Assembly (NCBI GenBank): GCA_019637755.1
Contig: JAHBVC010000001.1
Span: 124,001-188,000, forward strand
Source: Anaerolineales bacterium
GTDB taxonomy: Bacteria; Chloroflexota; Anaerolineae; Anaerolineales; UBA11579
DNA: 64,000 bases
Direction: 5' to 3'
Numbering within the stretch: position 1 is the first letter of the stretch; the number at the start of each line of letters is the position of its first letter. The notes beneath the pieces are model-generated. The model saw only the letters and a list, made by a program, of their open reading frames with translations. It did no database searches and was not told the DNA's origin. The position numbers were made by a program, and so were the translations under genes. Shown in pieces: positions 1-64,000 of this stretch.

Positions 1-528
1 GATGCAGGCATCGGCGGCCAGTTTCTCGGCGTGCTTTTTTACGAAGGCGGGCATGTGGATGCTGCCGATCTCTTCCTCGCCCTCAACGACGAACTTGATG
101 TTGCAGGGCAACTCGCTGTCTTGTGCCAGCAGGCTGTCGAGAGCAAACAGGCGGCTGGCGAAGTGGCCCTTATCGTCGCTGACGCCGCGTGCATATACCT
201 TGCCGTCCTTGCGGGTGGCTTCGAAGGGGGGCGTGTGCCACAGCTCCAGCGGCTCGGCGGGCTGCACGTCATAGTGATTGTAGAAGAGCAGCGTCTTGGC
301 GGTGTTGCGGCCCTTGCGTTCGGCGTACACCACCGGCGCGCCGCCGGTTTGCATCACCTCTGTCTTGAAGCCGCGCTTGGCCAGCATGGCCTGCACGACT
401 TCAACGGCTTCGTCGATACCGATGCCCTGGGCAGCCACGCTGGGCACGGCGCACAGCGTGGCGAGTTCAGCCAGGCTGGCGTCGAGGTTGGATTCTATAT
501 ATTGGTCTGCTTGCTTATGATCAACCAT
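1..528 (-). CDS. M20 family metallopeptidase (dipeptidase), 3' part missing
   Basis: This reading frame is open from an ATG at 528 to the window edge (176 codons), so only the N-terminal part is seen. It carries the M20 metal-binding signatures: YNHYDVQP around residue 80, followed by WHTPPF and GVSDDKGH, then EGEEEIGS. These are the His/Asp ligands and catalytic acid region of the CPG2/DapE-like dipeptidases, which hydrolyse dipeptides or N-acyl amino acids in the cytoplasm. GGAG lies a few bases before the ATG. The long plus-strand frame across the same bases is its antisense shadow. Family sure, substrate unknown. Confidence 0.85.
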   Translation of the reverse strand, partial: MVDHKQADQYIESNLDASLAELATLCAVPSVAAQGIGIDEAVEVVQAMLAKRGFKTEVMQTGGAPVVYAERKGRNTAKTLLFYNHYDVQPAEPLELWHTPPFEATRKDGKVYARGVSDDKGHFASRLFALDSLLAQDSELPCNIKFVVEGEEEIGSIHMPAFVKKHAEKLAADACI

Positions 529-545
529 CGCTACTCCAATTCTTT

Positions 546-667
546 TATCCACAGATGAACACAGATGCACACAGATAGTTATTTTTTAACCTCACCACAA
601 AGACGAAAAGAGCACAAAGTTATAAAAATTTAAAAGTTTCTCTTTGTGTCCTTTGTGTCTTTGTGGT
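546..667. repeat. ACAGATGAAC tandem repeat plus CACAAAG hairpin
   Basis: Just upstream of the M20 gene there is a degenerate 10-bp tandem repeat (ACAGATGAAC, ACAGATGCAC, ACAGAT), then an inverted repeat with 11-bp perfect arms at 594-604 and 657-667 (ACCACAAAGAC / GTCTTTGTGGT) and further CACAAAG units inside. A second copy of the 10-bp repeat lies at about 15902-15930, also upstream of a minus-strand gene. It is a dispersed intergenic repeat with no coding content. Confidence 0.6.
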
Positions 668-684
668 TATGAAGTTGCATTCTT

Positions 685-1236
685 CTACTCCGCAAAATAT
701 GGCAGCGTAAACAGCCCTGCGCCTGCGGCGGCGAAGGCAAGCATTTTGAGCACCTGGCCAAGCCAGCAGAACAATAGGAACTTGGGCAGCGGCATGCGTA
801 GCGCACCGGCGGCAATTCCGCTGAGGTCGACCAACGGGTTGGGTACCGCCGCCAGGGTAAACACGGTCAGCGGGCCGTTGCGCTGCATCCAGCCTACCAT
901 GCGCTGGTAGGCGGCGGTGTTCTCGATGGCGGCCTGGCCGCTAAAGCCGGCCAGGTAACCAGTCAGCTCGCCGAGGGCCGCGCCGCTGCCCGCCGCCAGG
1001 GCTACGCCCAGCGGCGGCAGGTGCGCGCCCATTGAGAACACAATCAGCGCGGCCGGGGCGGGCAGGAACACGGTGGCATACGAGATCAGCGTAATGAGAA
1101 ACAGGCCCGGGTAACCCAGGGCCTGTAACTTGTCCGTGTATTCACGTGGCAGGAAGAAGATGGCCAGGCTGATGCCCACCACCGCCACCAGCGCCAAGGC
1201 GCGCCACAGCTTCAAAGCGCCGGGGCGCGCTGCCAT
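685..1236 (-). CDS. VTT/DedA-like (TVP38/SNARE-associated) membrane protein
   Basis: A 183-residue polytopic protein with a first TM helix near residues 12-30, a re-entrant-like segment with FLPAPAALIVFS, a Gly/Ala-rich stretch, and two further hydrophobic segments at the C-terminus. The order resembles the VTT domain of DedA/TVP38 proteins, which act as lipid or small-ion transporters in the cytoplasmic membrane. The usual acidic residue of the PxPxE signature is Ala here (PAPAA), so this is a diverged member. The start lies 3 nt downstream of the cyclophilin stop, so the two are probably co-transcribed. Confidence 0.7.
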   Translation of the reverse strand: MAARPGALKLWRALALVAVVGISLAIFFLPREYTDKLQALGYPGLFLITLISYATVFLPAPAALIVFSMGAHLPPLGVALAAGSGAALGELTGYLAGFSGQAAIENTAAYQRMVGWMQRNGPLTVFTLAAVPNPLVDLSGIAAGALRMPLPKFLLFCWLGQVLKMLAFAAAGAGLFTLPYFAE

Positions 1237-1239
1237 ACG

Positions 1240-1746
1240 CTAGCTCTCCTGGATCGTGATGGAGATCAATTGGCCGGCCGGGCCGCCGCGGCTGGGGTCA
1301 CGCTCCGGGATGGCCATGAGCACATCCTCGCCCGCGATCAGCTCACCGAACACCGCGTGGCGATTGTCCAGGTGCGGGGTGGGGCCGTGCGTGATGAAGA
1401 ACTGCGAACCGTTGGTGTTAGGCCCGGCATTAGCCATCGAGAGGATGCCGCGCTTGCTGTGGCGCAGGCTGGGGTGGAACTCATCGGCGAATTTGTAGCC
1501 GGGGCCGCCCATACCGCTGCCGGTCGGGTCGCCGCCTTGCACCATGAAGTTGCCGATCACGCGGTGAAAGGTGGTGCCATCATAGTAGCCCTGGCGCGCC
1601 AGGAATACAAAGTTGTTGACGGTGTTGGGCACCTCGGTGGCAAACAGCTTGATGACCATATCGCCCTTGTCGGTGGTGATGGTGGCGGTGTAGCTCTTGG
1701 CGGGGTCAATTTCCATCGCCGGGGCTTGATTCCATTGCTTGGACAT
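1240..1746 (-). CDS. Peptidyl-prolyl cis-trans isomerase, cyclophilin type
   Basis: A 168-residue cyclophilin without a signal peptide, so cytoplasmic. Characteristic core: [19 protein letters not shown] near residues 60-78, then [21 protein letters not shown] and [10 protein letters not shown], which supply the catalytic Arg, Phe and the Trp/Leu pocket. It catalyses Xaa-Pro isomerisation. AAGGAA lies about 9 nt before the ATG, so translation here uses a Shine-Dalgarno site. It sits 21 nt after uridine kinase in transcription order. Confidence 0.95.
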
Positions 1747-1766
1747 GTACAGAAATTCCTTTCGGG

Positions 1767-2408
1767 CTAGTGAGATACTTCTTTTTTATATTCGCGCAAA
1801 CGCGCTTCGATACGCGCCAGCACAAACTCCAAGGCCACTTGGTTGAAGCCGCCATAGGGGATGATCAGATCCGCATAGCGCTTGGAGGGCTCTACAAATT
1901 CCAAGTGCATCGGGCGCACAGTGGCAAAGTACTGCTGGATGACGCTTTCGGTGGTGCGGCCGCGCTCGTTGATGTCACGCTGCAGGCGGCGGATGAAACG
2001 CAGGTCAGCATCGGTGTCCACGAACAGCTTGACGTCGCATATTTCCCGCAGCTCCGGCTCGACGTACAGCAAGATGCCCTCCACCAGCACGATCGGGCGC
2101 GGCTCTACGGTCTGGCTCTCGGCGCGGCGGGTGTGTGTAGTGAAATCATAGCTGGGCACCTGCACGCTGTTGCCGTCTTTGAGCTGGCGGATGTGCTCCA
2201 CCATCAACTCGCTTTCCAGCGAATTGGGATGGTCAAAGTTGGTGGTTTTGCGCTGGGCCGGCTCCAGCTTGCTGAGATCTTTGTAATACGAGTCGTGCTG
2301 GATGTAGGCGACGCTGCCCGGGGTGGCTCGCTGGACGATGGCCTGGGCTACCGTGGTTTTGCCGGAGCCGGAGCCGCCGGCCACACCGATGACGAGGGGA
2401 ACGGGCAT
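1767..2408 (-). CDS. udk: Uridine kinase
   Basis: A 213-residue P-loop kinase of normal length. The Walker A motif GGSGSGKTT is at residues 11-19, followed by [18 protein letters not shown], the YDFTTHTR substrate loop and VLVEGILLY. It phosphorylates uridine and cytidine in pyrimidine salvage. A perfect TATAAT (2416-2421, minus strand) ends 7 nt before the ATG and no Shine-Dalgarno is visible, so the mRNA is probably leaderless. Confidence 0.95.
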
Positions 2409-2415
2409 GGGCGTG

Positions 2416-2421
2416 ATTATA
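2416..2421 (-). promoter_or_regulatory. -10 box of udk (leaderless)
   Basis: TATAAT on the minus strand, separated by 7 nt from the udk ATG at 2408. The expected transcription start coincides with the start codon. No clear -35 hexamer was found. Confidence 0.55.
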
Positions 2422-2490
2422 AAGGATAGGCTGTGTGATTGTAGATTTCTGATTTGAGATTTTGGATTGACGGGTTGATAATCACTAAAG

Positions 2491-2718
2491 ATGAAACCCT
2501 ACGATCAGGAGATCTATCGCCAGTTGTTTGCGCGCTTGTTGGCGCGTGCCATGCAGCACGGCAAGCACGATCCTGTGCTGGCCCAGCACTGGTTGGAACG
2601 CAAGTACAAGCTGGCCTTGGCAATGCTATTCAGCCAGCATAAGATGGAGCTGGCCGATGCGTATATGGATGTGCGCCAGCATTTGCAGGCACGTTTGGAG
2701 GATGCTGAGGGAAGATAA
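2491..2718 (+). CDS. Small hypothetical protein (75 aa)
   Basis: A charged, mostly helical 75-residue frame (Arg/Lys/Gln/Leu-rich) with no recognised domain. It lies between udk and tRNA-Thr and points away from udk. GATAAT occurs about 10 nt before the ATG and there is no Shine-Dalgarno. Amino-acid composition and the absence of a better frame favour it being real. Two other frames overlap it and look like shadows. Function unknown. Confidence 0.45.
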   Translation: MKPYDQEIYRQLFARLLARAMQHGKHDPVLAQHWLERKYKLALAMLFSQHKMELADAYMDVRQHLQARLEDAEGR

Positions 2719-2723
2719 GAAGA

Positions 2724-2795
2724 GCCACCGGTGGGACTCGAACCCACGACCCGTCGCTTACGAAGCGACTGCTCTGCCAACTGAGCTACGGTGGC
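2724..2795 (-). tRNA. tRNA-Thr (anticodon CGT)
   Basis: A 72-nt cloverleaf on the minus strand. The acceptor stem GCCACCG/CGGTGGC is perfect, the D arm is GCTC...GAGC, the anticodon stem is GTCGC/GCGAC with loop TTCGTAA, and the T arm is GTGGG-TTCGAGT-CCCAC. The anticodon CGT reads ACG. CCA is not encoded. Confidence 0.97.
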
Positions 2796-3027
2796 GTGCG
2801 CAGCCTTCGGCTGCGCGGGCGAACCAAAGGTTTGCCACTGCTTGAAATGCCGAACGGCGTCGGCGTACGCAACCTTCGGTTGCGTTTGGCGTTGCCAAAA
2901 TCAGGCAACGCCATGGCAAGCTTCGCTTGCGCGGGCGAACCAAAGGTTCGCCACTGCTTGAAATGCCGAACGGCGTCGGCGTACGCAACCTTCGGTTGCG
3001 TTTGGCGTTGCCAAAATCAGGCAACGC
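2796..3027. repeat. 116-bp-period direct repeat made of TTCG-loop hairpins
   Basis: About 100 bp at 2812-2911 are repeated almost identically at 2928-3027 (offset 116). Each unit contains an ACGCAACC-TTC-GGTTGCGT hairpin and a GCGTTGCC/GGCAACGC inverted repeat. The linkers add GCGCAGCC-TTC-GGCTGCGC and GCAAGC-TTC-GCTTGC hairpins. No gene fits; frames through it are artefacts of the repetition. It may be a palindromic (REP/MITE-like) element or a tRNA 5' flank. Confidence 0.75.
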
Positions 3028-3095
3028 TATACGAAATGACGATGGTCTAAAACCAACGAAGGCAGATTATAACTGTTCGTAATACTCTTGCAACT

Positions 3096-4367
3096 ATGAC
3101 TCTGCGCGCAACACACCCCCTGCGTATTGCCATGCTTTCGTACCATGCCAGCCCGCTGGCGTCGTTAGGCAGCGCCAAGAGCGGCGGCATGAACGTCTAC
3201 GTGGGCGAGCTGAGCCGCCAGTTGGCCGCCCGCGGCCACACGGTGGATGTGTTCACGCGTGGGCCGCACGCCGAGCGCCCCCTGGGTGAGCGGGCGCGGG
3301 TGATCTCGCTACCGGCAGGGCCAGACGAAGAGATGCCTGTGCAAGATCTGGCCGCTTTCATCCCTGAGTTCCTGGCGGGCGTGCGCCGGTTTGCTGCAGA
3401 CGAGCTTGCCACCACTGGCCGCCAGGCCTATGACGTGGTGCACGCCCATTACTGGCTTTCCGGCTTGATCGGTATGCACCTCAAGCAGGAGTGGGGCGTG
3501 CCGCTGGTCTTGATGTTTCATACGCTTGGCTTGGTTAAGAATCGCATTGCTGCGTTAGGTGTGCAGGAGAGTGCGGCGCGCATTCGCGGCGAGCGGCGCG
3601 CGATGCAGGCTGCCGATGCCGTCATTGCCGCTACGCCCGTCGAGCGGGCAGAGCTGCAATGGTTGTATGAGTTGCATAGCGACAAGGTGCACGTCATCCC
3701 GCCCGGCGTGGATCTGCAGCGCTTCAAGCCGCTGGAGAAGGCCGCGGCCTGCAAACTGCTGGGCTGGGATTGTGCCGAGCGTCATTTGCTGTTTGTGGGC
3801 CGTATCGAAGCGCTGAAGGGCATTGATACTTTGATCCGCAGCCTGCACTTCGTGCGCGAGGCCGCGCCGGCCTGGCCGCTACGCGTGCACATCGTAGGCG
3901 GCGATCTGGAAGGCAGTCAGCATGCCTTGGATAGCGAGCTGGCCCGCCTGCGCGCCGTCACGCGCGCCCTCGGCCTGCAAGACCAGGTGGATTTCCTGGG
4001 CAGCCGCAGCCAGGATACGCTGCCGCTGTACTATGCCGCCGCCGATGCACTGGTAATGCCGTCGTACTCGGAGTCCTTTGGCATGGTGGCACTGGAAGCG
4101 ATGGCCTGCGCCCGCCCGGTGATCGCCTCGAGCGTGGGCGGGCTGCGTTACCTGGTGCAGGATGGGCTCACCGGCTACCATGTGCGCGAGGGGGATGCAC
4201 CCCAACTGGCCGGGCGCATTCTGCGCCTGCTGGGGGATCCGGCGCGCCTGGAGCGCATGGGCGCCGCGGCCCGCCGTGAGGCGCAGCGCTACGCCTGGAG
4301 CCGCACCGCCGACGCGGTGCAGGCTGTGTATAGGCAACTGCTGGCAGCTCAAGCGGCTGGGCGCTAG
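3096..4367 (+). CDS. Glycosyltransferase family 4 (MshA / sucrose-synthase-like)
   Basis: A 423-residue GT-B enzyme. The N-terminal domain has SGGMNVYVGELSRQLAARGH near residue 30 and VVHAHYWLSGL near 115. The C-terminal donor domain has LLFVGRIEALKGIDTLI and the retaining-enzyme signature SYSESFGMVALEAMA, whose two Glu belong to the EX7E motif. Such enzymes transfer a sugar from a nucleotide donor; the closest named types are D-inositol-3-phosphate glycosyltransferase and sucrose-phosphate synthase, but the acceptor cannot be decided. It stands alone. TAATAC 11 nt upstream could be its -10 box. Confidence 0.88.
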   Translation: MTLRATHPLRIAMLSYHASPLASLGSAKSGGMNVYVGELSRQLAARGHTVDVFTRGPHAERPLGERARVISLPAGPDEEMPVQDLAAFIPEFLAGVRRFAADELATTGRQAYDVVHAHYWLSGLIGMHLKQEWGVPLVLMFHTLGLVKNRIAALGVQESAARIRGERRAMQAADAVIAATPVERAELQWLYELHSDKVHVIPPGVDLQRFKPLEKAAACKLLGWDCAERHLLFVGRIEALKGIDTLIRSLHFVREAAPAWPLRVHIVGGDLEGSQHALDSELARLRAVTRALGLQDQVDFLGSRSQDTLPLYYAAADALVMPSYSESFGMVALEAMACARPVIASSVGGLRYLVQDGLTGYHVREGDAPQLAGRILRLLGDPARLERMGAAARREAQRYAWSRTADAVQAVYRQLLAAQAAGR

Positions 4368-4387
4368 GCAGCAGCTCTTCCGGAGTA

Positions 4388-4690
4388 TCAGTGCGGCATC
4401 AGCGACGGAGTGAGCGAGCTCATCAGCATGCGGTGCGCTTCGCCAAAGGTTTGCGGCGTAGGGTGCTGGCCGATGTTTACTGTGGAGGGAAACTGGATGG
4501 GGTTGTTGCGCACATTGGCGATGGTGTCTTCACCAAGTTGATCGCGCAGAAAGGTGGCCAGAGAGTTCTGGGAGCTGGCATCCAGGCGCACAAAATCCTT
4601 ACGCAACGCATCAAACAACTCCAGGGCACTCTCGTGCCCCATGCGCTCGTATCCAGCCTCTGTGTAATCGTTCAATCGCTTCTTAGCCAT
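4388..4690 (-). CDS. Hypothetical protein (100 aa)
   Basis: A soluble, helix-rich 100-residue protein with no recognised domain. It contains ELFDALRKDFVRLDASS and a hydrophilic C-terminus rich in Pro/Ser/Met. It converges with the GT4 gene (20 nt apart) and diverges from the small membrane ORF at 4724, with 33 nt between the two starts. The composition looks natural and the plus-strand frame opposite it does not. Function unknown. Confidence 0.6.
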   Translation of the reverse strand: MAKKRLNDYTEAGYERMGHESALELFDALRKDFVRLDASSQNSLATFLRDQLGEDTIANVRNNPIQFPSTVNIGQHPTPQTFGEAHRMLMSSLTPSLMPH

Positions 4691-4723
4691 TCAGTGTTCT
4701 CGTCGTGTGCTAAAATACAATCT

Positions 4724-4870
4724 ATGTCGATAGAGAATGCGCTCGGAATTTGCGTCTTGTTGTTTTGCGCGGCGCTGCTAATCTTCGTCCGAGAAGAGGA
4801 GCAAAAAAAGGTGGCCGCACCATTCATAATCTGCGGCATATTGCTCGCCGCCGGCCTTTTACTCGCCTAA
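4724..4870 (+). CDS. Small membrane protein, two TM segments (48 aa)
   Basis: A 48-residue frame with hydrophobic segments at about 6-22 and 32-48 separated by a charged turn, VREEEQKK. TAAAAT (4711-4716) ends 7 nt before the ATG, fitting the leaderless pattern of this window. A strong hairpin with a T-run follows 3 nt after the stop, so the gene has its own promoter and terminator. The longer frame starting at 4391 in the same phase is antisense to the 100-aa gene and was not used. Confidence 0.6.
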   Translation: MSIENALGICVLLFCAALLIFVREEEQKKVAAPFIICGILLAAGLLLA

Positions 4871-4872
4871 TC

Positions 4873-4915
4873 AAAGGTGCAGGCGGGCTGGAGGTTACCC
4901 GCCCGCACCTTTATT
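4873..4915 (+). terminator. Rho-independent terminator after the 48-aa ORF
   Basis: The stem GGTGC-A-GGCGGG / CCCGCC-C-GCACC is followed by TTTAT, directly after the stop codon at 4870. Confidence 0.65.
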
Positions 4916-5058
4916 CTCTGCCTCGATCTCGCGCATCTTCTCTTCTTCGCGCATTCCGCCCAGTACCCAAGGCCGGAAGTAGGTGCCATAGAAAAACGGC
5001 TCAATTGACTGGATCGTCCAATAAATAGTCGATAGAATTTAGTAACCTGGCTCGCAAA

Positions 5059-5088
5059 CAAAACGACCCCTTAGCGGGGTCGTTTTGT
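5059..5088. terminator. Bidirectional terminator overlapping the integrase 3' end
   Basis: A stem of about 12 bp (ACAAAACGACCCC / GGGGTCGTTTTGT) flanked by A and T runs, so it can act on both strands. The integrase frame stops inside it, at 5071. Confidence 0.75.
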
Positions 5089-6054
5089 ATTTCGCGTGAC
5101 GTCCAGGCGATCAGCCGGAGAGGCCAGCCGGTGTACACGCTGCGCATCAATGTCAGCAATCGCCAGGTAGCGCTGCGTCATGGTCAGCGATTGGTGGACG
5201 AGTAGGCGCTTGAGCGTGAAGGGATCGCCGCCGTTTCATAAGTACTGGATCGCGAAGGTGTGGCGAAACCGATGCGGATAGATATTGGCCACACCCGAGG
5301 CTCCCTCGATGCGGTCAAGCGAGCTCTGAATGCCGGAGCGCGTGAGCCGCTCGCCGGTGCTGCGATTGACAAACAGCGGGCCTACAGCAGCCCCGCTTTC
5401 GCTGATCAGTTTCCAATTTGCCATCCGTGCCTTGCGACCAATAAACACAGTGCGGCCGCGCGTCTTGCGGCCGCTGCGATGGGGGTGTAGCGTGATCTGC
5501 CCCTGCTCGAGATCGACATCTTCAATGTTCAGGCGGGTGAGTTCACTGACGCGCATCCCGGTGTCCAGGAGCGTCAGTACGATGGCTCGGTTGCGCGCAG
5601 CGTCAGGCAGCGCCATTCGGAAGCTTGCTCTGCCGGCGGTTGCCGCCTGCTTGCTGAAATCGATGTTCTGCAAAATCGCTACGATCTCATCCTCATTGAA
5701 AGGCTGGATGTCGGGCGAAGAAACCTCCGGCGGCTCCAGCTTCTCATCAGGGCGGGCTATATTGAGATCTCGCTCAGCCCAGTTATAAAAAGAACGAATA
5801 GCAATCCAATGGTTTTTGAGCGTCTTGTTGCTTAGGCGCCAGTCGGTGCCGGCGCGCTTGGCTGGTTGATATTCTGTGGCCAACCAGGCCATGAAGCGCT
5901 CAAGGTCATGTCGCGTCACCTTCTCGACCACAGGGTCATCGAGGAAGACGACGGCTTTTCTCAGTGCAGTTCTGTAATCGGACAGGGTGGCTTCGCTATA
6001 TCTTCGTGCATTTAGATATAGCTCAAAGCCTTGCAACGCCTTTGAAAGCTTCAC
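5071..6054 (-). pseudogene. Tyrosine recombinase/integrase interrupted by in-frame TGA
   Basis: From the ATG at 6054 the frame reads a SAM-like N-terminal core-binding domain and a catalytic domain with TLLDTGMRVSELTRL (first catalytic Arg) and YPHRFRHTFAIQYL (H-x-x-R). A TGA at 5236-5238 then stops translation after 272 residues. Reading through, the same frame continues for 54 residues with [22 protein letters not shown], the box holding the last catalytic His and the nucleophilic Tyr, to a TAA at 5071. CGA to TGA (Arg to stop) is the simplest explanation, since family members usually have Arg here. TGA is a normal stop elsewhere in the window, so the product lacks the Tyr. Confidence 0.85.
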
Positions 6055-6131
6055 TTTTCTCTCCTTGCGCTGCTAGGAGGGAAATTTATCCGTGAGGGCT
6101 GTGGTTACCAGGGGGAATTTTCTTTTCTCTA

Positions 6132-6180
6132 ATCAACGGCCTCACGGATGCAAGAATTACTTATCCGTGAGGCCGTTGAT
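6132..6180. repeat. 18-bp perfect inverted repeat between integrase and tRNA-Val
   Basis: Arms at 6132-6149 and 6163-6180 are perfect inverted copies with a 13-nt loop. The 11-bp core CCTCACGGATG of the first arm also occurs in the anticodon arm of the neighbouring tRNA-Val (6218-6228), and a third inverted partial copy (ATCCGTGAGG) is at 6088-6097. Position and shared core suggest remnants of the recombinase attachment site. Confidence 0.6.
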
Positions 6181-6191
6181 TGTACTTTTGT

Positions 6192-6264
<73 letters not shown>

Positions 6265-6320
6265 GAAGAAGCGGCATTATAGCACTGTGCCGATTCATAG
6301 GCAAGAAACTAGGTGCCGTT

Positions 6321-7601
6321 TTACGGAATGAACAAGAAATCCCAGGGATTTACCTTGCCATAGATCGAGCTATACAACTCAAAGTGCAAGTGCGCGCCGC
6401 TGGAATTGCCGGTGTTGCCCACGCCACCAATCACCATGCCCTGCGAGACACTCTGGCCACAACCCACCGCGTAACTGTTCAAGTGAGCATAAGCGGACTG
6501 CCAGCCGCTGCCATGGTCGATGACTACCAAGTTGCCATAGCCATAGTTTGACCAACCGGCATACACCACTACACCACCATCGGTGGCATACACCGCGTTG
6601 CCTTCCGCGCCAGCGATGTCGATGCCGTTGTGCGTCGGTGGCGTGTAGTCATAGCCGGAGAGGTAGGTGGCGACGCTCGGCCAGCGGAAGGTGCCGTTAC
6701 CCACGGCGCCTTCGTAGATAGCGCCACAGGCGCCGGGGCCGTAGTAGGCCGCGGTGGCGGCGTTGGCACGCGTGATCGCCGGCGGGCCCCAGTCACGCAG
6801 CAGGCGCGAGCCATTGGGGATGATGAGCTGAAAGCCATCCGGAATGTTCGGGTTATCCGGGTCCGTCTCGTAAGGATCGAGGTTGTTGCCGGGCCAATTG
6901 ATGATGTCTTGCGCCGTGACCGTGGTGCTGTAGCTGGCATTTTCGGCGATGGCGTTGAGGCTCTCGCCGGCGCGGTAGGTCACGAGCATGCCGTCCACCG
7001 GGGGGATGTTTAGCACCAAGCCCGGCGCGATCTCGCTGGGGTTGTCTTGCAGCACATCGTAGTTGAACCACAGAATGCTCTCGGGTTTGAGGCCGTAGAG
7101 ATCGGCCAGACCAAACAGCGTATCCCCGCGCTCCACGGTGTATTGCAGGATATCCACGCGGGCGCGGCTGGGGATGATCGTATCCATCGAAGCCAGGCGG
7201 GTGATACCCTGGTTGAAATCGGCGGCCAGCCCATAGGAGGGCATCAGCGCGCTGGCTTCGCCGCCGGTGGCGGCATCGATCGTCGTTTGTGCCAGCGCCA
7301 CCGCAGTGGAGCGGAAATCAGCCTGCTGGCCGGCTTGCATGCCAGCCGCCACGGTGTTCATTAGCAATACCACGCCCAGTGCCACCACTGCGATCATGGC
7401 AATCTTGCCATAACGGCGAAGGGCGCCTTGCAGGCGCGTCGCTTTACCTGCGGCTGGCGCGGCAGTAAGATCCGCGGGCGGAGCCGCAGCCGTAGCATCT
7501 TGTGCTGGCGCGCTGGAGGCGGGCAGCGGAGCTGCGGCCGCACCGGCCGCGGCCGGCGCATCCAGATCTGGCGTATGGGGGGGCTTGGGTTTTCTCGGCA
7601 T
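6321..7601 (-). CDS. Membrane-anchored LysM / M23 peptidoglycan endopeptidase
   Basis: A 426-residue protein with an Ala/Pro-rich cytoplasmic N-terminus, one TM helix near residues 68-88, then two LysM-type repeats (YTVERGDTLFGLADLYGL and YRAGESLNAIAENASY), which bind glycan strands. The C-terminal M23 domain has HNGIDIAG, GYGNLVVIDHG, AYAHL and GAHLHFEL, the zinc and catalytic His residues of LytM-type endopeptidases that cut peptide cross-links. All metal ligands look intact. The ATG at 7601 is preferred over an in-frame TTG one codon upstream. It follows a solute-binding lipoprotein gene. Confidence 0.92.
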   Translation of the reverse strand: MPRKPKPPHTPDLDAPAAAGAAAAPLPASSAPAQDATAAAPPADLTAAPAAGKATRLQGALRRYGKIAMIAVVALGVVLLMNTVAAGMQAGQQADFRSTAVALAQTTIDAATGGEASALMPSYGLAADFNQGITRLASMDTIIPSRARVDILQYTVERGDTLFGLADLYGLKPESILWFNYDVLQDNPSEIAPGLVLNIPPVDGMLVTYRAGESLNAIAENASYSTTVTAQDIINWPGNNLDPYETDPDNPNIPDGFQLIIPNGSRLLRDWGPPAITRANAATAAYYGPGACGAIYEGAVGNGTFRWPSVATYLSGYDYTPPTHNGIDIAGAEGNAVYATDGGVVVYAGWSNYGYGNLVVIDHGSGWQSAYAHLNSYAVGCGQSVSQGMVIGGVGNTGNSSGAHLHFELYSSIYGKVNPWDFLFIP

Positions 7602-7666
7602 CAACTACACCGTGGCAATCTTATCATCGCTGCTGCGCTTGGAATTAACCCGGCATGAGAGCTTGC

Positions 7667-8920
7667 TTAGGGGATGAAGGTATCGCGCACTCGGTTGACC
7701 GCATCGGCAGCGCTCAGCTCCTGCTTGAGCACCGCCACCACGGCTTCGGAGAGGGCGCTGCCCCAACGCTCCAAGGTGAGCTGGTCGGGCAGGGGGTGCG
7801 CATTGGTCACCAGTTGGCTGGCGAGGGCCTGGTTGGCATCGGGCGCCCAGGCGGCCAGGGCACTTGGCCGCGGCGGCAAGAGCGCTGCCGCGGCACTGTA
7901 TTGTGCCAGGAACTCTGGCGTGGTCAGGAATTCGATCAACTCGTGCGCCAACGCCACGCGCTCAGGGTTTTGGGTTGTGATCACCCACACCCAGCCGCGC
8001 ACCAGCGTGAAGGGCTGGCCGTTTTGGGTGGGCAGCGGCGCGCCGCTCACTTCGCCCTGGCGATTGGCGAACACCTGGCTGGTCCAGGCGGTCACCATCG
8101 GCAGGCGGCCTTCGCTGAAGGCTTGCCAGGTTTGCTCATTGCTCTGGTATTGGGTCAACCAGAAGGGAAACACGCCGCGCGCCTGGCCAGTGGACAGGAA
8201 ATCAAACACTTCCAGCAGTTGGACCTCGCTGATGGTGTAGTCACCCTCAGTGGGCAATGAAAGCAACTGCAACACGATAAAGCGCGCCTGCGGGTCGGCG
8301 GCGGCAAAGCCCAGCGCGATGCGCGTATCCATCAGGCGCAGCCAGTTGGGCGGCACCTGAGCGATGGCGGTGCTGCGGTGCGCGGCGACCAGCGCATCGG
8401 CCATGAATGGGCGGCCATAGGTTTGTTCGTTCACGCTGGCCAGCGCGGTAGCGAAAGCGTACCAGTCGTCTTCGTTTAGGGGCTGCTGCGCTTGCACCAG
8501 GCCTGCCTCCACGGCTTGTGGCAACAGGCTGGCGGGAAGCAGCACCAGATCCGGCAAGGCCAGCGGCGCGGCGCTTTGGGCGCGGCGCAAGGATTCGAGT
8601 AGGCCACCGGTCCCCAGTTCATCCTTGAGGCGCGGGTTGATCAGCGCCTGCGGGTGCTGGCCGGTGAATTCGTCCAGGCGGGTTTGCAGCATGCCGGCGG
8701 CCAGGCTGCCGGCGTTGGGGTCGTATTGGGGCGGCAGCCACAGCGTCAGCGTGAGGGCGCGTTCGGTGCTGGGGCTGGTGGGTTGCAGCGTGCTCACAAC
8801 GGCCACCGCTGCTGCAGTGGTGCTGGGCGTGGGCACCAGGCTGGCGGTGAGGCTGGCACAGGCCGATAGGCCCAGCGCTACAACAGCGGCGGGCAGCACG
8901 CGGAGGAAGAAGCGGTTCAT
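7667..8920 (-). CDS. ABC-type extracellular solute-binding lipoprotein
   Basis: A 417-residue protein. The signal peptide ends in the lipobox LSAC (Cys at about residue 21) after a TM-like stretch. The mature part has the two-lobe layout of family 1 binding proteins (FTGQHPQALINPRLKDE near residue 85 and ITTQNPERVALAHELIEFL near residue 315). No permease or ATPase gene is adjacent, so its transporter is elsewhere or it only senses. The minus-strand TACAAT (8927-8932) ends 6 nt before the ATG, so the mRNA is probably leaderless. Ligand unknown. Confidence 0.8.
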   Translation of the reverse strand: MNRFFLRVLPAAVVALGLSACASLTASLVPTPSTTAAAVAVVSTLQPTSPSTERALTLTLWLPPQYDPNAGSLAAGMLQTRLDEFTGQHPQALINPRLKDELGTGGLLESLRRAQSAAPLALPDLVLLPASLLPQAVEAGLVQAQQPLNEDDWYAFATALASVNEQTYGRPFMADALVAAHRSTAIAQVPPNWLRLMDTRIALGFAAADPQARFIVLQLLSLPTEGDYTISEVQLLEVFDFLSTGQARGVFPFWLTQYQSNEQTWQAFSEGRLPMVTAWTSQVFANRQGEVSGAPLPTQNGQPFTLVRGWVWVITTQNPERVALAHELIEFLTTPEFLAQYSAAAALLPPRPSALAAWAPDANQALASQLVTNAHPLPDQLTLERWGSALSEAVVAVLKQELSAADAVNRVRDTFIP

Positions 8921-8926
8921 GAGGAA

Positions 8927-8932
8927 ATTGTA
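8927..8932 (-). promoter_or_regulatory. -10 box of the solute-binding lipoprotein gene
   Basis: TACAAT on the minus strand, 6 nt before the ATG at 8920 and with no Shine-Dalgarno: the leaderless arrangement seen repeatedly in the window. Confidence 0.45.
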
Positions 8933-8937
8933 TCCGT

Positions 8938-9318
8938 TTAGGGGCTGGAGGGAGTTTCGCTAGCTAGTGGGGTTTCGCTGGCGGTTGCGCTGGGGGGCAC
9001 AGGGGTTTCTGTAGGGGCCGTGGTGGCGGTAGGCGTTGAAGATGGGGTAAAGGTCAGCGTTGGGGTTGCGGTTAGGCTGGGAGTCACCGTCAGGGTGCTG
9101 GTCTGGCTGGCGGTAGGCGTGGCGCTCGGCGTATCCGTTGGGCTGGTGGTACTGCTTGGCTCGCCGGTCAGCGTGGCTGTGGGGCTGGGCGTCTGGCTGA
9201 GGCGCACATTGGCGGCTACATAGCCTGCCAGGTAGCACGGCAGCGTGAGCAAAACAATGCCCGCCAAAATGTAGCGTAGGCGCTGGCGTTGGCGCGGATC
9301 TTTTTGGTTGAAAAGCAT
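8938..9318 (-). CDS. Membrane-anchored Thr/Ser/Pro-rich protein
   Basis: A 126-residue protein: short basic N-terminus (KDPRQRQRLR), one TM helix at about 16-36, then about 85 residues almost entirely of Thr, Pro, Ser, Ala and Glu. This looks like a surface stalk or O-glycosylation substrate. No enzymatic domain is present. It lies 18 nt upstream of the solute-binding lipoprotein in transcription order, so the two may be co-transcribed. Low-complexity sequence prevents any family call. Confidence 0.65.
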   Translation of the reverse strand: MLFNQKDPRQRQRLRYILAGIVLLTLPCYLAGYVAANVRLSQTPSPTATLTGEPSSTTSPTDTPSATPTASQTSTLTVTPSLTATPTLTFTPSSTPTATTAPTETPVPPSATASETPLASETPSSP

Positions 9319-9382
9319 AAGCAGCCAATCATATCATTCCCACTGGATGGCTGCCAATAACACACAAAGAGAACATTCGTTC

Positions 9383-9411
9383 TTGTCATTTGATTGTGGA
9401 TATGCTATAGT
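9383..9411 (+). promoter_or_regulatory. Promoter of greA
   Basis: TTGTCA (9383-9388), a 17-nt spacer and TATAGT (9406-9411): a good vegetative sigma promoter match, about 75 nt upstream of the greA ATG. Confidence 0.6.
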
Positions 9412-9486
9412 CTGCATGCTGTTAGCAAATCTCCCCTGGTTTGCTTGCAGCAAATGTGTTTAAAACGCAAAAAACAAAAGGGAACC

Positions 9487-9963
9487 ATGTCTACTGAGTA
9501 TTTGACCAAGCAAGGCTTCAAAAAACTGCAAGACGAGCTGGATATGCTGCGCAATGTACGCCGCAAGGAGATCGCCGAGCGCCTGCGCGAGGCGGCCGAA
9601 AACAGCTTGGGTGAGTTTGTTGAAGACCCTGAGTTTGAGGCCGCCAAGAACGAGCAATCCTTTGTTGAAGGCCGCATCAAAGAATTGGAAATTCTGCTCG
9701 CCAATGCGACCCTGATCGAAGAGCACAAGGGCCGCCGCAAGAGCGACGTAGTGGAGATCGGCAGCAAGGTCACCATCCAGCAGGGCCGCCGTAAGCCCGA
9801 GGAGTACATGATCGTGGGAGCGGCAGAAGCTAACCCGCGCGAAGGCAAGATCAGCCATGAGAGCCCGCTGGGGAGCGCGCTGCTGGGTAAGAAGGAAGGC
9901 GACAAGGCCGATATCGACGCGCCGTCTGGTGCCTTCTCGGTAAAGATTACCAAAGTAATCTAA
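9487..9963 (+). CDS. greA: Transcription elongation factor GreA
   Basis: A 158-residue GreA of standard length. The N-terminal antiparallel coiled coil begins YLTKQGFKKLQDEL; its tip segment EFVEDPEFEAAKNEQ carries the acidic residues that enter the RNA polymerase secondary channel. The C-terminal FKBP-like domain ends SPLGSALLGKKEGDKADI. It rescues backtracked polymerase by stimulating transcript cleavage. The start is set by AAAGGGAACC just before the ATG; the frame is open upstream to 9394 but that part is not GreA-like. A terminator follows, separating it from lysS. Confidence 0.95.
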   Translation: MSTEYLTKQGFKKLQDELDMLRNVRRKEIAERLREAAENSLGEFVEDPEFEAAKNEQSFVEGRIKELEILLANATLIEEHKGRRKSDVVEIGSKVTIQQGRRKPEEYMIVGAAEANPREGKISHESPLGSALLGKKEGDKADIDAPSGAFSVKITKVI

Positions 9964-9987
9964 TACCCACGAACAAACACGCAATCG

Positions 9988-10021
9988 AGAGGCCCGGCGG
10001 CAAATGCCCCGGGCCTCTTTT
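9988..10021 (+). terminator. Terminator of greA
   Basis: The stem AGAGGCCCGG / CCGGGCCTCT is followed by a T-run, 25 nt after the greA stop. Confidence 0.85.
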
Positions 10022-10046
10022 TATGTAATAATCCGGCGGAGTTGAT

Positions 10047-11567
10047 ATGAGTGACGAACAACAATTTACTGAACTTGAACGCCTGCGCTTAGCCAAACTG
10101 GAAGCCTTACGCCAGCAGGGCACTGATCCCTTCCCGCCACGCGTAGAGCGCACGCACACCACGGCGCAGGCGCTGGCCGCCTTTGAAGCCGGCGGCGAGC
10201 AGCCGCTGGCCGCCACCGTGGTGGGGCGCATTCGCTCCATGCGCTTGATGGGCAAGCTGGCCTTCGCCCATGTGGAAGATGGCCAGGGCCGCCTGCAGTT
10301 GTTCCTGCGCGCGGATGATTTTGGCGCCGACAATTTGCAGCACTTCAAAGACTATTTTGACCTGGGCGATTTTGTAGAAGCGCAGGGCGAAATGTTCCGC
10401 ACCAAAGCGGGCGAGGTTTCGCTGAATGTACGCAGCCTGCGCATGATCTCCAAGGCGCTCACACCGCTGCCCGCGGCCAAAGACGAAGTCGTAGACGGCG
10501 AGGTAGTGCGCCACGCCACGCTGGCCGACCCTGAGACACGCTACCGCCAGCGCTATGCTGACCTGGCCGTGAACCCGCAGGTGCGCGAGGTGTTCAAGAC
10601 ACGCGCCGCCATCCTGCGCTCGCTGCGCGAGTTTCTGGACAAGCACGATTTCTTAGAGGTCGAAACGCCGGTCTTGCAACCGGTGTATGGCGGCGCTGCG
10701 GCGCGCCCCTTCGTTACGCACCACAACCAGCTCAAGCAAGACCTGTACCTGCGTATCTCGTTTGAGCTATATCTCAAGCGGCTGCTGGTGGGCGGTATGG
10801 AGCGTGTGTACGAGATCGGGCGCGACTTCCGCAATGAAGGCGTAGACCGCACGCACAACCCTGAGTTCACCATGCTTGAGTTTTACATGGCCTATGCCGA
10901 TTATCGCCGCGTGATGGAATTCACCGAAGAGATGATCAACTTTGTGGGCAAGCAAGTGTTGGGTGGCAGCAAGCTCACTTATCAGGGTAACGAGATCGAT
11001 CTGGCCAATGCCTGGCCGCGCATCACGATCGCTGATGCGGTGCACGAGTTCGCCGGCATTGACATCAATCAGCATCCTAATGCCGCCAGTCTGGCCGCCG
11101 CCATGAAGGCCAAAGACTACAAGGTGCGCGTGGGCGGCAGCCGCGGCAAGCTCATCGAAGACCTGGTGGGCGACCATGTGGAGCCCCGGTTGATCCAGCC
11201 CACCTTCTTGTACGACTATCCGCGTGAGGTATCGCCGCTGGCCAAGAGCCACCCGGAGGATGCCCAGACCGTGGAGCGCTTTGAGGGCTACGTGGGCGGC
11301 TTCGAGTTGTGCAACGCCTTCAGCGAGCTCAATGACCCGCTCGACCAGCAGGCGCGCTTCGAAGAGATGGGCCGCAGCCTGAAAGCGGACGACGAAGACT
11401 TGCACCCGGTAGACGAAGATTATCTGCGCGCCATGCGCTACGGTATGCCGCCCAACGGTGGCTTTGGCATGGGCATTGACCGCATCACGATGTTGTTCAC
11501 TGACCAGCCCAACATCCGCGAGGTCATCTTGTTTCCGCACCTACGCAAGCGCTGCGAGGGTGAATAG
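10047..11567 (+). CDS. lysS: Lysyl-tRNA synthetase, class II
   Basis: A 506-residue class II synthetase of normal length. The N-terminal OB-fold anticodon-binding domain covers about residues 50-150 ([20 protein letters not shown]). The catalytic domain has motif 2 ([20 protein letters not shown]) and motif 3 ([14 protein letters not shown]). It charges tRNA-Lys with lysine. TAATAAT lies upstream and GGCGGAG precedes the ATG. The stop codon overlaps the GTG start of the following small gene by one base. Confidence 0.97.
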
Positions 11568-11776
11568 TGCCACAAGGTGGGGCAGGTAGCGAGTTTCTCG
11601 CCCAGCTCTCCAACCCGGCGCGTAGTGCGCTGGAGCATGCTGGCATCACCACGCTCAGTAAGTTGGCCAAATATACTGAGAAGGAAATTTTGGGCCTGCA
11701 CGGCATAGGGCCAGCCTCCATGCCCACCTTGCGCAAGGTGTTGAAGGACGCCGGGCTGGCGTTTCGGGCTAAGTAA
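11567..11776 (+). CDS. Helix-hairpin-helix protein, RpoA-CTD-like (69 aa)
   Basis: A 69-residue protein with NPARSALEHAGITTLSKL and EKEILGLHGIGPASMPTLRK, the tandem helix-hairpin-helix pattern found in the RNA polymerase alpha C-terminal domain and in DNA-repair proteins. GIGPASMPTL is the DNA-phosphate-binding hairpin. The start is a GTG overlapping the lysS stop by 1 nt, so translation is coupled. A strong terminator follows. Probably a small DNA-binding protein; role unknown. Confidence 0.75.
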   Translation: MPQGGAGSEFLAQLSNPARSALEHAGITTLSKLAKYTEKEILGLHGIGPASMPTLRKVLKDAGLAFRAK

Positions 11777-11778
11777 TC

Positions 11779-11808
11779 AAATGGGCGGGTCTGAGACCCG
11801 CCCATTTT
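11779..11808 (+). terminator. Terminator of the lysS operon
   Basis: The perfect stem AAATGGGCGGGTC / GACCCGCCCATTT with a TTTT tail lies directly after the helix-hairpin-helix gene. Confidence 0.9.
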
Positions 11809-11845
11809 AGGGTTGGTCTGGTCTTTTGTTTTGGGAGCAACCAAG

Positions 11846-12128
11846 ATTGCTTCGGTCGGCCGCATTGACATGCGGCCTCACTCGCAATGACAGTTTTTAG
11901 TCATTCCGACCGAGTGCAGCGAGGGAGGAATCCTTTAGGCCAAACGGAGTTCGTGCCTATGCCCTAAAGGATTCTTCCTCGCCGCTATGCGGCTCGGTCG
12001 GAATGACAGTCAAAAAGCAAAGTATTGCATGTTGTGTGGCCTCGCTCGCAATGACAGTTTTTTAGTCATTCCGACCGAGTGCAGCGAGGGAGGAATCCTT
12101 TAGGCCAAACGGAGTCGTGCCTATGCCC
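11846..12128. repeat. Dispersed repeat block: two 84-bp direct copies and an inverted part
   Basis: The segment 11881-11964 is repeated at 12045-12128 with two single-base indels. Between them, 11966-12007 carries part of the unit in inverted orientation (AAGGATT...TCGGTCGGAATGAC). The block begins with ATTGCTTCGGTCG (11846-11858), which also occurs around 43.9 and 44.04 kb. No protein is encoded in the roughly 400 bp between the lysS-operon terminator and the serS promoter; the block looks like a non-autonomous mobile repeat. Confidence 0.7.
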
Positions 12129-12172
12129 GATCAGCTACTTCGATTGGCAAACGCGCCGCCTATCTTCTCTGC

Positions 12173-12178
12173 TATAAT
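12173..12178 (+). promoter_or_regulatory. -10 box of the serS T-box transcript
   Basis: TATAAT directly upstream of the T-box leader. TTGGCA at 12144-12149 is too far (23 nt) to be a standard -35, so the -35 is not resolved. Confidence 0.55.
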
Positions 12179-12184
12179 CAAGTA

Positions 12185-12408
12185 TTGGCTTGCGGAACTA
12201 CGCCAGCGTACTCTCTCCCAGCAAGCTGCCGGATGATGCAAGGCAGCAGAGAGCGCCAGCTTTCCACTCCGCCGCGCGGTTAGAGCGCACTGGCCAACGG
12301 GTTTCGCCCGATAACGCGAATTTGAGGTTTGCGCCGGAATGCACGGCGCGAACGAATGCAGGTGGCACCACGGCGCCCCCGTCCTGCAAAAAGGATGGGG
12401 CGTTTTTT
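12185..12408 (+). promoter_or_regulatory. T-box riboswitch leader of serS
   Basis: The roughly 225-nt untranslated leader holds a T-box core at 12354-12373 (GAATGCAGGTGGCACCACGG, close to the consensus AGGGTGGNACCGCG). The terminator/antiterminator stem and T-run follow immediately, and serS starts 15 nt later. Upstream, CTCTCT/AGAGAG around GCTGCC/GGCAGC forms a plausible Stem I distal part. Uncharged tRNA-Ser would bind and prevent termination. The specifier codon was not resolved. Confidence 0.8.
12374..12408 (+). terminator. T-box-controlled terminator before serS
   Basis: The stem CGCCCCCGTCC / GGATGGGGCG with a loop of about 8 nt is followed by TTTTTT. Its 5' arm overlaps the end of the T-box sequence, as needed for an alternative antiterminator fold. 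Confidence 0.8.
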
Positions 12409-12422
12409 GTTAAGGAGCAGAT

Positions 12423-13697
12423 ATGTTGGACATCAATCTCATTCGTGAAACTCCCGATGTAGTCAAGGCCGGGCTGGTAAAGCGCAACATGGATCCGGCG
12501 CTGGTGGACACTGCCGCCAGCCTGGATGCGCGCCGCCGTGAGCTGCTGGTGCAGGTAGAGGCGCTGAAGGCCGAGCGCAACGCCGTCTCCAAAGAGATCA
12601 GCACCATGCAAGACAAGGCCGCTAAAGAAGCGCGTATTGCAGATATGCGTGCTGTAGGTGACAAAATCGGTGCGTTGGATACAGAATTGGCGGCAATCGA
12701 TGCCGATTTTGAAGCGACTATCTCTGTTATCCCCAATATTGTCGAGGAGCGCGTGCCTGCTGGCGGCGAAGAGAACAACATCGTCGCCAAGGAGTGGGGT
12801 GATAAACCCAGCTTTGATTTCGAGGCCAAGCCGCACTGGGAACTGGGTGAGCAACTCGGCATCATTGATTTTGAGGCCGGCGTGCGCGTCACCGGCAGCC
12901 GCTTCTACGTGCTCAGTGGTGCTGGCGCCCGCTTGCAGCGCGCCCTCATCTCGTGGATGCTGGACCTGCACTCCCGCCAGGGCTACACCGAGAAATACAC
13001 GCCCTTCATGGTAAAGGGCGCCACGCTGTACGGCGCCGGGCAGCTGCCCAAGTTCAAGGACAATCTCTACAAGGATGCCGAGGAAGACCTGTACATGATT
13101 CCTACGGCTGAAGTGCCTCTTACCGGCCTGCACATGGGCGAGATTCTGGCTGAGGAGCAGTTGCCGCTGCGCTATACGGCGTATTCACCGTGCTTCCGCC
13201 GCGAGAAGATGAGCGCCGGGCGCGATGTGCGCGGCATTAAGCGCGGCCACCAGTTCGACAAAGTGGAAATGTACAAGTTCACCACTCCCGAGCAGTCTGA
13301 GGCAGAATTTGAGCAGATGGTGGCGGATGCCGAGGTCACCTGCCAGGCGTTGGGCTTGCCGTACCGCTTGCTGCTGAAAGCGGCGGGCGATACCAGCGAA
13401 TCGGCGCACATCAGCTACGACATTGAGATTTGGGCCGCCGGGTGCAACGAATGGCTCGAAGTTTCGTCTATATCTAAAGTAGGAGACTTCCAAGCGCGCC
13501 GTGCTGGTATCAAGTACCGTGCCGCCGGCGAAAAGGGCAGCCGCTTCCTGCACACCATCAACGGCTCCGGCCTGGGTCTGCCACGTACGCTCATTGGCGT
13601 GCTGGAGAATTACCAGCAGGCCGATGGCTCGGTGATCGTGCCTGAAGTGCTGCGCCCGTGGATGGGCGGCATTGAGCGCATCGCGGCGGGAGAGTAA
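12423..13697 (+). CDS. serS: Seryl-tRNA synthetase
   Basis: A 424-residue class II synthetase of usual length. The N-terminal tRNA-binding coiled coil spans about 25-105 (RRRELLVQVEALKAERNAVS). Motif 2 is YSPCFRREKMSAGRDVRGIK and motif 3 is NGSGLGLPRTLIGVLENYQQ. It charges tRNA-Ser. AAGGAG lies 6 nt before the ATG. It is controlled by the upstream T-box. The DUF456 gene follows 18 nt later and is probably read through from here. Confidence 0.98.
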   Translation: MLDINLIRETPDVVKAGLVKRNMDPALVDTAASLDARRRELLVQVEALKAERNAVSKEISTMQDKAAKEARIADMRAVGDKIGALDTELAAIDADFEATISVIPNIVEERVPAGGEENNIVAKEWGDKPSFDFEAKPHWELGEQLGIIDFEAGVRVTGSRFYVLSGAGARLQRALISWMLDLHSRQGYTEKYTPFMVKGATLYGAGQLPKFKDNLYKDAEEDLYMIPTAEVPLTGLHMGEILAEEQLPLRYTAYSPCFRREKMSAGRDVRGIKRGHQFDKVEMYKFTTPEQSEAEFEQMVADAEVTCQALGLPYRLLLKAAGDTSESAHISYDIEIWAAGCNEWLEVSSISKVGDFQARRAGIKYRAAGEKGSRFLHTINGSGLGLPRTLIGVLENYQQADGSVIVPEVLRPWMGGIERIAAGE

Positions 13698-13715
13698 GTC
13701 TCCATAGGAGAGTGA

Positions 13716-14234
13716 GTGACTGAGTTTTCTGAGGTGCTGGCAAACGTTTTACAAGTGGGCTTGCCGCTGGCGCTGATGCTGGTGGGCTTGTTTGGGCTAA
13801 TTGTGCCCATCTTCCCCGGTGGCGTCATCATCTGGATCGGCACGCTGTTCTACGGCTTGGCGGCTGGCTTCACCACCTGGGGATGGGTGTTCTTCGCCAT
13901 CATCACCTTGTTGATGGTGGCCTGCTCGCTGGTGGACAACGTGCTGATGGGCAAGGAAGCCCTGCGCAGCGGCGCCTCATGGTGGAGCCTGTTTTGGGCC
14001 GCCACTGCCGGCGTGCTGGGCACGCTGTTCTTCCCACCCTTTGGCGGCCTCATCGGTGCGCCGATTGGCCTGGCCGTCTCAGAGTGGTATCGCCACCGCG
14101 ATTGGAATAAGGCGCTCAAGACCACGCGCGGTCTGGCGGTGGGCTGGAGCTGGTCTTTCCTGGCGCGCTTTGGTATTGGTGTCGTGATGATCCTGGTGTG
14201 GGGCTTGTGGGTGTGGAGCAACGCCGCGGCCTAG
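13716..14234 (+). CDS. DUF456 family membrane protein
   Basis: A 172-residue membrane protein with four hydrophobic segments, beginning LPLALMLVGLFGLIVPIFPG near residue 16. It has the Gly-rich FFPPFGGLIGAPIGLAVSEW element typical of DUF456 proteins. No biochemical role is established for the family. The start is GTG at 13716 with GGAGAG upstream. It sits 18 nt after serS and overlaps the longest version of the next frame. Confidence 0.8.
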   Translation: MTEFSEVLANVLQVGLPLALMLVGLFGLIVPIFPGGVIIWIGTLFYGLAAGFTTWGWVFFAIITLLMVACSLVDNVLMGKEALRSGASWWSLFWAATAGVLGTLFFPPFGGLIGAPIGLAVSEWYRHRDWNKALKTTRGLAVGWSWSFLARFGIGVVMILVWGLWVWSNAAA

Positions 14235-15265
14235 CCTCCACACTGCGCGGCGTGCTGCTGTGCGGCCTGCTGCTATGCAGCTTGCTACTAACAGCCTGCG
14301 CGCCTGCCGCGCCGGATGGCAATCCGGTGCAGACGGCCATCGCCGCTACACTGACGGCGCGCCCGTTCAGCACACAGATACCAACCGAGTTGCCGTCCAT
14401 CCCCACGCGCACCTTTGTACCGGGCGACCGGCCGCAGGGCAAGATTGTGTATGTGTGCCAGTACAGCAAGTTGTCTGGCCGCAACCAGATCTGCCTGATC
14501 AATGCCGATGGCAGTAATCAGCGCGTGCTCACCCAGGGCGGCACGTACGATGATTTCTTCCCGTCGATTACCTCGGATGGCGAATACGTCTTGTTCGCCT
14601 CAGACCGCACGGGGCGCTATCAGATCTACCAATATGCGCTGGACACCGACCAGCTGACCCAGCTCACTGAGTTCACTGATATAAGCGCCTTCGCGCCTAC
14701 GGCTTCGCCAGACGGGCGCTGGATTGTGTTCTACGCCACACAAGATGGCACGCAGTACCCGGCCAGCCATAGCATCTGGGTCATGCGCCGCGATGGCAGC
14801 AACCCCGTGCGCCTCGGCCAGCGGCCGGGCGGCGGCTGGGACCCGGTATGGTCGCCGGATAGCAGCCAGATCCAATTCGCTTCCGAGGTTAAGGGCTACC
14901 CGCAGTTGTTCGTGATAAATGCAGATGGGTCAGGCGTGCGCCAGGTGACCGACTTCAGCGGCCTGCGCGGCCGCAATGACTGGTCTGTGCACGGGCTGTT
15001 GGCAACCTATCTAGGCTCCTCATGGAACCGCGATATTTATGTCTTTGATACGCAAGGTGACAACCTTGTGCAGCTCACGGATGGCGGCAACAACCTGGCG
15101 CCCAGCTTCTCGCCGGATGGCGAGTGGCTGACCTTTATGTCGTACCGCGATAACCCGCGGCTGGATCTAGGCTGCGAGATTTACATCATGCGTGTGGATG
15201 GCAGCGAGCCGCGCCGCCTCACCGAGAATGACATCTGCGATTGGCAGCCGCGCTGGGGGCCGTAG
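14198..15265 (+). CDS. TolB-like beta-propeller lipoprotein
   Basis: Up to 355 residues. After a short Arg-containing leader and a Leu-rich stretch comes the lipobox LTAC, then about 290 residues of PD40/TolB-type repeats (SPDGRWIVFYATQDG, SPDSSQIQFASEVKG, SPDGEWLTFMSYRDN), each pairing INADGSN-type and SPDG turns. This predicts a six-bladed propeller outside the membrane. The start is uncertain: GTG codons at 14198, 14207, 14213 and 14252 are possible; the upstream ones keep basic residues before the signal core but overlap the DUF456 gene. Ligand unknown. Confidence 0.8.
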   Translation: MGLVGVEQRRGLASTLRGVLLCGLLLCSLLLTACAPAAPDGNPVQTAIAATLTARPFSTQIPTELPSIPTRTFVPGDRPQGKIVYVCQYSKLSGRNQICLINADGSNQRVLTQGGTYDDFFPSITSDGEYVLFASDRTGRYQIYQYALDTDQLTQLTEFTDISAFAPTASPDGRWIVFYATQDGTQYPASHSIWVMRRDGSNPVRLGQRPGGGWDPVWSPDSSQIQFASEVKGYPQLFVINADGSGVRQVTDFSGLRGRNDWSVHGLLATYLGSSWNRDIYVFDTQGDNLVQLTDGGNNLAPSFSPDGEWLTFMSYRDNPRLDLGCEIYIMRVDGSEPRRLTENDICDWQPRWGP

Positions 15266-15299
15266 ATTTTTTAATACCTGGTAGCTGCTCGGGAATTGG

Positions 15300-15383
15300 C
15301 TAGTGCTTACTTCAATCGGATAATCAGATTAATCAAAATCAATCGAACGAAGCGATGGTTTTGACTGGTTTTGATTGCCTAGA
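15300..15383. repeat. Degenerate 8-nt-period palindromic repeat (copy 1)
   Basis: A/T-rich GATTAATC/AATCGG units with imperfect inversion (AATCAAAATCAATCGAA ... TTTTGACTGGTTTTGATTG). It lies between the convergent propeller and NUDIX genes and may also serve as a shared terminator. Confidence 0.45.
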
Positions 15384-15896
15384 TTAAATATCCTCAAAAT
15401 GCATGGTGAGCGTCCCAGCATCGTCATAGGTATACAACGCCCACAGCGGCTCGCCATCCGGCGGCACGGCCAGCACTTTGGGCAGCAGGGTGGGGATATC
15501 TTCCACCATCTGCAACTCAGCCAGCTCGCTCACTTTGACCCATTGCAAGGTGCCCTCATCAGACTGGCGCAATTCACCATCCTGCGGGGCCGGGCCGCAG
15601 AACACGCTCATGTGGATGCCAACATCAGGGTCACCCGTGTCAATCGACACATCTGCGCATAGCCACAAGCGTTGTGGGCGCAAGCCAGACTCTTCTTCGA
15701 TCTCGCGGTAAGCAGCCGCCAGCACGCTCTCGCTGCGCTCGACGTGGCCGCCCAACCCGTTATACAGCCCAGGGAAAACGGGGCGGTCGTCGGCGCGCTT
15801 CATCAGCAGCACTTCATCGCCACGCGTAAGAAACACCAGTACGCGCGGGATGACCTGATAGCGGGTCTTGCTGAATTTTTGCGGATTATTGGTCAT
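15384..15896 (-). CDS. NUDIX hydrolase
   Basis: A 170-residue protein with a complete Nudix box, GHVERSESVLAAAYREIEEE followed by SGL, near residues 48-70 (Gly, Glu, REhxEExG magnesium ligands). It hydrolyses a nucleoside diphosphate linked to another moiety; the layout with LMKRADDRPVFPGLYNGLGG resembles the MutT/8-oxo-dGTP-type group, but the substrate is not predictable. ATG 15896 is preferred to an in-frame GTG at 15905, which falls at the edge of the ACAGATGAAC repeat. Confidence 0.88.
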   Translation of the reverse strand: MTNNPQKFSKTRYQVIPRVLVFLTRGDEVLLMKRADDRPVFPGLYNGLGGHVERSESVLAAAYREIEEESGLRPQRLWLCADVSIDTGDPDVGIHMSVFCGPAPQDGELRQSDEGTLQWVKVSELAELQMVEDIPTLLPKVLAVPPDGEPLWALYTYDDAGTLTMHFEDI

Positions 15897-15901
15897 TGAG
15901 T

Positions 15902-15932
15902 CCACAGATGAACGCAGATGAACACAGATAAA
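15902..15932. repeat. ACAGATGAAC tandem repeat (second copy)
   Basis: ACAGATGAAC, GCAGATGAAC, ACAGAT: the same degenerate 10-bp tandem repeat as at 550-577. Inverted TTTATCTGCG/CATCTGCGG sequence follows to about 15985. Confidence 0.6.
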
Positions 15933-15990
15933 AGACTTGCATCAGCGTTTATCTGCGGCGTGGCGAAGCCACGCACATCTGCGGCAAGGT

Positions 15991-17409
15991 TTAGTCCGAA
16001 AGATCTTTTACTTCTTCCTGCTCGGCTTCTTTGCCGAAGTAGAAGCTGCGCACCGGCGCTACTTTGGCGGGCTGCACCGTCTGCTCTACAAAGCGGCGCG
16101 TGCCGGCCAGAGCCAGCAGCTCGAAGAGCAAGCCGAACTGTGCTTCCCACGCATCGGTGATTTGGGCTTTGTCCGCCGGGCTCAGGTCCCAGAAAGCTTC
16201 TTTGAACGGGCCGATGGCACGTTTGCGATTCTCGTAGAGGAATTGCTCATCCGTGTGGTTGGGCTTGCGGTCACCGCTGTAGTGCTCGTTCACATAGGCA
16301 TATACCGCGCTCAGCATGGGCTTGGGCAGGCGCCCAAAGGCCATGTTTTGGAAGTTGGTCGCCAGGTGCACCTCACAGGCTTCGGCTTCCACAAACTTGC
16401 CGAAGGCATCCTGCGGTAGGGTACTGGCGCCGTGCTGTACCGCGCCGCCGTAGCCGTAGCTGCGTGCCACGCGGCTGAGTTGTAGCAAGGTGTCAAAGTC
16501 CACCTTCACCTGTGCCACCGAACCATCCGGCAGCACAACGCCGCCGTGGGAAGTGCCGGTTTGAATACTGATCTTGCTCAGGCCGACTAAATCGCCGTCT
16601 TTGGCGGCCAGCGCTTCGTTATAGCCGTCTACATAGGCGCGCAGCTCTTCCTCAGTAGAGTTCTGGCTGCCCACTTCGCCAATCTCGCCGCCCACGGAAA
16701 CGGTAACGCCGGCGGGCTGATGTTGGCGGATGAATTGCGTGAAATGTGCCGAGAGCTCAGCGTTGATGGCCTGCTGGGCGCGTTCACCCGCGAGGCTAAT
16801 GTCCACCAAGGTAGAGGTATCGACGTCAATGTTGTAGAAGCCAGCCTGCATGGCTTCGGTGGTCAGCTCCTCAACCGCGCTGATCTCTTTGTCCGCGTCT
16901 TGCTTGTAGCGCGAGGCGGAAATTTGGAAATGATCGCCTTGGATGAAGACCGGGCCGCGGTAGCCTTCGGCCACGGCCGCGCCGAGGATGTTGGTGGCGT
17001 ATTCAGCCGGGCGCTGGGCGGTGTAACCGATCTCGGAGCGCGCAATCTCGAAGATGAAGGCGGCTGCGTTGATCTTGTTCGCCACGCGGAACACGGCGCG
17101 GGCGGCATCGAAGGCGAGCACGCGCAGGTTCATGGCCGGCACGGTGAAGCTAGGCGGCACCTCGCCGCGGCCGCGCGCCAGGTACAGGTCGTGGATGCTG
17201 GCCGGCACGGCGCCCAGCTCCAGGGCGATCAGGCGCACCAGGTAGCGCGCCCAGGCCTGCTCATTCTCGCTGCCGAGGCCCGCCAGGCGCACCAGCTCGC
17301 CAATGCGGCTGCGTACTGCGGCCTCGTCAGAAATAAAAATGGCTCCCTCGCGGTATTCAGCGGCGGAACCAAGGGCGGATGTAATGGAAGTGGGGGCTTC
17401 AGCAGTCAT
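15991..17409 (-). CDS. Class II aldolase (fructose-bisphosphate aldolase-like)
   Basis: A 472-residue TIM-barrel aldolase of the class II, zinc-dependent type. VFIQGDHFQISASRY near residue 155 carries the first metal His, GGEIGEVGSQNSTEEELRAY the catalytic-loop acidic region, and YGYGGAVQHGAST another metal His. It would split or form a ketose-bisphosphate in the cytoplasm. It is much longer than typical FbaA/GatY (280-360), with about 85 extra N-terminal residues and a longer C-terminus, so the exact substrate is open. The start is ATG 17409; TAAAAT lies 9 nt before it. Confidence 0.8.
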   Translation of the reverse strand: MTAEAPTSITSALGSAAEYREGAIFISDEAAVRSRIGELVRLAGLGSENEQAWARYLVRLIALELGAVPASIHDLYLARGRGEVPPSFTVPAMNLRVLAFDAARAVFRVANKINAAAFIFEIARSEIGYTAQRPAEYATNILGAAVAEGYRGPVFIQGDHFQISASRYKQDADKEISAVEELTTEAMQAGFYNIDVDTSTLVDISLAGERAQQAINAELSAHFTQFIRQHQPAGVTVSVGGEIGEVGSQNSTEEELRAYVDGYNEALAAKDGDLVGLSKISIQTGTSHGGVVLPDGSVAQVKVDFDTLLQLSRVARSYGYGGAVQHGASTLPQDAFGKFVEAEACEVHLATNFQNMAFGRLPKPMLSAVYAYVNEHYSGDRKPNHTDEQFLYENRKRAIGPFKEAFWDLSPADKAQITDAWEAQFGLLFELLALAGTRRFVEQTVQPAKVAPVRSFYFGKEAEQEEVKDLSD

Positions 17410-17529
17410 GGTGGCCTGATTTTACTATAGCCAGCCTGGGCTTGCTTGCCTGTGATTGTTTATATATTGCTTACATCGGTGTCGTATAATTCAGTTGATG
17501 TACGTTAACCGTGCAGAGTGAGGCTAAAA

Positions 17530-18054
17530 ATGAGCGATATGTTGGATAGGATTTCTGAAGATCAGGACCCGTTTCGCAAGTTGGCCAGCAAGTTGCCCGG
17601 TTTTTCAGGCTATATTGAACGCGAAAATCGCCGCGCCGCAGACAAGATCCTGCGGGAGAGCCTGGCCGATAGATTTGAGGCCATCCGCAAGCAGTTGAGT
17701 GATGTGCAGAAGGACCTGGCGGCTGGTCAGGAGCTAAGTTATCTCGACGACCTCGAAGGGGCGGCTACCAAGCTGCAAACCTTTGTGGACAAAATCCGCA
17801 CCGCCGCCTATGGCAATAGCAGTTTTTTCGAAGCGATCAAAATCAATGCCGACGAGCTGGCTAACGTGTACGAATACGATCTCGCCTTGCTGACCCATGC
17901 CGAAGATATTGAGCGCGGCGTGCAGAATCTGGCGGCCTCTGTGGGCACTGATGGCATGGCAGCCGCTGTGCGCCATGTGGTGATGCAGAGCCGTGACGTA
18001 GTGGCGGCGTTCGAGCAGCGCAGCGAAGTGATTACTGGCCATTCAGCCGAATAA
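17530..18054 (+). CDS. Hypothetical helical protein upstream of the SPFH gene
   Basis: A 174-residue protein predicted almost all helical, with heptad-like segments (SLADRFEAIRKQLSDVQKDL) and no signal or TM segment. No domain is recognised. GTGAGG lies about 7 nt before the ATG at 17530, and TATAAT is about 40 nt upstream. It is followed after 26 nt by the SPFH-HTH gene with its own GAGGAG, so the two form an operon and the product is probably its partner. Confidence 0.7.
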   Translation: MSDMLDRISEDQDPFRKLASKLPGFSGYIERENRRAADKILRESLADRFEAIRKQLSDVQKDLAAGQELSYLDDLEGAATKLQTFVDKIRTAAYGNSSFFEAIKINADELANVYEYDLALLTHAEDIERGVQNLAASVGTDGMAAAVRHVVMQSRDVVAAFEQRSEVITGHSAE

Positions 18055-18080
18055 GCTGACCCAAGAGGAGAGTAGAGACC

Positions 18081-19112
18081 ATGGCGCGTATCTTTGATGT
18101 AATTGAATACCCGAATGAGATGAAGGAAGAGATCGTGCATCGCTTCCCTGAGAGCGGTGCGGGTGATTTCCGCATCGGTTCGCAGGTGATCGTGCGCGAA
18201 TCGCAGAGCGCCGTCTTCTTCCGTGACGGCAAGGCGCTGGATGTCTTCAAGCCCGGCCGTCACACCATCGCCACGGCCAACATCCCGTATCTTATTGACC
18301 TGATCGGCAAGGCCTTCAACGACCGCAGCCCCTTCACGGCTGAGGTCTACTTTGTCTCGCGCCGTGAGTTCCTTGACCGCAAGTGGGGCACTCCGCAGCC
18401 CATCGTGATGCAGACCCCCGGCGTGGGCCTGGGCTGGCTACTGCTGCAGGGCTTCGGCACCTATTCGTATTCTGTGGAGGACCCGCAGCAGTTCGTGACC
18501 CAGGTGGTGGGCACACAGGGCGTGTACGACACTGTGGATATTGAGAATGATCTGCGCTCGCGCTTGCTGCGCTCCTTCTCTGACCTGCTGGGTGAGATGA
18601 AGGGCAAGTACACCACGGTGCAGGACATCATCGGCAACCAGGAAGAGATCGGTGCCGCGGTACGCGCCAAAGCGCAGGATGACTTTGAAGCGCGCGGCCT
18701 GACGCTGAAGGCGTTCGTGATCGCTAACATGACGCCTTCGCCCACCAGCGCCGAGGCGCTGCGCGGTATGGGCCTGCTGGACACGGCCACCTATACGCAG
18801 CTGCAGGCAGCCGACGCTATGCGCGAAGCGGCCAACAACCCCAGCGGCGGCGCCGGCCTGACGGCTGGCATCGGTGCCGGTGTGGGTATTGGCCAGGTGA
18901 TGAGTGAGGCGCTCAAGAGTGCTGGCACCAGCGCCGCCGCTGCCGCGGCCAGCATGCCGGATGTGATGACTACCGCCGAAGCCGCCAACATCCTCAAGGT
19001 GGCCGAGGCCGACATCCTGGCCGCCATCGAGGCCAAGGAGCTGAGTGCCCGCAAAGTGGGCGAGAGCTACCGCATCAGCAAGGCCGCCATGGAGAAGTTC
19101 CTCGGCGGGTAG
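18081..19112 (+). CDS. SPFH/Band-7 protein with C-terminal excisionase-like HTH
   Basis: A 343-residue protein. Residues 1-225 form an SPFH/Band-7 region (SQVIVRESQSAVFFRDGKAL near residue 33, then ARGLTLKAFVIANMTPSP) of the 'virion core protein-like' bacterial subgroup, without an N-terminal TM helix. A Gly/Ala-rich linker (about 240-293) leads to VMTTAEAANILKVAEADILA ... KVGESYRISKAAMEKFL, a MerR/excisionase-type DNA-binding fold. SPFH proteins oligomerise into rings; the HTH suggests DNA contact, but how both act together is not known. GAGGAG precedes the ATG. Confidence 0.85.
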   Translation: MARIFDVIEYPNEMKEEIVHRFPESGAGDFRIGSQVIVRESQSAVFFRDGKALDVFKPGRHTIATANIPYLIDLIGKAFNDRSPFTAEVYFVSRREFLDRKWGTPQPIVMQTPGVGLGWLLLQGFGTYSYSVEDPQQFVTQVVGTQGVYDTVDIENDLRSRLLRSFSDLLGEMKGKYTTVQDIIGNQEEIGAAVRAKAQDDFEARGLTLKAFVIANMTPSPTSAEALRGMGLLDTATYTQLQAADAMREAANNPSGGAGLTAGIGAGVGIGQVMSEALKSAGTSAAAAAASMPDVMTTAEAANILKVAEADILAAIEAKELSARKVGESYRISKAAMEKFLGG

Positions 19113-19147
19113 AGAGCAGTTCACAGTAAGCAGTTGACAGTCAACAG

Positions 19148-19178
19148 AAAGGCCGCGGCGAAAGCTGCGGCCTTTTTT
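19148..19178 (+). terminator. Terminator of the SPFH operon
   Basis: The stem GGCCGCGGC / GCTGCGGCC with a GAAA tetraloop and a T6 tail. The stem is nearly identical to those at 21446 and 22007. Confidence 0.9.
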
Positions 19179-19322
19179 GCGCACCTGCGGTTACTCATTG
19201 ACTAAAAAATATACATTATGTATACTCGCTGAATTCTTGGGCCGTCAATGTGACAAGCGGGGCCGTCCTGGTTGTTCCTAGGTTCGAGCTAGCAGTTATC
19301 GAGGATTTGAAGAGGGATTTCG

Positions 19323-20390
19323 ATGCAATCTGTATCTATGGATGTAAGTAGAGTGTTGCGGCCAGTTCTAAAGTGGGGGCTGGCCTCAGTCGCCGTTTTG
19401 GTGCTCGCCGCATGCAAGGGGGGCGGCGTAGGGCCGGTGTCTACGCATACACCCAGCCCTTCGCCTACGGCTACGTGTGATGCGAACTTCGTGTTGGCAA
19501 CTCCCGAGGGATGGAAATCGCAGTCCAATCTGGTAGTGCTTGTGTATGACCCTACCTCAATGCGTAACGAGAATTTGGTCTTGGAGGCCATTGATGGGAA
19601 GCTCACCAATAATGTAGAGGAGTTTGCCTATTACCTGGCAAACAAACTCTTCCATGATGGTATGGCTTCACAGATTTCAGTTTTTGAATTGGGCTGGCGT
19701 TCTTATGAAGAAGCGCGTCGCGTACGCATCTCCACCACGATTGAGCGCCCCGAACTATACGACACCCCCTCGCCGCTCGCGACGGTGACGCCGTATCCGA
19801 CGGTTGATCACGGCCCCAGCCAGGGTCTTGATGTCATTCGCGCAACAAATGAAGCTAAGCAGCAAGCCACCGAGCAAGCCCAGGCGGCCGAGCTGATCCG
19901 CCAATTGGATGGCTGTGCGCAAGTTGCCTGGGACACCTTGGCCAAGCACACCGCCACCGTGTGGGCCGCTACTCAGGAGGTGGAGAAGCTGCGCGCCACG
20001 CAGACCCTGCAGCCGCCGGTTGCCCCCACGCGCAGTGGGGTAGAGATGCAGGCAACGCCTACGCCGTATTCGCGTCAGTCTGTGTATCACGGCTTGTGGC
20101 ACGCCAACATTGACTTCAATGCAGATTGCAAGAAATACGATCGTTGCATTCTGCTGATTCTGGACGATTTGCGCACCTGGGCTACCGACAACCCCAACGG
20201 CCATCCATTCAACTTTGAAGGCGTGGAAATTTATGTACTGATGCCGGATTGCCGCGATATCAACCAGCCTAGTTGTGTGGAACTGCAAGACTACTGGACG
20301 CAGGAACTACTGCGCTACGGCGCGTTGAGTGTGAATTACTTCAACGGCGAGCGCGCCGAATTCAAGTTGAATGAAATGTTGAGGAGATAG
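19323..20390 (+). CDS. Lipoprotein of unknown function
   Basis: A 355-residue protein. The signal peptide has the lipobox LAAC (Cys near residue 31), followed by a Thr/Pro/Ser spacer and a globular region. The globular part has NLVVLVYDPTSMRNENLV near residue 70, vaguely like a von Willebrand A edge strand but without a clear MIDAS, a Gln/Ala-rich helix (about 175-200), and a Cys-containing C-terminal domain (CDANF, LDGC, DCKKYDRC, MPDC, SC). It is followed 3 nt later by a membrane-protein gene, so they probably work together. Confidence 0.65.
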   Translation: MQSVSMDVSRVLRPVLKWGLASVAVLVLAACKGGGVGPVSTHTPSPSPTATCDANFVLATPEGWKSQSNLVVLVYDPTSMRNENLVLEAIDGKLTNNVEEFAYYLANKLFHDGMASQISVFELGWRSYEEARRVRISTTIERPELYDTPSPLATVTPYPTVDHGPSQGLDVIRATNEAKQQATEQAQAAELIRQLDGCAQVAWDTLAKHTATVWAATQEVEKLRATQTLQPPVAPTRSGVEMQATPTPYSRQSVYHGLWHANIDFNADCKKYDRCILLILDDLRTWATDNPNGHPFNFEGVEIYVLMPDCRDINQPSCVELQDYWTQELLRYGALSVNYFNGERAEFKLNEMLRR

Positions 20391-20393
20391 AAG

Positions 20394-21431
20394 ATGTTGC
20401 AATTTTTATATGATCTTTCGCAATCCCCGTTCTTCCCCATCCTGCTTTTTATCTGGGTGGCCATCGATATTTTCTGGACCAAGCGATGGCGCGCTCTATT
20501 TGAGCGCCTGGGCAAGCTGGTTACCAAGCCGTGGATCTTTGCCAAGGATCCTGAGCCGAAAGTGCCGCCGCTGTATCCGCGTGAAATGCTCGAGCAGCTT
20601 GCGCAGGTGTCCAGCACGCGTGAACGCAAGAGCGATGATGTCCGTGCTAAAACCACCTCCGCCGAGGGTAAAGAGACAAAGAAGCCAAAGATGGGCTTCC
20701 TTGCCTCGCTGCGCGAACGCATTTTTGATAGCGATCACCCCTTTCGCACGGTAGGCTACGTAATCTTCCTGGCCGGCTTCGTGTTCTTCCTAGTGGCCGA
20801 TGCCATCTCGGTGGCGCAGACCCTGGCCGTGATGGGGTTGATCACCGAGGTGCTCACGGGGGTGTTCACCCGCTTTGATCTGGCGGTTTTGGGTGGTGCA
20901 CTCCTCTCGGCGATCATCGGCGTCTGGGTGTATATGGAGGCGCTAGGGGATAGCCACATTATCGATCTTGATATCCTCAACGATGCGCAGCGCCGCTTCC
21001 TGCGCGGGCTGGCACTGTTCGTCTCCTTCAACTCCGTATTGGTCATGGTGGCCTTTGCGATCAATCGCCTCACCGCCATCCAAATTCTGGAATCGAACCC
21101 CACGCTGGATATCCTGCTGAGTGCTGTTTTGTACGGCTTGGTACCGATCAACAGTGCCCTGGCCGCGGCGATCTGCTTCCCCTGGGCGATGAACGGCCTG
21201 TTGGTGCTGCTATTCATCATCGGCTTCGTCATTATCGGCATCCTCCCAGTGATCGCTTTCCTGGTGGATATCTTGTGGCGCATCGGCTATGTGGTCATTG
21301 ACATTGCCGCCTGGGCGCTATTTACCCCGCTCATGTTGCTGCCCGAACTGATCAACCGTTTGCGCGGCGCACTGGATACGGATCCATCTGGAAAGAAATC
21401 GCCAGCTGATAGCAAGGAAAAAACCAAGTAG
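20394..21431 (+). CDS. Polytopic membrane protein of unknown function
   Basis: A 345-residue protein: an N-terminal TM helix, a charged cytoplasmic region (about 40-110) and at least five further TM segments from residue 118. The last cytoplasmic tail is basic (SGKKSPADSKEKTK). No transporter signature is visible. GAGGAG inside the end of the preceding lipoprotein gene serves as its ribosome site, so the two are translationally linked. A terminator follows. Confidence 0.7.
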   Translation: MLQFLYDLSQSPFFPILLFIWVAIDIFWTKRWRALFERLGKLVTKPWIFAKDPEPKVPPLYPREMLEQLAQVSSTRERKSDDVRAKTTSAEGKETKKPKMGFLASLRERIFDSDHPFRTVGYVIFLAGFVFFLVADAISVAQTLAVMGLITEVLTGVFTRFDLAVLGGALLSAIIGVWVYMEALGDSHIIDLDILNDAQRRFLRGLALFVSFNSVLVMVAFAINRLTAIQILESNPTLDILLSAVLYGLVPINSALAAAICFPWAMNGLLVLLFIIGFVIIGILPVIAFLVDILWRIGYVVIDIAAWALFTPLMLLPELINRLRGALDTDPSGKKSPADSKEKTK

Positions 21432-21445
21432 TAAATGCAGGAAGA

Positions 21446-21476
21446 AAAAGGCCGTAGCATAACGCTGCGGCCTTTT
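21446..21476 (+). terminator. Terminator after the membrane-protein gene
   Basis: The stem GGCCGTAGC / GCTGCGGCC with TTTT, the same stem family as the terminators at 19148 and 22007. Confidence 0.85.
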
Positions 21477-21574
21477 GCTTACTGCTTTGCTATTTACTAA
21501 GTAGGGCAAGAGCGGCAGCCTTGTGCTTAACACTCCAGTCTGCCCTCTCGCTGTGTTCAGAGGTTAAGAGTACT

Positions 21575-21994
21575 ATGAAACACACTGCTAGACTACTTTA
21601 TATAGTTGTGGCCTTAGTATTGGCCGGTTGTTCGGCTGGCCCGGCAAGTGCCGCGCGTGAATGGTACAAGGCCAACTTGGAAATGAATGGAAGTGCAATC
21701 CTGGCGCGCACTTGTCAGGCTCAGCAGCTTGCCGTGCAAGAAGCAGGCTTACTCGTATCTGCGATCATGTTGATGCCCCAGATGCTTGGCATTGATCTTG
21801 GTATGGACGACATTAACAGCAGTCTATCCAATCTTAAGTTTCACGTTGTAAGCTCCACAGACACGCAGGCAATAGTTCAGGTGACTGGTGAGCTGGAGTT
21901 TGCTGTTTTGGCCTTTGCTCAGCAAGTGCCAGTAAGTGAGAGAGCTCTCATGGTGAAGGAAGATGGCCAGTGGAAATGGTGTGGCTTGCCATAA
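21575..21994 (+). CDS. Small lipoprotein (139 aa)
   Basis: The ATG at 21575 gives a 139-residue protein with signal peptide and lipobox LAGC (Cys near 17). The mature domain of about 120 residues reads REWYKANLEMNGSAILARTC early and ends DGQWKWCGLP, an arrangement like NTF2/DUF4878-type lipoproteins (VKEDGQWKWC as final strand). No firm family. The frame is open to 21521 but that start would precede the signal peptide. Confidence 0.65.
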   Translation: MKHTARLLYIVVALVLAGCSAGPASAAREWYKANLEMNGSAILARTCQAQQLAVQEAGLLVSAIMLMPQMLGIDLGMDDINSSLSNLKFHVVSSTDTQAIVQVTGELEFAVLAFAQQVPVSERALMVKEDGQWKWCGLP

Positions 21995-22006
21995 GCCCAA
22001 GAGCGT

Positions 22007-22037
22007 AAAAGGCCGCAGCAATCGCTGCGGCCTTTTT
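22007..22037 (+). terminator. Terminator after the small lipoprotein
   Basis: The stem GGCCGCAGC / GCTGCGGCC with a 4-nt loop and T6, 13 nt after the stop. Confidence 0.9.
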
Positions 22038-22052
22038 TGTCTCATCTCTGGA

Positions 22053-23237
22053 TTACTTCCGCTCCACAAACCGTGCTTCTTCCGCCGTTACCTCGCCGCG
22101 TTCGCGCCAGGCGAAGCGGTGCGCGTATTTGTTGGGCTTACCCTCCACTACGTCCGCAGTCACTTTGCCAATCAGTGGCGTGAACTTGAAGGCGTGGCCG
22201 CTACCGCCGGCGCTGACCACTAGGCCTGGGCGCTCTGGGTCACGGTCGATCCAGAAGTCACCATCAAACGTATCGCTGTAGAAGCACAAGCGCTCAAAAA
22301 TACGCGGCGCATCGGCCAAGCCGGGCAGGCTCTCGCCCAGGAACTTACGGAACATGGCCTCGGTCTCGGCCGGCATGATGCGCGGCAGGGTCGGGTCCAT
22401 CGGCCAGCCCGGGCCGTGGTTGGCCAGCTTGAGCGTGCCATCTGGCTGGGCGGGGAAGCCGTACCAGCCGGTCTTGCCCACATCGGCGGTCCACACCGGG
22501 AACAGCGGCGGCTGGTAGCTGGCCAGCTCGGCGGCGGGCACCTGGAAGTGCATCACCGGCTGCGCGGTGGACCAGATCACGTTTTGTAGCCAGGGCAGCA
22601 GCGTACTGGTCCAGGTGCCGGCGCATACCACCACCGTATCGGCAAGATACTCGCTGCCGTCTGCGGTGCGTACGCCTTTGACGGCGCTGCCATCTTGAAT
22701 GAGCTCGGTGAAGCGCGCTCCTTCGATGATGGTGACGCCAGCGGCACGCGCCCGCGCTGCCAGCACGGTTACCACGCGGCCACTAGGTGACCAGCCGCCC
22801 TGCGGGTTGAGGTAGCCATCGGGGTAGATGTCTGCGTTCCAGGCCGGGTAACGCTTGCGGATTTCGTCCGAGGTCAGGCGCTCAATGGCGTGGCCGCGCT
22901 TAAGCAGCAACTGATAGCTCTCGTACTCGAAGTCTCCCGGCCCCATGCCATCCAACGTGAAGTACAGCACGCCGGTTTCATGGAACACGGTTTCGCCAAG
23001 CTCTTCGTTCCATTGGCGCCACAATGCCAGCGACGCTTCCATCATCTCCATGTAGAACTCATCGCGCCCATAATCCATGCGGATCACCTTGCTGATATCG
23101 GTGCTGGCCGCGTCCGGGTGCGGGACGGGGCCGGGTTCAAGCAGCGTGACAGCGTGGCCGCGGCTGCGCAACTCTAAGGCGGTGTTGATACCAAAGGTGC
23201 CGCCGCCGACGATGAGGACGTGAGATGAAGGTTGCAT
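22053..23237 (-). CDS. FAD-dependent oxidoreductase (DAO / sarcosine-oxidase-like)
   Basis: A 394-residue flavoprotein. The N-terminal Rossmann motif VGGGTFGINTALELRSRGH near residue 10 binds the ADP part of FAD. The middle has the DAO fold with VVVCAGTWTSTLL near 206, and the C-terminal SAGGSGHAFKFTPLIG near 345 closes over the flavin. The layout fits monomeric sarcosine oxidase and N-methyl amino acid oxidases, but the substrate is not determined. It converges on the terminator of the small lipoprotein gene. Confidence 0.88.
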   Translation of the reverse strand: MQPSSHVLIVGGGTFGINTALELRSRGHAVTLLEPGPVPHPDAASTDISKVIRMDYGRDEFYMEMMEASLALWRQWNEELGETVFHETGVLYFTLDGMGPGDFEYESYQLLLKRGHAIERLTSDEIRKRYPAWNADIYPDGYLNPQGGWSPSGRVVTVLAARARAAGVTIIEGARFTELIQDGSAVKGVRTADGSEYLADTVVVCAGTWTSTLLPWLQNVIWSTAQPVMHFQVPAAELASYQPPLFPVWTADVGKTGWYGFPAQPDGTLKLANHGPGWPMDPTLPRIMPAETEAMFRKFLGESLPGLADAPRIFERLCFYSDTFDGDFWIDRDPERPGLVVSAGGSGHAFKFTPLIGKVTADVVEGKPNKYAHRFAWRERGEVTAEEARFVERK

Positions 23238-23331
23238 TAAGTGATTTTAGTCGAAAATGCAATCAACAAAAATCACTTAATCAATTGTCAACGAGTTGAC
23301 TAGTCGATAATTTGATTAGCCGATTATCTGA
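23237..23331. repeat. Palindromic and 8-nt-period repeat (copy 2)
   Basis: Perfect 12-bp arms TTAAGTGATTTT / AAAATCACTTAA at 23237-23248 and 23269-23280, then degenerate 8-nt units (TGACTAGT, CGATAATT, TGATTAGC, CGATTATC) to the DUF1684 stop. It sits between the two minus-strand genes and probably acts as a hairpin. Confidence 0.55.
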
Positions 23332-23838
23332 TTATTTCTCAAAATTTTTCTCGCCTGCGCGGATAGGCACGCTGAGGCGATTCTCTGCTGGCGGGATGGG
23401 GCAGTTCCACATTTCGTTGTAAGCACAATAGGGGTTGTAGGCCAGGTTGAAATCGATCAGGAACTTGCCATCCTCCAGCTGCTCCGGGTCCAGATAGCGG
23501 CCTGCGCCGTAGGTCTCTGTGCCGGCCAGCGCATCAACAAAGAGCAGGAAGTAGCCGTGTGGGCTGGAGAACAGGGTCAGCTCGGCGGTTTGCCCTTCCA
23601 CCGCGAAGGCGAAGCGGCCATAGCGCCTGTAGCTTTTTACATCGCCAGTTGAAGTGGGCAGCTCAACCATCGCTTGCTCGGCAAAAGGCTCAATGGCCAC
23701 TTCCAGGCGCAGCGCCGGGTTCTCGGGGAAGTAGCTCAGCGCGCTAAAGTGCTCGCGCTGCTCAGGGGTCAGCGGAGACTGGGAGCTGGTGGCGAAGAAG
23801 GCGTCTTTGCTGGCACGAAAGTCATCGAGGTCTGACAT
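23332..23838 (-). CDS. DUF1684 domain protein
   Basis: A 168-residue protein with the DUF1684 signature: FSALSYFPENPALRLEV, RYGRFAFAVEGQTAELTLF and the C-terminal DFNLAYNPYCAYNEMWNCPI ending PPAENRLSVPIRAGEKNF. Bacterial members are cytosolic beta-rich proteins with no established reaction. It starts 3 nt after the upstream methyltransferase stop and is the last gene of the minus-strand cluster. Confidence 0.88.
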   Translation of the reverse strand: MSDLDDFRASKDAFFATSSQSPLTPEQREHFSALSYFPENPALRLEVAIEPFAEQAMVELPTSTGDVKSYRRYGRFAFAVEGQTAELTLFSSPHGYFLLFVDALAGTETYGAGRYLDPEQLEDGKFLIDFNLAYNPYCAYNEMWNCPIPPAENRLSVPIRAGEKNFEK

Positions 23839-23840
23839 GC

Positions 23841-24563
23841 TTACTTAGCTTTCTCGGCGCTGATCAGCAGCGAGCCGGAGAATTCGCGTATCAGGGGCAG
23901 CGCCTCAAAGAGGCCACCGATGGCTTCGGTGGTGCCAATCAGCGCCGCCGGAATGGCAGGGTGCAGCCAATCGAAGGGAGTAATTTTGATCGCGGTAAAG
24001 CCGTGCTTGCGCAGTTGGGCTGCTAAGGGCCAGCGCACAAAGGCGGTTTCGTCTGGCGAAACATAGGCCAACGCCTTGCGCAGGAACGTGCGTTCGGCAA
24101 AAATCTGCGGGTTCAGCATGTTAGGCTCCGCAAAGGCCAGCCGTCCCCCGGGCTTGAGTAGGCGGAAGCTCTTGGCGAGTGAATCGTCAACTTCAAGGTG
24201 ATGGAGAACTGAAGAGCCAATGATGGCATCGTATTGCGTGCTTTCGTCAATATCTTCGAAGCGCGCACAGATGAACTCCACGTCTGGGTTTTTGGCGCGG
24301 GCCAGCTCGATCAATTCAGGCGAAATATCATTCGCAGTGATCTTGGCGCCACTTTGCGCAAACACTTGGGTGAACATCCCCGTGCCACAGCCCAGTTCCA
24401 GGGCGTGCTGGCCGCGGCCTAAGCGTGCCGCCTGCATCACTTTGTTGGCACGTTTCATTGCGCGCTGCTTGCCGGCTTCAGTGCCCCAACCCCAGGTAGC
24501 TTCGGCACCCTGGCTGGCCAAGTACTTGCCATGTTCGATTTCATGGAGTGAACGCGTTGTCAT
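23841..24563 (-). CDS. Class I SAM-dependent methyltransferase
   Basis: A 240-residue Rossmann methyltransferase: motif I ALELGCGTGMFTQVFA near residue 55, ITANDISPELIELAR (motif post I), and GSSVLHHLEVDDSLAKSFRL with LKPGGRLAFAEP (motif III region). It methylates a small molecule or lipid-linked acceptor. Its start overlaps the stop of the upstream methyltransferase gene by 4 nt (ATGA), so they are translationally coupled. Acceptor unknown. Confidence 0.88.
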   Translation of the reverse strand: MTTRSLHEIEHGKYLASQGAEATWGWGTEAGKQRAMKRANKVMQAARLGRGQHALELGCGTGMFTQVFAQSGAKITANDISPELIELARAKNPDVEFICARFEDIDESTQYDAIIGSSVLHHLEVDDSLAKSFRLLKPGGRLAFAEPNMLNPQIFAERTFLRKALAYVSPDETAFVRWPLAAQLRKHGFTAIKITPFDWLHPAIPAALIGTTEAIGGLFEALPLIREFSGSLLISAEKAK

Positions 24564-25366
24564 TTTGTATTTGCCTCAGGTTGATTTTCAAGCACAATTT
24601 TAGCAAACATGCCCAGGGTGTTGCGCAGCGGGGTCAGCGCCCCTTCAAAGCCGCGCCAGAGGGCATAACTCCAGGCGGGCATGAGGTTGCGCATGGAGAT
24701 GCCGCCGGAGACAAGGTATCGAAAGGGCATGATCGCTTGCACGGAGCGCAGGCGCAGCGCGGGGAAGCGCTCTGCGAAGAGCGCCTTGTCCCGGTGAAAT
24801 AGGATCCACGGCAGGGCAGAGTTCGCGGACGAGAGCGGGCCATCGCCGTCAATCTTCCAACTGGTGTTGGCTTCATCCACTGGCTCGTGGTGCAGGTTCT
24901 TGTAAACGAAACGCGACCAGCGGGTGAGCCACGGTTCGATCAGCACCACTTTGCCGCCAGGCACCAGGCAGCGCTGGGCCTCTGCGAACAGCAACGCCGG
25001 GTCGGGGATATGGTGCAGCACGTTGGTCATCACAATGGCTTGCAAGCTTTGCGGCCTGAAGGGAAGATGCTGAGCATCCAGGCATACATCCATGCCGTCC
25101 AGATAGAAGATTTCACTGGTCAGCAGGTTAGGGATACGTTCAGCTAAAAACCCCGCGCCAGAGCCGAGCTCAAGGATCGGTGCATCGCTGAAGGGCTGCA
25201 ATTCTCGTGCAATCGCCGCATACCAATCCTCATAGATTGCTTCCAGGAAGGGCTTGGTGCGAATGATCTGGCGGCGCAACGCCGTGGTCTCCGGCGAGTC
25301 AATATCTTTCCCCTGGGTCAGGGGGTGTGCAAGCCATTGGCGCAAGCGGCTTGATTGGCTGCTCAT
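24560..25366 (-). CDS. Class I SAM-dependent methyltransferase
   Basis: A 268-residue enzyme: PILELGSGAGFLAERIPNLL near residue 65 (motif I), FRPQSLQAIVMTNVLHHIPD, then LVPGGKVVLIEPWLTRWSRF. The C-terminal part carries hydrophobic stretches suited to a lipid-like acceptor. Its start overlaps the stop of the upstream GT-C-like membrane gene by 4 nt. It belongs to the glycan/lipid cluster. Confidence 0.87.
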   Translation of the reverse strand: MSSQSSRLRQWLAHPLTQGKDIDSPETTALRRQIIRTKPFLEAIYEDWYAAIARELQPFSDAPILELGSGAGFLAERIPNLLTSEIFYLDGMDVCLDAQHLPFRPQSLQAIVMTNVLHHIPDPALLFAEAQRCLVPGGKVVLIEPWLTRWSRFVYKNLHHEPVDEANTSWKIDGDGPLSSANSALPWILFHRDKALFAERFPALRLRSVQAIMPFRYLVSGGISMRNLMPAWSYALWRGFEGALTPLRNTLGMFAKIVLENQPEANTK

Positions 25367-27327
25367 GGTTGCAACTCGCCAACGACCTTGGCCAGCACAG
25401 TCGAGCCGCGGTCATCCATCACCTCGAGGGCGAAGGGGGCTCCCTGCGCCAGCCACGCCGTGCTGATCTCGATTTGATGCGTTGTTCCGTCGTCGGCGGT
25501 GTTTTCGAGCATGGCGCCAGAGGCCCACGGCCAGCGTGTAGTGCTGGCTGCATCCAGCCGTAACCCGAGCAGGTGCACTGCGGTTTCCGGCTGCAGGCTA
25601 AAAGCATTTGCCCCGGCCGGCACAGACACTTCGAGCCAGCCCGAGAAGCCAGCAGGCAATGAATAGCTGCTTTCCCTTGTTGAGCTATCTGTCCGCCAAT
25701 AGAGCGTGATGGTTTGTGATTCGGGGAGGCTGGCTACTTGCAGGGCAAGATAGCTGATTGGCATCTTCATGGGGCTCACATCCAATCGGCCTTGGATGAG
25801 CAGCCCGTCTCCCTCCGGAACGGGACTGAGGCCAACTACATGGCTGATCGCAGTGTGCCCGTGCAACCAGCTAGCCTCTTGAGTGCTGTTACGCACAGCC
25901 GGCCAAAATACCGCCGGGATTTGCTCAGCGCCTTTCGAGAGGTAGTAATAGAGCGGGATCTCATGCGTGTAGAGTACCCGCGCCGTGGAGGCGCTAGCCA
26001 GCAGCTCCGCGGGCTGCTGGGCAGAAAAGGAGAAGTTTTGGCGCTGTGTATGATTCTGCAGCGTCAATTGATAGTGCCGCAGGTAAAAAGCGGGGTAGGT
26101 GATCGAGGCCATGCCGATCAACAGCAATGCTGCGGCTGCGGCTAGCAGGCGGGCAGAGCGCAAGCTCGACAGCATCCTTTGTGCACTTGACGCTTGGCGC
26201 AACCAAGCCCATATGATCTCGGCCGCGTAGATTACGCCATAGGCCACAAAGCCTGTGAGCAAGGTAGCTAGCGGCACCCAGGTCCGCTCGAACATGAGCG
26301 CACCGAACCAAGGCACCACATACACAACGCCGAGCACCCCCAGGCCCAAAAAGATCGGCAAGATGGTTAGCGCCTCGCGGCGTTGGTTGCGCCAGGCGGC
26401 AAACAGACCGTAGCCGGTGAGCAACACGCCAAAGGCGGGAAATGTAAAGGCCGCGAACCAGGTATAGGCGATTTCAGCCGAAAGGCTATTGGCAGCAGGG
26501 ATTTCCGAAAGGAGATCCCAAGGGGCCGGGTAAAAGTCAGTCGGGTCGAAATTCATTACCGGCTGGCTGATCAGTGCTGGCACCAAGAGCGCCGCGCCGA
26601 TCAGCAGTGCGGCGAGGGCAACCGCAAGCATCTGTTTGCGGTTGCGATACACGTTGGCAAAATTGTAGAGAACATAATAGGCTAGCGCAGCGCCGGCGTA
26701 GATCTTGCCAATTTGATGAAACAACATCATCGCCAAGGCCAACGGAAAAAAGAGTTGCAGCGCCCGTTTGTGCTGGGCGGCAATCAGCCCCCAAAGCCAG
26801 TAGGCCAAGGTCAACGCCATCGTACTGGGTACGATCACATGGATCCCGGTGCCGACGAAGGTGACCGGGGCCAATAGAAGCACGGCAAAGGCCATACCGC
26901 GCCGGCCAAACAGCTGGCGCAACCAATAGATCAGCCCCAGGCAGAGCACCAGCTTCATGCCGATCGCCAGCAGTGCGTAACCGAATTCGTAGCTCCCCCC
27001 CAGGAAGTAGATCAGATTCAGTAGCACGGAATGTAAAGGGTGAAAGATGATGAAAATGCGGTGATACTGGCGCATCTGCATGTAACTGATTTGCTCGTCA
27101 CTGGTAGGGAAGAGCAGTTGCTGCTTCAGTGTGTTGAGCGCCGGGCAATCCTGCAGGAAGCAGGTGCGCATTTGTTCCGCCTTGAGAACATAGCCATAGG
27201 CATCGTCTGTTTCCACGATGGCTTGGCGTTCAAAGAACGGTGCGGCGGTGATGTATCCCTGGGCAAGGAGGAAGATCAGGCAACTAACCAGTACAGCAAA
27301 TTTTTCAAAGCGTGCAGCAGGCTTCAT
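25363..27327 (-). CDS. Large membrane protein, GT-C glycosyltransferase-like
   Basis: A 654-residue protein with an N-terminal TM helix, then VETDDAYGYVLKAEQM at about 38-53, an acidic pair in the first extracytoplasmic loop as in GT-C enzymes (ArnT, PMT, PIG-B type), followed by around ten TM segments to residue 440. The C-terminal 200 residues form an extracytoplasmic beta-rich domain. GT-C enzymes use polyprenyl-phosphate sugars, which fits the adjoining GT2 and UbiA genes. The family assignment is inference; no signature beyond topology and DD was found. Confidence 0.6.
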   Translation of the reverse strand: MKPAARFEKFAVLVSCLIFLLAQGYITAAPFFERQAIVETDDAYGYVLKAEQMRTCFLQDCPALNTLKQQLLFPTSDEQISYMQMRQYHRIFIIFHPLHSVLLNLIYFLGGSYEFGYALLAIGMKLVLCLGLIYWLRQLFGRRGMAFAVLLLAPVTFVGTGIHVIVPSTMALTLAYWLWGLIAAQHKRALQLFFPLALAMMLFHQIGKIYAGAALAYYVLYNFANVYRNRKQMLAVALAALLIGAALLVPALISQPVMNFDPTDFYPAPWDLLSEIPAANSLSAEIAYTWFAAFTFPAFGVLLTGYGLFAAWRNQRREALTILPIFLGLGVLGVVYVVPWFGALMFERTWVPLATLLTGFVAYGVIYAAEIIWAWLRQASSAQRMLSSLRSARLLAAAAALLLIGMASITYPAFYLRHYQLTLQNHTQRQNFSFSAQQPAELLASASTARVLYTHEIPLYYYLSKGAEQIPAVFWPAVRNSTQEASWLHGHTAISHVVGLSPVPEGDGLLIQGRLDVSPMKMPISYLALQVASLPESQTITLYWRTDSSTRESSYSLPAGFSGWLEVSVPAGANAFSLQPETAVHLLGLRLDAASTTRWPWASGAMLENTADDGTTHQIEISTAWLAQGAPFALEVMDDRGSTVLAKVVGELQP

Positions 27328-27330
27328 AGG

Positions 27331-28746
27331 TCAAGGGATGAATTTGTAGGTCAGTAGCGCTGCCAGCGTGATGCGCGCCAGCATTAAGCCATGGCGCCAG
27401 CGCTGGATGTTGGTCTGGCCGTAGGTGCGTTCGCGATAACGAACCGGTAGGTCTACAATCTTCAGGTTCAAGGTGGCCGCCCCCAGCAGCAAGTCAAAAT
27501 CGCCGAAGGGGTCTACTTTGTTGAAGAGTGCGTATTCTTGTTTGAGCAATTCAAAATCGTGGCGCAGCAGCACTTTGGTGCCGCACAGCGTATCTTTCAC
27601 CGGCTGCCCTAGTAGCCAGGAGAAGATCAGGCTGAAGGCCTTGTTGCCAACGATGTTGGCGGTTTGCATGGCGCGTGCTTCCATCGGGTAGACCAGGCGC
27701 GTGCCGTTGATGAATTCCCCTTTGCCACTGGCAATCGCTTCGTAAAAGCGGCTTAGGTCCTCGGGCGGTACGGAGAGATCCGAATCCAGAATAACCAAAA
27801 TATCATTTGTTGCCGCGGCAAACCCTTGCCATACGGCGTTGGCTTTGCCCACGCCAGTTTGCTTCAGCAGCGTGGATTTGATCTCTGGGTGCTGCTGCAT
27901 CTCACGTTGGATCACCTGGTAAGTGTCATCCTTCGAGTGTCCTTCAACGAAGATGAATTCAACGTCACCGGCCAACTGAGGCACGCGTGCAAAAATCGCG
28001 GGAATGTTGCCGGCTTCATTGCGGGCAGGGATCACTAGCGAGACACTGGGGGCTACAGTCATGTGGCCGCGCAGCGGGCGAGCAATCAGGAAGTTGGTGA
28101 GCGCAAAGATGTTGAAAAAGGGCAGCTTTGCCAGGAAGCCATTGAGCAGGCCGGAGACCAAGGGGATCTCTAGCGGTAGCAAAATTTCAGCGGTGCTAGT
28201 CACTGCTTCGTAATCCGTCAGGCGCAGCAGATTTTTTAGATCCTCGAGTGTGAACCAATTTTGCGGCAGGGTGCGCCGTTTTAGGCCGAGTAGCTCGGCA
28301 ATGCCCAATGGCAACTGCCACAAACGGCTATACGTATTGAGGATGATACGTGTGCGGCGATGGCAGAGCTTCTGCAGCCGTTCCAGCAGCAGTTGCACAT
28401 CCCATAGATCGTTAACCAGATCCGACAGAATAATGACGTCAAACGGGCCATCGAATGGCAGGGCTTGTGCATCGGCCTGCACCCAATGCAAGTGCGGGTG
28501 CTGCGTGCGGGCGCTGTGCAGTGCCGCCGCGCTGAGATCCACGCCCACGCCAAACCCAGGCTGCAAGGCAGCCAGCAGATTGCCGCTGCCGCAGCCCAGC
28601 TCAAGCACGCGCTGGCCCTTAGGCACCAACGCCGCATAGCGGCGTTGGAGAATGTGCTGGTAACCCCAAGCTAGCCGGCGCCGCCGGCTAGCTTGGGAAT
28701 AGGCTCGCTCCCAGAAGGTTCTGCGAGTTTGAGAATAGTGCAGCAC
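27331..28746 (-). CDS. Methyltransferase - GT2 glycosyltransferase fusion
   Basis: A 471-residue two-domain protein. Residues about 1-200 are a SAM methyltransferase (VLELGCGSGNLLAAL at 47-61, GVGVDLSAAAL, VIILSDLVNDLWD). Residues from 233 are a family 2 glycosyltransferase (VSLVIPARNEAGNIPAIFAR, LDSDLSVPPEDL for nucleotide/metal, DTLCGTKVLLRHDF), close to dolichyl/polyprenyl-phosphate mannosyltransferases, ending in a short hydrophobic tail. It would make a polyprenyl-linked sugar for the adjacent GT-C-like protein. A 33-bp palindrome lies in its 5' coding end. The gene is packed 3 nt from both neighbours. Confidence 0.88.
   Translation of the reverse strand: MLHYSQTRRTFWERAYSQASRRRRLAWGYQHILQRRYAALVPKGQRVLELGCGSGNLLAALQPGFGVGVDLSAAALHSARTQHPHLHWVQADAQALPFDGPFDVIILSDLVNDLWDVQLLLERLQKLCHRRTRIILNTYSRLWQLPLGIAELLGLKRRTLPQNWFTLEDLKNLLRLTDYEAVTSTAEILLPLEIPLVSGLLNGFLAKLPFFNIFALTNFLIARPLRGHMTVAPSVSLVIPARNEAGNIPAIFARVPQLAGDVEFIFVEGHSKDDTYQVIQREMQQHPEIKSTLLKQTGVGKANAVWQGFAAATNDILVILDSDLSVPPEDLSRFYEAIASGKGEFINGTRLVYPMEARAMQTANIVGNKAFSLIFSWLLGQPVKDTLCGTKVLLRHDFELLKQEYALFNKVDPFGDFDLLLGAATLNLKIVDLPVRYRERTYGQTNIQRWRHGLMLARITLAALLTYKFIP
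28626..28697. repeat. Two adjacent perfect palindromes inside coding sequence
   Basis: Arms 28665-28680 and 28682-28697 are perfect 16-bp inverted copies around a single central base. Next to it, 28626-28635 and 28639-28648 form a 10-bp perfect inverted repeat. Both lie in the first 45 codons of the methyltransferase-GT2 gene, where they encode an Arg-rich helix, so a strong hairpin forms at the start of the mRNA. Confidence 0.7.
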
Positions 28747-28749
28747 GCG

Positions 28750-29802
28750 CTAACTAAACAGGCCTACCACGTAGGGCGTGAGCAGGTTCAGGATCAAGCC
28801 CAGCATGAAGAACTCGCCAGCCTTGCGGTTGAAGAACATCGCCCAGCTTACGTACCACAGCGGCCACACCGTCCAGCCCGCAGGCGGCTTGGTGGGGCGC
28901 GGTTCGGAGTAGGCTTTCCAGGTTTGGCGCAGGCGCGGAATGGCCAGGAAGGTCAGCAGCACCCAAGGCCCGGTGTACTTCAACACCACCATGGCGATGA
29001 TCAGAATATAGAAGACGATGAAGGTGACTTTGTTGAGCTTCAGCGAATTGTCCTGGCCCAGCAGCACCGGCACCGAGTTCACGCCTACCTTTTTGTCTGG
29101 CTTGATCTTATCGATATGCTTGCCGATCAGCACCGAGGCCACGATCAGGCCATAGGGCAGGGTCAGCGTCCAGATCGCCGGCGAAATCACGCCAGAGGCG
29201 GCGAAGGCGGTGCCACCGATCATCAGCGGGCCCCAGACCACCAAAGCGGTCAGCTCGCCCAGGCCGGCGCGCTTGAGCACGCTGGTATACAGCAGGCTCA
29301 ACAGCAGCCCGGCCACCGCGAATGCCACGATGAGGGTGCCGCGCTGGCTGAACAGGTAGAGCATGATCGCCAGATCGATCACATTCAGCAGCCCGGCGGC
29401 CAACAGCAGCCCCTTGGGCGTGGTCAGCCCGCCGAGGATGGGATGCACGCTGTATTGGGCACGCGGATAATCTTCGGTGTCCACGCCTTGGCGCACGTCA
29501 AAGTAATCGTTCAGTAGGTTGTTGGAGGCATGCGCCACCACTACGCCGATAACGGCGAGGATGCCCAGCAGCCAGTTCACATTGCCCACGCCCACCTGCT
29601 CGGCGGCGATGAGCAAACCCAGCATGCCCGAAGTAAACGACATGGAGAAAACGCAGGCCCGTGAGATGACCAGCCAGCGGGTTACCCCGTCGGCGAGTTC
29701 GATTTGCGGAATGTTGCAACCATTCAGCACCGTTTGCCAGCGTTTAAACAGTGGGATCGGGTGAGTCTTGTTACCCTTGCGGGCGGCAGCTCGTGTTGCC
29801 AT
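28750..29802 (-). CDS. UbiA family prenyltransferase
   Basis: A 350-residue membrane protein with about nine TM helices. It has the first Asp-rich motif NNLLNDYFDVRQGVDTED near residues 95-112 (NDxxD) and a second, weaker acidic region IGKHIDKIKPDKKVG. These bind the magnesium-diphosphate of an isoprenyl donor. The family makes quinones (MenA/UbiA), decaprenyl-phosphoribose, archaeal-type lipids and chlorophyll esters; the second motif is not diagnostic. ATG 29802 follows AGGAGA by 5 nt and is preferred to the TTG one codon upstream. Confidence 0.82.
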   Translation of the reverse strand: MATRAAARKGNKTHPIPLFKRWQTVLNGCNIPQIELADGVTRWLVISRACVFSMSFTSGMLGLLIAAEQVGVGNVNWLLGILAVIGVVVAHASNNLLNDYFDVRQGVDTEDYPRAQYSVHPILGGLTTPKGLLLAAGLLNVIDLAIMLYLFSQRGTLIVAFAVAGLLLSLLYTSVLKRAGLGELTALVVWGPLMIGGTAFAASGVISPAIWTLTLPYGLIVASVLIGKHIDKIKPDKKVGVNSVPVLLGQDNSLKLNKVTFIVFYILIIAMVVLKYTGPWVLLTFLAIPRLRQTWKAYSEPRPTKPPAGWTVWPLWYVSWAMFFNRKAGEFFMLGLILNLLTPYVVGLFS

Positions 29803-29871
29803 CAACTTCTCCTAACTTAATCTTGGTTATCGTGAAGATTGTAATTATCGGATTATACAACCCGAATCGAG

Positions 29872-30519
29872 CTAGGCGCGCTTCCGCAGTGCTCCCAGCA
29901 GTAGCCAGGCGCCCGCGCCGATCAGCAGCAGTGGCCCCAGGATCGACCAGTACGCTTCGCTGCCCAGGCTGAGCAATACGCCGAGCACCAGCAAAGGAAC
30001 GGCGGGGTAGTAGCCCCACTGCATGCCTAAGCCGTTACTGCGCACACGGGTGAGCAGTAGGAAGGTGAGCCCCAAGCCAATGAACAGCAGCCCCGAAGGA
30101 TTGAAGGGCAGCGCCAGGTTGCTGGCTTCTAAATAGGAAACCGCAGTCAGCGAGAACATTACGCCCGCCGGAATGATCGCCCACCACATTTCACGTTGCA
30201 GCAGGAACACCGAAGCGAAGCCCAGCCCCATGGAGCCGAGGAAGATCGGGCCACTAAGGGTTTCGGCCAGTTGTGGCGACACCAGTCCCAGCAGGGCCGA
30301 GCCGGCCAAACCGGCCAGAAAGAAGCCGACCATGCAGGCCCACCAGCGTTGGCGATCGGCCAGGAACAGGCCAAACATGACCAACGAAGCAATCACAAAT
30401 AGCGCGGTGGTGAGTAGGGCGCGGGCATTGTCTGGAATCAAGCCGAACTGTTCCAGGGTGAAGAAAATGCCAACCAAGATCAGTGCCAAGCCAAGGACAT
30501 TACGTTGGTCTTTGAACAT
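29872..30519 (-). CDS. Polytopic membrane protein (LiaF/DUF5668-like N-terminus)
   Basis: A 215-residue protein of seven hydrophobic segments with short loops. It begins LGLALILVGIFFTLEQFGLI, the pattern of the small 'LiaI-LiaF-like TM region' (DUF5668), and repeats a similar pattern at the C-terminus (YWSILGPLLLIGAGAWLLLG). No catalytic motif. GGAGGG precedes the ATG by 5 nt, with TATAAT about 17 nt further upstream, so it has its own promoter. Function unknown. Confidence 0.65.
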   Translation of the reverse strand: MFKDQRNVLGLALILVGIFFTLEQFGLIPDNARALLTTALFVIASLVMFGLFLADRQRWWACMVGFFLAGLAGSALLGLVSPQLAETLSGPIFLGSMGLGFASVFLLQREMWWAIIPAGVMFSLTAVSYLEASNLALPFNPSGLLFIGLGLTFLLLTRVRSNGLGMQWGYYPAVPLLVLGVLLSLGSEAYWSILGPLLLIGAGAWLLLGALRKRA

Positions 30520-30552
30520 GTTTCCCTCCGGACATCACCATTATACGCGTGC

Positions 30553-31284
30553 CTACGGCACGCGCCCCAACGCGTAATACGTAGGCACGTGCAATTGGCG
30601 TGTACCTGCGGCCCACGCCGCCGCATCCTGCGCCAGCCACGCCTCCAGCTCATCGTCGGGCAGCTGGCGATGCAGATCCTGGCGCAGCATGGCGGCCTCG
30701 GCGGCTGCATCCGGCGGGCTGGCTTGCAGCGCACCGGCATCGATCAATTGCAGGCCGGCTTGCGCAAACAGTGCTGGGAGCTGGCCACCGATCGCCGGAT
30801 TGGCTCCCCGGGTGCGCAGCGCCGCGGTTTGGGCACGGCCCAGCGGCACAAGCTCGGGTGGTGCATCCCTACGCTGGCTGTAATCTGGCTCGGCTAGCGC
30901 CAGCACTGCGCCGCCGGGCCGCACAACGCGCGCCATCTCGGCCAAGCCGGTGGCCGGGTCTTGCAGCCACAGCAGCACAAAATGACAGAAGGCAATATCG
31001 AAGCTATTGGACGAGTAGGGGAGCTGATGCGCATCGCCGGCGCTAAGTTGCGCCTGAGCGGCCTGCTGGCGCGCCAAGGCCAGCGCGGCGCGGTCGATAT
31101 CCAGCCCATGCAGTGAGCCGGCGACCGGCTGGGGCAGGCCAGCCAGTACGGCACCAGTGCCGCAGCCCACCTCCAGCACGCGGCGCGCATTGGCCAGCCC
31201 CGCCGCGGCCAACAAGTGCCGCCGGGCTGGCGCCGTCCAGGCGGCTTGGTGCAGGTAGCGGGAGTGGGCTTCTTCTATGTTCAT
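30553..31284 (-). CDS. Class I SAM-dependent methyltransferase (UbiE/Methyltransf_11 type)
   Basis: A 243-residue enzyme: ARRVLEVGCGTGAVLAGLPQ near residue 35 (motif I), GLDIDRAALALARQQA, LPYSSNSFDIAFCHFVLLWL and ARVVRPGGAVLALAEPDYSQ. It is the first gene of the minus-strand cluster and starts 61 nt from the divergent radical SAM gene; the GATTAATC repeat lies between them. Substrate unknown. Confidence 0.87.
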   Translation of the reverse strand: MNIEEAHSRYLHQAAWTAPARRHLLAAAGLANARRVLEVGCGTGAVLAGLPQPVAGSLHGLDIDRAALALARQQAAQAQLSAGDAHQLPYSSNSFDIAFCHFVLLWLQDPATGLAEMARVVRPGGAVLALAEPDYSQRRDAPPELVPLGRAQTAALRTRGANPAIGGQLPALFAQAGLQLIDAGALQASPPDAAAEAAMLRQDLHRQLPDDELEAWLAQDAAAWAAGTRQLHVPTYYALGRVP

Positions 31285-31288
31285 TTCA

Positions 31289-31330
31289 GGATTAGTAGAT
31301 TAATCGATTAATCAACCCATCGATTAATCA
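31289..31330. repeat. GATTAATC repeat (copy 3)
   Basis: Tandem GATTAATCGATTAATC with an inverted partial copy ATCGATTAATC, placed in the divergent promoter region of the methyltransferase and radical SAM genes and ending just before TATACT. Confidence 0.55.
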
Positions 31331-31332
31331 TA

Positions 31333-31338
31333 TATACT
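31333..31338 (+). promoter_or_regulatory. -10 box of the radical SAM gene (leaderless)
   Basis: TATACT, 7 nt before the ATG at 31346, with no Shine-Dalgarno. Confidence 0.5.
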
Positions 31339-31345
31339 TTTATCT

Positions 31346-32971
31346 ATGGCCCTCGATACTCGCAGTGTCAAGTCACTCTGGCAGGGAGTACGTAGCGATA
31401 CCAACAACTTCCTGGCCGCCTTCTCCCAACCTGAAAAACCGCGCATTGGCTTACATACCTATGATATTGCTATGGCCAATGGCCGCAGCATGCGCATCCA
31501 TCTGCGCTTCGAGCCCAGTGGCAATGGCGTGCTGTTTGTGGATGTGACCGATGTGGTGCACCTGAACCATACCGCCGCGTTGATGGCCAAGCTGGCCCTC
31601 GACGGCGTGCCGCGGGCACAGGCCCGCGCCCGCATTGGCGCCTGGCACCCGGATGCTCCGCTGGCGCAGATCGAGCGCGAGCTGCAGCAGATCTACGACA
31701 TGGTGGATGGCTTCGCCCACCCGGACGGTGATTGCCCGACCTGTGAGCTGAGCGATACGCTGGAAATGTCGCCCATGTTCAGTGTCGAGGTCAACGCGCC
31801 ATACAAAGTGGACATCGCACTGACCTATGGCTGCAACAATGAGTGCCCGCATTGCTATAACGAGGCGGATCGCCTCGAGATGCCCTCGCTGCCATTGAAT
31901 GAATGGTATGCCGTGCTTGACCGCCTGGCCGAGCTGGGCGTGCCGCACCTGATCCTCACCGGCGGCGAGGCGACTCTGCACCCGGACCTGCCCAAGGTGA
32001 TCCGCTACGCCGATCAACTCGGCATGGTGGTGGGGCTCAATACCAACGGCCGCCATATTGCTCACAACGAATATATGCAGCAACTTGCCGAGGCAGGCTT
32101 GAACCATGTGCAGTTCACGCTCGATTCGAGCCGCCCGGATGTGCACAATGCAATGATGGGCGCCAAGGCCTGGCACCAGACGGTGCAGGGCATTGAAAAT
32201 GCCATCGCCAGCCGCGTGCATGTCATCACCAACACCACGCTGATGCGCGCCAATATGGGCCATGTGGAAGAGATCATCGAGTTTCTGTATTCGCTCGGCA
32301 TCCGCACCTTCGCCATGAACGGCATGATCTACTCCGGCGGTGGTTTTGCCCACCCGAACGCCATCGAGGAAAAAGAGATGCCCGCCTTGCTGGTGCGCGT
32401 GCGCGATAAGGCCCGCGAACTCGGCATGCGCTTCCTGTGGTACACGCCCACCGAGTATTGCCGTATGTCGCCGGTGGAACTTGAAATTGGCGCCAAGCGT
32501 TGCAATGCTGGCGAGTATTCGCTGTGCATTGAGCCGAATGGCGATGTGCTGCCGTGCCAGTCCTACTACGTTTCGGCGGGCAACATTCTGCACGACCCTT
32601 GGGAGCAAATTTGGGATGGCGAGCTGTTCCGCAGCTTCCGCTACCGCGAGTTGGACCCTAAAGGCTATGGCCTGCCCGAAAAATGCTGGACCTGCCCCGA
32701 TTTGCCGCTGTGTGGCGGCGGCTGTCGTATCGAGCGCGAAGCGCGCGATGGCGTGCGTATCGCCGAGGGCAGTGGCGGCGGGTGCTCTGGCTGCAGCGGC
32801 AGTTGTGGCACGGGCGGCGCGGCGCACCAGGTGCGTGGCCACGTGCACACTGCGGGCTACATCCCCAGCGGGGGCTTCACGCCTTCGCCCAGCACCACGC
32901 GCACCAAAACGCGCGCCAGCGGCAACTTTGTGCTGGTGGGGCTGGATGATATTGGGGTGATGGGCCAGTAA
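31346..32971 (+). CDS. Radical SAM/SPASM protein with RRE-like N-terminus and Cys/Gly tail
   Basis: A 541-residue protein. Residues about 50-125 resemble the PqqD/RRE fold (VVHLNHTAALMAKLALDGVP then a helical pair). The radical SAM core has CNNECPHC (C163, C167, C170) for the 4Fe-4S cluster, LTGGEAT and LNTNGR. The SPASM region has C386, C394, C404, then CWTCPDLPLCGGGC (C447, C450, C456, C460) for auxiliary clusters. After it comes GGGCSGCSGSCGTGG (C480, C483, C487) and about 50 flexible residues. This architecture is typical of peptide-modifying maturases, but no precursor gene is adjacent. The membrane gene at 33104 follows on the same strand. Confidence 0.88.
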   Translation: MALDTRSVKSLWQGVRSDTNNFLAAFSQPEKPRIGLHTYDIAMANGRSMRIHLRFEPSGNGVLFVDVTDVVHLNHTAALMAKLALDGVPRAQARARIGAWHPDAPLAQIERELQQIYDMVDGFAHPDGDCPTCELSDTLEMSPMFSVEVNAPYKVDIALTYGCNNECPHCYNEADRLEMPSLPLNEWYAVLDRLAELGVPHLILTGGEATLHPDLPKVIRYADQLGMVVGLNTNGRHIAHNEYMQQLAEAGLNHVQFTLDSSRPDVHNAMMGAKAWHQTVQGIENAIASRVHVITNTTLMRANMGHVEEIIEFLYSLGIRTFAMNGMIYSGGGFAHPNAIEEKEMPALLVRVRDKARELGMRFLWYTPTEYCRMSPVELEIGAKRCNAGEYSLCIEPNGDVLPCQSYYVSAGNILHDPWEQIWDGELFRSFRYRELDPKGYGLPEKCWTCPDLPLCGGGCRIEREARDGVRIAEGSGGGCSGCSGSCGTGGAAHQVRGHVHTAGYIPSGGFTPSPSTTRTKTRASGNFVLVGLDDIGVMGQ

Positions 32972-33007
32972 GGTCACCTAATGGAGATTCTTACTCGGTA
33001 TCACCCC

Positions 33008-33070
33008 GTCGTTTAGTCTATTAGTCTGATAGTCAAAGACTGACTAAATGACTACGTGACCAATCGACGG
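33008..33070. repeat. 8-nt-period GTC repeat, imperfect palindrome (copy 4)
   Basis: GTCGTTTA, GTCTATTA, GTCTGATA, GTCAAAGA, then the complement phase CTGACTAA, ATGACTAC, GTGACCAA, TCGAC: an 8-nt repeat that inverts at its centre, forming a long imperfect hairpin between the radical SAM gene and its partner. Confidence 0.65.
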
Positions 33071-33089
33071 TCAAACCTCCCGTCACTTT

Positions 33090-33095
33090 TATAAT
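33090..33095 (+). promoter_or_regulatory. -10 box of the TIGR04222-like membrane gene (leaderless)
   Basis: TATAAT, 8 nt before ATG 33104 (5 nt before the alternative GTG 33101), with no Shine-Dalgarno. Confidence 0.55.
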
Positions 33096-33103
33096 CTCCT
33101 GTG

Positions 33104-34111
33104 ATGCTCTCCGCTTTCGAAGCCAACATCATCTTGCGCATAGCCACAGCAGCCGTGTTTACCGCCTTGCTGTGGCTAGTGTTCTTGCAACTGGCGCGTG
33201 GGCAGGGCAAATTGCTTTTTGCCATCGTAGCTGGCGGCCTGCTGGGGCTGTTTGCTTACCTGCCGTTGGCGCAGCTGCTGGCGTTCGTGCCGCTGCTGGG
33301 CCTGCTGGCCTGGGCCGCCATGCGCCGCGGGCGGGCCACAGCCTACCAGCCCGCGGTGGCACGCATTGAGGGCGGCGGCGTCAAGCGCGGCCTCACGCCG
33401 CCCGAGGCGGCAGTGCTGCTTGGCCGGCCGATCAACATTACGCTCACGCTCGTGCTGTTCGAGCTGCTGCGTAAGGGGATTTTGCGCCAGACGGCAGGTG
33501 CCCCTTTTACTGTCGAAGTCAACGAAGCGTTCCGCACGCATGGCAAGGGGCTGACGGCCCAGGCGCGTGGTGAGCAGCGCCGCCTAGCCGCCCAAGCCAT
33601 TCACGCCGCGCTGCATACGTTTGAAGAGCCATTTCTGGAGATCATTGAGAGCTCCCCCGGGGTGCCGGTAAGCCAGCTCGATCTGGGCGTGGCGGTGCAA
33701 CCATTGGTGCGCTATGTAGCTGGCCGTTCGGGTGGCTACAGCCTGGCCGAGACGCGCAGGTACTATGACTTGATTATTGACCGCGCTCCCAAAGAAGCAC
33801 GCAGTGACGGCAAGCTCACCTTTGACCGCGAGCGTATTTTCAATCGCAACCTTGGCTGGATCCTGCTGTTGGAGGACGCTGCTTTCGTCTCCGTGTTGGA
33901 TCAGCCGGATTATTCCTATGTGCCAGTGTGGCTGCGCAAGCAGCCCGTGGATCTGGGCGGGCGCACCTTCGCCCGCTGGGTGCAAGCCGTGTTCGCCGAA
34001 TTGGCCGGCGTGGTGGCCGAGGATGATATTGAGTTGCAACTGGGGGCGGATGCGGATGCCGTGACGGCAACCTTGCTAAATGATATTCGCCGCACAACCT
34101 TCTTCGGTTAG
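33104..34111 (+). CDS. TIGR04222/DUF2207-like membrane protein
   Basis: A 335-residue protein: three closely spaced N-terminal TM helices (about 8-28, 33-50, 53-70), then a soluble region starting GGGVKRGLTPPEAAVLLGRP and LFELLRKGILRQ. This is the small winged-helix-like module seen in TIGR04222 and DUF2207 proteins, which are often encoded with Cys/Gly-rich partners. The C-terminal 200 residues are not recognised. Direction and spacing place it with the radical SAM gene, although it has its own -10 box. A GTG at 33101 is an alternative start. Confidence 0.6.
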   Translation: MLSAFEANIILRIATAAVFTALLWLVFLQLARGQGKLLFAIVAGGLLGLFAYLPLAQLLAFVPLLGLLAWAAMRRGRATAYQPAVARIEGGGVKRGLTPPEAAVLLGRPINITLTLVLFELLRKGILRQTAGAPFTVEVNEAFRTHGKGLTAQARGEQRRLAAQAIHAALHTFEEPFLEIIESSPGVPVSQLDLGVAVQPLVRYVAGRSGGYSLAETRRYYDLIIDRAPKEARSDGKLTFDRERIFNRNLGWILLLEDAAFVSVLDQPDYSYVPVWLRKQPVDLGGRTFARWVQAVFAELAGVVAEDDIELQLGADADAVTATLLNDIRRTTFFG

Positions 34112-34116
34112 CGCGC

Positions 34117-34512
34117 TTATTTGATACGTACGAGCTGCCCCTTACGTTTTACGATGTTCTTGTAATCCCATTGGATCGTTTTGGATTTGCGCAGCCAGCG
34201 CTTGAGGTCTTTGCTGTTGATCTCGCTTGGGGCGTTATAGCGGATCGCTGCGCTTTTGAATTTTTCTGAGTTGGCGTTGAGCGCAGGCTCATCGAAGGAC
34301 TGGCCGCTCCAAAACATGAGCTGCACACCGTTCTTACGCACCCAGTAGCCCACGATCGGATTGCCCTCCAGAAACCACACCGGCCCACCGTGCCACATCT
34401 TGTTCTCAGCTTTGGGCAGCGCGGCATCGATCTCAGCTGCCAGGGCGCGGCAAGTGGCCTTGTACGCCCCTTCCTGGGCATTGTTGTAGGCGTTGATTTC
34501 GTTGGCGATCAC
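34117..34512 (-). CDS. DUF1801 (YdhG-like) protein
   Basis: A 131-residue protein with the DUF1801 pattern: ALAAEIDAALPKAENKMWHG, GGPVWFLEGNPIVGYWVRKN, VQLMFWSGQSFDEPAL and a basic C-terminus of SKDLKRWLRKSKTIQW. Members have an iron-chaperone-like fold related to YdhG/CyaY; role not established. It converges with the membrane gene at 34111 and is followed upstream by tRNA-Leu. Confidence 0.85.
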   Translation of the reverse strand: MIANEINAYNNAQEGAYKATCRALAAEIDAALPKAENKMWHGGPVWFLEGNPIVGYWVRKNGVQLMFWSGQSFDEPALNANSEKFKSAAIRYNAPSEINSKDLKRWLRKSKTIQWDYKNIVKRKGQLVRIK

Positions 34513-34535
34513 AGTAGGCTCAGCGTTAGGCAGGT

Positions 34536-34616
34536 GGGGAAGGAGGGAGTCGAACCCTCACGCCTTGCGGCACATGATCCTAAGTCATGCTTGTCTGCCA
34601 GTTCCAACACTTCCCC
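34536..34616 (-). tRNA. tRNA-Leu (anticodon TAG)
   Basis: An 81-nt tRNA with a long variable arm on the minus strand. The acceptor stem GGGGAAG/CTTCCCC is perfect, the anticodon loop is CTTAGGA (anticodon TAG, reads CTA), the variable arm is TGCCGCAAGGCG, and the T arm is GAGGG-TTCGACT-CCCTC. CCA is not fully encoded (ACC follows). Confidence 0.95.
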
Positions 34617-34649
34617 AGTGAGCCGATTATAACAAGCCTGTCTGTTGCC

Positions 34650-34683
34650 CATCGATCAATCAATTAATCGATTAATCGATATT
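34650..34683. repeat. GATTAATC repeat (copy 5)
   Basis: ATCGATCAATCAATTAATCG then ATTAATCGAT: the same 8-nt unit as at 31289, between tRNA-Leu and the 142-aa gene. Confidence 0.55.
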
Positions 34684-34699
34684 TGCATTCCTCGTGGAT

Positions 34700-34705
34700 T
34701 ATTAT
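34700..34705 (+). promoter_or_regulatory. -10 box of the 142-aa gene (leaderless)
   Basis: TATTAT, 6 nt before the ATG at 34712, with no Shine-Dalgarno. Confidence 0.45.
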
Positions 34706-34711
34706 TTATGC

Positions 34712-35140
34712 ATGTCGCGAGTGATCAAAACAGAAAACGTTGCCACCGAGCGTACCCGCCTGATGAAAGCGATGGCGATCGCCATGCGCGAATTGATTGC
34801 CAAACAGGGCTTCGATAGCCAAGCGCGCGATCTGACGGCCTTCATGGTATTTGCCCTGGATAGCGTGAGCCAGAGTGTGGAGCGCAGCGTCGTGCCGTGG
34901 GAGAAGCGCGGCTATTGGGTCAAGGCAGACCGCTTTCGCATGGATTGGGCCTGGACCGAGCCCACGGCCAAGAAGCTACGCGTCGCCCTGCTGGCCGAGG
35001 ATATGGGCGCCATCGCCGAGAGCATCGCCAGCCTGGCGCAACGTTTGCAAAATGTGGATGCGCCAGTGAAGCACCGCCTGGGAACGCCCTGGGTGGGTGC
35101 ATGGGAGAAGCTGCATGCCGCACAAAGTGCTGGTGGTTGA
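34712..35140 (+). CDS. Conserved-looking hypothetical protein upstream of the phosphate response regulator
   Basis: A 142-residue, mostly helical protein without signal or TM segment. It contains [20 protein letters not shown] (Trp/Tyr-rich) and [20 protein letters not shown]. No domain recognised. It overlaps the response-regulator gene by 26 nt, so it is likely translated with it and may belong to phosphate signalling. ATG 34712 is favoured over an in-frame GTG at 34694 because the -10 box falls between them. Confidence 0.65.
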
Positions 35141-35810
35141 AGACGATGCCGCCATACGCGAAGCGCTGAGCTACAACCTCGGGCGCGAGGGCTACCAGGT
35201 GGACACGGTAGCCGATGGCGCAGCCGCCTTGGCAGCCGTGCGCCAAAGCGCCCCAGATGTTGTTATTTTGGATTTGATGCTGCCCGGCCTGGATGGCTTC
35301 GAAGTCACCCGGGCGCTGCGCAAGGATAATAATGTGCCGATCCTGATGTTGACGGCGCGCGATGACGAGATTGACCGCGTGCTAGGCCTCGAGATGGGAG
35401 CCGATGATTATCTGACCAAGCCCTTCTCGATGCGTGAGCTGCTGGCGCGCGTCAAAGCCATGTTGCGCCGTGTCGAGATGGAGCACACTGCGCATAGGCC
35501 GGCCGTGGCAGAGACAGTGGCCAGCGGCAATCTAGCCATCGACCTGGCCCGCCACGAGGTCACTCTGGATGGGGCAGTGCTTGACCTCAAGCCCAAGGAA
35601 TACGAGCTCTTGTTGTTTCTGATGCAGAACCGCGGCCGCGCCTATACCCGTGAGCAGTTGCTGGAGCAGGTGTGGGGCTGGGAATTCTCCGGCGGCAGCC
35701 GTACCGTGGACGTGCACGTGCGTTGGCTGCGGGCGCGCATTGAGGCGGATGCGGAGCAGCCGCAGCGCATCATCACCGTGCGCGGCGTAGGCTACCGCTT
35801 CGAGGGCTAA
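35115..35810 (+). CDS. phoB: OmpR/PhoB-family response regulator
   Basis: A 231-residue regulator. The receiver domain has VVEDD (acidic pocket), [15 protein letters not shown] with the phospho-acceptor Asp near residue 52, and [10 protein letters not shown] with the conserved Lys. The C-terminal winged helix reads [20 protein letters not shown] ... [19 protein letters not shown]. It is placed directly before a PhoR-type kinase and pstSCAB, so it very likely senses phosphate limitation (PhoB/PhoP ortholog). GGAGAAG precedes ATG 35115; an upstream GTG at 35097 is less likely. Confidence 0.88.
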
Positions 35811-37097
35811 GTGCGCGATATTCGCTTGGGCCGCTTACTGGCTGCACTTCTGGCGTTCGCCGCTCTGTGTATTTTTATCTATTCACAAATTCGCCCTTTT
35901 ATCCTTGAGCCAGAACAACTGCTGGTGGTCAACCGCGGCTTCTTGTTTGCCGTGCTGCTTGCCGCGCTGGCGGCTTGCGCCCTGGCATGGATACCGCAGC
36001 CCGCGCATGACTTTGACACCCACGCCCAAGAATCGTCTGAGCTGCGCCGCCAGCGGGCTACACTGCAAGCCGTGCTGGATGGCAGCCCGGCGGGCATTGT
36101 GCTCGTGGCCGATGATGGCCGCGTGCTGCTCAGCAATACACGTATGCAGAGCTTGTTTGCACTCAGCGAAGATGAGCAAGCTGCGGACACCTTGGCACAC
36201 TTGTTGCGCCAGTATCAGTTCATCGAGGCATGGCACAAGGCCGTGCAGAGCGGAGCGGGGCAGGTGTTGGTGGCCGAGGTGCCGCAGAGCAGGCGCACGC
36301 TGCGTGCCAGCGTGCTGCCGCTGGGCGGCGCCGTCGGCGGCGAATTAAGCGGGCATAGTGTGATTGCCTTCGAAGATGTCACCGAATTGCACCGCCTCGA
36401 AACGGTGCGCAAAGATTTTGTCAGCAATGTCTCGCACGAGTTGCGCACGCCGCTGACTTCGCTGCGCTTGCTTACCGAAAGCCTACGCGGTGGCGCCATT
36501 CACGACCCGTCAGCCGCTGAGCGCTTTCTGGCCCTGATGGAAACCGAGCTCGATGCCCTCTCCACCCTGGTGACCGAGCTGCTCGAATTGGCGCGCACCG
36601 AATCCCAGAATGTAAAGCTGCTTCTTGCGGCTACCGATGGCTGTGCGCTGCTGCAGGCGGCCGCCGGGCGGCTGCGTGTGCAGGCCGAACGGGCAGGCTT
36701 GCAACTGCGCGTGGACTGCCCACCCGGGCTGCCCAGTGTGCTGGCCGATGCGCCGCGGATTGAGCAGGTGCTGGTGAACCTGATCCACAATGCCACCAAG
36801 TTCACTCCCGCCGGGGGGAGTATTCAGGTTAGCGCGGCCGCCAAGGATGGCCTGGTGGAGTTCAGTGTGCAGGATAGCGGCGTGGGCATTGAAAGCGAGG
36901 ATCAGGCGCGGATCTTTGAGCGCTTCTACAAAACCGATCCGGCGCGCAACCGCACCGGCACCGGGCTGGGCCTGGCCATCGCACGCCATGTGGTGGAAGC
37001 ACACGGCGGGCATATTGGCGTGAGTAGCCAGCCGGGCAGGGGCAGCCGCTTCTTCTTTACGTTGAGGAGAGTGGTGGGGGAGGAAAAAAATCTGTGA
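35811..37097 (+). CDS. phoR: Sensor histidine kinase, PhoR-like
   Basis: A 428-residue kinase: two N-terminal TM helices (about 7-25 and 41-58) with almost no sensor loop between them, a PAS domain (about 85-190), HisKA with VSNVSHELRTPLTSLRLL (phospho-His near 207) and an ATPase domain with NLIHNATKFTPAGG, DSGVGIESEDQARIFERFYK and TGTGLGLAIAR. The short loop fits PhoR kinases that sense through the Pst transporter. GTG 35811 abuts the regulator stop. Confidence 0.9.
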   Translation: MRDIRLGRLLAALLAFAALCIFIYSQIRPFILEPEQLLVVNRGFLFAVLLAALAACALAWIPQPAHDFDTHAQESSELRRQRATLQAVLDGSPAGIVLVADDGRVLLSNTRMQSLFALSEDEQAADTLAHLLRQYQFIEAWHKAVQSGAGQVLVAEVPQSRRTLRASVLPLGGAVGGELSGHSVIAFEDVTELHRLETVRKDFVSNVSHELRTPLTSLRLLTESLRGGAIHDPSAAERFLALMETELDALSTLVTELLELARTESQNVKLLLAATDGCALLQAAAGRLRVQAERAGLQLRVDCPPGLPSVLADAPRIEQVLVNLIHNATKFTPAGGSIQVSAAAKDGLVEFSVQDSGVGIESEDQARIFERFYKTDPARNRTGTGLGLAIARHVVEAHGGHIGVSSQPGRGSRFFFTLRRVVGEEKNL

Positions 37098-37215
37098 GCA
37101 GTAAATCAGTAATCGGTAATTAGTATCTTTAGTCTCGAATCTCCAATCTTCGAATCCCTAGTCTTTAATTCCCTGTTCCCTGCTTACTCTTCACTCATTA
37201 CTGCTCATTATCTCT
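37098..37215. repeat. AGTAATC-type degenerate repeat (copy 6)
   Basis: Units of 7-8 nt (CAGTAAATCAGTAATCGG, AATTAGTATC, AATCTCC, AATCTTCG, ACTCATTACTGCTCATTA) fill the kinase-pstS gap up to the PhoP-like box; no gene. Confidence 0.5.
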
Positions 37216-37225
37216 CCCCAATCCC

Positions 37226-37242
37226 TTAACAATCCCATAACA
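37226..37242 (+). promoter_or_regulatory. Candidate PhoP/PhoB box upstream of pstS
   Basis: TTAACA (37226-37231) and ATAACA (37237-37242) are 11 bp apart, the spacing of PhoP direct repeats. They lie 32 bp upstream of a possible -10 (TACTAT, 37274-37279), where an activator replacing the -35 would bind. Confidence 0.5.
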
Positions 37243-37327
37243 CGCCTGCGCGGGGGGCTTAACGCGACGTGGGTACTATGCTCACGTGTTCAAATCCCTT
37301 TCTTCGTTCCCTAAGGAGGAACATTCT

Positions 37328-38335
37328 ATGAATCGCAAGCTGTACCTTGGCCTCTCCGCTCTGGTGATTGCCGGCGTGCTGCTGGCCGCCTGCGGTGGCG
37401 CTGCCCCCGCTGCCACTGGGGCCCCGGCCGTGGTCGAGACCCAAGCTCCGGCTGAGGCCACCCAGGCTCTTGAGCTGGATCGCTTCAGCCCCTTAGCTGT
37501 TTCCGGTGACATCATCACCGCCGGCAGTTCCACCGTGTTCCCGCTGTCTGAGCGCATGGCGGAGCGCTTCAGCGATGAAGGCTTCAGCGGCAGCATCACC
37601 GTGGATAGCATCGGCTCGGGCGCCGGTATCGAGCGCTTCTGCGTGGCGGGTGACACCGATGTCGCCAATGCCAGCCGCGGCATCAAGGAGAGCGAAGTTG
37701 CCTCCTGCCAGGGCATCGGCCGTGAGCCAATCGAGTTCCGCGTCGGCACCGATGCGCTCTCCATCGTGGTGAGCCAAGCCAATGACTTCATCACCGATGT
37801 CACCACGGAAGAATTGGCCCTGATTTTCGGCGAAGCCACCAACTGGTCTGACGTGCGCCCCGAGTGGCCCAACGAGCCCATCCAGCGCTTTGTGCCTGGC
37901 ACCGACTCGGGCACCTTCGACTACTTCGTCGAGCACGTGTATGACAGTGACGCCACCGTCACCCTGGCTGCTGGCAACACCCAGCGCAGCGAAGATGACA
38001 ACGTTCTGGTACAAGGCATCCAGGGCAGCCCCTACGCCATCGGGTACTTTGGCTACGCCTACTACGCTGAGAATGCTAGCACCCTGCGCATCCTCAGCCT
38101 GGACGGAGTGGAAGCCAATGACGTAACGGTGGAAGACGGCAGCTACGGTTTGGCTCGCCCGCTCTTCCTGTATACCACCGCTGACATCCTGAACGAAAAG
38201 CCGCAGGTGGCTGCGTTCATCAACTTCTACCTCTCTTTCGTCAATGAAGAGATCGTGGATGTGGGCTACTTCCCGGCCAGTGATGCGGCGCTGCAGGCAG
38301 CCTGGGATGCATTCAACGCAGCAGTTGGCGAGTAG
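37328..38335 (+). CDS. pstS: Phosphate ABC transporter substrate-binding lipoprotein
   Basis: A 335-residue protein with signal peptide and lipobox LAAC (Cys near 20). The PstS core shows ITAGSSTVFPLSERMAERF, GSGAGIERFCVAGDTDVANA (phosphate-binding Ser/Gly loop), FVPGTDSGTFDYFVEH and GSPYAIGYFGYAYY. It captures phosphate outside the membrane for PstCAB. AAGGAGG lies 8 nt before ATG 37328. A hairpin follows, probably giving more pstS than permease mRNA. Confidence 0.95.
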   Translation: MNRKLYLGLSALVIAGVLLAACGGAAPAATGAPAVVETQAPAEATQALELDRFSPLAVSGDIITAGSSTVFPLSERMAERFSDEGFSGSITVDSIGSGAGIERFCVAGDTDVANASRGIKESEVASCQGIGREPIEFRVGTDALSIVVSQANDFITDVTTEELALIFGEATNWSDVRPEWPNEPIQRFVPGTDSGTFDYFVEHVYDSDATVTLAAGNTQRSEDDNVLVQGIQGSPYAIGYFGYAYYAENASTLRILSLDGVEANDVTVEDGSYGLARPLFLYTTADILNEKPQVAAFINFYLSFVNEEIVDVGYFPASDAALQAAWDAFNAAVGE

Positions 38336-38361
38336 CTTCTAAGACTCGGCTTCTCCTTCCA

Positions 38362-38399
38362 GATGAGGGCGGTCACAGTTCCTGGCGGCCGCCCTCATC
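38362..38399 (+). terminator. Intercistronic hairpin between pstS and pstC
   Basis: 11-bp perfect arms GATGAGGGCGG / CCGCCCTCATC with a 16-nt loop and no T-run. More likely a processing or stabilising hairpin than a full terminator. Confidence 0.55.
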
Positions 38400-38420
38400 G
38401 CCTGAGTTGGGACAGTTATA

Positions 38421-39617
38421 ATGAAATTTACATTCCCCTCAGAAGCAGGTTCCATGGCTCCGAATTCAAACCCTGCAAGTTTCAGTACGCCTTCGTTGAA
38501 ACGCAAGCCCCGTCTGGTGGAGCTGGTGATCCAGACCGTTTTGTTTTTATGTGGCTTGCTTTCCATTTTTGTTACCGTTGGCATTATTTATGAGCTGGGC
38601 AAAGAATCCATGCTCTTTTTTGGGCGCACTCAGTGGGAGTTGACCAACAAACCCATCGTGGCCGCCATTTCGGCCAGTGATGTGCAATTTGAAGTGGGCA
38701 CCAGTGGTGCCAGCGCCCAAGCGGGCGATGTGCTGCGCCTGGGTGACGAGCTGATGCACCTCGATGCGGTTGAAGGCGCCACGTACTTTGTTGAGCGCGG
38801 CTACCGCGGCAGCCTGCCCGCCGCTCATGCGGCCGGCAGCATCTTGCAGCGTGGTATTGACCCCAGCATCGCTGAATTCCTCACCGGCACCTCATGGGCG
38901 CCGCACGCCGGGCAGTTTGGCGTACTGCCGCTGCTCAACGCCACGCTAATGGTCTCCGGCATCGCCATCCTGGTGGCGCTGCCGCTGGGCTTGGCCTCGG
39001 CGATCTATCTGAGTGAATACGCCTCGCAGAAGGCGCGCAATGCACTCAAGCCAATTCTTGAAGTGCTGGCAGGGGTGCCCACGGTGGTGTATGGCTACTT
39101 TGCGCTCACGTTTATGACGCCGTTCCTGCGTTCCATCTTTGGGCAAGATACAGTGCAGATCTACAACACGGCCTCTGCGGGCATTGTGATTGGCATTCTG
39201 ATCCTGCCACTGGTGAGCACGATCAGTGAAGATGCGCTCAACGCCGTGCCGCGCTCGCTGCGCGAGGCGGCCTACGGCCTGGGCGCCACCAAGCTGGAGA
39301 CGGCGGTACGCGTGGTGCTGCCGGCCGCCTTTTCGGGCATTGCTGCGGCGGTGATCATCGCCATCTCGCGTGCCATCGGTGAGACGATGGTGGTGGCGCT
39401 GGCTGCTGGCGCCGGGCCAGCCTTCACCTTCAACCCCTTCCAGGCCGCCGAAACCATGACCGGGCACATTGTACGCATCAGCGGCGGTGACCTGAGCTAT
39501 GACTCGTTGGACTACAACAGCATCTTTGCCATCGGCCTGATGCTATTTGTGATGACGCTGGCGCTCAACATCTTCAGCCAGTACATCGTGCGCCGCTTCC
39601 GTGAGGTATACGAATGA
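38421..39617 (+). CDS. pstC: Phosphate ABC transporter permease PstC with extracytoplasmic insert
   Basis: A 398-residue permease. The C-terminal 240 residues are typical PstC with the EAA loop ([20 protein letters not shown]). Between TM1 (about 33-57) and TM2 (about 168-190) lies an extra domain of about 75 residues including [18 protein letters not shown] and [19 protein letters not shown], a pattern like the beta motif common in phage tail and adhesin proteins. Normal PstC has about 300-320 residues. ATG 38454 is an alternative start. It overlaps pstA by 4 nt. Confidence 0.93.
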
Positions 39618-40846
39618 GCGCTGAGACGCTGCAGTCCAGCAACCTGCCGCGGCGCCACCGCCTAGGGCGCACCTGGTTGGTGGTCTTTCAGGTGGCGCTG
39701 GTGGTGGGCATCATTGCTCTGTGTGCGCTGCTGTTCAACATCTTTGATGGTTCCTTCGGCTATGTAGCTGTGCAAGACAAAGTGAACCCTGCCAGCCTAG
39801 CCGTGAACGGCGTCGCACTGGAAGAGTTAGACAAGGACACCCTGGTCGAGATCTTGCGTGCGCATGTCTCTGCCGGGCTGATGGCGCGCTATGAGTTTGA
39901 GCGGCCCTTTGCCGAACGCGATGCTGGCGAAGTCTACGATCTCATCCTTGAACGTGTAGTTGCGCCCGAATTTGTTGCGCAATGGTCGCTGTATCAAAGC
40001 CTTACCAACGCGGCGCAGATTCGCCAGACGGTAGCCGAGCAGTACCCGGAAGCACGCCTCGAGTTCCGTAGCTGGCTTAACTGGCACTTTTTGCGTGCGC
40101 CGCAATCCAGCTATCCCGAGATCGCGGGCGTGCGTACCGCCGTGCTTGGCTCGCTGTGGACGATCTCGATTGCGGTGCTGTTTGCCTTTCCGGTGGGGGT
40201 GGCGGCGGCAGTCTATCTGCAGGAGTACGCGCCGGATAACCTCATCAACCGCATCATCCAAACCAATATCACCAACCTGGCTGGCGTGCCCTCGATCATT
40301 TATGGCATCCTCGGTCTGGCGATCTTTGTGCGTGCCCTGGGGCAGATCACCAGCGGGATTGCCTTTGGCCTGAGTGACCCGGCCACCGCCAACGGGCGCA
40401 CGATCCTCTCGGCCGGCCTGACCCTGGGCATGCTGGTACTGCCGCTGATCATCATCAACGCCCAGGAGGCGATCAAGGCGGTGCCCACCTCACTGCGCCA
40501 AGCCAGCTACGGCCTGGGCGCGACGCGCTGGGAGACGGTGTGGCACCATGTGCTGCCCAATGCCTTGCCCGGCATTATGACTGGCACGATCCTGGCCATC
40601 TCGCGCGCCATCGGCGAAACCGCACCGCTGATCGTCATCGGGGCCTCAACCTTTATCCAGGTGGATCCTGAAGGCCCGTTCTCTAAGTTCACTACGCTGC
40701 CGATCCAGATCTATCAGTGGACGGCGCGCCCGCAATCGGTGTTTCGCAACCTGGCCGGTGGCGCCAGCCTGGTGCTGCTGGGCTTGCTGCTCAGCATGAA
40801 CGCCACGGCCATCATTTTGCGCAATCGTTTCCGCAGGAGCCAATAA
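39614..40846 (+). CDS. pstA: Phosphate ABC transporter permease PstA with extracytoplasmic insert
   Basis: A 410-residue permease. The conserved part shows [20 protein letters not shown], the EAA loop [20 protein letters not shown] and [19 protein letters not shown]1 is near 22-44 and the next TM only near 172-192. The roughly 125 residues between are predicted helical ([40 protein letters not shown]) and far exceed the usual loop. It forms the channel with PstC. The start overlaps the pstC stop. Confidence 0.93.
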
Positions 40847-40848
40847 GC

Positions 40849-41649
40849 ATGCCCGAAACTGCTCACAACTCCGCCTTGAATGGGGCGGCAATCGAATCCA
40901 AAGACCTCAGCATCTACTACGGCGATTTTCAAGCCGTGCGGGATGTCAATCTGGATATCCAGACCAATCGCATCACCGCCATCATCGGGCCTTCGGGTTG
41001 CGGCAAGAGCACGGTGTTGCGGGCCTTCAACCGCATGAACGAGCTCATCCCCAACGTAGGCACCAAGGGCGAGGTGCTGTTCCGCGGCCAGAACATCTAT
41101 GCCAACGATGTGGACCCGGTAGAAGTGCGCCGCCGCATCGGCATGGTGTTCCAAAAGCCCAACCCGTTCCCCAAGTCTGTGTACGAGAATGTGGCCTGGG
41201 GGGCTCGCATCAATGGCTTCAAAGGCAATATGGATGAGCTGGTGCACAACAGCCTCAAGGCGGCCGCGCTGTGGGATGAAGTCAAAGATAAGCTTGATCA
41301 GAGCGGCCTGTCACTCTCCGGCGGCCAGCAACAGCGCCTGTGCATTGCGCGCACCATTGCCGTGCGCCCCGACATCATCCTGATGGATGAGCCGTGCTCG
41401 GCGCTGGACCCTATCGCCACCTTGCGCATCGAGGAGCTGATGCGCGACCTGGCCACCGAGTACACCATCATCATCGTGACCCACAACATGCAGCAGGCCG
41501 CCCGCGTATCCGACCGCACGGCGTTCTTCTCGCTGTCTGAGGATGGCAAGCGTGCCGGCATGCTGATGGAGTACGGTGACACCAAGACCATGTTTACGCG
41601 GCCAGAGAAGAAGATCACGGAAGATTACATCACTGGCCGTTTCGGATAA
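40849..41649 (+). CDS. pstB: Phosphate ABC transporter ATP-binding protein
   Basis: A 266-residue ABC ATPase of normal size: Walker [30 protein letters not shown] (PstB-type Q-loop), signature LSGGQQQRL, Walker [14 protein letters not shown] and the H-loop VTHNM. It powers PstCA. GCAGGAG precedes ATG 40849; the frame is open further upstream only inside pstA. No phoU gene follows. Confidence 0.96.
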
Positions 41650-41663
41650 ACGTACGAGGCTGC

Positions 41664-42083
41664 ATGCAACGCAAACGAGTTCTGTTTCTGTGCACTGGAA
41701 ATACCTGCCGCTCACAGATGGCAGAAGCGATTGTGAATGCCCGGCTGGGTGACCGCTGGCAGGCGTTTAGTGCCGGCGTGAGCCCGGCCGCTGCGATTAA
41801 CCCCTATACCACCAAAGCCTTAGCTGAGCTCGGCATTGTGCATCTGGGCGAGCCCAAAGCCCCGGATGTCTTTCAAGGCCAACACTTTGACCTGGTGGTG
41901 ACGCTGTGCGCCGATGCTGACGAGAATTGCCCAACCTGGCTGGGCTCGGCAGGGGAGCGCCAGCATCTCGGCTTCCCGGATCCTGCTACGGCACGCGGCA
42001 GCGAGGAGCAGATCATGCCGATCTACCGCCAGGTGCTTAAGGACATTGCGGCTAAAGTGCCGGCGCTGTTGGAGAGTAGATAG
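41664..42083 (+). CDS. arsC: Arsenate reductase, low-molecular-weight phosphatase fold
   Basis: A 139-residue protein: P-loop CTGNTCRSQ (C10-X5-R16), the two further Cys of thioredoxin-coupled ArsC in [13 protein letters not shown], and the FPDPA acid loop. It reduces arsenate to arsenite. A protein-tyrosine phosphatase is the alternative, but the ADADENCP pattern favours ArsC. It starts 14 nt after pstB, which makes sense because arsenate enters through Pst. No arsenite exporter is seen in the window. Confidence 0.88.
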
Positions 42084-42096
42084 AAACTATGCAACG

Positions 42097-42158
42097 GTCG
42101 CTCAGTCGATTAGTCAATTAGTCCGCTGGTCAACGGCAATCGACTAATCGACTAGACA
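42097..42158. repeat. 8-nt-period GTC repeat, palindromic (copy 7)
   Basis: AGTCGATT, AGTCAATT, AGTCCGCT, GGTCAACG, then inverted CAATCGACTAATCGACTAGAC. It forms a long hairpin between the convergent arsC and trehalose synthase genes. Confidence 0.65.
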
Positions 42159-42164
42159 ACGTTA

Positions 42165-43793
42165 TTAAGCCAACCTCAGCCACTCGTAGCCATGTGCCGG
42201 CAAATGCAAATGCAGGCGGCCGTCTACCAGGTCGCCGGTGGCGCGGCCAGTGAACAAATTGGGCGGGGGGAAGAAAATATCACGCGGTGGCAACTCCACC
42301 CACAGGTCAATCGGCTCAGCACTGAGGTTATTCAGGATAAGTAGCTCCTCGCCCTCAAAGCGCCGGAAGTACGCGGCCACCTGGGTGGGGTGCGAGCTAG
42401 TGGCCCATTCAAAGTCACCCCAACCAAAGGCACGGTGCGTCTTGCGCACCGCGATCATGTTCTTCGTCATGTAATACAGCGAGGCCAGGTCTTTCATCTG
42501 GTCTGCTACGTTCACATGGGCAGGGTCGTAGGGCGCGGTGCTGATGACGGGCGAATAGGTGCTGGCGGCGGAGCTGAAGCCGGCCTGCGGGCTGGCGTCC
42601 CACTGCATCGGAGTGCGCACACCGTCGCGATCCTTGAGCCAGATGTCATCGCCCATGCCGATCTCGTCGCCGTAATACACGATCGGTGAGCCGGGCAGGG
42701 TGAACAGCAGCGAATTGGCCAGCACAATCTTGTGGAAGTCGTTATCCAGCAGCGGCGCCAGGCGGCGACGGATGCCTAGGTTGAGGCGCATGCGTGGCTC
42801 AGGGGCGTACTGCTGCCACATCCACTGGCGCTCCTCCTCGGTCACCATTTCCAAGGTGAGCTCATCGTGATTTCGTAGGAAGATACACCATTGCGCTTTC
42901 TCCGGGATCTGTGGTGTGCGCGCCAGAATCTCGCGTATCGGCGTGGTGTCTTGCTTGCGCAGCGCCATAAACAAGCGCGGCATCACCGGAAAATGAAAGG
43001 CCATGTGCATTTCATCGCCATCTTCACCGAAGTATTCGCGCACGTCCTCGGGCCACTGGTTGGCCTCAGAGAGCAAAATAGCTTCGGGCGAGTGCTGCTC
43101 TACGCCACGGCGTAATTGCTTGAGGTAGGCGTGCGTCTCAGGCAGGTTTTCGCAGTTGGTGCCCTCGCGCTCAAATAGGTAGGGGATCGCATCGCAGCGG
43201 AAGCCGTCAATGCCCATATCCAGCCAGAATTTGGCCACTGCCAGCATCGCCTGCTGCACTTCGGGATTGTCGTAGTTTAGATCCGGCTGCGAACTGTAAA
43301 AGCGGTGCCAGAAGAAGCGCTTGGCTTGCTCGTCCCAACTCCAATTGGATTTTTCGGTATCCAGGAAGATGATGCGCGTATCGCGGTACTTATCCTGTGC
43401 ATCGCTCCACACATAATAGTCGTGTTTCGGGTGGTCTTTGCCCTGGCGGGCTTCCTGAAACCAGGGATGCTGATCGGAGGTGTGGTTCAGCACCAGATCG
43501 GCAATCACGCGGATGCCGCGGGCGTGCGCCTGGTCTACCAGCTCTTTGAAGTCCTGCAGAGTGCCATAATCCGTATGGATGTTATAAAAATCGGCGACAT
43601 CGTAGCCATCGTCTTTGAGTGGGGAGGGGAACATGGGCAGCAGCCAGATGCAGTTGATACCCAGGTCTTGCAAATAATCGAGCTTCTCGATGACGCCGCG
43701 CAGATCACCGTGGCCATCGCCGTTGCTATCCTTGAAGGCGCGGATATAGAGTTCGTAGAAAATGGCGTCTTTGTACCACAGAGGAGTTTGCAT
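42165..43793 (-). CDS. treS: Trehalose synthase (maltose alpha-D-glucosyltransferase), GH13
   Basis: A 542-residue GH13 enzyme. It begins [20 protein letters not shown] and has the four GH13 regions: [32 protein letters not shown] (nucleophile Asp), LLSEANQW (acid/base Glu) and [12 protein letters not shown] (transition-state Asp). The [17 protein letters not shown] segment is characteristic of TreS, which interconverts maltose and trehalose. It lies downstream of an alpha-glucoside-type ABC importer. AATAAT ends 7 nt before ATG 43793, with no Shine-Dalgarno. Confidence 0.93.
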
Positions 43794-43800
43794 GCCCTAG

Positions 43801-43806
43801 ATTATT
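43801..43806 (-). promoter_or_regulatory. -10 box of treS (leaderless)
   Basis: AATAAT on the minus strand, 7 nt before the treS ATG. Confidence 0.5.
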
Positions 43807-43840
43807 CCATGAGTTGGGTGGTTACGGCGAGTGTGGTTTG

Positions 43841-44050
43841 TGATTGACTGTTAGTTTTTGTAAGTCTGTTAGTCGATTTGTCGCAATCTTATTGCTTCGG
43901 TCGAGTTACTCCCCCGTCTTTGCGAGGGGCGCAGGCAAACGCACGCACGAAGCAAACTCCAACTGGGGATTGCTACGGGGCTGGTAGTTGCATCTTCATG
44001 CAACTACCAGCACTCCTCGCAAAGACGGCAGGCTAGACTTGCTTCGGTCG
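43841..44050. repeat. 8-nt repeat plus MITE-like element with nested inverted repeats
   Basis: 43841-43884 holds the GTCTGTTA/GTCGATTT 8-nt repeat. 43892-44050 is bounded by the 12-bp direct repeat TTGCTTCGGTCG (43892-43903 and 44039-44050). It contains 14-bp perfect inverted arms (43914-43927, 44015-44028) and an inner hairpin with 13-bp arms (43981-43993, 43998-44010, loop CTTC). The roughly 300-bp gap between malG and treS has no gene. The boundary sequence also starts the repeat at 11846. Confidence 0.7.
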
Positions 44051-44094
44051 TTCGCTGCAGGCTGACAGCTGACCGCTAACAGCTAATCGCTGCA

Positions 44095-45282
44095 TTAACC
44101 CTTCACCGCACCGGAGAGCAGGCCGCGGACGAAGAAGCGTTGGAAGCCAAAGAAAACCAGCATCGGCAGCAGCATCGAAAGGAACGCGGACGCCGTGAGC
44201 AGATGCCAGCCGCCGCCCAGCGATTGCACCAGGCCGTTGATCTGATAGGTCAGCACCGGCTGGCGGCCGGAGAGGAACACCAGCGCTACGAGCAGATCAT
44301 TCCACACCCACAGGAACTGGAAGATGGCCAGCGACGCCAGCGCCGGCATAGAGAGTGGTAGCGCCAAGCGCGTGAAGGCGGTCCAATGGCTGGCGCCGTC
44401 CAGATAGGCGGACTCGAACAGATCGCGCGGCAGCGAGCCGATGAAGTTGCGCATCAGGAAGATGGCGTAGGGCAGGCCGAAGCCAGTGTGGAACAGCCAA
44501 ACGCCCAGGAAACTGCTGCTGAGCCCCAACTGCTGGTACAGCTTGGATATCGGCACCAGGGTCATTTGCAACGGCACGATCTGCAAACCCACCAGCAGCG
44601 CAAACAGCCACATGCGCCCGGGGAAGTGCAGCCACGAGAAGGCATAGGCGGCCAGCGCAGCGAAGATCAGCGGCAGGATCGTAGCCGGAATGGTGACGAT
44701 CAGCGTGTTCACAAACGCGCGCGCCATGCCGCGGCTGTTGCCAAGATCGCTGGCAAAGTCACAGGTCAAATCGGCCGATTGGGTGCCGGCGGCGCAGTCT
44801 TGCTCGTAGCTGGTGCGGCCGCGGTAGCCCACCAGCGCATCCACATAGTTGCTCAAAGTGAAGCGCGGGCGCGCTTCCACACCCGCAAAGCCGCGCAGCT
44901 GCGTCAGGATGTCAGCCAGTTGCTGGGCATCCGGGCGCTGGTCTTCGGGCACATGGATGCTGCCATCCGGCAGGGTGTTATCAAAGGTCGCAGCGAGCTG
45001 CACCGAGCGGCGAAACAGGGCCACATATTCGGGATTGCTGAAATCCGCCGCGGCAATTGCATCGCCAGCCGGGCCGTGGCAGCCGGCACAAAATTGGGTG
45101 TACTCTGCGCCCGCCTTGGGGGTCGAGAAGGCCGTCCACCATCCGCTGGTATTGGCATCTTGCACGGGGCGGAAGGAGGTGACCAGCAGGCCGAGGGTAG
45201 GCAGCAGCCAGGCGACGGCCATGGCAATCACCAGGACGTGCAATGGCAGGCTGGAGAGGAAACGTTTCATGCGTTCGCTCAT
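44095..45282 (-). CDS. MalG-type sugar ABC permease with inserted CxxCH domain
   Basis: A 395-residue permease. TM1 is at about 12-34, followed by SFRPVQDANTSGWWTAF as in alpha-glucoside permeases. Then residues about 56-138 are an insertion with YTQFCAGCHGPAGDA (C65, C68, H69), FSNPEYVALFRRSVQL and a final helix PDAQQLADILTQL, the layout of a small c-type cytochrome. The permease resumes at FTLSNYVDAL; a second short insert (about 155-182) has two Cys. The EAA loop is DLFESAYLDGASHWTAFTRL. No Met occurs in residues 70-138; His110 could be the second haem ligand. Typical MalG has about 280 residues. Confidence 0.88.
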   Translation of the reverse strand: MSERMKRFLSSLPLHVLVIAMAVAWLLPTLGLLVTSFRPVQDANTSGWWTAFSTPKAGAEYTQFCAGCHGPAGDAIAAADFSNPEYVALFRRSVQLAATFDNTLPDGSIHVPEDQRPDAQQLADILTQLRGFAGVEARPRFTLSNYVDALVGYRGRTSYEQDCAAGTQSADLTCDFASDLGNSRGMARAFVNTLIVTIPATILPLIFAALAAYAFSWLHFPGRMWLFALLVGLQIVPLQMTLVPISKLYQQLGLSSSFLGVWLFHTGFGLPYAIFLMRNFIGSLPRDLFESAYLDGASHWTAFTRLALPLSMPALASLAIFQFLWVWNDLLVALVFLSGRQPVLTYQINGLVQSLGGGWHLLTASAFLSMLLPMLVFFGFQRFFVRGLLSGAVKG

Positions 45283-45297
45283 ACGCTATCGATGCGG

Positions 45298-46284
45298 CTA
45301 GCGCATCGCCTCCTGTTCACGGAAGCGCTTGATGTTGAGGATCATGAAGGGAATGATTGCCAGCACCAGCACCATCGCCACGGCGGTGCCGCGGCCAGTT
45401 TGCTGGTTGACGTACATCTCCGCATACATGCGGTTGGCGATCACATCGGTGCTGTAGTTGCCGCCCGTCATCACAAACACAATGTCGAAGATCTTGAGCG
45501 TATTGATCACCATGGTGGTGATCACGACGACGAGCGTTGGCAAGATCACCGGCACGGTGATCTTCCAAAAGGCGGTCCATTCCGTGGCGCCATCCATCCG
45601 CGCAGCCTCTAGCAGCTCCGAGGGCACACTTTTGATCCCCGCTGAGAGGATCACCATGCAGAAGCCGGCCCACATCCAGATGCCCACGACGATGAGCATA
45701 AAGGTATTGAGGGGGATGCGCGTCATGAACGAAATCGGCTCACCGCCCAGCCCGCGCACGATGGCGTTGAGTAGGCCGATCTGCGTTGCATCTGTGCCGA
45801 AGTGATAAACAAATTTCCAGATCACGCCAGCGCCCACGAACGAAATCGCCATGGGCAGAAAGATGATGGATTTAGCGAGTGACTCATACTTGACCTTATC
45901 AGCCAGCACAGCCATTAGCAAGCCCAGGCTCACCGCGCCGGTCACCAGGCCCAGGATCCACTTGAGATTATTGCCAAAGGAAGAGATCCAGAACGTGCGC
46001 CAGATAGTGGTGAGGCTGCTGGTATCCAACTCACTGGTGAGGGCATAGCGGTAATTCTCGAAAATGCCCCAGCAGGGGCGGCCCTCTACGCACAGGCTTG
46101 AGGCCCAACGCAGCGAATCTTTGTCCAGCAGGCTGAGGTAGAAGGTGTTAAAGGCAGGATAGACAATATAGATCAGGATAATGATGAGGGCTGGCGCCAG
46201 GTAAAGCCAGGGCGCCACGCGGCCTTGCCGCATGATGTTAGGGATGCGCTCGCTCACAAGGATCTCCTCCTCTCGCGTTGCCAA
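45298..46284 (-). CDS. MalF-type sugar ABC permease
   Basis: A 328-residue permease with six TM segments, the first at about 24-46. The EAA loop is SELLEAARMDGATEWTAFWK, and the end has GRGTAVAMVLVLAIIPFMIL. The TM1-TM2 loop (about 48-100) includes SLRWASSLCVEGRPCWGIFE with two Cys, as in other alpha-glucoside MalF proteins. It pairs with the MalG-like gene 15 nt downstream. The ATPase is not encoded nearby. Confidence 0.9.
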   Translation of the reverse strand: MATREEEILVSERIPNIMRQGRVAPWLYLAPALIIILIYIVYPAFNTFYLSLLDKDSLRWASSLCVEGRPCWGIFENYRYALTSELDTSSLTTIWRTFWISSFGNNLKWILGLVTGAVSLGLLMAVLADKVKYESLAKSIIFLPMAISFVGAGVIWKFVYHFGTDATQIGLLNAIVRGLGGEPISFMTRIPLNTFMLIVVGIWMWAGFCMVILSAGIKSVPSELLEAARMDGATEWTAFWKITVPVILPTLVVVITTMVINTLKIFDIVFVMTGGNYSTDVIANRMYAEMYVNQQTGRGTAVAMVLVLAIIPFMILNIKRFREQEAMR

Positions 46285-46285
46285 A

Positions 46286-46330
46286 AGAGCCCCAGGAGTT
46301 TGCTCGTGCGAGCGTGCTCCTGGGGCTCTT
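46286..46330 (-). terminator. Intercistronic hairpin between sugar-binding protein and malF
   Basis: The 13-bp stem AGAGCCCCAGGAG / CTCCTGGGGCTCT, with an inner GCTCG/CGAGC hairpin, is followed on the minus strand by TTTT. It follows the binding-protein stop, so it would partially terminate and keep permease mRNA below binding-protein mRNA. Confidence 0.75.
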
Positions 46331-46343
46331 GGGTTACCTCGGG

Positions 46344-47687
46344 CTAGTTGCCTTGGTCAGCTGCCTGCGCATCCGCAGCGCCTGCCAGGGCGGCATCGAT
46401 GCTGGAGGCACCGCTCACCACGTCCACGATGGCGCGCCATTCAGCGGAGCCAAAGCTGGGCTGAATGCTGTCGCCAATGTCCGGCGTGGCTGCGCTGGCG
46501 CCGGCCAGCACTTCCGCCAACGCCGCGTTGATCGGGTCAGCATAGTTGCCGGCCGAACCGCTGTTGGGGGAGAGGCCGAAGCCGGTAGCAGCCCAGTGGG
46601 CGCCACCCTCGGCGCTGGTCAGGTAGGCCACGATGGCGCGTACCGCCGGCGTGTCGGCAAAGGCCATCATCCAGTCCGCACCACCCTGAACGCCATCGGC
46701 GCCGGGGAAGTGGAAGAAGCTGAAGTCAGTGCCGAACTCAAGCTCGGGGTACTGCGCCGCAATGGCGCCGCCCGCAAAGCCAGACTGCTTGACCATCATC
46801 GCCTGCGGCGGGTCGCTGAACGGTTGCAGGATCGCATCGCTGAAGCTGGTGCTCAACGAGCCTTCCGCGCCACCCACGGCATAGGCCGGGTCAGTTGCCC
46901 AGCCGGCGTACACACCATACGCATCGGCCACGCCCGCATCGTTGTAGGCTACGCTGCCATCCAGGATGCCATTGACGTAAGCGCTGCCTTGCGTGGAGAG
47001 CAAGATGTCCTGAATGAAGTCGGAAGCCGTCCAGCCAGTGGCGTCACCGCTTTCGAAGCCCATGGCAAACGGTACGTTGCCATCGGCCACCATTTGATCG
47101 GCCAGGGCAACAAAGTCGGCCCAGGTGGTGGGCACGCTGTAGCCATTGGCGTCAAAGTTCACCGGGCTGTACCAAACGATCGACTTGGGGTCGGCCTTGA
47201 CGGCCACGCCCAGCCAATTGCCATTGCCACTGGCCATCCAGGCCGGGGCATAGTTAGCGGCATCCGCGCCCAGAGTGTCCAGCGCGATCAGCTTGTCGCC
47301 ATACGAACCGATCGGGCCGACCGTGGGCCAGAACACCAGGTCCCAGGCGTCACCCGATTCGATGCGGGTTTCCAGCAGCGCCTGATCACGTGAGGATTCG
47401 GGCACGATCGTCAGACCGCAGGCTTCCACGATCGGGGCGATGGCGGCGTTGAAGCTTTCTTCCTCAGCACCAGACCATTGATAGAGCAAAGTGACTTCGT
47501 CGCCGGGTTGGGCGCCGTAGCACATGTCCATCTCCGTGCCTTCATCGGTTGTGGGAGCTTCCGTGGCGCTGCTGGGCTCGCTAGGAGCCTCAGTGACCAC
47601 CGGGTTGGGGCTGCCGCAGGCCGCCAAAACCAGGGCGAGCGCGGTAAGCAGGCCAAAGAGCTGCATCAAAGATTGGGAACGTTTCAT
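46344..47687 (-). CDS. Alpha-glucoside-type ABC substrate-binding lipoprotein
   Basis: A 447-residue protein with signal peptide and lipobox LAAC (Cys near 24) followed by a Pro/Thr/Glu spacer. The mature part is a family 1 binding protein (VTLLYQWSGAEEESFNAAIA near 65, WPTVGPIGSYGDKLIALDTL, DWMMAFADTPAVRAIVAYL). With MalF, MalG and TreS downstream it probably binds maltose, trehalose or a related alpha-glucoside. GGAGAG lies 8 nt before ATG 47687; the frame is open to 47765 but that part is not a signal peptide. Confidence 0.88.
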   Translation of the reverse strand: MKRSQSLMQLFGLLTALALVLAACGSPNPVVTEAPSEPSSATEAPTTDEGTEMDMCYGAQPGDEVTLLYQWSGAEEESFNAAIAPIVEACGLTIVPESSRDQALLETRIESGDAWDLVFWPTVGPIGSYGDKLIALDTLGADAANYAPAWMASGNGNWLGVAVKADPKSIVWYSPVNFDANGYSVPTTWADFVALADQMVADGNVPFAMGFESGDATGWTASDFIQDILLSTQGSAYVNGILDGSVAYNDAGVADAYGVYAGWATDPAYAVGGAEGSLSTSFSDAILQPFSDPPQAMMVKQSGFAGGAIAAQYPELEFGTDFSFFHFPGADGVQGGADWMMAFADTPAVRAIVAYLTSAEGGAHWAATGFGLSPNSGSAGNYADPINAALAEVLAGASAATPDIGDSIQPSFGSAEWRAIVDVVSGASSIDAALAGAADAQAADQGN

Positions 47688-47916
47688 AAAAGACTCTCCT
47701 TTGCAAAGAGTAAGTGATGAAAGGGATGTTGCGTGGTAAAGGCGATTCTTTTTGACCTCCAGCAAAGATTTTTGAAGCCCGGTAGGGGCGTCAAAGCAAG
47801 CGTGGGTCTCGCCGAAAAGGATACGTCTGAGTTAGTAAGTCGCGGCGAGAGTGAGCCGTGCAGGGGATCGGCCATACCAGCGACCCCACACTGTTGGCTG
47901 CAACTATGGTACTACG
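47688..47916. other. Intergenic region without recognised features
   Basis: About 230 bp between the binding-protein start and the CNNM stop. It presumably holds the importer promoter, but no convincing -35/-10 pair or operator was picked out. No frame looks coding. Confidence 0.4.
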
Positions 47917-49215
47917 CTAAGGGGCAATGTCAAGCGCAGCGCCAGCGGGGGTGCGCTGCACGAGTAATTGGTCAATGCGCAAATTATCCATCTGGCGCAC
48001 GGTGAAGATAAGACTCTTGTAGTGCACCACTTCGCCCACATGCGGGATGCGCCCGAGCTCCGCCATCACCAAGCCGGCGGCGGTGGAGTACACCTCATCC
48101 GGCTCGATCAGCACGCCAACCACATCGCTCAACTCATCCACCGGGGTGGCGCCGGCCACCAGCCAGGCACCTTTGCCCAGGGGGCTGATGTCGCCGCGGC
48201 TGATGTGGTACTCATCGTTGATCTCGCCCACGATCACTTCGAGCACGTCTTCCAGGGTGAGCAGGCCTGCCGTGCCGCCATGCTCATCCAGCACGATGGC
48301 CATATGGGAGCGTTCGGTGGTCAGGCGCTTGTAGACGTTTGGCAGGGTGGCGCTTTCGGGCACCAGGATCACTTGCCGGGCGATATCGCGCAGCTTGATC
48401 GTCGCATCCGCCCAGATCAGGTCTTTGATATGCGCATAGCCAATTACGTTATCGAGATTAGTTTCATATACCGGGAAGCGCGAAAAACCCCATTGCGCGG
48501 CCTGGTTCAACGCTTCGGGTGGGCTTACTTCTGCGTCCAGGGCGGCAATTTCGGTGCGGGCGGTCATCACATCGTGTGCCTGGCGATCGCCATACTCAAA
48601 GACTCCGCTAACGAACATCTCTTCGCTGCGCTGAAAAATGCCCTCGGCCGCACCTTGTTGCAACAACTGCTCGATCTCTTCGGAGCTGGTGCTGGGCACG
48701 CGCGCCGCGCCCGGCAGCAAGCGCAGGATGCCATCGGTGGAGATCGAGAGCAACTTCACCAGTGGGGAGGCGATGCGCCCCAGCCACTTCAAGGGCCGGT
48801 AAAGCCGCGTGGCCATGCGTTCCGGATTGCGCAGCGCCAGTTGCTTGGGCACCAGCTCACCCAGGATCAGCGTGAGGTAGGTGATGGTGAGCACCAGCAG
48901 CAGCAAGGCAAGCTGCTGCGCATACGGCTTGAGGATCGCGACCTGGGCCAGCCATTCGGCCAGTATCGGCGCGATCGAAGCGCCACCATAAGCGGAGGCA
49001 AGCGAGCCGATCAGACTGATGCCAACCTGCACCGTGGCCAGAATATGCCCGGGCTTCTCCTTGACCTTGATGACTTCGCCGGCGGCCTTGTCACCCTGAT
49101 CAGAAAGGATCTTAAGGCGGTGCTTGCGAGCCGTGACCAAGGCCAGCTCCGCCGCGGCGAAGTAGCCGTTGATTAACACCAGGACAAAGATAACAATGAT
49201 CTCAGTAGTAATCAA
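47917..49215 (-). CDS. CNNM/CorC (HlyC) family protein with CBS domains
   Basis: A 432-residue protein: DUF21/CNNM membrane domain (about 1-190; AAELALVTARKHRLKIL, LILGELVPKQLALRNPE), a pair of CBS domains (about 205-335; VMTARTEIAALDAEVSPPEA, MAIVLDEHGGTAGLLTLED) and a C-terminal CorC_HlyC domain. Such proteins export magnesium or cobalt or regulate the transport. The start appears to be TTG at 49215 with GGAG about 12 nt upstream. Confidence 0.9.
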   Translation of the reverse strand: MITTEIIVIFVLVLINGYFAAAELALVTARKHRLKILSDQGDKAAGEVIKVKEKPGHILATVQVGISLIGSLASAYGGASIAPILAEWLAQVAILKPYAQQLALLLLVLTITYLTLILGELVPKQLALRNPERMATRLYRPLKWLGRIASPLVKLLSISTDGILRLLPGAARVPSTSSEEIEQLLQQGAAEGIFQRSEEMFVSGVFEYGDRQAHDVMTARTEIAALDAEVSPPEALNQAAQWGFSRFPVYETNLDNVIGYAHIKDLIWADATIKLRDIARQVILVPESATLPNVYKRLTTERSHMAIVLDEHGGTAGLLTLEDVLEVIVGEINDEYHISRGDISPLGKGAWLVAGATPVDELSDVVGVLIEPDEVYSTAAGLVMAELGRIPHVGEVVHYKSLIFTVRQMDNLRIDQLLVQRTPAGAALDIAP

Positions 49216-49283
49216 AAGGTATTGACTCCGTAAATGCGTATAGCCATTTGAGCATATTGTGAAAAATCACAAAACAATATACG

Positions 49284-50645
49284 ATGATAGGATACCTTGA
49301 TTCGCAGCCATTTATGAAATTATTGACGCAAGTCGCAGAATTCATTGATATTTTGCTGAACAGCCGCGAGCGCCGGGGGTGGCGCACACGTAAGTGGCTG
49401 GTTGCATTGTTGCCTTTGTATTTTTATTTCCCGATCCTACTTTTAGCCTATCGCTCAGTTGGCACAATTGCCTTGGTGCTGGCGCTGATGCCTAGCATCT
49501 TCTGGGGCATCTCGCTTGGGCCCAATCCCGGTAGTTTGGCATCCTTTTTGCTGATTGTTCCGCATTACTTCATGTTCCGCTTTGTGGGCGCCACACTGGA
49601 TGAGCACGCCGTGCTGGAGATGTTGATCGCTCATACGGTCTTTGGCACGGTTACGTATTTCATTGCGAACGGGTTTCATTTACGCAAGAGTTTGGCGGAA
49701 CAACTGGAGATGTCAGAGCGCGCCCAGGTGCGCTTTCGTGGCCTGTTCGACTGCACCAGCGATATGGTCTTTATCCTCGATCTGGATCTCAAGATTATCG
49801 ATGCCAACGATCAGGCGCTGATCTTGCTGGGCTATCGCCGCCAGGAACTGCTGGGCAAGTCTTACCGAGATATCGTTGCCCCAGACGAGTATGGCGATCT
49901 GGAACGCCGTATCGATGCCACCACCAATACTGATCAGCGCCTGCCGGTGTATGAACGCACCTTTATCACCAAGGACGGCCAGCGCCTGATCGCCGAGATA
50001 GATGCCGGCCTGATCGCGGATACCCACGGCAGCCCGATGCATTACCAAGCCATCAGCCGGGATATCCGCTCGCGCAAAGCCGAAGAAACTGAGCTATATC
50101 ACCGCGCCACGCATGACGAGTTGACCGGGCTATACAATCGCGCCTTGTTCTATACCGTGGCCTGGCGCGCCGTGGAACGCGTGAAGCGCAGCCTGCGCAA
50201 ACTCGCGGTACTGTTCATTGACCTGGATGGCTTCAAAAAGATCAATGACAACTATGGCCATCACGCTGGCGATTTGATGCTAATCAAGGTGGCCCAACGG
50301 CTAGGGGAGGGCATCCGCACTACGGACACCCTGGCGCGCCTTGGCGGCGATGAGTTTGGCATCATCCTCGAAGATCTGAGTGCGCGTGAAGAAGCGCAGC
50401 ATGTAGCCGACCTGCTAGTAGCCTCGCTCAGTGAGCCCTATGAGATCGAGGGTCAGATCATGAGGATTGGTGCCAGTTGTGGCATCAGCCTCTTCCCCGA
50501 TGATGAGACCGATATCGATAAACTGGTGAGCTCAGCAGATATGCGTATGTACACCCTCAAGCGCGATAAGTATGCCAGCCGAGTAGCCGAGGCAGGCGTG
50601 GCGGCTGGCGCTCATCCGCATCACTCCGTTTCGAAAACTTCATAG
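49284..50645 (+). CDS. PAS-GGDEF diguanylate cyclase, membrane-anchored
   Basis: A 453-residue protein. The N-terminal region (about 38-130) has three to four TM segments of DUF4118/MASE-like type. A PAS domain follows (about 145-265; FDCTSDMVFILDLDLKIIDA), then GGDEF (about 275-440): HDELTGLYNRALF, FIDLDGFKKINDNYGH and the catalytic LGGDEFG. An RxxD inhibitory site (RTTD) lies exactly five residues before GGDEF. It makes cyclic di-GMP with product inhibition. Its 3' end overlaps the convergent recombinase gene by 25 nt. Confidence 0.93.
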   Translation: MIGYLDSQPFMKLLTQVAEFIDILLNSRERRGWRTRKWLVALLPLYFYFPILLLAYRSVGTIALVLALMPSIFWGISLGPNPGSLASFLLIVPHYFMFRFVGATLDEHAVLEMLIAHTVFGTVTYFIANGFHLRKSLAEQLEMSERAQVRFRGLFDCTSDMVFILDLDLKIIDANDQALILLGYRRQELLGKSYRDIVAPDEYGDLERRIDATTNTDQRLPVYERTFITKDGQRLIAEIDAGLIADTHGSPMHYQAISRDIRSRKAEETELYHRATHDELTGLYNRALFYTVAWRAVERVKRSLRKLAVLFIDLDGFKKINDNYGHHAGDLMLIKVAQRLGEGIRTTDTLARLGGDEFGIILEDLSAREEAQHVADLLVASLSEPYEIEGQIMRIGASCGISLFPDDETDIDKLVSSADMRMYTLKRDKYASRVAEAGVAAGAHPHHSVSKTS

Positions 50646-51601
50646 AATCCCCGGTCCAGCTCGTCATCGCTCAGGTGGGCGTAGCGTTGCGTCACCTGGA
50701 TGTTTTTGTGCCGGGCTAGCTCTTGCGCCATCTTCAGGTTTCCCGTACCGCGCAGCACCGTAGTGACAAAGTAGTGACGGAAACTGTGCGGCGTGATCGT
50801 GCCGGCCGCCTCTGGGCCAAGGGCAGCGGCCACATGCTGGGCGATGATGTTGCGCCCGGTGCTGGGCGTGATCGCCTTGACCTGCTTGTTACCGGCGCCT
50901 TTGTCGTGCCGGGCGAACACGGGCAGGCTGCCCAGTTGGCGCCCGCTGGCGCCGTCCAGGCTGCCACGCGCCTGCAGGTAGCTGCGGATCGCGCGCATGG
51001 CCCGCGTGGAGAAGCGTACGATAGCCTCACGGTTGCCTTTGCCGATCACGATGGCTTTGTTCTCCTGTAGTTGCATATCGCCACGGCGTAGGTTGCAGGC
51101 TTCGTGGATGCGCAGGCCGGTTTCGCCCAGGGTGAGGATGAGCGCCTTGTCACGCTGGTTGCGTAGCCGTTCCAGCTCATCGGCCGCGGGGTGTTGATCG
51201 AGCCCATCGGCATACTCGAGCATGCGTTCTATATCTTGGCGTGGAAACTGCGGCAGGCGCGGGCCGGGCCGCCGGCCGCGTTGGCGGATGAGCATGCGCA
51301 CGCGTGGCAGGTTAGGCTCCGCCAGACGCTCAGCCACGAGGAACTCGTAGAAGCCCGCGGCGGCCTGTAGGCGCAGGCGCTCCGTGGCGGCAGACTTGTC
51401 TTTGGAGAAGGCGGCAAAATGCGCTACGGCTTCTTCGCCAAGTTGTTCTAAAGGCGCCTCGGCAGCAATGCCTTCCGCATTCAGGCAGGCCACGAAGGCT
51501 AGCATGGCCTTTTTATAGGTCATGGCAGTGTTGTGGGCGCGGGCCATCCGCACGCTATCCAGATAGCGATCAATGGCATCTTGAATAGTAATTTTGCTCA
51601 T
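50621..51601 (-). CDS. Tyrosine recombinase (XerC/D-type), intact
   Basis: A 326-residue recombinase. The N-terminal SAM-like domain begins TIQDAIDRYLDSVRMARAHN; the catalytic domain has LGETGLRIHEACNLRRGD (Arg I), PHSFRHYFVTTVLRG (His-x-x-Arg), ELARHKNIQVTQRYAHL (His/Lys box and nucleophilic Tyr). All catalytic residues are present. AGAGG precedes ATG 51601; the longer frame to 51664 lacks a ribosome site. A chromosome-dimer resolvase or a mobile-element integrase are both possible; no element boundary was found around it. Confidence 0.9.
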   Translation of the reverse strand: MSKITIQDAIDRYLDSVRMARAHNTAMTYKKAMLAFVACLNAEGIAAEAPLEQLGEEAVAHFAAFSKDKSAATERLRLQAAAGFYEFLVAERLAEPNLPRVRMLIRQRGRRPGPRLPQFPRQDIERMLEYADGLDQHPAADELERLRNQRDKALILTLGETGLRIHEACNLRRGDMQLQENKAIVIGKGNREAIVRFSTRAMRAIRSYLQARGSLDGASGRQLGSLPVFARHDKGAGNKQVKAITPSTGRNIIAQHVAAALGPEAAGTITPHSFRHYFVTTVLRGTGNLKMAQELARHKNIQVTQRYAHLSDDELDRGFYEVFETE

Positions 51602-51741
51602 ACGAAACCTCTGCAAAGTGTTTTGTAAAATGCTAGCCTTCAAAAAACGTGTTGCGTGCACCACAATCTAGCCAGGAAAGCACGGAAATATCTGTGTCAG
51701 GGCCACTTTTCTGGCGCATCCTTAGGGGATTATATTATTTG

Positions 51742-51759
51742 CGATAATAATACTTATCG
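51742..51759. promoter_or_regulatory. Candidate operator palindrome
   Basis: CGATAA-TAATAC-TTATCG, perfect 6-bp arms in an A/T-rich stretch, next to TATTAT/ATAATA. The shape recalls Fur-family operators but the match is partial. It lies between the recombinase and the 41-aa gene. Confidence 0.3.
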
Positions 51760-51875
51760 AAATCATAAGCGGGAAGGGAGCAATTGTCAAGTCCCCTACT
51801 GCTGACTACTTCTGCACGGATGAGCCATAAATCGTTAGCTTAGGCCGACTATATAAAAAAATGGCACGAGTTTTT

Positions 51876-51881
51876 TATAAT
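51876..51881 (+). promoter_or_regulatory. -10 box upstream of the 41-aa gene
   Basis: TATAAT, 40 nt before the ATG at 51922. No -35 match at 17 nt. The remainder of 51602-51921 holds no gene. Confidence 0.45.
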
Positions 51882-51921
51882 TGTCATGCGCTGCCCCACT
51901 GAACCAACTTGGAGAGAGAGA

Positions 51922-52047
51922 ATGAAAGAGCTAAAGCAAATTTTGGTGATCGCCGCTGGCACCTGCTTAGGGCAAACTCTATTTGTCCTGCTGGCTTGGC
52001 TGGCAATATCGCTGCTCGGCCTGAGCCTGTCTTCACTTTTCCGCTAG
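51922..52047 (+). CDS. Small single-TM protein (41 aa)
   Basis: ATG at 51922 to TAG at 52045-52047. It starts MKELKQ (basic N-terminus), continues with about 30 hydrophobic residues with one Cys, and ends LSSLFR. A strong GGAGAGAGAG ribosome site lies directly upstream and TATAAT 40 nt upstream. Codon use looks normal. The overlapping longer frame at 51909 is in another phase and not protein-like. Function unknown; it precedes the TSUP gene. Confidence 0.6.
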   Translation: MKELKQILVIAAGTCLGQTLFVLLAWLAISLLGLSLSSLFR

Positions 52048-52069
52048 CTGTTTCGCACACGCGTGGGCA

Positions 52070-52075
52070 TATAAT
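52070..52075 (+). promoter_or_regulatory. -10 box of the TSUP gene (leaderless)
   Basis: TATAAT, 8 nt before ATG 52084, with no Shine-Dalgarno. Confidence 0.55.
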
Positions 52076-52083
52076 CTTCGCTC

Positions 52084-52890
52084 ATGATCCTTTTAGCAAA
52101 GTACTTACTGCTACTGCTCACCGGCATCGCCGCCGGAGTTATCAATACGCTGGCGGGGAGCGGCTCATTGCTCACCCTGCCGGCACTGATATTTCTCGGC
52201 CTGCCCGCCAATGTAGCCAATGGCACCAACCGGGTGGGGGTGGTGCTGCAGAACCTGGTGGCTGGCATCAGCTTCCAGCGCAGCGGCTCGCTTGACCTAC
52301 GCGGCGCGTTGTGGCTAAGCATCCCTGGGGTGCTGGGCGCACTACTGGGCGCCCAGATTGCCGTGAACCTGGATGAGGCGCTGATGCAGCGCGTGATCGG
52401 CATAGTCATGGTGCTGATGCTGCTGGTGATGCTGCTGCGCCCCGAGCGTTGGCTGCAAGGTACTCTGCAAAGCCTGCCGGCGCACGGCTTCTCGTTATGG
52501 CAAGCCCTCAGCCTGTTTGTCATCGGCATCTACGGCGGCTTCATCCAAGCCGGGGTTGGCATATTTCTGCTGGCGGCCCTGGTGCTCTCGGTGGGCTACG
52601 ACCTGGTGCGCGCCAACGCGGTGAAGATCGTGGTGATCTTAGCCTTCACCCTGGTATCGCTAGTGGTGTTTGCCCACAACGCCCAGGTGGAGTGGACCGC
52701 GGGCTTGGTGCTGGGCGCGGGCAGCATGCTAGGGGCGCGCTGGGGCGCCCGCATGGCAGCAGCCAAAGGCGCCGCCTGGGTGCGCTGGGTGGTGCTGGCC
52801 ACGGTGGCCCTTTCGGCCGCGTACCTGCTCTTGCCGCTGGGCAGTATCGCCGCCTGGATTGCCGGCCTGTTCGCCAGCGCAGCCAGTTAG
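52084..52890 (+). CDS. TSUP (TauE/SafE) family sulfite/organosulfur exporter-like permease
   Basis: A 268-residue membrane protein with eight TM segments and the internal duplication of TSUP proteins: GIAAGVINTLAGSGSLLTLP in repeat one and GIYGGFIQAGVGIFLLAAL in repeat two, plus NVANGTNRVGVVLQN. Members export sulfite, sulfoacetate or other anions; substrate undetermined. TerC follows 24 nt downstream but has its own -10 box. Confidence 0.9.
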   Translation: MILLAKYLLLLLTGIAAGVINTLAGSGSLLTLPALIFLGLPANVANGTNRVGVVLQNLVAGISFQRSGSLDLRGALWLSIPGVLGALLGAQIAVNLDEALMQRVIGIVMVLMLLVMLLRPERWLQGTLQSLPAHGFSLWQALSLFVIGIYGGFIQAGVGIFLLAALVLSVGYDLVRANAVKIVVILAFTLVSLVVFAHNAQVEWTAGLVLGAGSMLGARWGARMAAAKGAAWVRWVVLATVALSAAYLLLPLGSIAAWIAGLFASAAS

Positions 52891-52899
52891 CTTTGGCCT

Positions 52900-52905
52900 T
52901 ATAAT
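52900..52905 (+). promoter_or_regulatory. -10 box of the terC-like gene (leaderless)
   Basis: TATAAT, 9 nt before ATG 52915, with no Shine-Dalgarno. Confidence 0.5.
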
Positions 52906-52914
52906 TTTTCGACT

Positions 52915-53685
52915 ATGGAATGGCTAACAACTCCCGAAGCCTGGGTAGCCTTGCTGACGCTCACCGTCCTTGAAATTGTGCTCGGCATTGACAACCTGGT
53001 CTTCATCACGATTCTGGCAACAAAACTCCCCAAAGAGCAGCAGCTCAACGCAGAGCGCCTGGGCCTTGGCCTGGCGATGTTCATGCGCATCGGCCTGTTG
53101 CTCTCCATCTCTTGGATCATCGGGCTCACCGCGCCGCTGTTCACGATTGCCGGCTTCACCATCTCGGGCCGCGATCTGATCCTGCTGGTTGGCGGTCTAT
53201 TCCTCATCGCCAAGAGCACCTTTGAGATCCATGACAAACTCGAAGGCGAAGAGGAGCATCACACCGCGGGCGGCCGCAGCAAGGTCAGCTTCTCCAGCGT
53301 GGTCTTGCAGATCGTCTTGCTGGACGCGGTATTTTCCATCGATTCAGTCATCACGGCAGTAGGCCTGGCCGAATCAGTCTATGTAATGATCACCGCGGTG
53401 GTGATTGCGGTGATCGTGATGGCGCTGACCGTGGGCTTCATCAGTGACTTTGTGCAAGAGCACCCCACGATCAAGATCCTGGCGCTGTCCTTCCTGATCC
53501 TGATCGGCTTCTCCCTGTTGGTTGAAGGGTTGCACCAACACATTCCGAAGGGCTACATCTACTTCGCCATGGGCTTCTCGATCTTCGTGGAGTTCCTCAA
53601 CCTGCGCCTGCGTTCACGCAAGGAGGCACCGGTTAAGTTGCGTGCTACCCCTAAGGCTGCGCGCAAGAAGAAATCTGCTGCCTGA
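52915..53685 (+). CDS. TerC family membrane protein
   Basis: A 256-residue protein with seven TM segments and the TerC signatures LEIVLGIDNLVFITILATKL near residue 18 and QIVLLDAVFSIDSVITAVGL near residue 133, whose Asp residues line a metal path. TerC proteins have been linked to manganese export and metalation of exported enzymes, and earlier to tellurite resistance. The C-terminus is basic. The stop overlaps the next start (TGATG). Confidence 0.93.
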   Translation: MEWLTTPEAWVALLTLTVLEIVLGIDNLVFITILATKLPKEQQLNAERLGLGLAMFMRIGLLLSISWIIGLTAPLFTIAGFTISGRDLILLVGGLFLIAKSTFEIHDKLEGEEEHHTAGGRSKVSFSSVVLQIVLLDAVFSIDSVITAVGLAESVYVMITAVVIAVIVMALTVGFISDFVQEHPTIKILALSFLILIGFSLLVEGLHQHIPKGYIYFAMGFSIFVEFLNLRLRSRKEAPVKLRATPKAARKKKSAA

Positions 53686-54374
53686 TGTGGAAATCGATCA
53701 AGTTTCATTTTGTTCGCAGCATCATCGTGTCGGCGCTGCGTTTGCTGACCAAAACTCAGCTTCAGAATCTCGATCGCATTAACCAGAGCGAAGGCGGCAA
53801 GGCGATTGTGGCTGCCAATCACCTGGGCATGCTGGACGCGGCCTACGCCTTCCGCATGGTCAAGCGTACCGACCTGATCATGGTGGTGGCCGAGAAGTAT
53901 CGCAAGTACGGCTTCTTCCGCTGGCTGGTCAAGACGCTCAATCTGCTGTGGCTCGAGCGTTTCGAAGCTGATTTTGGCACGCTGAAAGAGACGCTGCGCC
54001 GGCTCGAACGCGGCGGCATTCTCTTCATCGCGCCTGAGGGTACACGCAGCAAGACGGAGGCATTGCAGCAAGCCAAGCCTGGCGTGGCTTACCTGGCCGC
54101 TAAGAGCGGCGCCCCGGTGATCCCCGTAGCGCTTTGGGGCACGGAGGACCGCGTGGTGGGCGAAAATATCAAGGCCTTCAAACGCTCACAGATTGTGTTA
54201 AGCGTGGGCAAGCCCTTCATCCTGCCGCCCCTCCCCAAAGAGAACCGCGCTCAGTTCCTTGAAGCACAAACCAATGAGATCATGGCGCAAATTGCTGCCC
54301 TGCTACCCGAGAAATACCGTGGTGTTTACGCAAACTCGCCGCGGGTAGCTGAGCTACTTAAAGAAATTGCTTAG
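53685..54374 (+). CDS. 1-acyl-sn-glycerol-3-phosphate acyltransferase (PlsC-like)
   Basis: A 229-residue acyltransferase: the HX4D catalytic motif in AANHLGMLDAAYAFR near residue 45, ERFEADFGTLKETLRRLERG, and the glycerol-3-phosphate-binding block FIAPEGTRSKTEALQQAKPG followed by VIPVALWGT. It makes phosphatidic acid or acylates a related glycerolipid at the membrane. Its ATG overlaps the terC stop. Confidence 0.88.
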   Translation: MWKSIKFHFVRSIIVSALRLLTKTQLQNLDRINQSEGGKAIVAANHLGMLDAAYAFRMVKRTDLIMVVAEKYRKYGFFRWLVKTLNLLWLERFEADFGTLKETLRRLERGGILFIAPEGTRSKTEALQQAKPGVAYLAAKSGAPVIPVALWGTEDRVVGENIKAFKRSQIVLSVGKPFILPPLPKENRAQFLEAQTNEIMAQIAALLPEKYRGVYANSPRVAELLKEIA

Positions 54375-54435
54375 CTTTTTCGCCTATTGGCGGATTTGGC
54401 TATGCGCATTAAGGTTATGTCAAGGAGTTGTTTGA

Positions 54436-54882
54436 ATGAATGTCACTGGTTCCACAACCATTGCTGCTCCGCAAAAAAAAGTATTCCAATACCTCACCAA
54501 CCCTGAGTTTGTATCTAAGTGTGCCCCTGGCCTTGAAAAGCTCGAAGTCATTGAGGAAGGCAAGAAGTTCAAGGGCACGGTTTCTGTGGGCTTGGGCAAC
54601 CTAAAAGTGCGCTTTAGCGGCGATCTCGAATTCACCGAGATCGTTGCCCCCAACAAGGCCACGCTAAAAGCACATGGCGCCGCCCCCGGCAGCGCGGTGG
54701 ATGCCACGGCCACCATGCTACTGAGCGATGCGGGCGATGGCGTGACCAAGCTAGATTGGAGCGCAGACATCAGCGTTTTGGGTACCATTGCTGCCCTGGC
54801 TTCACGCATGATGGGCAGTGTGACCCAAAAGCTGAGCGGCGAGTTCTTCGACTGCGCCAAGAAGCAAATCGAAGCCAGCTAA
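54436..54882 (+). CDS. coxG: CoxG-type SRPBCC protein
   Basis: A 148-residue START/SRPBCC-fold protein of the carbon monoxide dehydrogenase subunit G family: VFQYLTNPEFVSKCAPGLEK, VRFSGDLEFTEIVAPNKATL, SAVDATATMLLSDAGDGVTK, LASRMMGSVTQKLSGEFF. CoxG helps attach or mature molybdenum hydroxylases at the membrane. AAGGAG lies 9 nt before the ATG. XdhC follows 12 nt later. It lacks the long C-terminal anchor of some CoxG proteins. Confidence 0.88.
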   Translation: MNVTGSTTIAAPQKKVFQYLTNPEFVSKCAPGLEKLEVIEEGKKFKGTVSVGLGNLKVRFSGDLEFTEIVAPNKATLKAHGAAPGSAVDATATMLLSDAGDGVTKLDWSADISVLGTIAALASRMMGSVTQKLSGEFFDCAKKQIEAS

Positions 54883-54894
54883 ACGGAGACACCT

Positions 54895-55893
54895 GTGCGC
54901 GAACTTCTGCCGGACCTTGAGCACTGGCTTGCCAAGGGCGAGCGGGTGGCGCTGTGCACCGTGATCTCTACGTGGGGCTCGGCGCCGCGCCAAGCGGGCG
55001 CAGTGATGGCCGTAAGCGAAAGCGGCGGCCTGGTCGGCTCAGTAAGCGGCGGCTGTGTTGAAGGCGCGGTACTCACCGCATCCAAACAAATCATCCAATC
55101 TGGAAAACCTGAGCTGCTGCACTTTGGCGTGCAGGATGACACCGCCTGGGAAGTGGGCCTGGCCTGCGGCGGCGAGATTGACGTCTTTGTGCAGCCGCTG
55201 GATTCTGCGTTGTTTGCTGAACTATTGCCACGGCTGAAGGCTGACCAGGCCATGACGCTCAGCACGGTCATCTCCGGGCCGAATGCGGGTGGCCAGACGC
55301 TTGTGGACGATAGCGGCGCGGTATTGGCAGAGCACGGGATGGCACCCCACCCACAGACTGCGCGGGTGGCCGCACTAAGCTCCAGTGCAGACGGAGATGT
55401 GTTCCACAACCCGCTAGCTGCCTCCCCCACTTTGCTCATCATCGGCGCCTCGCATGTCACCGCGGCGTTGGTCAATATTGCTCATTTGATGGAATTCCGC
55501 GCCATTGTGATCGACCCGCGCAAAGCCTTCATGACTGAAGAGCGTTTTGCGCATGCCCACAAGCTGGTAGCGGTGTGGCCGCAGGCCGCCTTTGAGGAGC
55601 TGGGCATTACCAGCACAACGGCCATCGCCTGCTTGAGCCACGACCCCAAGATCGATGAGCCCGCCTTGATACAAGCGTTGCGCAGCCCGGCATTCTATGT
55701 GGGCGCGTTGGGCAGCCGCCGCGTGCAGGTACAACGCCGCGAGCGCCTGCTGGCAGCGGGCTTGACTGAACAAGAACTGGAACGCCTGCACGCTCCGATC
55801 GGGCTTGCCATTGGCGCCAAGACGCCAGAAGAGATTGCGCTCTCGATAATGGGAGAGATTATTAGGGAGTATAGGACTGACAGTACAAAGTAA
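54895..55893 (+). CDS. xdhC: XdhC/CoxF family molybdenum-cofactor maturation protein
   Basis: A 332-residue protein. The N-terminal XdhC domain has STWGSAPRQAGAVMAVSESG and GSVSGGCVEGAVLTA (conserved Cys). The C-terminal Rossmann domain has LIIGASHVTAALVNIAH and FYVGALGSRRVQVQRRERLL. XdhC binds, sulfurates and inserts the molybdenum cofactor into xanthine dehydrogenase-type enzymes. The start is GTG with GGAGA upstream. It supports the CoxMSL genes downstream. Confidence 0.92.
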   Translation: MRELLPDLEHWLAKGERVALCTVISTWGSAPRQAGAVMAVSESGGLVGSVSGGCVEGAVLTASKQIIQSGKPELLHFGVQDDTAWEVGLACGGEIDVFVQPLDSALFAELLPRLKADQAMTLSTVISGPNAGGQTLVDDSGAVLAEHGMAPHPQTARVAALSSSADGDVFHNPLAASPTLLIIGASHVTAALVNIAHLMEFRAIVIDPRKAFMTEERFAHAHKLVAVWPQAAFEELGITSTTAIACLSHDPKIDEPALIQALRSPAFYVGALGSRRVQVQRRERLLAAGLTEQELERLHAPIGLAIGAKTPEEIALSIMGEIIREYRTDSTK

Positions 55894-55960
55894 TCAGTAA
55901 TCAGGATAGCAGATTGAATGCAGCTTGCGCTCCTGCTCACCAATCACTAATCCCTGCTCA
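55894..55960. repeat. AGTAATC-type degenerate repeat (copy 8)
   Basis: AGTAATCAGTAATCAGG ... CACCAATCACTAATCCC ... CTCACTAGTCTCC, an inverted pair of 7-nt arrays between the convergent xdhC and thiolase genes. Confidence 0.5.
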
Positions 55961-57109
55961 CTAGTCTCCACTTCCCAAAATATGCGTAGCCACCGTGGAG
56001 GCTACGCCACCAATCGATTGCATCATGCCCACCTTGGCTTTGCGCACTTGGTTCTTGCCGGCCTGCCCGGTAAGCTGCAGGAATAGTTCACAGGTTTGAT
56101 ACAGCGCAGAGGCGCCCACCGGATGGCCGCGGGCTTTCAGGCCGCCAAAAGTGGTGATGGGCAAGGTGCCCTTCAGGCCAATCTTATTCTCGTGAGCAAA
56201 CTTCCAGCCGCGGCCGGGGGCAGCAAAGCCCGTCGCTTCTAGCTGCAAGGCTGACATGATGGTGAAGGCATCATGCACTTCGAAGACGTTGATGTCTTCC
56301 TGGGTCAGCCCTGCCATGCCGTAAGCCTTCTTGGCGGATATCTCGGCGGCGCGCAGTTGCAGCGGGCTGGGACGATCCTCCAGGCGAAAATAATCTGTAG
56401 CGATGGCTGACCCCAGGATGCGCACAGAGCGCTTGGCATATTCAGCCGCCTGCTCGGTTGGCACCAGCACCACCGCTGCCGCCCCATCGCAGATAGGCGC
56501 GCTATCGTATAAGCGCAGCGGCGGGTAGATCACACGCGAGCCACGCACCTGCGCGGCGGAGACCGTCTTGCGGAACATGGCGTAGGGATTGGTCTTTGAA
56601 TTCTTATGGGCATTGACAGAAAAATTAGTGAAGCCGCCACGCGGCACCTTGTTGCGCTCCATATACATACGCATCAACTCAGCGTTGCGGTTGATCATAT
56701 TTGCGCCCAGCGGCACTTCTAGCTTGGCATCCAGCGCTTTGGCCAGGGCCGGTACAGCGCTGCTATCGCTCATTTTCTCAGCGCCAACGGCCACGGCCGC
56801 ATCCACCTCGCCGCTGGCTACGGCTAGATAAGCTACGCGCAGCGCGGCGGCCCCGCCTGCGGTGGCAGCGCCCACACGCATGGCTTCGATGCCGTGCAAG
56901 CCAGCCTCATCAGCAAAGAGTGCGCCCAGGTGCTTCTGGTTCTGCAACTCATCGGCCAGCATGTTGCCAACATACAAGGCCTGGATGCGCGCCACTCCGG
57001 CGTTGTTCATCGCCTCACGGATGACCGTGGCGGCCATATGGCTGAGCGAATCGGGGTTGGCCTTCACCACCGGCAGTTGAGCAATAGCGACGATACTTAC
57101 GGGTCTCAT
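55961..57109 (-). CDS. Thiolase-superfamily protein lacking the nucleophilic Cys
   Basis: A 382-residue protein of the SCP2-thiolase/archaeal thiolase branch: YVGNMLADELQNQKHLGALF, GAEKMSD, FEVHDAFTIMSALQLEATGF, GGLKARGHPVGASALYQ (catalytic His) and QSIGGVASTVATHI. At the usual EAACASGG position it reads VGAATAGGAAALRVA, with Thr for the active-site Cys, confirmed from the codons (GCC ACC GCA). It may be non-catalytic or work with a partner. ATG 57109 is chosen because the family begins there; the 152 upstream residues overlap the divergent coxM gene. Confidence 0.8.
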   Translation of the reverse strand: MRPVSIVAIAQLPVVKANPDSLSHMAATVIREAMNNAGVARIQALYVGNMLADELQNQKHLGALFADEAGLHGIEAMRVGAATAGGAAALRVAYLAVASGEVDAAVAVGAEKMSDSSAVPALAKALDAKLEVPLGANMINRNAELMRMYMERNKVPRGGFTNFSVNAHKNSKTNPYAMFRKTVSAAQVRGSRVIYPPLRLYDSAPICDGAAAVVLVPTEQAAEYAKRSVRILGSAIATDYFRLEDRPSPLQLRAAEISAKKAYGMAGLTQEDINVFEVHDAFTIMSALQLEATGFAAPGRGWKFAHENKIGLKGTLPITTFGGLKARGHPVGASALYQTCELFLQLTGQAGKNQVRKAKVGMMQSIGGVASTVATHILGSGD

Positions 57110-57256
57110 GGTGAGCCCATGATGACAAAGATTAGGCAATACAGCAAGGGACAAACGTACCTTGGCAGGCTGTGACGATAGAGAAGTTTTGCAGTTTGTA
57201 GTACGATTAAAGTTCCACTCGTATCCAAACTTTTTTGAGAATGGTGAAAGAAACGC

Positions 57257-58132
57257 ATGAAACCGGCTCCGTTTGAGTACCATGCACCCACCTCTCTGGA
57301 CGCGGCGCTTGCACTCAAAGCCGAGCACGGAGACGAGGGGAAGCCGCTGGCGGGCGGGCAGAGCCTGATTCCCGCCATGAACTTCCGTGTGGCCCAGCCC
57401 ACCCTGTTGATCGACCTTAATCACATTCCCGAGTTGCGCCATATCAGCAAGCCCAACGGCGCGGTGCATGTAGGCAGCATGACGCTGCAATCCACGGCCG
57501 AGCGCGATGGGCTGATTGCTGAACATGTGCCTCTGCTGCATGAAGCCATTCCCAACATTGCCCATCCGCAGATCCGCAACCGTGGGACCATTGGCGGCAG
57601 CCTAGCCCACGCCGACCCTGCTTCCGAGCTGCCCGTGGTGGCCTTGGCGCTCGGCGCCAAGTTCCGGGCGCAGAGCAGCCAGGGTGAGCGCTGGATCGAA
57701 GCCAAGGACTTCTTTGCCGGCCTCTTCGCCACGGCACTGCAACCCGACGAGCTGCTTGTGGAGATCGCCTTCCCTACCAAGACGACGCGCACTGGCTACT
57801 GCTTCACGGAGGTAGCGCGCCGCCATGGTGATTACGCCATGGCCGGCCTGGCCGCCATCGTAGAGCTGGATGGGGACGACACGATTGCTGCCGCCAAGTT
57901 GGTGTACCTAAACGTTGGCGATGGCCCAGTAGACGCGTCCGGCGCGGCGGCCAGCCTGATTGGCAAACGTGCAGAGGCAGCCGCATTCAAAGAGGCTGGC
58001 CGCATTGCTAGCCAAGACGATATGCACCCCTTTGGCAATGTGCACGCCACGCCGGAATACCAGCGCCATCTTTCGGCGGTACTAACCGAGCGTGCGCTGG
58101 CCAGCGCCACCCAGCGAGCAAAGGCAGCTTAA
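57257..58132 (+). CDS. Molybdenum hydroxylase FAD-binding subunit (CoxM type)
   Basis: A 291-residue subunit. FAD-binding motifs are LAGGQSLIPAMNFRVAQP near residue 33 and TIGGSLAHADPASELPVVAL near 114. The CO_deh_flav_C domain ends the protein. It passes electrons from the 2Fe-2S subunit through FAD. Its context with CoxS and CoxL makes a xanthine-dehydrogenase/CO-dehydrogenase-like enzyme; FAD subunits do not reveal the substrate. CoxS starts 4 nt after its stop. Confidence 0.93.
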   Translation: MKPAPFEYHAPTSLDAALALKAEHGDEGKPLAGGQSLIPAMNFRVAQPTLLIDLNHIPELRHISKPNGAVHVGSMTLQSTAERDGLIAEHVPLLHEAIPNIAHPQIRNRGTIGGSLAHADPASELPVVALALGAKFRAQSSQGERWIEAKDFFAGLFATALQPDELLVEIAFPTKTTRTGYCFTEVARRHGDYAMAGLAAIVELDGDDTIAAAKLVYLNVGDGPVDASGAAASLIGKRAEAAAFKEAGRIASQDDMHPFGNVHATPEYQRHLSAVLTERALASATQRAKAA

Positions 58133-58136
58133 GCGC

Positions 58137-58625
58137 ATGACCAATACCTACCCAATTTCTGTCACCATCAATGGCAAGAGGCTCGAGAAGAACGTAGAGC
58201 CGCGCATGCTGCTGGCTGACTTCATTCGTCACGAGGCCGGGCTAACCGGTACCCACGTGGGCTGCGAACACGGGGTGTGCGGCGCGTGCACGGTGCTGTT
58301 TGACGGCAAGCCGGTGCGCAGTTGCATTATGTTGGCTGTGCAAGCCAATGGCCACGAGCTCACCACGGTAGAGGGACTGGCTGAAAGTGAAGACAAGCTG
58401 CACCCTATTCAAAATGCTTTCTGGGAAGCGCATGGTTTGCAATGTGGCTTCTGCACACCAGGCATCTTGATGACCCTGGTGCCTTTTCTGGAAGAAAACA
58501 AGAACCCCAACGAGGCTGAAGTGCGCGAAGCCATCTCTGGCAATTTGTGCCGCTGCACGGGCTATCAGCACATTGTGGATGCCACCCTGCTGGCCGCCAA
58601 GAAGCTCAACGAGGTGGCGGAGTAA
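58137..58625 (+). CDS. Molybdenum hydroxylase 2Fe-2S subunit (CoxS type)
   Basis: A 162-residue subunit. The ferredoxin-like domain has GCEHGVCGACTVLFDGKPVR followed by SC (four Cys of the plant-type cluster). The helical domain has CGFCTPGILMT and GNLCRCTGYQHIVDA (four Cys of the second cluster). It carries electrons between the molybdenum site and FAD. The stop overlaps the amidase ATG by one base, tying the amidase to the hydroxylase operon. Confidence 0.95.
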   Translation: MTNTYPISVTINGKRLEKNVEPRMLLADFIRHEAGLTGTHVGCEHGVCGACTVLFDGKPVRSCIMLAVQANGHELTTVEGLAESEDKLHPIQNAFWEAHGLQCGFCTPGILMTLVPFLEENKNPNEAEVREAISGNLCRCTGYQHIVDATLLAAKKLNEVAE

Positions 58626-59905
58626 TGGCCAAGCAAAAAGTTTCGTCGCAGGCGGTAAGCACACAGCTGAACGCGCGGCTGGATGACTTTGAAGCGCTAT
58701 TTGCCAGCCGTGAGCCGCGCGTTCACGCTTTCGTACGTGAAGAGAACCGGTTTAAACGCCTGCGCAGTGAAGCACGCCACTTGGCCAACAAGTTTGCATC
58801 TCCAGAGAAACGCCCGGCCTTGTTCGGCCTGCTGCTCGGCGTCAAGGATATTTTTCATGTAGATGGTTTTGCTACGCGAGCGGGCAGCCATCTGCCGCCG
58901 CGTGCATTGCAGGGCAAAGAGTCTGCTGCGGTGAGCGCGCTAAAAAAAGCTGGCGCGTTGGTAGCCGGCAAGACGGTGACTACTGAGTTTGCATACTTCA
59001 CCCCTGGGCCAACACGCAACCCGCACAATCCGGACCACACGCCGGGTGGCAGCAGCAGCGGCTCGGCCGCCGCGGTAGCCGCCGGCCTGGTGGACGTAGC
59101 CCTAGGTACGCAGACAATTGGCTCCGTCATTCGCCCGGCTTCGTTCTGCGGCGTGGTGGGCTATAAGCCCAGCCACGGCCGCATCTCAGCCGAGGGTGTG
59201 ATCCCCCTGGCGCGCTCGCTGGACCATGTAGGCGTGTTCGCTCAGACGGTTGAACTGGTGCACGACACCGCCACGGTTCTGCTCAACGAGTACCTGCCAG
59301 TTACGCTGGCAGACAAACCCAGCATTGCCATCCCGGCTGGTGAGTATCTAGCCCACGCATCCAAAGACATGCTCGAGCATCTGGATAGCGTGGCCGAGCG
59401 TTTACGCCAGGCAGGTTATCACGTCAAGCGCGTGCGTGCCTTGAATGATTTTGCCAGCATTGTACAACGCCACCGTCTGATCTTGGCGGCGGAAGCGGTG
59501 CAAACCCATGCGCACTGGTTTGCCCGCTACGCGCATCTCTACAGCCCCAAGCTGGCTGAGCTGGTACGCGAAGGCCTGAGCATCCGTGCTGCTGAGCTTG
59601 ACGATGCGCTCGAGGCGGCCCGCGGGCTGCGCCACGATCTGGGCGCGCTGATGAACATTCACGGCTTCCAACTGTGGCTGGCTCCTTCCGCAGTGGATGC
59701 AGCGCCCGCTGGGCTGGCCAGCACAGGCGACCCGGTGATGAACCTGCCGTGGACGCAAGCCGGCATGCCAGCCCTGGGGCTGCCGACCGGCTGGAACGCA
59801 GACGGCTTGCCGCTGGGTACGCAGCTGATTGGTGCCTATGGCGAAGACGAGCAACTGCTGGCCTGGGGCGAGGACATCGAAGCCGCCCTGGCAGAGAGCA
59901 AGTGA
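58625..59905 (+). CDS. Amidase signature family enzyme
   Basis: A 426-residue amidase. The catalytic Lys is in GVKDIFHVDGF (K74), the Ser-rich loop is HTPGGSSSGSAAAVAAG with cis-Ser around S143-S145, and the nucleophile region is GTQTIGSVIRPASFCGVVGY (S167). All three residues of the Ser-cisSer-Lys triad are present. It hydrolyses an amide or ureide bond; allophanate hydrolase, aryl amidase and N-carbamoyl substrates all fall in this family. Lying inside the molybdenum-hydroxylase operon, it probably acts on the ring-opened product. Confidence 0.9.
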   Translation: MAKQKVSSQAVSTQLNARLDDFEALFASREPRVHAFVREENRFKRLRSEARHLANKFASPEKRPALFGLLLGVKDIFHVDGFATRAGSHLPPRALQGKESAAVSALKKAGALVAGKTVTTEFAYFTPGPTRNPHNPDHTPGGSSSGSAAAVAAGLVDVALGTQTIGSVIRPASFCGVVGYKPSHGRISAEGVIPLARSLDHVGVFAQTVELVHDTATVLLNEYLPVTLADKPSIAIPAGEYLAHASKDMLEHLDSVAERLRQAGYHVKRVRALNDFASIVQRHRLILAAEAVQTHAHWFARYAHLYSPKLAELVREGLSIRAAELDDALEAARGLRHDLGALMNIHGFQLWLAPSAVDAAPAGLASTGDPVMNLPWTQAGMPALGLPTGWNADGLPLGTQLIGAYGEDEQLLAWGEDIEAALAESK

Positions 59906-59906
59906 G

Positions 59907-61577
59907 ATGAGCGTAACCAAAAGTGAAGTGCGCCCCGGCGTCTATTACGACTCGGTGGTGCTGATGCAGTTGCAGCGCAAGCTGGCCGCCCTGCCCGGCG
60001 TAGAAGACGCCGGTGTGGTGATGGCTACGCCAGCTAATCTTGAGCTATTAGCGGACAGCAACCTGCTGGAAGCAGCTGGCAAAGCTGCCCGCCCAGAAGA
60101 TTTGCTGATCGTGGTGCGCGCCGGCAGCGAGGCTGACGCCAGCGGCGCGCTGGCACAGGTGGATGAATTGCTCAAGCAGCGCAGCAGCGGCGGCGCTAAC
60201 CAAGCCTTCCGCCCGCGCAGTCTGGCTGCGGGGGTCAAGAACCTGCCCGCCGCCGAATGGGTGCTGATCTCAGTGCCCGGCCGCTACGCCGCCAAGGTGG
60301 CGCACGAAGCGCTGGACAGCGGCAAGCATGTATTCCTGTATAGCGACAACGTTGAGCTGGAAGACGAAATTGCGCTCAAACAGCGCGGCGCCGAGTTGGG
60401 CCTGCTGGTAATGGGCCCAGACTGCGGCACCGCCATCATTAACGGCGTGGGCCTGGGCTTCGCCAACCGCGTGCGCCGCGGGCCGATTGGCCTGGTGGGC
60501 GCATCCGGCACTGGCTTGCAAGCTGTGACGGTGGGCATCCACAACTATGGCGGCGGCGTATCGCAAGCCATCGGCACGGGCGGGCGTGACCTCAAAGCGG
60601 AGGTCCGCGCGGCCAGCATGCTGCAGGGCTTGCGCTACCTGGCCGCCGACGAGGCTACGCAGGTGATTGTGCTCATCTCTAAGCCGCCCGACGAGGCCAC
60701 GGCGGCCCGCCTGCTGAGCGAAGCGCAGACGGCAGGCAAGCCGGTTGTAGTGTGCTTCATTGGCTTTGCCGCCCCGGCTGAGCAGATTGGCAATGTGCAT
60801 TTTGCCCAAGGGCTTGATTCGGCGGCACGTATCGCTGTGGGGTTGAGCACCGGAGCCATCACCCCCCCAGTCATCGAGCGGCGCACAGGTTATCTGCGCG
60901 GCCTGTTCTCCGGCGGTACCTTGGCCTACGAAGCGCTCAATGGTCTGCAGAATTTCCTGCACCCTATCTATTCGAATGTAGCCATCCGTAGCTCACAGAA
61001 GATGGCCGACCCGCTGCACAGCCAGGCGCACACCATCATAGACCTGGGCGAAGATGTTTTCACCGTGGGCCGTCTGCACCCGATGATGGACAACGACCTG
61101 CGCCTGCGCCGCCTGAAGCAAGAAGTGGAAGACGCCGAAACTGGCCTGGTGCTTCTGGACGTTGTGCTGGGTGAAGGCTCGCATGCCGACCCCGCTGGGG
61201 AGCTGGCCGCGGCCATCGCAAGCCACCGCAAAACGCGCTCAGACATTGAGTTTGTGGCTTTAGTCGTCGGCACGGACGAAGACCCCCAAAACACGGACGA
61301 GCAAATCCAAAAACTGGAGGCGGCTGGCGCTCGCATCTTCCGCGAAACGACGATGGCGGTGGACTACATTGCGGCGCGCTTGGCCGCCACGCCCAGCGCC
61401 ACTGGCAAGGCTTTGCAGCCCTTTAGCGAGCCGCTGGCCGCCATCAACGTGGGCGTGGAGAGCTTCTTTGACAGCCTCAAAGCGCAGGGTGCAGACGCGG
61501 TGCAAGTGGATTGGCGACCGCCCGCGGGCGGCAACGAAGCACTGGCCAGTATTTTGGAGAAAATGAAAGGCAGGTAG
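59907..61577 (+). CDS. fdrA: FdrA family protein (AllF-like, oxamate carbamoyltransferase subunit)
   Basis: A 556-residue protein with succinyl-CoA-synthetase-like CoA-binding and ligase folds: PGVEDAGVVMATPANLELL, VMGPDCGTAIINGVGLGFAN, GASGTGLQAVTVGIHN, GTGGRDLKAEV, RGLFSGGTLAYEALN. These are the hallmarks of FdrA, one of the three proteins (with DUF1116 and DUF2877) shown in enterobacteria to form an oxamate carbamoyltransferase in allantoin degradation. ATG 59907 follows the amidase stop by 1 nt. The next gene encodes the DUF1116 partner. Confidence 0.9.
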   Translation: MSVTKSEVRPGVYYDSVVLMQLQRKLAALPGVEDAGVVMATPANLELLADSNLLEAAGKAARPEDLLIVVRAGSEADASGALAQVDELLKQRSSGGANQAFRPRSLAAGVKNLPAAEWVLISVPGRYAAKVAHEALDSGKHVFLYSDNVELEDEIALKQRGAELGLLVMGPDCGTAIINGVGLGFANRVRRGPIGLVGASGTGLQAVTVGIHNYGGGVSQAIGTGGRDLKAEVRAASMLQGLRYLAADEATQVIVLISKPPDEATAARLLSEAQTAGKPVVVCFIGFAAPAEQIGNVHFAQGLDSAARIAVGLSTGAITPPVIERRTGYLRGLFSGGTLAYEALNGLQNFLHPIYSNVAIRSSQKMADPLHSQAHTIIDLGEDVFTVGRLHPMMDNDLRLRRLKQEVEDAETGLVLLDVVLGEGSHADPAGELAAAIASHRKTRSDIEFVALVVGTDEDPQNTDEQIQKLEAAGARIFRETTMAVDYIAARLAATPSATGKALQPFSEPLAAINVGVESFFDSLKAQGADAVQVDWRPPAGGNEALASILEKMKGR

Positions 61578-61669
61578 CTAGTGAACAGTAACGAGTGACT
61601 AGTGAGCAGTACATAGCCCGCTAGCCTGATCACTGTTCACACATCACTGCTCACTACACTGGAGTGCAA
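61578..61669. repeat. GTGAACAGTAACGAGTGA-type degenerate repeat (copy 9)
   Basis: AGTGAACAGTAACGAGTGA, AGTGAGCAGT and the inverted ACTGTTCACACATCACTGC, making an imperfect hairpin in the gap between fdrA and the DUF1116 gene. Confidence 0.5.
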
Positions 61670-62914
61670 ATGATAGATATTGCAAAAGCGAATCAAACCG
61701 CCGTCTCCCGCATGATGGAGGCGCGCCCGATACTGAAAGGCGTTACGCCGGCCAAAGACGTCATCCCGGGCATGAAGCCGAATCTGCTGCTGCACGCCGG
61801 CCCCCCCATCGAATGGGCACGCATGTCTGGCCCGTTGCGCGGAGCGGTCATCGGCGCGCTGATCTTTGAAGGACTGGCCAAGACGGAGCAAGAGGCTGTG
61901 GCGCTGGTGGAAAAGGGCGAGATTGACTTTGCGCCCTGCCATCATCACGACACCGTTGGCCCCATGGCTGGCGTGACCTCCTCCTCCATGATGGTTTACA
62001 TCATCGAGAACGAGACCCACGGCAACAAGGCCTACTCCAACCTCAACGAAGGCTATGGCAAGGTGCTGCGCTATGGCGCCTTCAGCGAGGAAGTGATTGC
62101 CAAGCTGCGCTGGATGAACGAAAGCATGGGGCCGTTGCTGGCCAAAGCCATTGAGGCCAGCGGCGGCATTGATATCCGCGCCCTGCTGTCCGAGAGCTTG
62201 CACATGGGCGACGAGGGCCACAACCGCAACAAGGCTGGCTCCATCATCTATACCGCCAAGCTGGCACCGTGGATTGCCAAGGTGGTCGCTGACAACGAGG
62301 TGGAGTCTGAGGTGCTCAAGGCGCTGGGTGACAATGCACTCAGCGTACTGAATCCCGTCATGGCGGCCTGCAAAGCCATGTCAGCCAGCGCACACGGCAT
62401 CGAGGGCAGCACGATGGTGACCACGATGGCGCGCAACGGCACCGACTTCGGTATGCGTGTCAGCGGCCTGGGCGAGCAATGGTTCACCGCCCCCGCCGAG
62501 GTGCCGGATGGCCTGTACTTCCCCAGCTTCACCAGCAAGGATGCCAATCCAGACATCGGCGACAGCACCATCACGGAGACAGCGGGCATCGGCGCCTTCG
62601 CCATGGCGGCAGCGCCAGCCATCGTCACCTTCGTGAGCGGTACGCCGCAGGATGCGCTCAACGCCACGCTGGAGATGTACGAGATCACCATCGCCGAGCA
62701 CAGCCACTTCACCATTCCGCAACTGGAGTTCCGCGGCACGCCGACCGGTATCGACATCCGCAAGGTGGTTGAGCTGGGTATCACGCCGCGCGTCAACACC
62801 GGCATCGCCCACCGCGAAGCGGGCGTGGGCCAGGTGGGCGCTGGTTTGGTACGCCCGCCGATGAAGATTTTTGAAGATGCGTTGGTGGCGTACGCGGAGC
62901 GCTACAAACTTTAA
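61670..62914 (+). CDS. DUF1116 family protein (YlbE/AllG-like)
   Basis: A 414-residue protein of the DUF1116 family: LLLHAGPPIEWARMSGPLRG near residue 40, PCHHHDTVGPMAGVTSSSMM near 90, ESLHMGDEGHNRNKAGS, and ARNGTDFGMRVSGLGEQWFT. DUF1116 is the partner of FdrA in the oxamate carbamoyltransferase complex. The third subunit (DUF2877) and the carbamate kinase are not in the window. GGAG lies 5 nt before ATG 61670. Confidence 0.9.
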   Translation: MIDIAKANQTAVSRMMEARPILKGVTPAKDVIPGMKPNLLLHAGPPIEWARMSGPLRGAVIGALIFEGLAKTEQEAVALVEKGEIDFAPCHHHDTVGPMAGVTSSSMMVYIIENETHGNKAYSNLNEGYGKVLRYGAFSEEVIAKLRWMNESMGPLLAKAIEASGGIDIRALLSESLHMGDEGHNRNKAGSIIYTAKLAPWIAKVVADNEVESEVLKALGDNALSVLNPVMAACKAMSASAHGIEGSTMVTTMARNGTDFGMRVSGLGEQWFTAPAEVPDGLYFPSFTSKDANPDIGDSTITETAGIGAFAMAAAPAIVTFVSGTPQDALNATLEMYEITIAEHSHFTIPQLEFRGTPTGIDIRKVVELGITPRVNTGIAHREAGVGQVGAGLVRPPMKIFEDALVAYAERYKL

Positions 62915-62924
62915 AGAGCCAGCA

Positions 62925-62982
62925 AGTCATCTAGTCTGTTGGTCGACCAATTGACCAGATGACTAAGCAACTATCAGACTGC
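62925..62982. repeat. 8-nt-period GTC repeat, palindromic (copy 10)
   Basis: AGTCATCT, AGTCTGTT, GGTCGACC, AATTGACC, AGATGACT: two 20-nt halves that are inverted copies with three mismatches, just upstream of the cyclase gene. Confidence 0.65.
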
Positions 62983-63002
62983 TAAAAAACTAAGGAGAAC
63001 TT

Positions 63003-63791
63003 ATGAAAATCCACGACTTGTCCCAGCCCCTCAACCAAGACGCCTCGTTCTGGCCGTTCTACCCCCCGTTTGAAGTCAAGTACATCAAGCGCAAGGCCGA
63101 GCACGGCGTGAACGCGCAGTACATCATGACCAGCAATCATATGGGCACCCACTTGGATGCGCCGCGCCACTTTGTCACCAACGGCAAGACGATTGACCAG
63201 TTGCCGCTGGATTGGCTGTATGGCGAAGGCGTGATTGTGGATCTGAGCAGCCAGCTGGACGACCTGGATGTGTTCACGCCCGAGATGATCGAGAAGACCG
63301 CCGAGGTCAAGAACGGAGATATTCTCTTCATCCACACGGGCTGGCACAAGTATTCCTTCTTCAGCCCAGAGGGTGACGAAGAGCGTTACATCCAGCGCCA
63401 CCCCGGCCCGCACCACAGCATCTGTGAGTGGCTGCTGGACAAGAAAATTCACCTGTGGGGCGTGGACATGATTTCCACTGACCACCCCATGAACCTGCCC
63501 ATTGGCCGCTTCCTCGGCAAAGGTGGTTTGGAGCACTGGGCCAAGGTGCGCAAACTCGTGGAGAAGAAACTAGGCGGCTCTGAGAAGGTGGACGAAATGT
63601 TCCCTGCTGAGGCTTACCAGCTCACCCACAATGCGCTGTTCCCGCATGACTGCTTCCATGTGGAGAACCTGGGTGGCGAGATTGGCAACCCGGCGTTGCA
63701 CAACAAGCGCCTGATCCTGGGCGCCTTCCCGTGGAAGTTCCAGGGTGGCGAGGCTGCCTTCTGCCGCGCCGTGGCTTTCACCCAAGAGTAG
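63003..63791 (+). CDS. Cyclase family metal-dependent hydrolase (isatin hydrolase / kynurenine formamidase type)
   Basis: A 262-residue protein with the family's metal motif NHMGTHLDAPRHF near residues 44-56 (HxGTHxDxPxH), GDILFIHTGWHKY and WGVDMISTDHPMNLPIG. Members bind manganese or zinc and hydrolyse cyclic or N-formyl amides such as isatin and N-formylkynurenine. Here it likely opens a hydroxylated ring. AAGGAG lies 6 nt before the ATG. Confidence 0.9.
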   Translation: MKIHDLSQPLNQDASFWPFYPPFEVKYIKRKAEHGVNAQYIMTSNHMGTHLDAPRHFVTNGKTIDQLPLDWLYGEGVIVDLSSQLDDLDVFTPEMIEKTAEVKNGDILFIHTGWHKYSFFSPEGDEERYIQRHPGPHHSICEWLLDKKIHLWGVDMISTDHPMNLPIGRFLGKGGLEHWAKVRKLVEKKLGGSEKVDEMFPAEAYQLTHNALFPHDCFHVENLGGEIGNPALHNKRLILGAFPWKFQGGEAAFCRAVAFTQE

Positions 63792-63792
63792 T

Positions 63793-64000
63793 ATGACCAC
63801 GCGGTACTTCGGCCAACGCATAAAACGCAACGAAGACCCCCGCCTGCTCACCGGGCGGGCGCTCTTCGTTGATGATGTAGATTTGCCGGGCATGGCGCAC
63901 ATCGCTTTTGTGCGCAGCCCGTACGCGCATGCGCGCATCAAATCCATTGATGCAACCGCGGCACGCGCCCTGCCCGGCGTCATCGCCGTGTACACGGCCG
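63793..64000 (+). CDS. Molybdenum hydroxylase large subunit (CoxL/XdhB type), 5' part only
   Basis: The ATG at 63793 opens 69 codons to the window end. The protein begins with RIKRNEDPRLLTGRALFVDD then FVRSPYAHARIKSID, the standard N-terminus of the molybdopterin-binding subunit of the xanthine dehydrogenase family. The active-site loops that tell CO dehydrogenase from purine, nicotinate or aldehyde enzymes lie beyond the window. It starts 1 nt after the cyclase stop. Confidence 0.93.
   Translation, partial: MTTRYFGQRIKRNEDPRLLTGRALFVDDVDLPGMAHIAFVRSPYAHARIKSIDATAARALPGVIAVYTA

Follow-up and report, generated by a model that had tools for sequence, protein, structure and literature searches.

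The window, a stretch of 64,000 nt from the genome of an Anaerolineales bacterium (2.26 Mb in 2 contigs), encodes a protein that runs from an SPFH domain through a Gly/Ala-rich segment to an HTH_17 module at its C-terminus, and the gene for a helical partner ends 26 nt upstream (Table 1). This domain order, which the original prediction had proposed, was borne out by Pfam, since both domains scored above their cut-offs: PF13421 (Band_7_1) matched residues 19-218 with E 5.6e-49 (167.1 bits vs a cut-off of 24), and PF12728 (HTH_17) matched residues 295-341 with E 1.7e-8 (35 bits vs 27), improving to E 5e-10 when the tail was searched alone.

Table 1. Features of the SPFH-HTH locus, with positions in the window
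Feature	Position	Strand	Basis
Helical partner, 174 aa, distant NF047596 (LIMLP_15305 family) relative	17530..18054	+	NCBIfam, AlphaFold2
AAGAGGAGAG, Shine-Dalgarno-like, just 5' of the SPFH gene	18063..18072	+	Sequence reading
SPFH/Band_7_1 + Gly/Ala segment + HTH_17 protein, 343 aa	18081..19112	+	ORF, ATG start, Pfam, AlphaFold2
SPFH (Band_7_1) domain, residues 19-218	18135..18734	+	PF13421, VIA fold matches
Gly/Ala-rich conserved segment, residues 253-293	18837..18959	+	Invariant G265/G267, dN/dS
HTH_17-fold C-terminal module, residues 294-343	18960..19109	+	PF12728, Xis and BldC fold match
Recognition-helix segment AEADILAAIEAKE, residues 308-320, acidic, DNA-contact positions lost	19002..19040	+	BldC alignment, 121-sequence counts

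The protein is an SPFH/Band_7_1 member by profile and by fold, as the core of its AlphaFold2 model matched flotillin, stomatin and prohibitin chains with VIA Z of about 11.6 over 109-154 residues. A sequence search of the whole protein against the PDB gave just two matches, both at chance level, and no TM helix was noted on reading the sequence. In the model, the HTH blocks (residues 291-343) have a mean pLDDT of 82-93, and residues 255-290 fall below 50. The closest named locus, from Anaerolineales bacterium ACE_CHL7, is 94% identical across the whole SPFH-HTH protein. Adjacent downstream are a lipoprotein-like gene (19323-20390) and a gene for a multi-helix membrane protein (20394-21431), neither of which has a Pfam match (E up to 1) or an NCBIfam match (E up to 0.01). 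Upstream, on the opposite strand and outside the partner-SPFH unit, is a class II aldolase-like gene (15991-17409, 472 aa) that scores far below the NCBIfam cut-offs.

The helical partner had also been predicted, and its AlphaFold2 model agrees, being all helix with a pLDDT of 83.5. We found that the partner aligns to nearly all of the model of NF047596, the LIMLP_15305 family of Leptospira (E 1.4e-16, residues 2-167 aligned to positions 5-172 of the 175 in the model), with 60.9 bits, far under the equivalog cut-off of 210, which was reached in 0 of 298 genomes of the class. The partner is a distant NF047596 relative outside that equivalog. In the part of PMC7567364 available to us, LIMLP_15305 is mentioned once, in a table of non-coding RNAs. 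A PspA/ESCRT-III homologue was considered for the partner and rejected, with no PspA Pfam match and no clear structural match; its best fold matches, to IncA (Foldseek E 0.02, VIA Z 11.3), are within the range of unrelated helical bundles.

The two genes are linked well beyond the window. Of the class loci, 99 extend 700 nt or more upstream of the SPFH gene, and in 76 of these the partner adjoins it upstream (same strand, gap of at most 200 nt, median 48); the partner lies further upstream in 5 and was not found in 18, 17 of them HTH-type. Several genomes without the partner at the SPFH locus have a partner match elsewhere. In the 80 named loci, some of which end at contig edges, the partner is upstream in 49. 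Partner and SPFH are inherited together, their distances being correlated (Mantel r 0.575, 0 of 999 shuffles, 76 pairs), a result that requires no interaction because shared descent alone predicts it. The association of shared tail class with partner distance (coefficient -0.018, 0 of 500 shuffles) ignores relatedness and is given no weight.

Many relatives have a longer operon, in which DUF2207 and a TM protein with a PCI-like and a zinc-ribbon domain precede the SPFH gene. The same-strand order DUF2207, TM protein, partner, SPFH was found in 39 of 100 class loci, and the other orders were those without DUF2207 (12), without the partner (2), partner and SPFH (29) and SPFH alone (18); the genes were named from Pfam and TM helices were read by eye, and incomplete loci could only depress the counts of the longer orders. 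One example is L071:620-5221, with a DUF2207 membrane protein, the TM protein, the partner and SPFH. The PCI-like domain of the TM protein is a winged helix, so these operons hold a second, membrane-bound one.

Within the window, membrane-anchor genes are absent alongside the SPFH gene. The window genome (completeness 96.8) gave no match to DUF2207_C, although in the order 25 of 61 genomes have one with E of 0.001 or less, 19 of them above cut-off. The TM protein had no match in the window genome either, in a search run without a positive control. PspA (PF04012) had 0 matches in the window genome, with control matches in 9 of 14 genomes, and is present in 5 of the 61 order genomes. PspA as a client in the window genome was rejected for want of a match. 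Since PspA is missing there and rare in the order, the partner and SPFH pair persists without it.

The closest known protein is YdjI of Bacillus subtilis, which is likewise an SPFH protein with a low-complexity segment, a small C-terminal module and no TM helix predicted, encoded in an operon with partner genes (pspA-ydjGHI; PMC8581546, as far as its available text goes). According to that text, YdjI brings PspA to the membrane, and two membrane proteins, YdjG and YdjH, anchor YdjI and PspA. The DUF2207/TM-protein operon of the relatives recalls pspA-ydjG-ydjH-ydjI (PMC8581546), with no homology to YdjG/H implied. The systems differ in that YdjI ends in a zinc finger (PMC8581546) and the window protein in an HTH, and in that PspA was not found in the window genome and nothing in the window corresponds to YdjG/H. 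By this analogy, the window protein most likely works like YdjI, which would agree with the membrane-organising or stress role put forward in the original prediction; with the client missing, we do not claim membership of the phage-shock system (PSP is surveyed in PMC9239133).

We compared the tails of 100 SPFH loci drawn from the 247 genomes with a match among the 298 of the class; the loci are not a random sample, 40 having been chosen for spread and 60 by match strength. Band_7_1 was present in all 100 (Pfam), and the tails were HTH_17 in 54, a double zinc ribbon (ZnR) in 18, a SHOCT-like hairpin in 26 and GYF_2 in 2. These classes were set by regular expression and then checked with Pfam, and the SHOCT-like one is a remainder class of helical hairpins recognised by eye (Pfam SHOCT matches in 12 of 100 loci with E of 0.01 or less). 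A quick tree built on the core (residues 1-232) has 35 of 97 inner branches open and several long rows; on it, the tail labels change 15 times (minimum 3, shuffled mean 40.6), and the starred branches force at least 3 changes for HTH, at least 4 for SHOCT-like and at least 2 for ZnR tails. All 80 named loci, which are by construction those nearest to the window, have the HTH_17 tail as judged from the printed tails, that of L231 ending at a contig edge. In a phylum sample, 60 of 301 genomes have the SPFH protein, and comparison with the tail search (E < 1e-20) placed the HTH form in 29 of the 60: 28 of 37 in the class, including 25 of 25 in the order of the window, and 1 of the 23 from other classes. 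The tail is an exchangeable occupant of a socket rather than a fixed part of the SPFH protein.

This exchange is a natural experiment, with four unrelated small folds in one socket on one SPFH core. Since the partner family stays the same while the modules on the one core change, the different tails appear to serve one role. Exchange alone is no proof of a protein target, because binding to nucleic acid is within the reach of HTH and zinc-ribbon domains and has been proposed for SHOCT (PMC3581485, in the part available). A property common to the four tails, such as binding of a partner, anchoring or self-assembly, would explain the role of the C-terminal modules of bacterial SPFH proteins. Tails of this general kind are known: in the available parts of PMC3581485 and PMC11237479, Band_7_1 proteins with SHOCT and band-7 proteins with ZnR have the same order of domain and small C-terminal module, and SHOCT is most often joined to PF13421 (PMC3581485). 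Unlike those, the tail studied here is an HTH_17 with a changed DNA face that takes part in a four-module exchange; the literature searched described neither point, nor an HTH_17 tail on an SPFH/Band_7_1 protein.

The tail has the HTH_17/MerR-like wHTH fold of BldC and phage Xis, as had been predicted. TIGR01764 ('excise', NCBIfam) matched it with 36.5 bits (cut-off 28.8), and VIA-align superposed the AlphaFold2 tail on Pukovnik Xis (4j2n; Z 7.6, 1.7 A over 54 residues) and on BldC bound to DNA (6amk; Z 7.4, 1.2 A over 50 residues). Searched as a profile against the PDB, the tail had Pukovnik Xis as its top match (E 5.5e-4), the next ones being repeat proteins that look like chance. Hence, the tail neither failed to match HTH profiles nor lacked conservation, as it passed the cut-off and recurs in more than half of the class relatives compared.

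The DNA-reading face is another matter. In our own residue-by-residue reading of the VIA-aligned ranges, A310, D311, L313, A314, A315, E317 and E320 take the places of BldC Lys26, Thr27, Thr29, Arg30, Trp31, Lys33 and Lys36, which in the available text of PMC5859096 contact bases or the backbone; there, the R30A change essentially abolished DNA binding. Unlike BldC, the window protein thus has Ala, Asp, Leu, Ala and Ala at the first five positions, in an acidic helix. The loss is general among 133 SPFH-HTH rows, 121 of them distinct over residues 294-341 (L231, truncated at a contig end, was excluded). In all 121, segment 308-320 has a net charge of -5 to -1 and position 311 is Asp; position 314 is never Lys or Arg (Ala in 89, Glu in 10, Ser in 9, Asp in 3), and position 313 is Leu, Ile, Met or Val in 104.

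HTH_17 domains of the same phylum differ from these. In 21 distinct control segments (30 loci less 5 SPFH-HTH, 2 unreadable at the expected place and 2 copies or near-copies), the net charge is 0 to +2, and in a set enlarged to 31 with ten picked by hand from the phylum tail-search matches it is -3 to +3, with one negative. The 313 position is Tyr or Arg in all 31, and the 314 position is Lys or Arg in 16. The recognition-helix contacts that mark DNA-binding HTH_17/excisionase-type wHTH proteins were found neither in the window tail nor in the 121, so the tail keeps the fold and is not classed as a DNA-binding excisionase-type protein. Basic residues are kept elsewhere in the tail (Lys or Arg at 324 in 121 of 121, at 325 in 113 and at 334 in 120, and R331 in all), which makes some nucleic-acid affinity conceivable and counts against a role in protein docking. 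Judged by the lost recognition-helix contacts, DNA binding by the tail is unlikely and disfavoured. The case is a warning that a scaffold protein with a C-terminal HTH_17 call does not necessarily bind DNA.

The Gly/Ala segment was predicted as a linker, and it is present; passive joining was not upheld, because the Gly and Ala positions of the segment rank with the most conserved of the alignment, and G265 and G267 do not vary in any of the four tail classes. Two distinct comparisons gave dN/dS values of 0.16 for the HTH, 0.07-0.08 for the Gly segment and 0.04-0.05 for the core (L182, as a third row, had the same numbers as L194). Hence, the HTH is under purifying selection, weaker than that on the Gly segment and the core.

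We favour, at a probability of roughly 60%, a YdjI-type cytoplasmic SPFH scaffold that uses its tail, an exchangeable module, for docking or assembly and does not tether DNA. The SPFH cores would assemble into an oligomer at the inner face of the membrane, in the manner of SPFH proteins of similar structure, and the scaffold, co-expressed with the helical partner, would organise or protect the membrane. The Gly segment may be a constrained flexible or membrane-facing element, and the tail would serve to dock a protein, a further subunit or the partner. In the HTH_17 of the window lineage, the acidic recognition helix and the basic hairpin would now serve protein contacts, and the partner would be a client or effector in the place of PspA. 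Two observations count against this reading: B. subtilis reaches the membrane through YdjG/H, while neither DUF2207 nor the TM protein was found in the window genome, and the fold of the partner had no clear match. The locus points to an SPFH-partner pair that has endured without PspA.

As a special case of docking, the HTH tails on an SPFH ring might pack head to tail like BldC protomers and so polymerise or clamp the ring without DNA, the acidic helix having replaced the DNA-reading helix and packing on the basic hairpin of its neighbour; we regard this as doubtful. Every SPFH-HTH sequence has this bipolar charge. At positions of the BldC head-tail interface, formed by Arg22-Glu16' and Gly44 (PMC5859096, available text), the SPFH-HTH tails have Lys or Arg at 306 in 113 of 121 (9 of 31 controls), E300 in 110 of 121 and Gly327 in 121 of 121. 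However, Glu at the 300 position is common in the controls too (19 of 31), the BldC dimer forms only on DNA, and the zinc ribbon, SHOCT-like and GYF_2 tails are without such an interface. If such packing does occur, a DNA-binding switch would have become a polymer clasp that does the job of the zinc ribbon, SHOCT and GYF_2 of sister proteins.

The original prediction suggested that such a protein could tether DNA to the membrane or respond to stress; in this rival reading, the HTH would bind DNA and tie it to the membrane, or release it on stress as a membrane-bound regulator. The genuine HTH_17 fold, the retained basic wing and the conservation of a tail under selection would fit this, but the BldC recognition-helix contacts are gone in 121 distinct sequences, the DNA face being taken over by acidic and aliphatic residues in every SPFH-HTH examined, and otherwise orthologous proteins have a zinc ribbon, SHOCT-like or GYF_2 module instead. 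We consider such tethering quite improbable, and the earlier reading as a whole is partly supported. Non-specific binding of RNA or DNA through the basic hairpin, with the acidic helix exposed to solvent, would draw on the conserved basic positions 324, 325, 331 and 334, but the charge of the whole domain is near neutral (0 to +5 outside the recognition segment), and we hold it to be very unlikely. That the tail is the functionless, decaying remnant of a transcription factor fused to the protein would account for the lost DNA-contact residues but is scarcely credible given its dN/dS and the invariance of D311, G327 and R331.

For acidic HTH domains outside SPFH proteins, we read 14 loci among the phylum tail-search matches. 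Two are SPFH proteins, both acidic, with Asp at the 311 position in one and Glu in the other; a 960-aa protein (L311) is also acidic, and the remainder appear canonical by eye. In L311, the HTH_17 lies near the start of the 960-aa frame, outside the SPFH proteins, and its recognition helix has a net charge of -3. Two of the loci (L310 and L314) have HTH_17 in a 320-aa protein with a C-terminal Cys-pair motif, an unusual fusion in which we take the segment after the HTH_17 to resemble Clp N-terminal repeats. In three proteins of 183-203 aa (L304, L305 and L316), from genomes of 1.7-1.9 Mb, a canonical HTH_17 precedes what appears by eye to be a response-regulator receiver domain.

Follow-up and report, generated by a model that had tools for sequence, protein, structure and literature searches.

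A predicted class-I cytochrome c domain inserted in an ABC sugar permease of Anaerolineae, and its possible role as a redox switch

Does an ABC sugar importer carry a covalently bound haem, and what would a haem do in such a transporter? We know of no redox cofactor in ABC sugar importers, and the question is raised by one gene in a stretch of 64,000 nucleotides, hereafter the window, from the genome of an Anaerolineales bacterium (assembly GCA_019637755.1, contig JAHBVC010000001.1). In the original prediction, made from the letters of the DNA, this gene was described as a MalG-like open reading frame of 395 residues with a c-type cytochrome-like insert in the first extracytoplasmic loop of its product. 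The reading frame was confirmed at this length, and it lies on the minus strand, which had not been given. The permease and its parts are the following:

44095 to 45282, minus strand: ABC sugar permease of the MalG/SugB type that carries a cytochrome c domain as an insert, 395 residues from an ATG start (open reading frame and translation).
45178 to 45243, minus strand: first transmembrane helix (TM1), residues about 14-35, a helix in the full-length model (of low overall confidence), hydrophobic and kept in all orthologues.
44869 to 45129, minus strand: predicted class-I cytochrome c domain of about 87 residues (residues about 52-138), from the AlphaFold2 model, structural matches, PF13442 and its absence as a block in 15 orthologues.
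45076 to 45090, minus strand: haem c attachment motif C65-A-G-C68-H69, from the translation, invariant in 63 of 63 sequences.
44953 to 44955, minus strand: His110, which occurs in 62 of 63 sequences and is the candidate for the sixth ligand of the haem; the GQMP segment of CcoP is aligned here by profile.
44761 to 44796, minus strand: extracytoplasmic Cys loop C163-C174, invariant with and without the haem domain; outgroup permeases lack it.
44119 to 44664, minus strand: BPD_transp_1 ABC importer transmembrane domain, residues 207-388 (Pfam).

The transmembrane domain matches the Pfam family BPD_transp_1 with an E-value of 7.5e-14 (52.3 bits, cut-off 26.4), and among solved structures in the PDB the permease part is closest to the SugB subunit of the trehalose importer of mycobacteria (E 3.1e-29), followed by MalG of E. 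coli (E 1.1e-18). TM1 and TM2 are joined by a long extracytoplasmic loop in which the cytochrome c-like domain comes first and the short Cys loop follows; C163 and C174 of the latter probably form a disulfide. A frameshift or gene-fusion artefact was ruled out, given that an identical, uninterrupted architecture is found in 62 public genomes.

The motif CAGCH was found in the translation at residues 65-69 of the first extracytoplasmic loop, where it had been predicted, and its conservation rules out a chance occurrence of CxxCH. By itself, the window protein is a sub-threshold match to Cytochrome_CBB3 (PF13442) in Pfam, with an E-value of 0.025 and 15.3 bits against a cut-off of 27. When the domain sequences of the window and of its 62 insert-bearing orthologues were used in profile searches, 61 of the 63 matched PF13442 at E<=0.01 (best 1.1e-8) and 43 matched PF00034; the orthologue of Thermanaerothrix daxensis exceeds the Pfam cut-off, with 27.3 bits over residues 56-128, nearly the entire domain. 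The profile of the family also retrieves CcoP of the cbb3 oxidases from the PDB (E 1.4e-5). An AlphaFold2 model of the loop region obtained with the 63 sequences has a pLDDT of 88, reaching 93-95 in the core, and the expected helices are present; for residues 52-137 of this model the matches listed by VIA-align are cytochromes c or cytochrome c domains, the best with a Z of 7.3. The fold call rests on the agreement among these matches and on the sequence evidence, because the Foldseek E-values are weak (best 0.19); the full-length AlphaFold2 model, made with 15 close sequences, has a pLDDT of 54 and was left out of the fold assignment. The profile matches, the loop model and its structural matches bear out the cytochrome c-like insert that the original prediction had placed at residues 56-138. 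On the basis of sequence and modelling, we assign the insert between TM1 and TM2 as a class-I cytochrome c domain. That the permease carries a covalent haem is well supported, without biochemistry, and we consider it very likely; haem attachment, ligation and redox potential have not been measured.

The identity of the sixth ligand is less typical. As had been noted, no Met follows the haem motif within the insert of the window protein, and His110, or else an open position, had been suggested for the ligand. This residue is kept in 62 of the 63 insert-bearing sequences, and in the profile alignment it lies in a segment, NGQPH, that is paired with NGQMP of CcoP, so the candidate is supported. 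The neighbouring residue 111 is Met in 38 of the 63 sequences, Leu in 15 and Val in 7. Locus L086 (L086:8106-8540) is the sole insert-bearing sequence without His110 and represents a natural swap of the sixth-ligand region, with NGQMP, the usual Met-ligand motif, replacing NGQPHM. A Met sixth ligand is therefore a criterion that the window domain does not meet, and that is met solely by L086 among the 63. Class-I cytochromes c with sixth ligands other than Met exist, and for this reason the absence of the Met makes the domain less typical, yet still class I.

A scan of 84,980 species genomes with two peptide patterns, by which distant relatives can be missed, yielded 77 loci, all of them with Chloroflexota titles. 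The insert is present in 62 of these loci, whereas in the remaining 15 the entire domain is missing as a block. Orthologues bearing the insert without CxxCH had been named as a result that would refute the haem; there were none among the 62, all of which have CxxCHG, as do 63 of 63 sequences when the window is counted. The residues C65, C68, H69, G70, P117, C163 and C174 are invariant over the 63 sequences, whose loops share 34-91% identity. Judged from this alignment, the haem motif and the position of the sixth ligand are subject to strong selection. Among 396 genomes sampled from the class, 26 had the haem domain (CxxCH in all of those read) and two matches lacked it; among 400 genomes sampled from the phylum, the haem domain was confined to the order to which the window belongs. 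According to the scan and the genome samples, the cytochrome-bearing permease is restricted to the class Anaerolineae; its carriers include the cultured T. daxensis and Pelolinea submarina.

The history of the domain could not be resolved from the C-terminal part of the permease alone, since in this tree single and several losses are both compatible with the data (AU p 0.54 and 0.62). A second tree was obtained from the concatenated permease, MalF and binding protein (978 columns), which assumes that the three genes share their history. In this operon tree the domain-less orthologues fall within the haem clade at two or more positions, and the topologies in which all haem rows, or all domain-less rows, form one clade are rejected (AU p far below 0.001). 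From these sequence comparisons the simplest reading is a single gain followed by at least two independent losses. At the insert site, the outgroup permeases L022-L025 have a short loop, and L026-L036 have a different domain without haem. The latter are Anaerolineae relatives (e.g. L026:1501-2610, minus strand) whose TM1-TM2 loop holds a domain of similar size, which marks the loop as a hot spot where domains are inserted.

A covalent haem c depends on its maturation, and the lack of a cytochrome c maturation system in the genome had also been stated as a refutation. A System I is present: CcmC, CcmF and CcmE were identified by profile in the genome of the window, and beside them there are CcmG/CcmH-like reading frames, recognized by position and motif. 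This genome also has several class-I cytochromes c and a haem-copper oxidase. Co-occurrence was evaluated in 50 genomes, 35 with the domain and 15 without it. A PF00034 class-I cytochrome c was found in 30 of the 35 versus none of the 15 (Fisher p 7e-9, uncorrected for kinship), a haem-copper oxidase in 25 of the 35 versus 2 of the 15, and Ccm in 33 of the 35 versus 8 of the 15; the last two comparisons are likewise not independent of kinship. The domain has thus been lost together with the cytochromes, which points to a dependence on c-type haem biology; this co-loss rests on two or three events, which is not enough for a test corrected for the tree. No Ccm match was obtained in two of the 35 insert-bearing genomes examined (L081 and L046), which are probably incomplete metagenome-assembled genomes. 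Among the domain-bearing species, T. daxensis was described as a fermenter, yet its published respiratory chain includes ACIII and oxidases (PMC4653793).

P. submarina, for which a complete genome is available, and three relatives keep the domain, and no PF00034 protein and no haem-copper oxidase were found in them by profile search. Their lone PF13442 match is the haem permease itself, as established by comparing its coordinates with those of the genome scan. It follows that a class-I cytochrome partner is not strictly needed. P. submarina has a Ccm operon. A search for a single spacing pattern gave one or two multihaem-like matches per genome of the Pelolinea group; a match with a pair of CxxCH motifs (CTQCHDPHSLHM) is conserved in L149 (P. 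submarina, around C1:1062802), L148 and L152, and it is possible that it represents a multihaem protein, a further client of the Ccm system of Pelolinea.

The genes that accompany the permease bear on the sugar that is imported:

46344 to 47765, minus strand: sugar-binding lipoprotein, nearest solved relative AcbH (E 8.9e-11), conserved in the operon.
45298 to 46284, minus strand: partner permease of the MalF type (BPD_transp_1, E 2.2e-19), always adjoining the haem permease, with C65/C71.
42165 to 43793, minus strand: TreS, trehalose synthase / maltose alpha-D-glucosyltransferase, the downstream gene of the operon (TIGR02456, 817.7 bits, cut-off 678).

The order binding protein, MalF, cytochrome-bearing MalG and TreS is kept in most loci: the MalF-type and binding-protein genes are directly upstream of the haem permease in the window and in almost every locus whose sequence extends far enough, and TreS is downstream in most. 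Importers without the haem domain retain the same operon. Upstream, LacI-type regulators are present at the loci inspected, and the operon showed no ATPase gene. At L047:9432-10895 a trehalase/MGH1-like glycosidase lies between the haem permease and TreS, and a gap of similar size occurs at other loci. From TreS, the trehalase-like gene and the LacI-type regulators we infer, without a transport assay, that the importer probably takes up trehalose, maltose or another alpha-glucoside. The partner had been called a normal MalF. It is indeed a MalF-type BPD_transp_1 permease; nonetheless, its first extracytoplasmic loop has a pair of cysteines, C65/C71, invariant throughout the clade, with and without the haem domain in the adjoining permease, and missing in outgroup MalF proteins. 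The outer face of the importer hence displays two conserved Cys pairs, C65/C71 of MalF and C163/C174 of the haem permease. Beside the operon, at positions 37286-42083 of the window, there are genes of a pst phosphate importer (PstS, two permeases and PstB), syntenic in the genus, and after them, within the same interval, a gene similar to those of low-molecular-weight phosphatases and arsenate reductases.

Regarding the role of the haem, we tentatively favor, with somewhat less than even confidence, that the domain is an extracytoplasmic redox switch on import of the trehalose/maltose type; this role is inferred, and an effect on transport has not been measured. The covalent haem c of the permease would lie on the outer face of the cytoplasmic membrane, and it is inferred to be six-coordinate and redox active. 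As a one-electron switch, its oxidation state would track the extracytoplasmic electron-transfer pool, i.e. cytochromes, quinol-linked enzymes and diffusible redox compounds. A redox-dependent change of the haem pocket (His or Met ligation) could then shift TM1 or alter how the binding protein docks, and would thereby turn import of the substrate, an alpha-glucoside that is probably trehalose or maltose, up or down to match the capacity for respiration. The specific claim that a sugar ABC importer is gated directly by the redox state of its own covalent cytochrome c, without a signalling cascade, is advanced with slightly more reserve. The full-length model is poor (pLDDT 54), and no contact of the domain with the transport core can be derived from it.

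The fold and the ligands of the domain are also those of electron-transfer cytochromes c, and its loss coincides with the loss of other class-I cytochromes c; accordingly, it could be an ordinary carrier tethered to an abundant membrane protein, relaying electrons between an extracytoplasmic dehydrogenase or a quinol:cytochrome c oxidoreductase and an acceptor, without any effect on transport. We consider this unlikely, given that a carrier has no need to remain, class-wide, in a single sugar permease beside TreS, and that Pelolinea and its close relatives keep the domain without any other recognisable class-I cytochrome c or haem-copper oxidase. This retention argues against a simple relay, and because of it a sensor is ranked above a tether. 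A purely structural function is in our judgement equally doubtful: the haem would merely stabilise a small domain in an insertion-prone loop, and the domain would position the sugar-binding protein, in a manner comparable to the P2 loop of E. coli MalF. Relatives from Anaerolineae with a haem-free domain in the TM1-TM2 loop, or with none, and the identical operon of the domain-less importers are in agreement with such a docking function; on the other hand, decay of CxxCH while the domain persists was seen in 0 of 62 loci, and the sixth ligand is retained, with His exchanged for Met once. The sequence of a docking domain would be free to drift until no haem is bound, and the strict coupling of motif and domain speaks against a mere scaffold.

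A different kind of sensing would arise if His110 were released from the haem so that NO, CO or O2 could bind and gate uptake. Sensor domains with c-type haem and NO-binding properties are known (PMC12889525), and the variation of Met111, the residue beside His110, leaves room for a weak sixth ligand. The near-invariance of His110 and its exchange for Met suggest instead a six-coordinate haem of the electron-transfer type, and no companion signalling gene was seen, which makes a gas or radical sensor a rather improbable reading. It is very hard to sustain that the insertion is vestigial, with the domain folded and the haem absent: the weak Pfam scores of the window protein itself would allow it, but motif and ligand are strictly conserved, Ccm is present, and the domain is lost solely as an entire block.

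In the open-access PMC literature, we found no description of an ABC sugar permease that carries a cytochrome c domain; the transporter domain and cytochrome c are both known, and the combination is new. If a conserved haem c is indeed present in an importer of dozens of Anaerolineae genomes, it would connect carbon uptake with the electron-transfer chain directly, and the entry of sugar into these Chloroflexota may be tied to the redox state outside the cell membrane. It would also mean that transporter loops can accept cytochrome c domains, and that such domains can be lost cleanly when a lineage abandons cytochromes. Gating of the importer by its own haem, if true, would make a primary transporter a sensor of the state of extracytoplasmic electron transfer. 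The haem importer can be tested in cultured organisms, T. daxensis and P. submarina.

The domain shares with class-I cytochromes c (PF13442/PF00034; CcoP of cbb3 oxidase, cytochrome c6, OmcF) the CxxCHG after the first helix, a helix at the C terminus, the position of the sixth ligand within an NGQ segment, and the predicted fold; it differs in being embedded in a transporter and in that the sixth ligand is most likely His110, not Met. With the MalG/SugB permeases (MalFGK2, LpqY-SugABC) the window protein has in common the transmembrane domain, and its gene is ordered in the same way relative to those of the sugar-binding protein and the MalF-type partner; in SugB and MalG the TM1-TM2 loop is short, whereas here it holds a class-I cytochrome c domain and a Cys loop. 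The ABC sugar permease MalF of E. coli likewise accommodates a folded domain, the P2 loop, within an extracytoplasmic loop; in contrast with the domain described here, P2 is haem-free and lies between other helices. Chemoreceptors of Geobacter and Desulfovibrio have c-haem sensor domains between transmembrane helices (PMC8396549). These sensors (GSU0582, GSU0935, DcrA) resemble the window permease in having a single covalent haem c outside the membrane, between two transmembrane helices (PMC8396549, PMC12889525), and haem Cache domains also have a single covalent haem c outside the membrane (PMC12889525). However, the chemoreceptor sensors and the haem Cache domains have PAS or Cache folds and signalling domains, whereas in the window permease a transport domain is coupled to what is predicted to be a genuine cytochrome c fold; Pfam detected no signalling output domain (HAMP/MCP, kinase or cyclase) in it, the remainder of the protein being the transport domain. 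The permease is therefore no member of that class, yet it can act like a sensor of this type. By analogy, the proposed switch would correspond to the c-haem sensors of GSU0935 and DcrA, but acting on the transporter directly and not on a signalling module.
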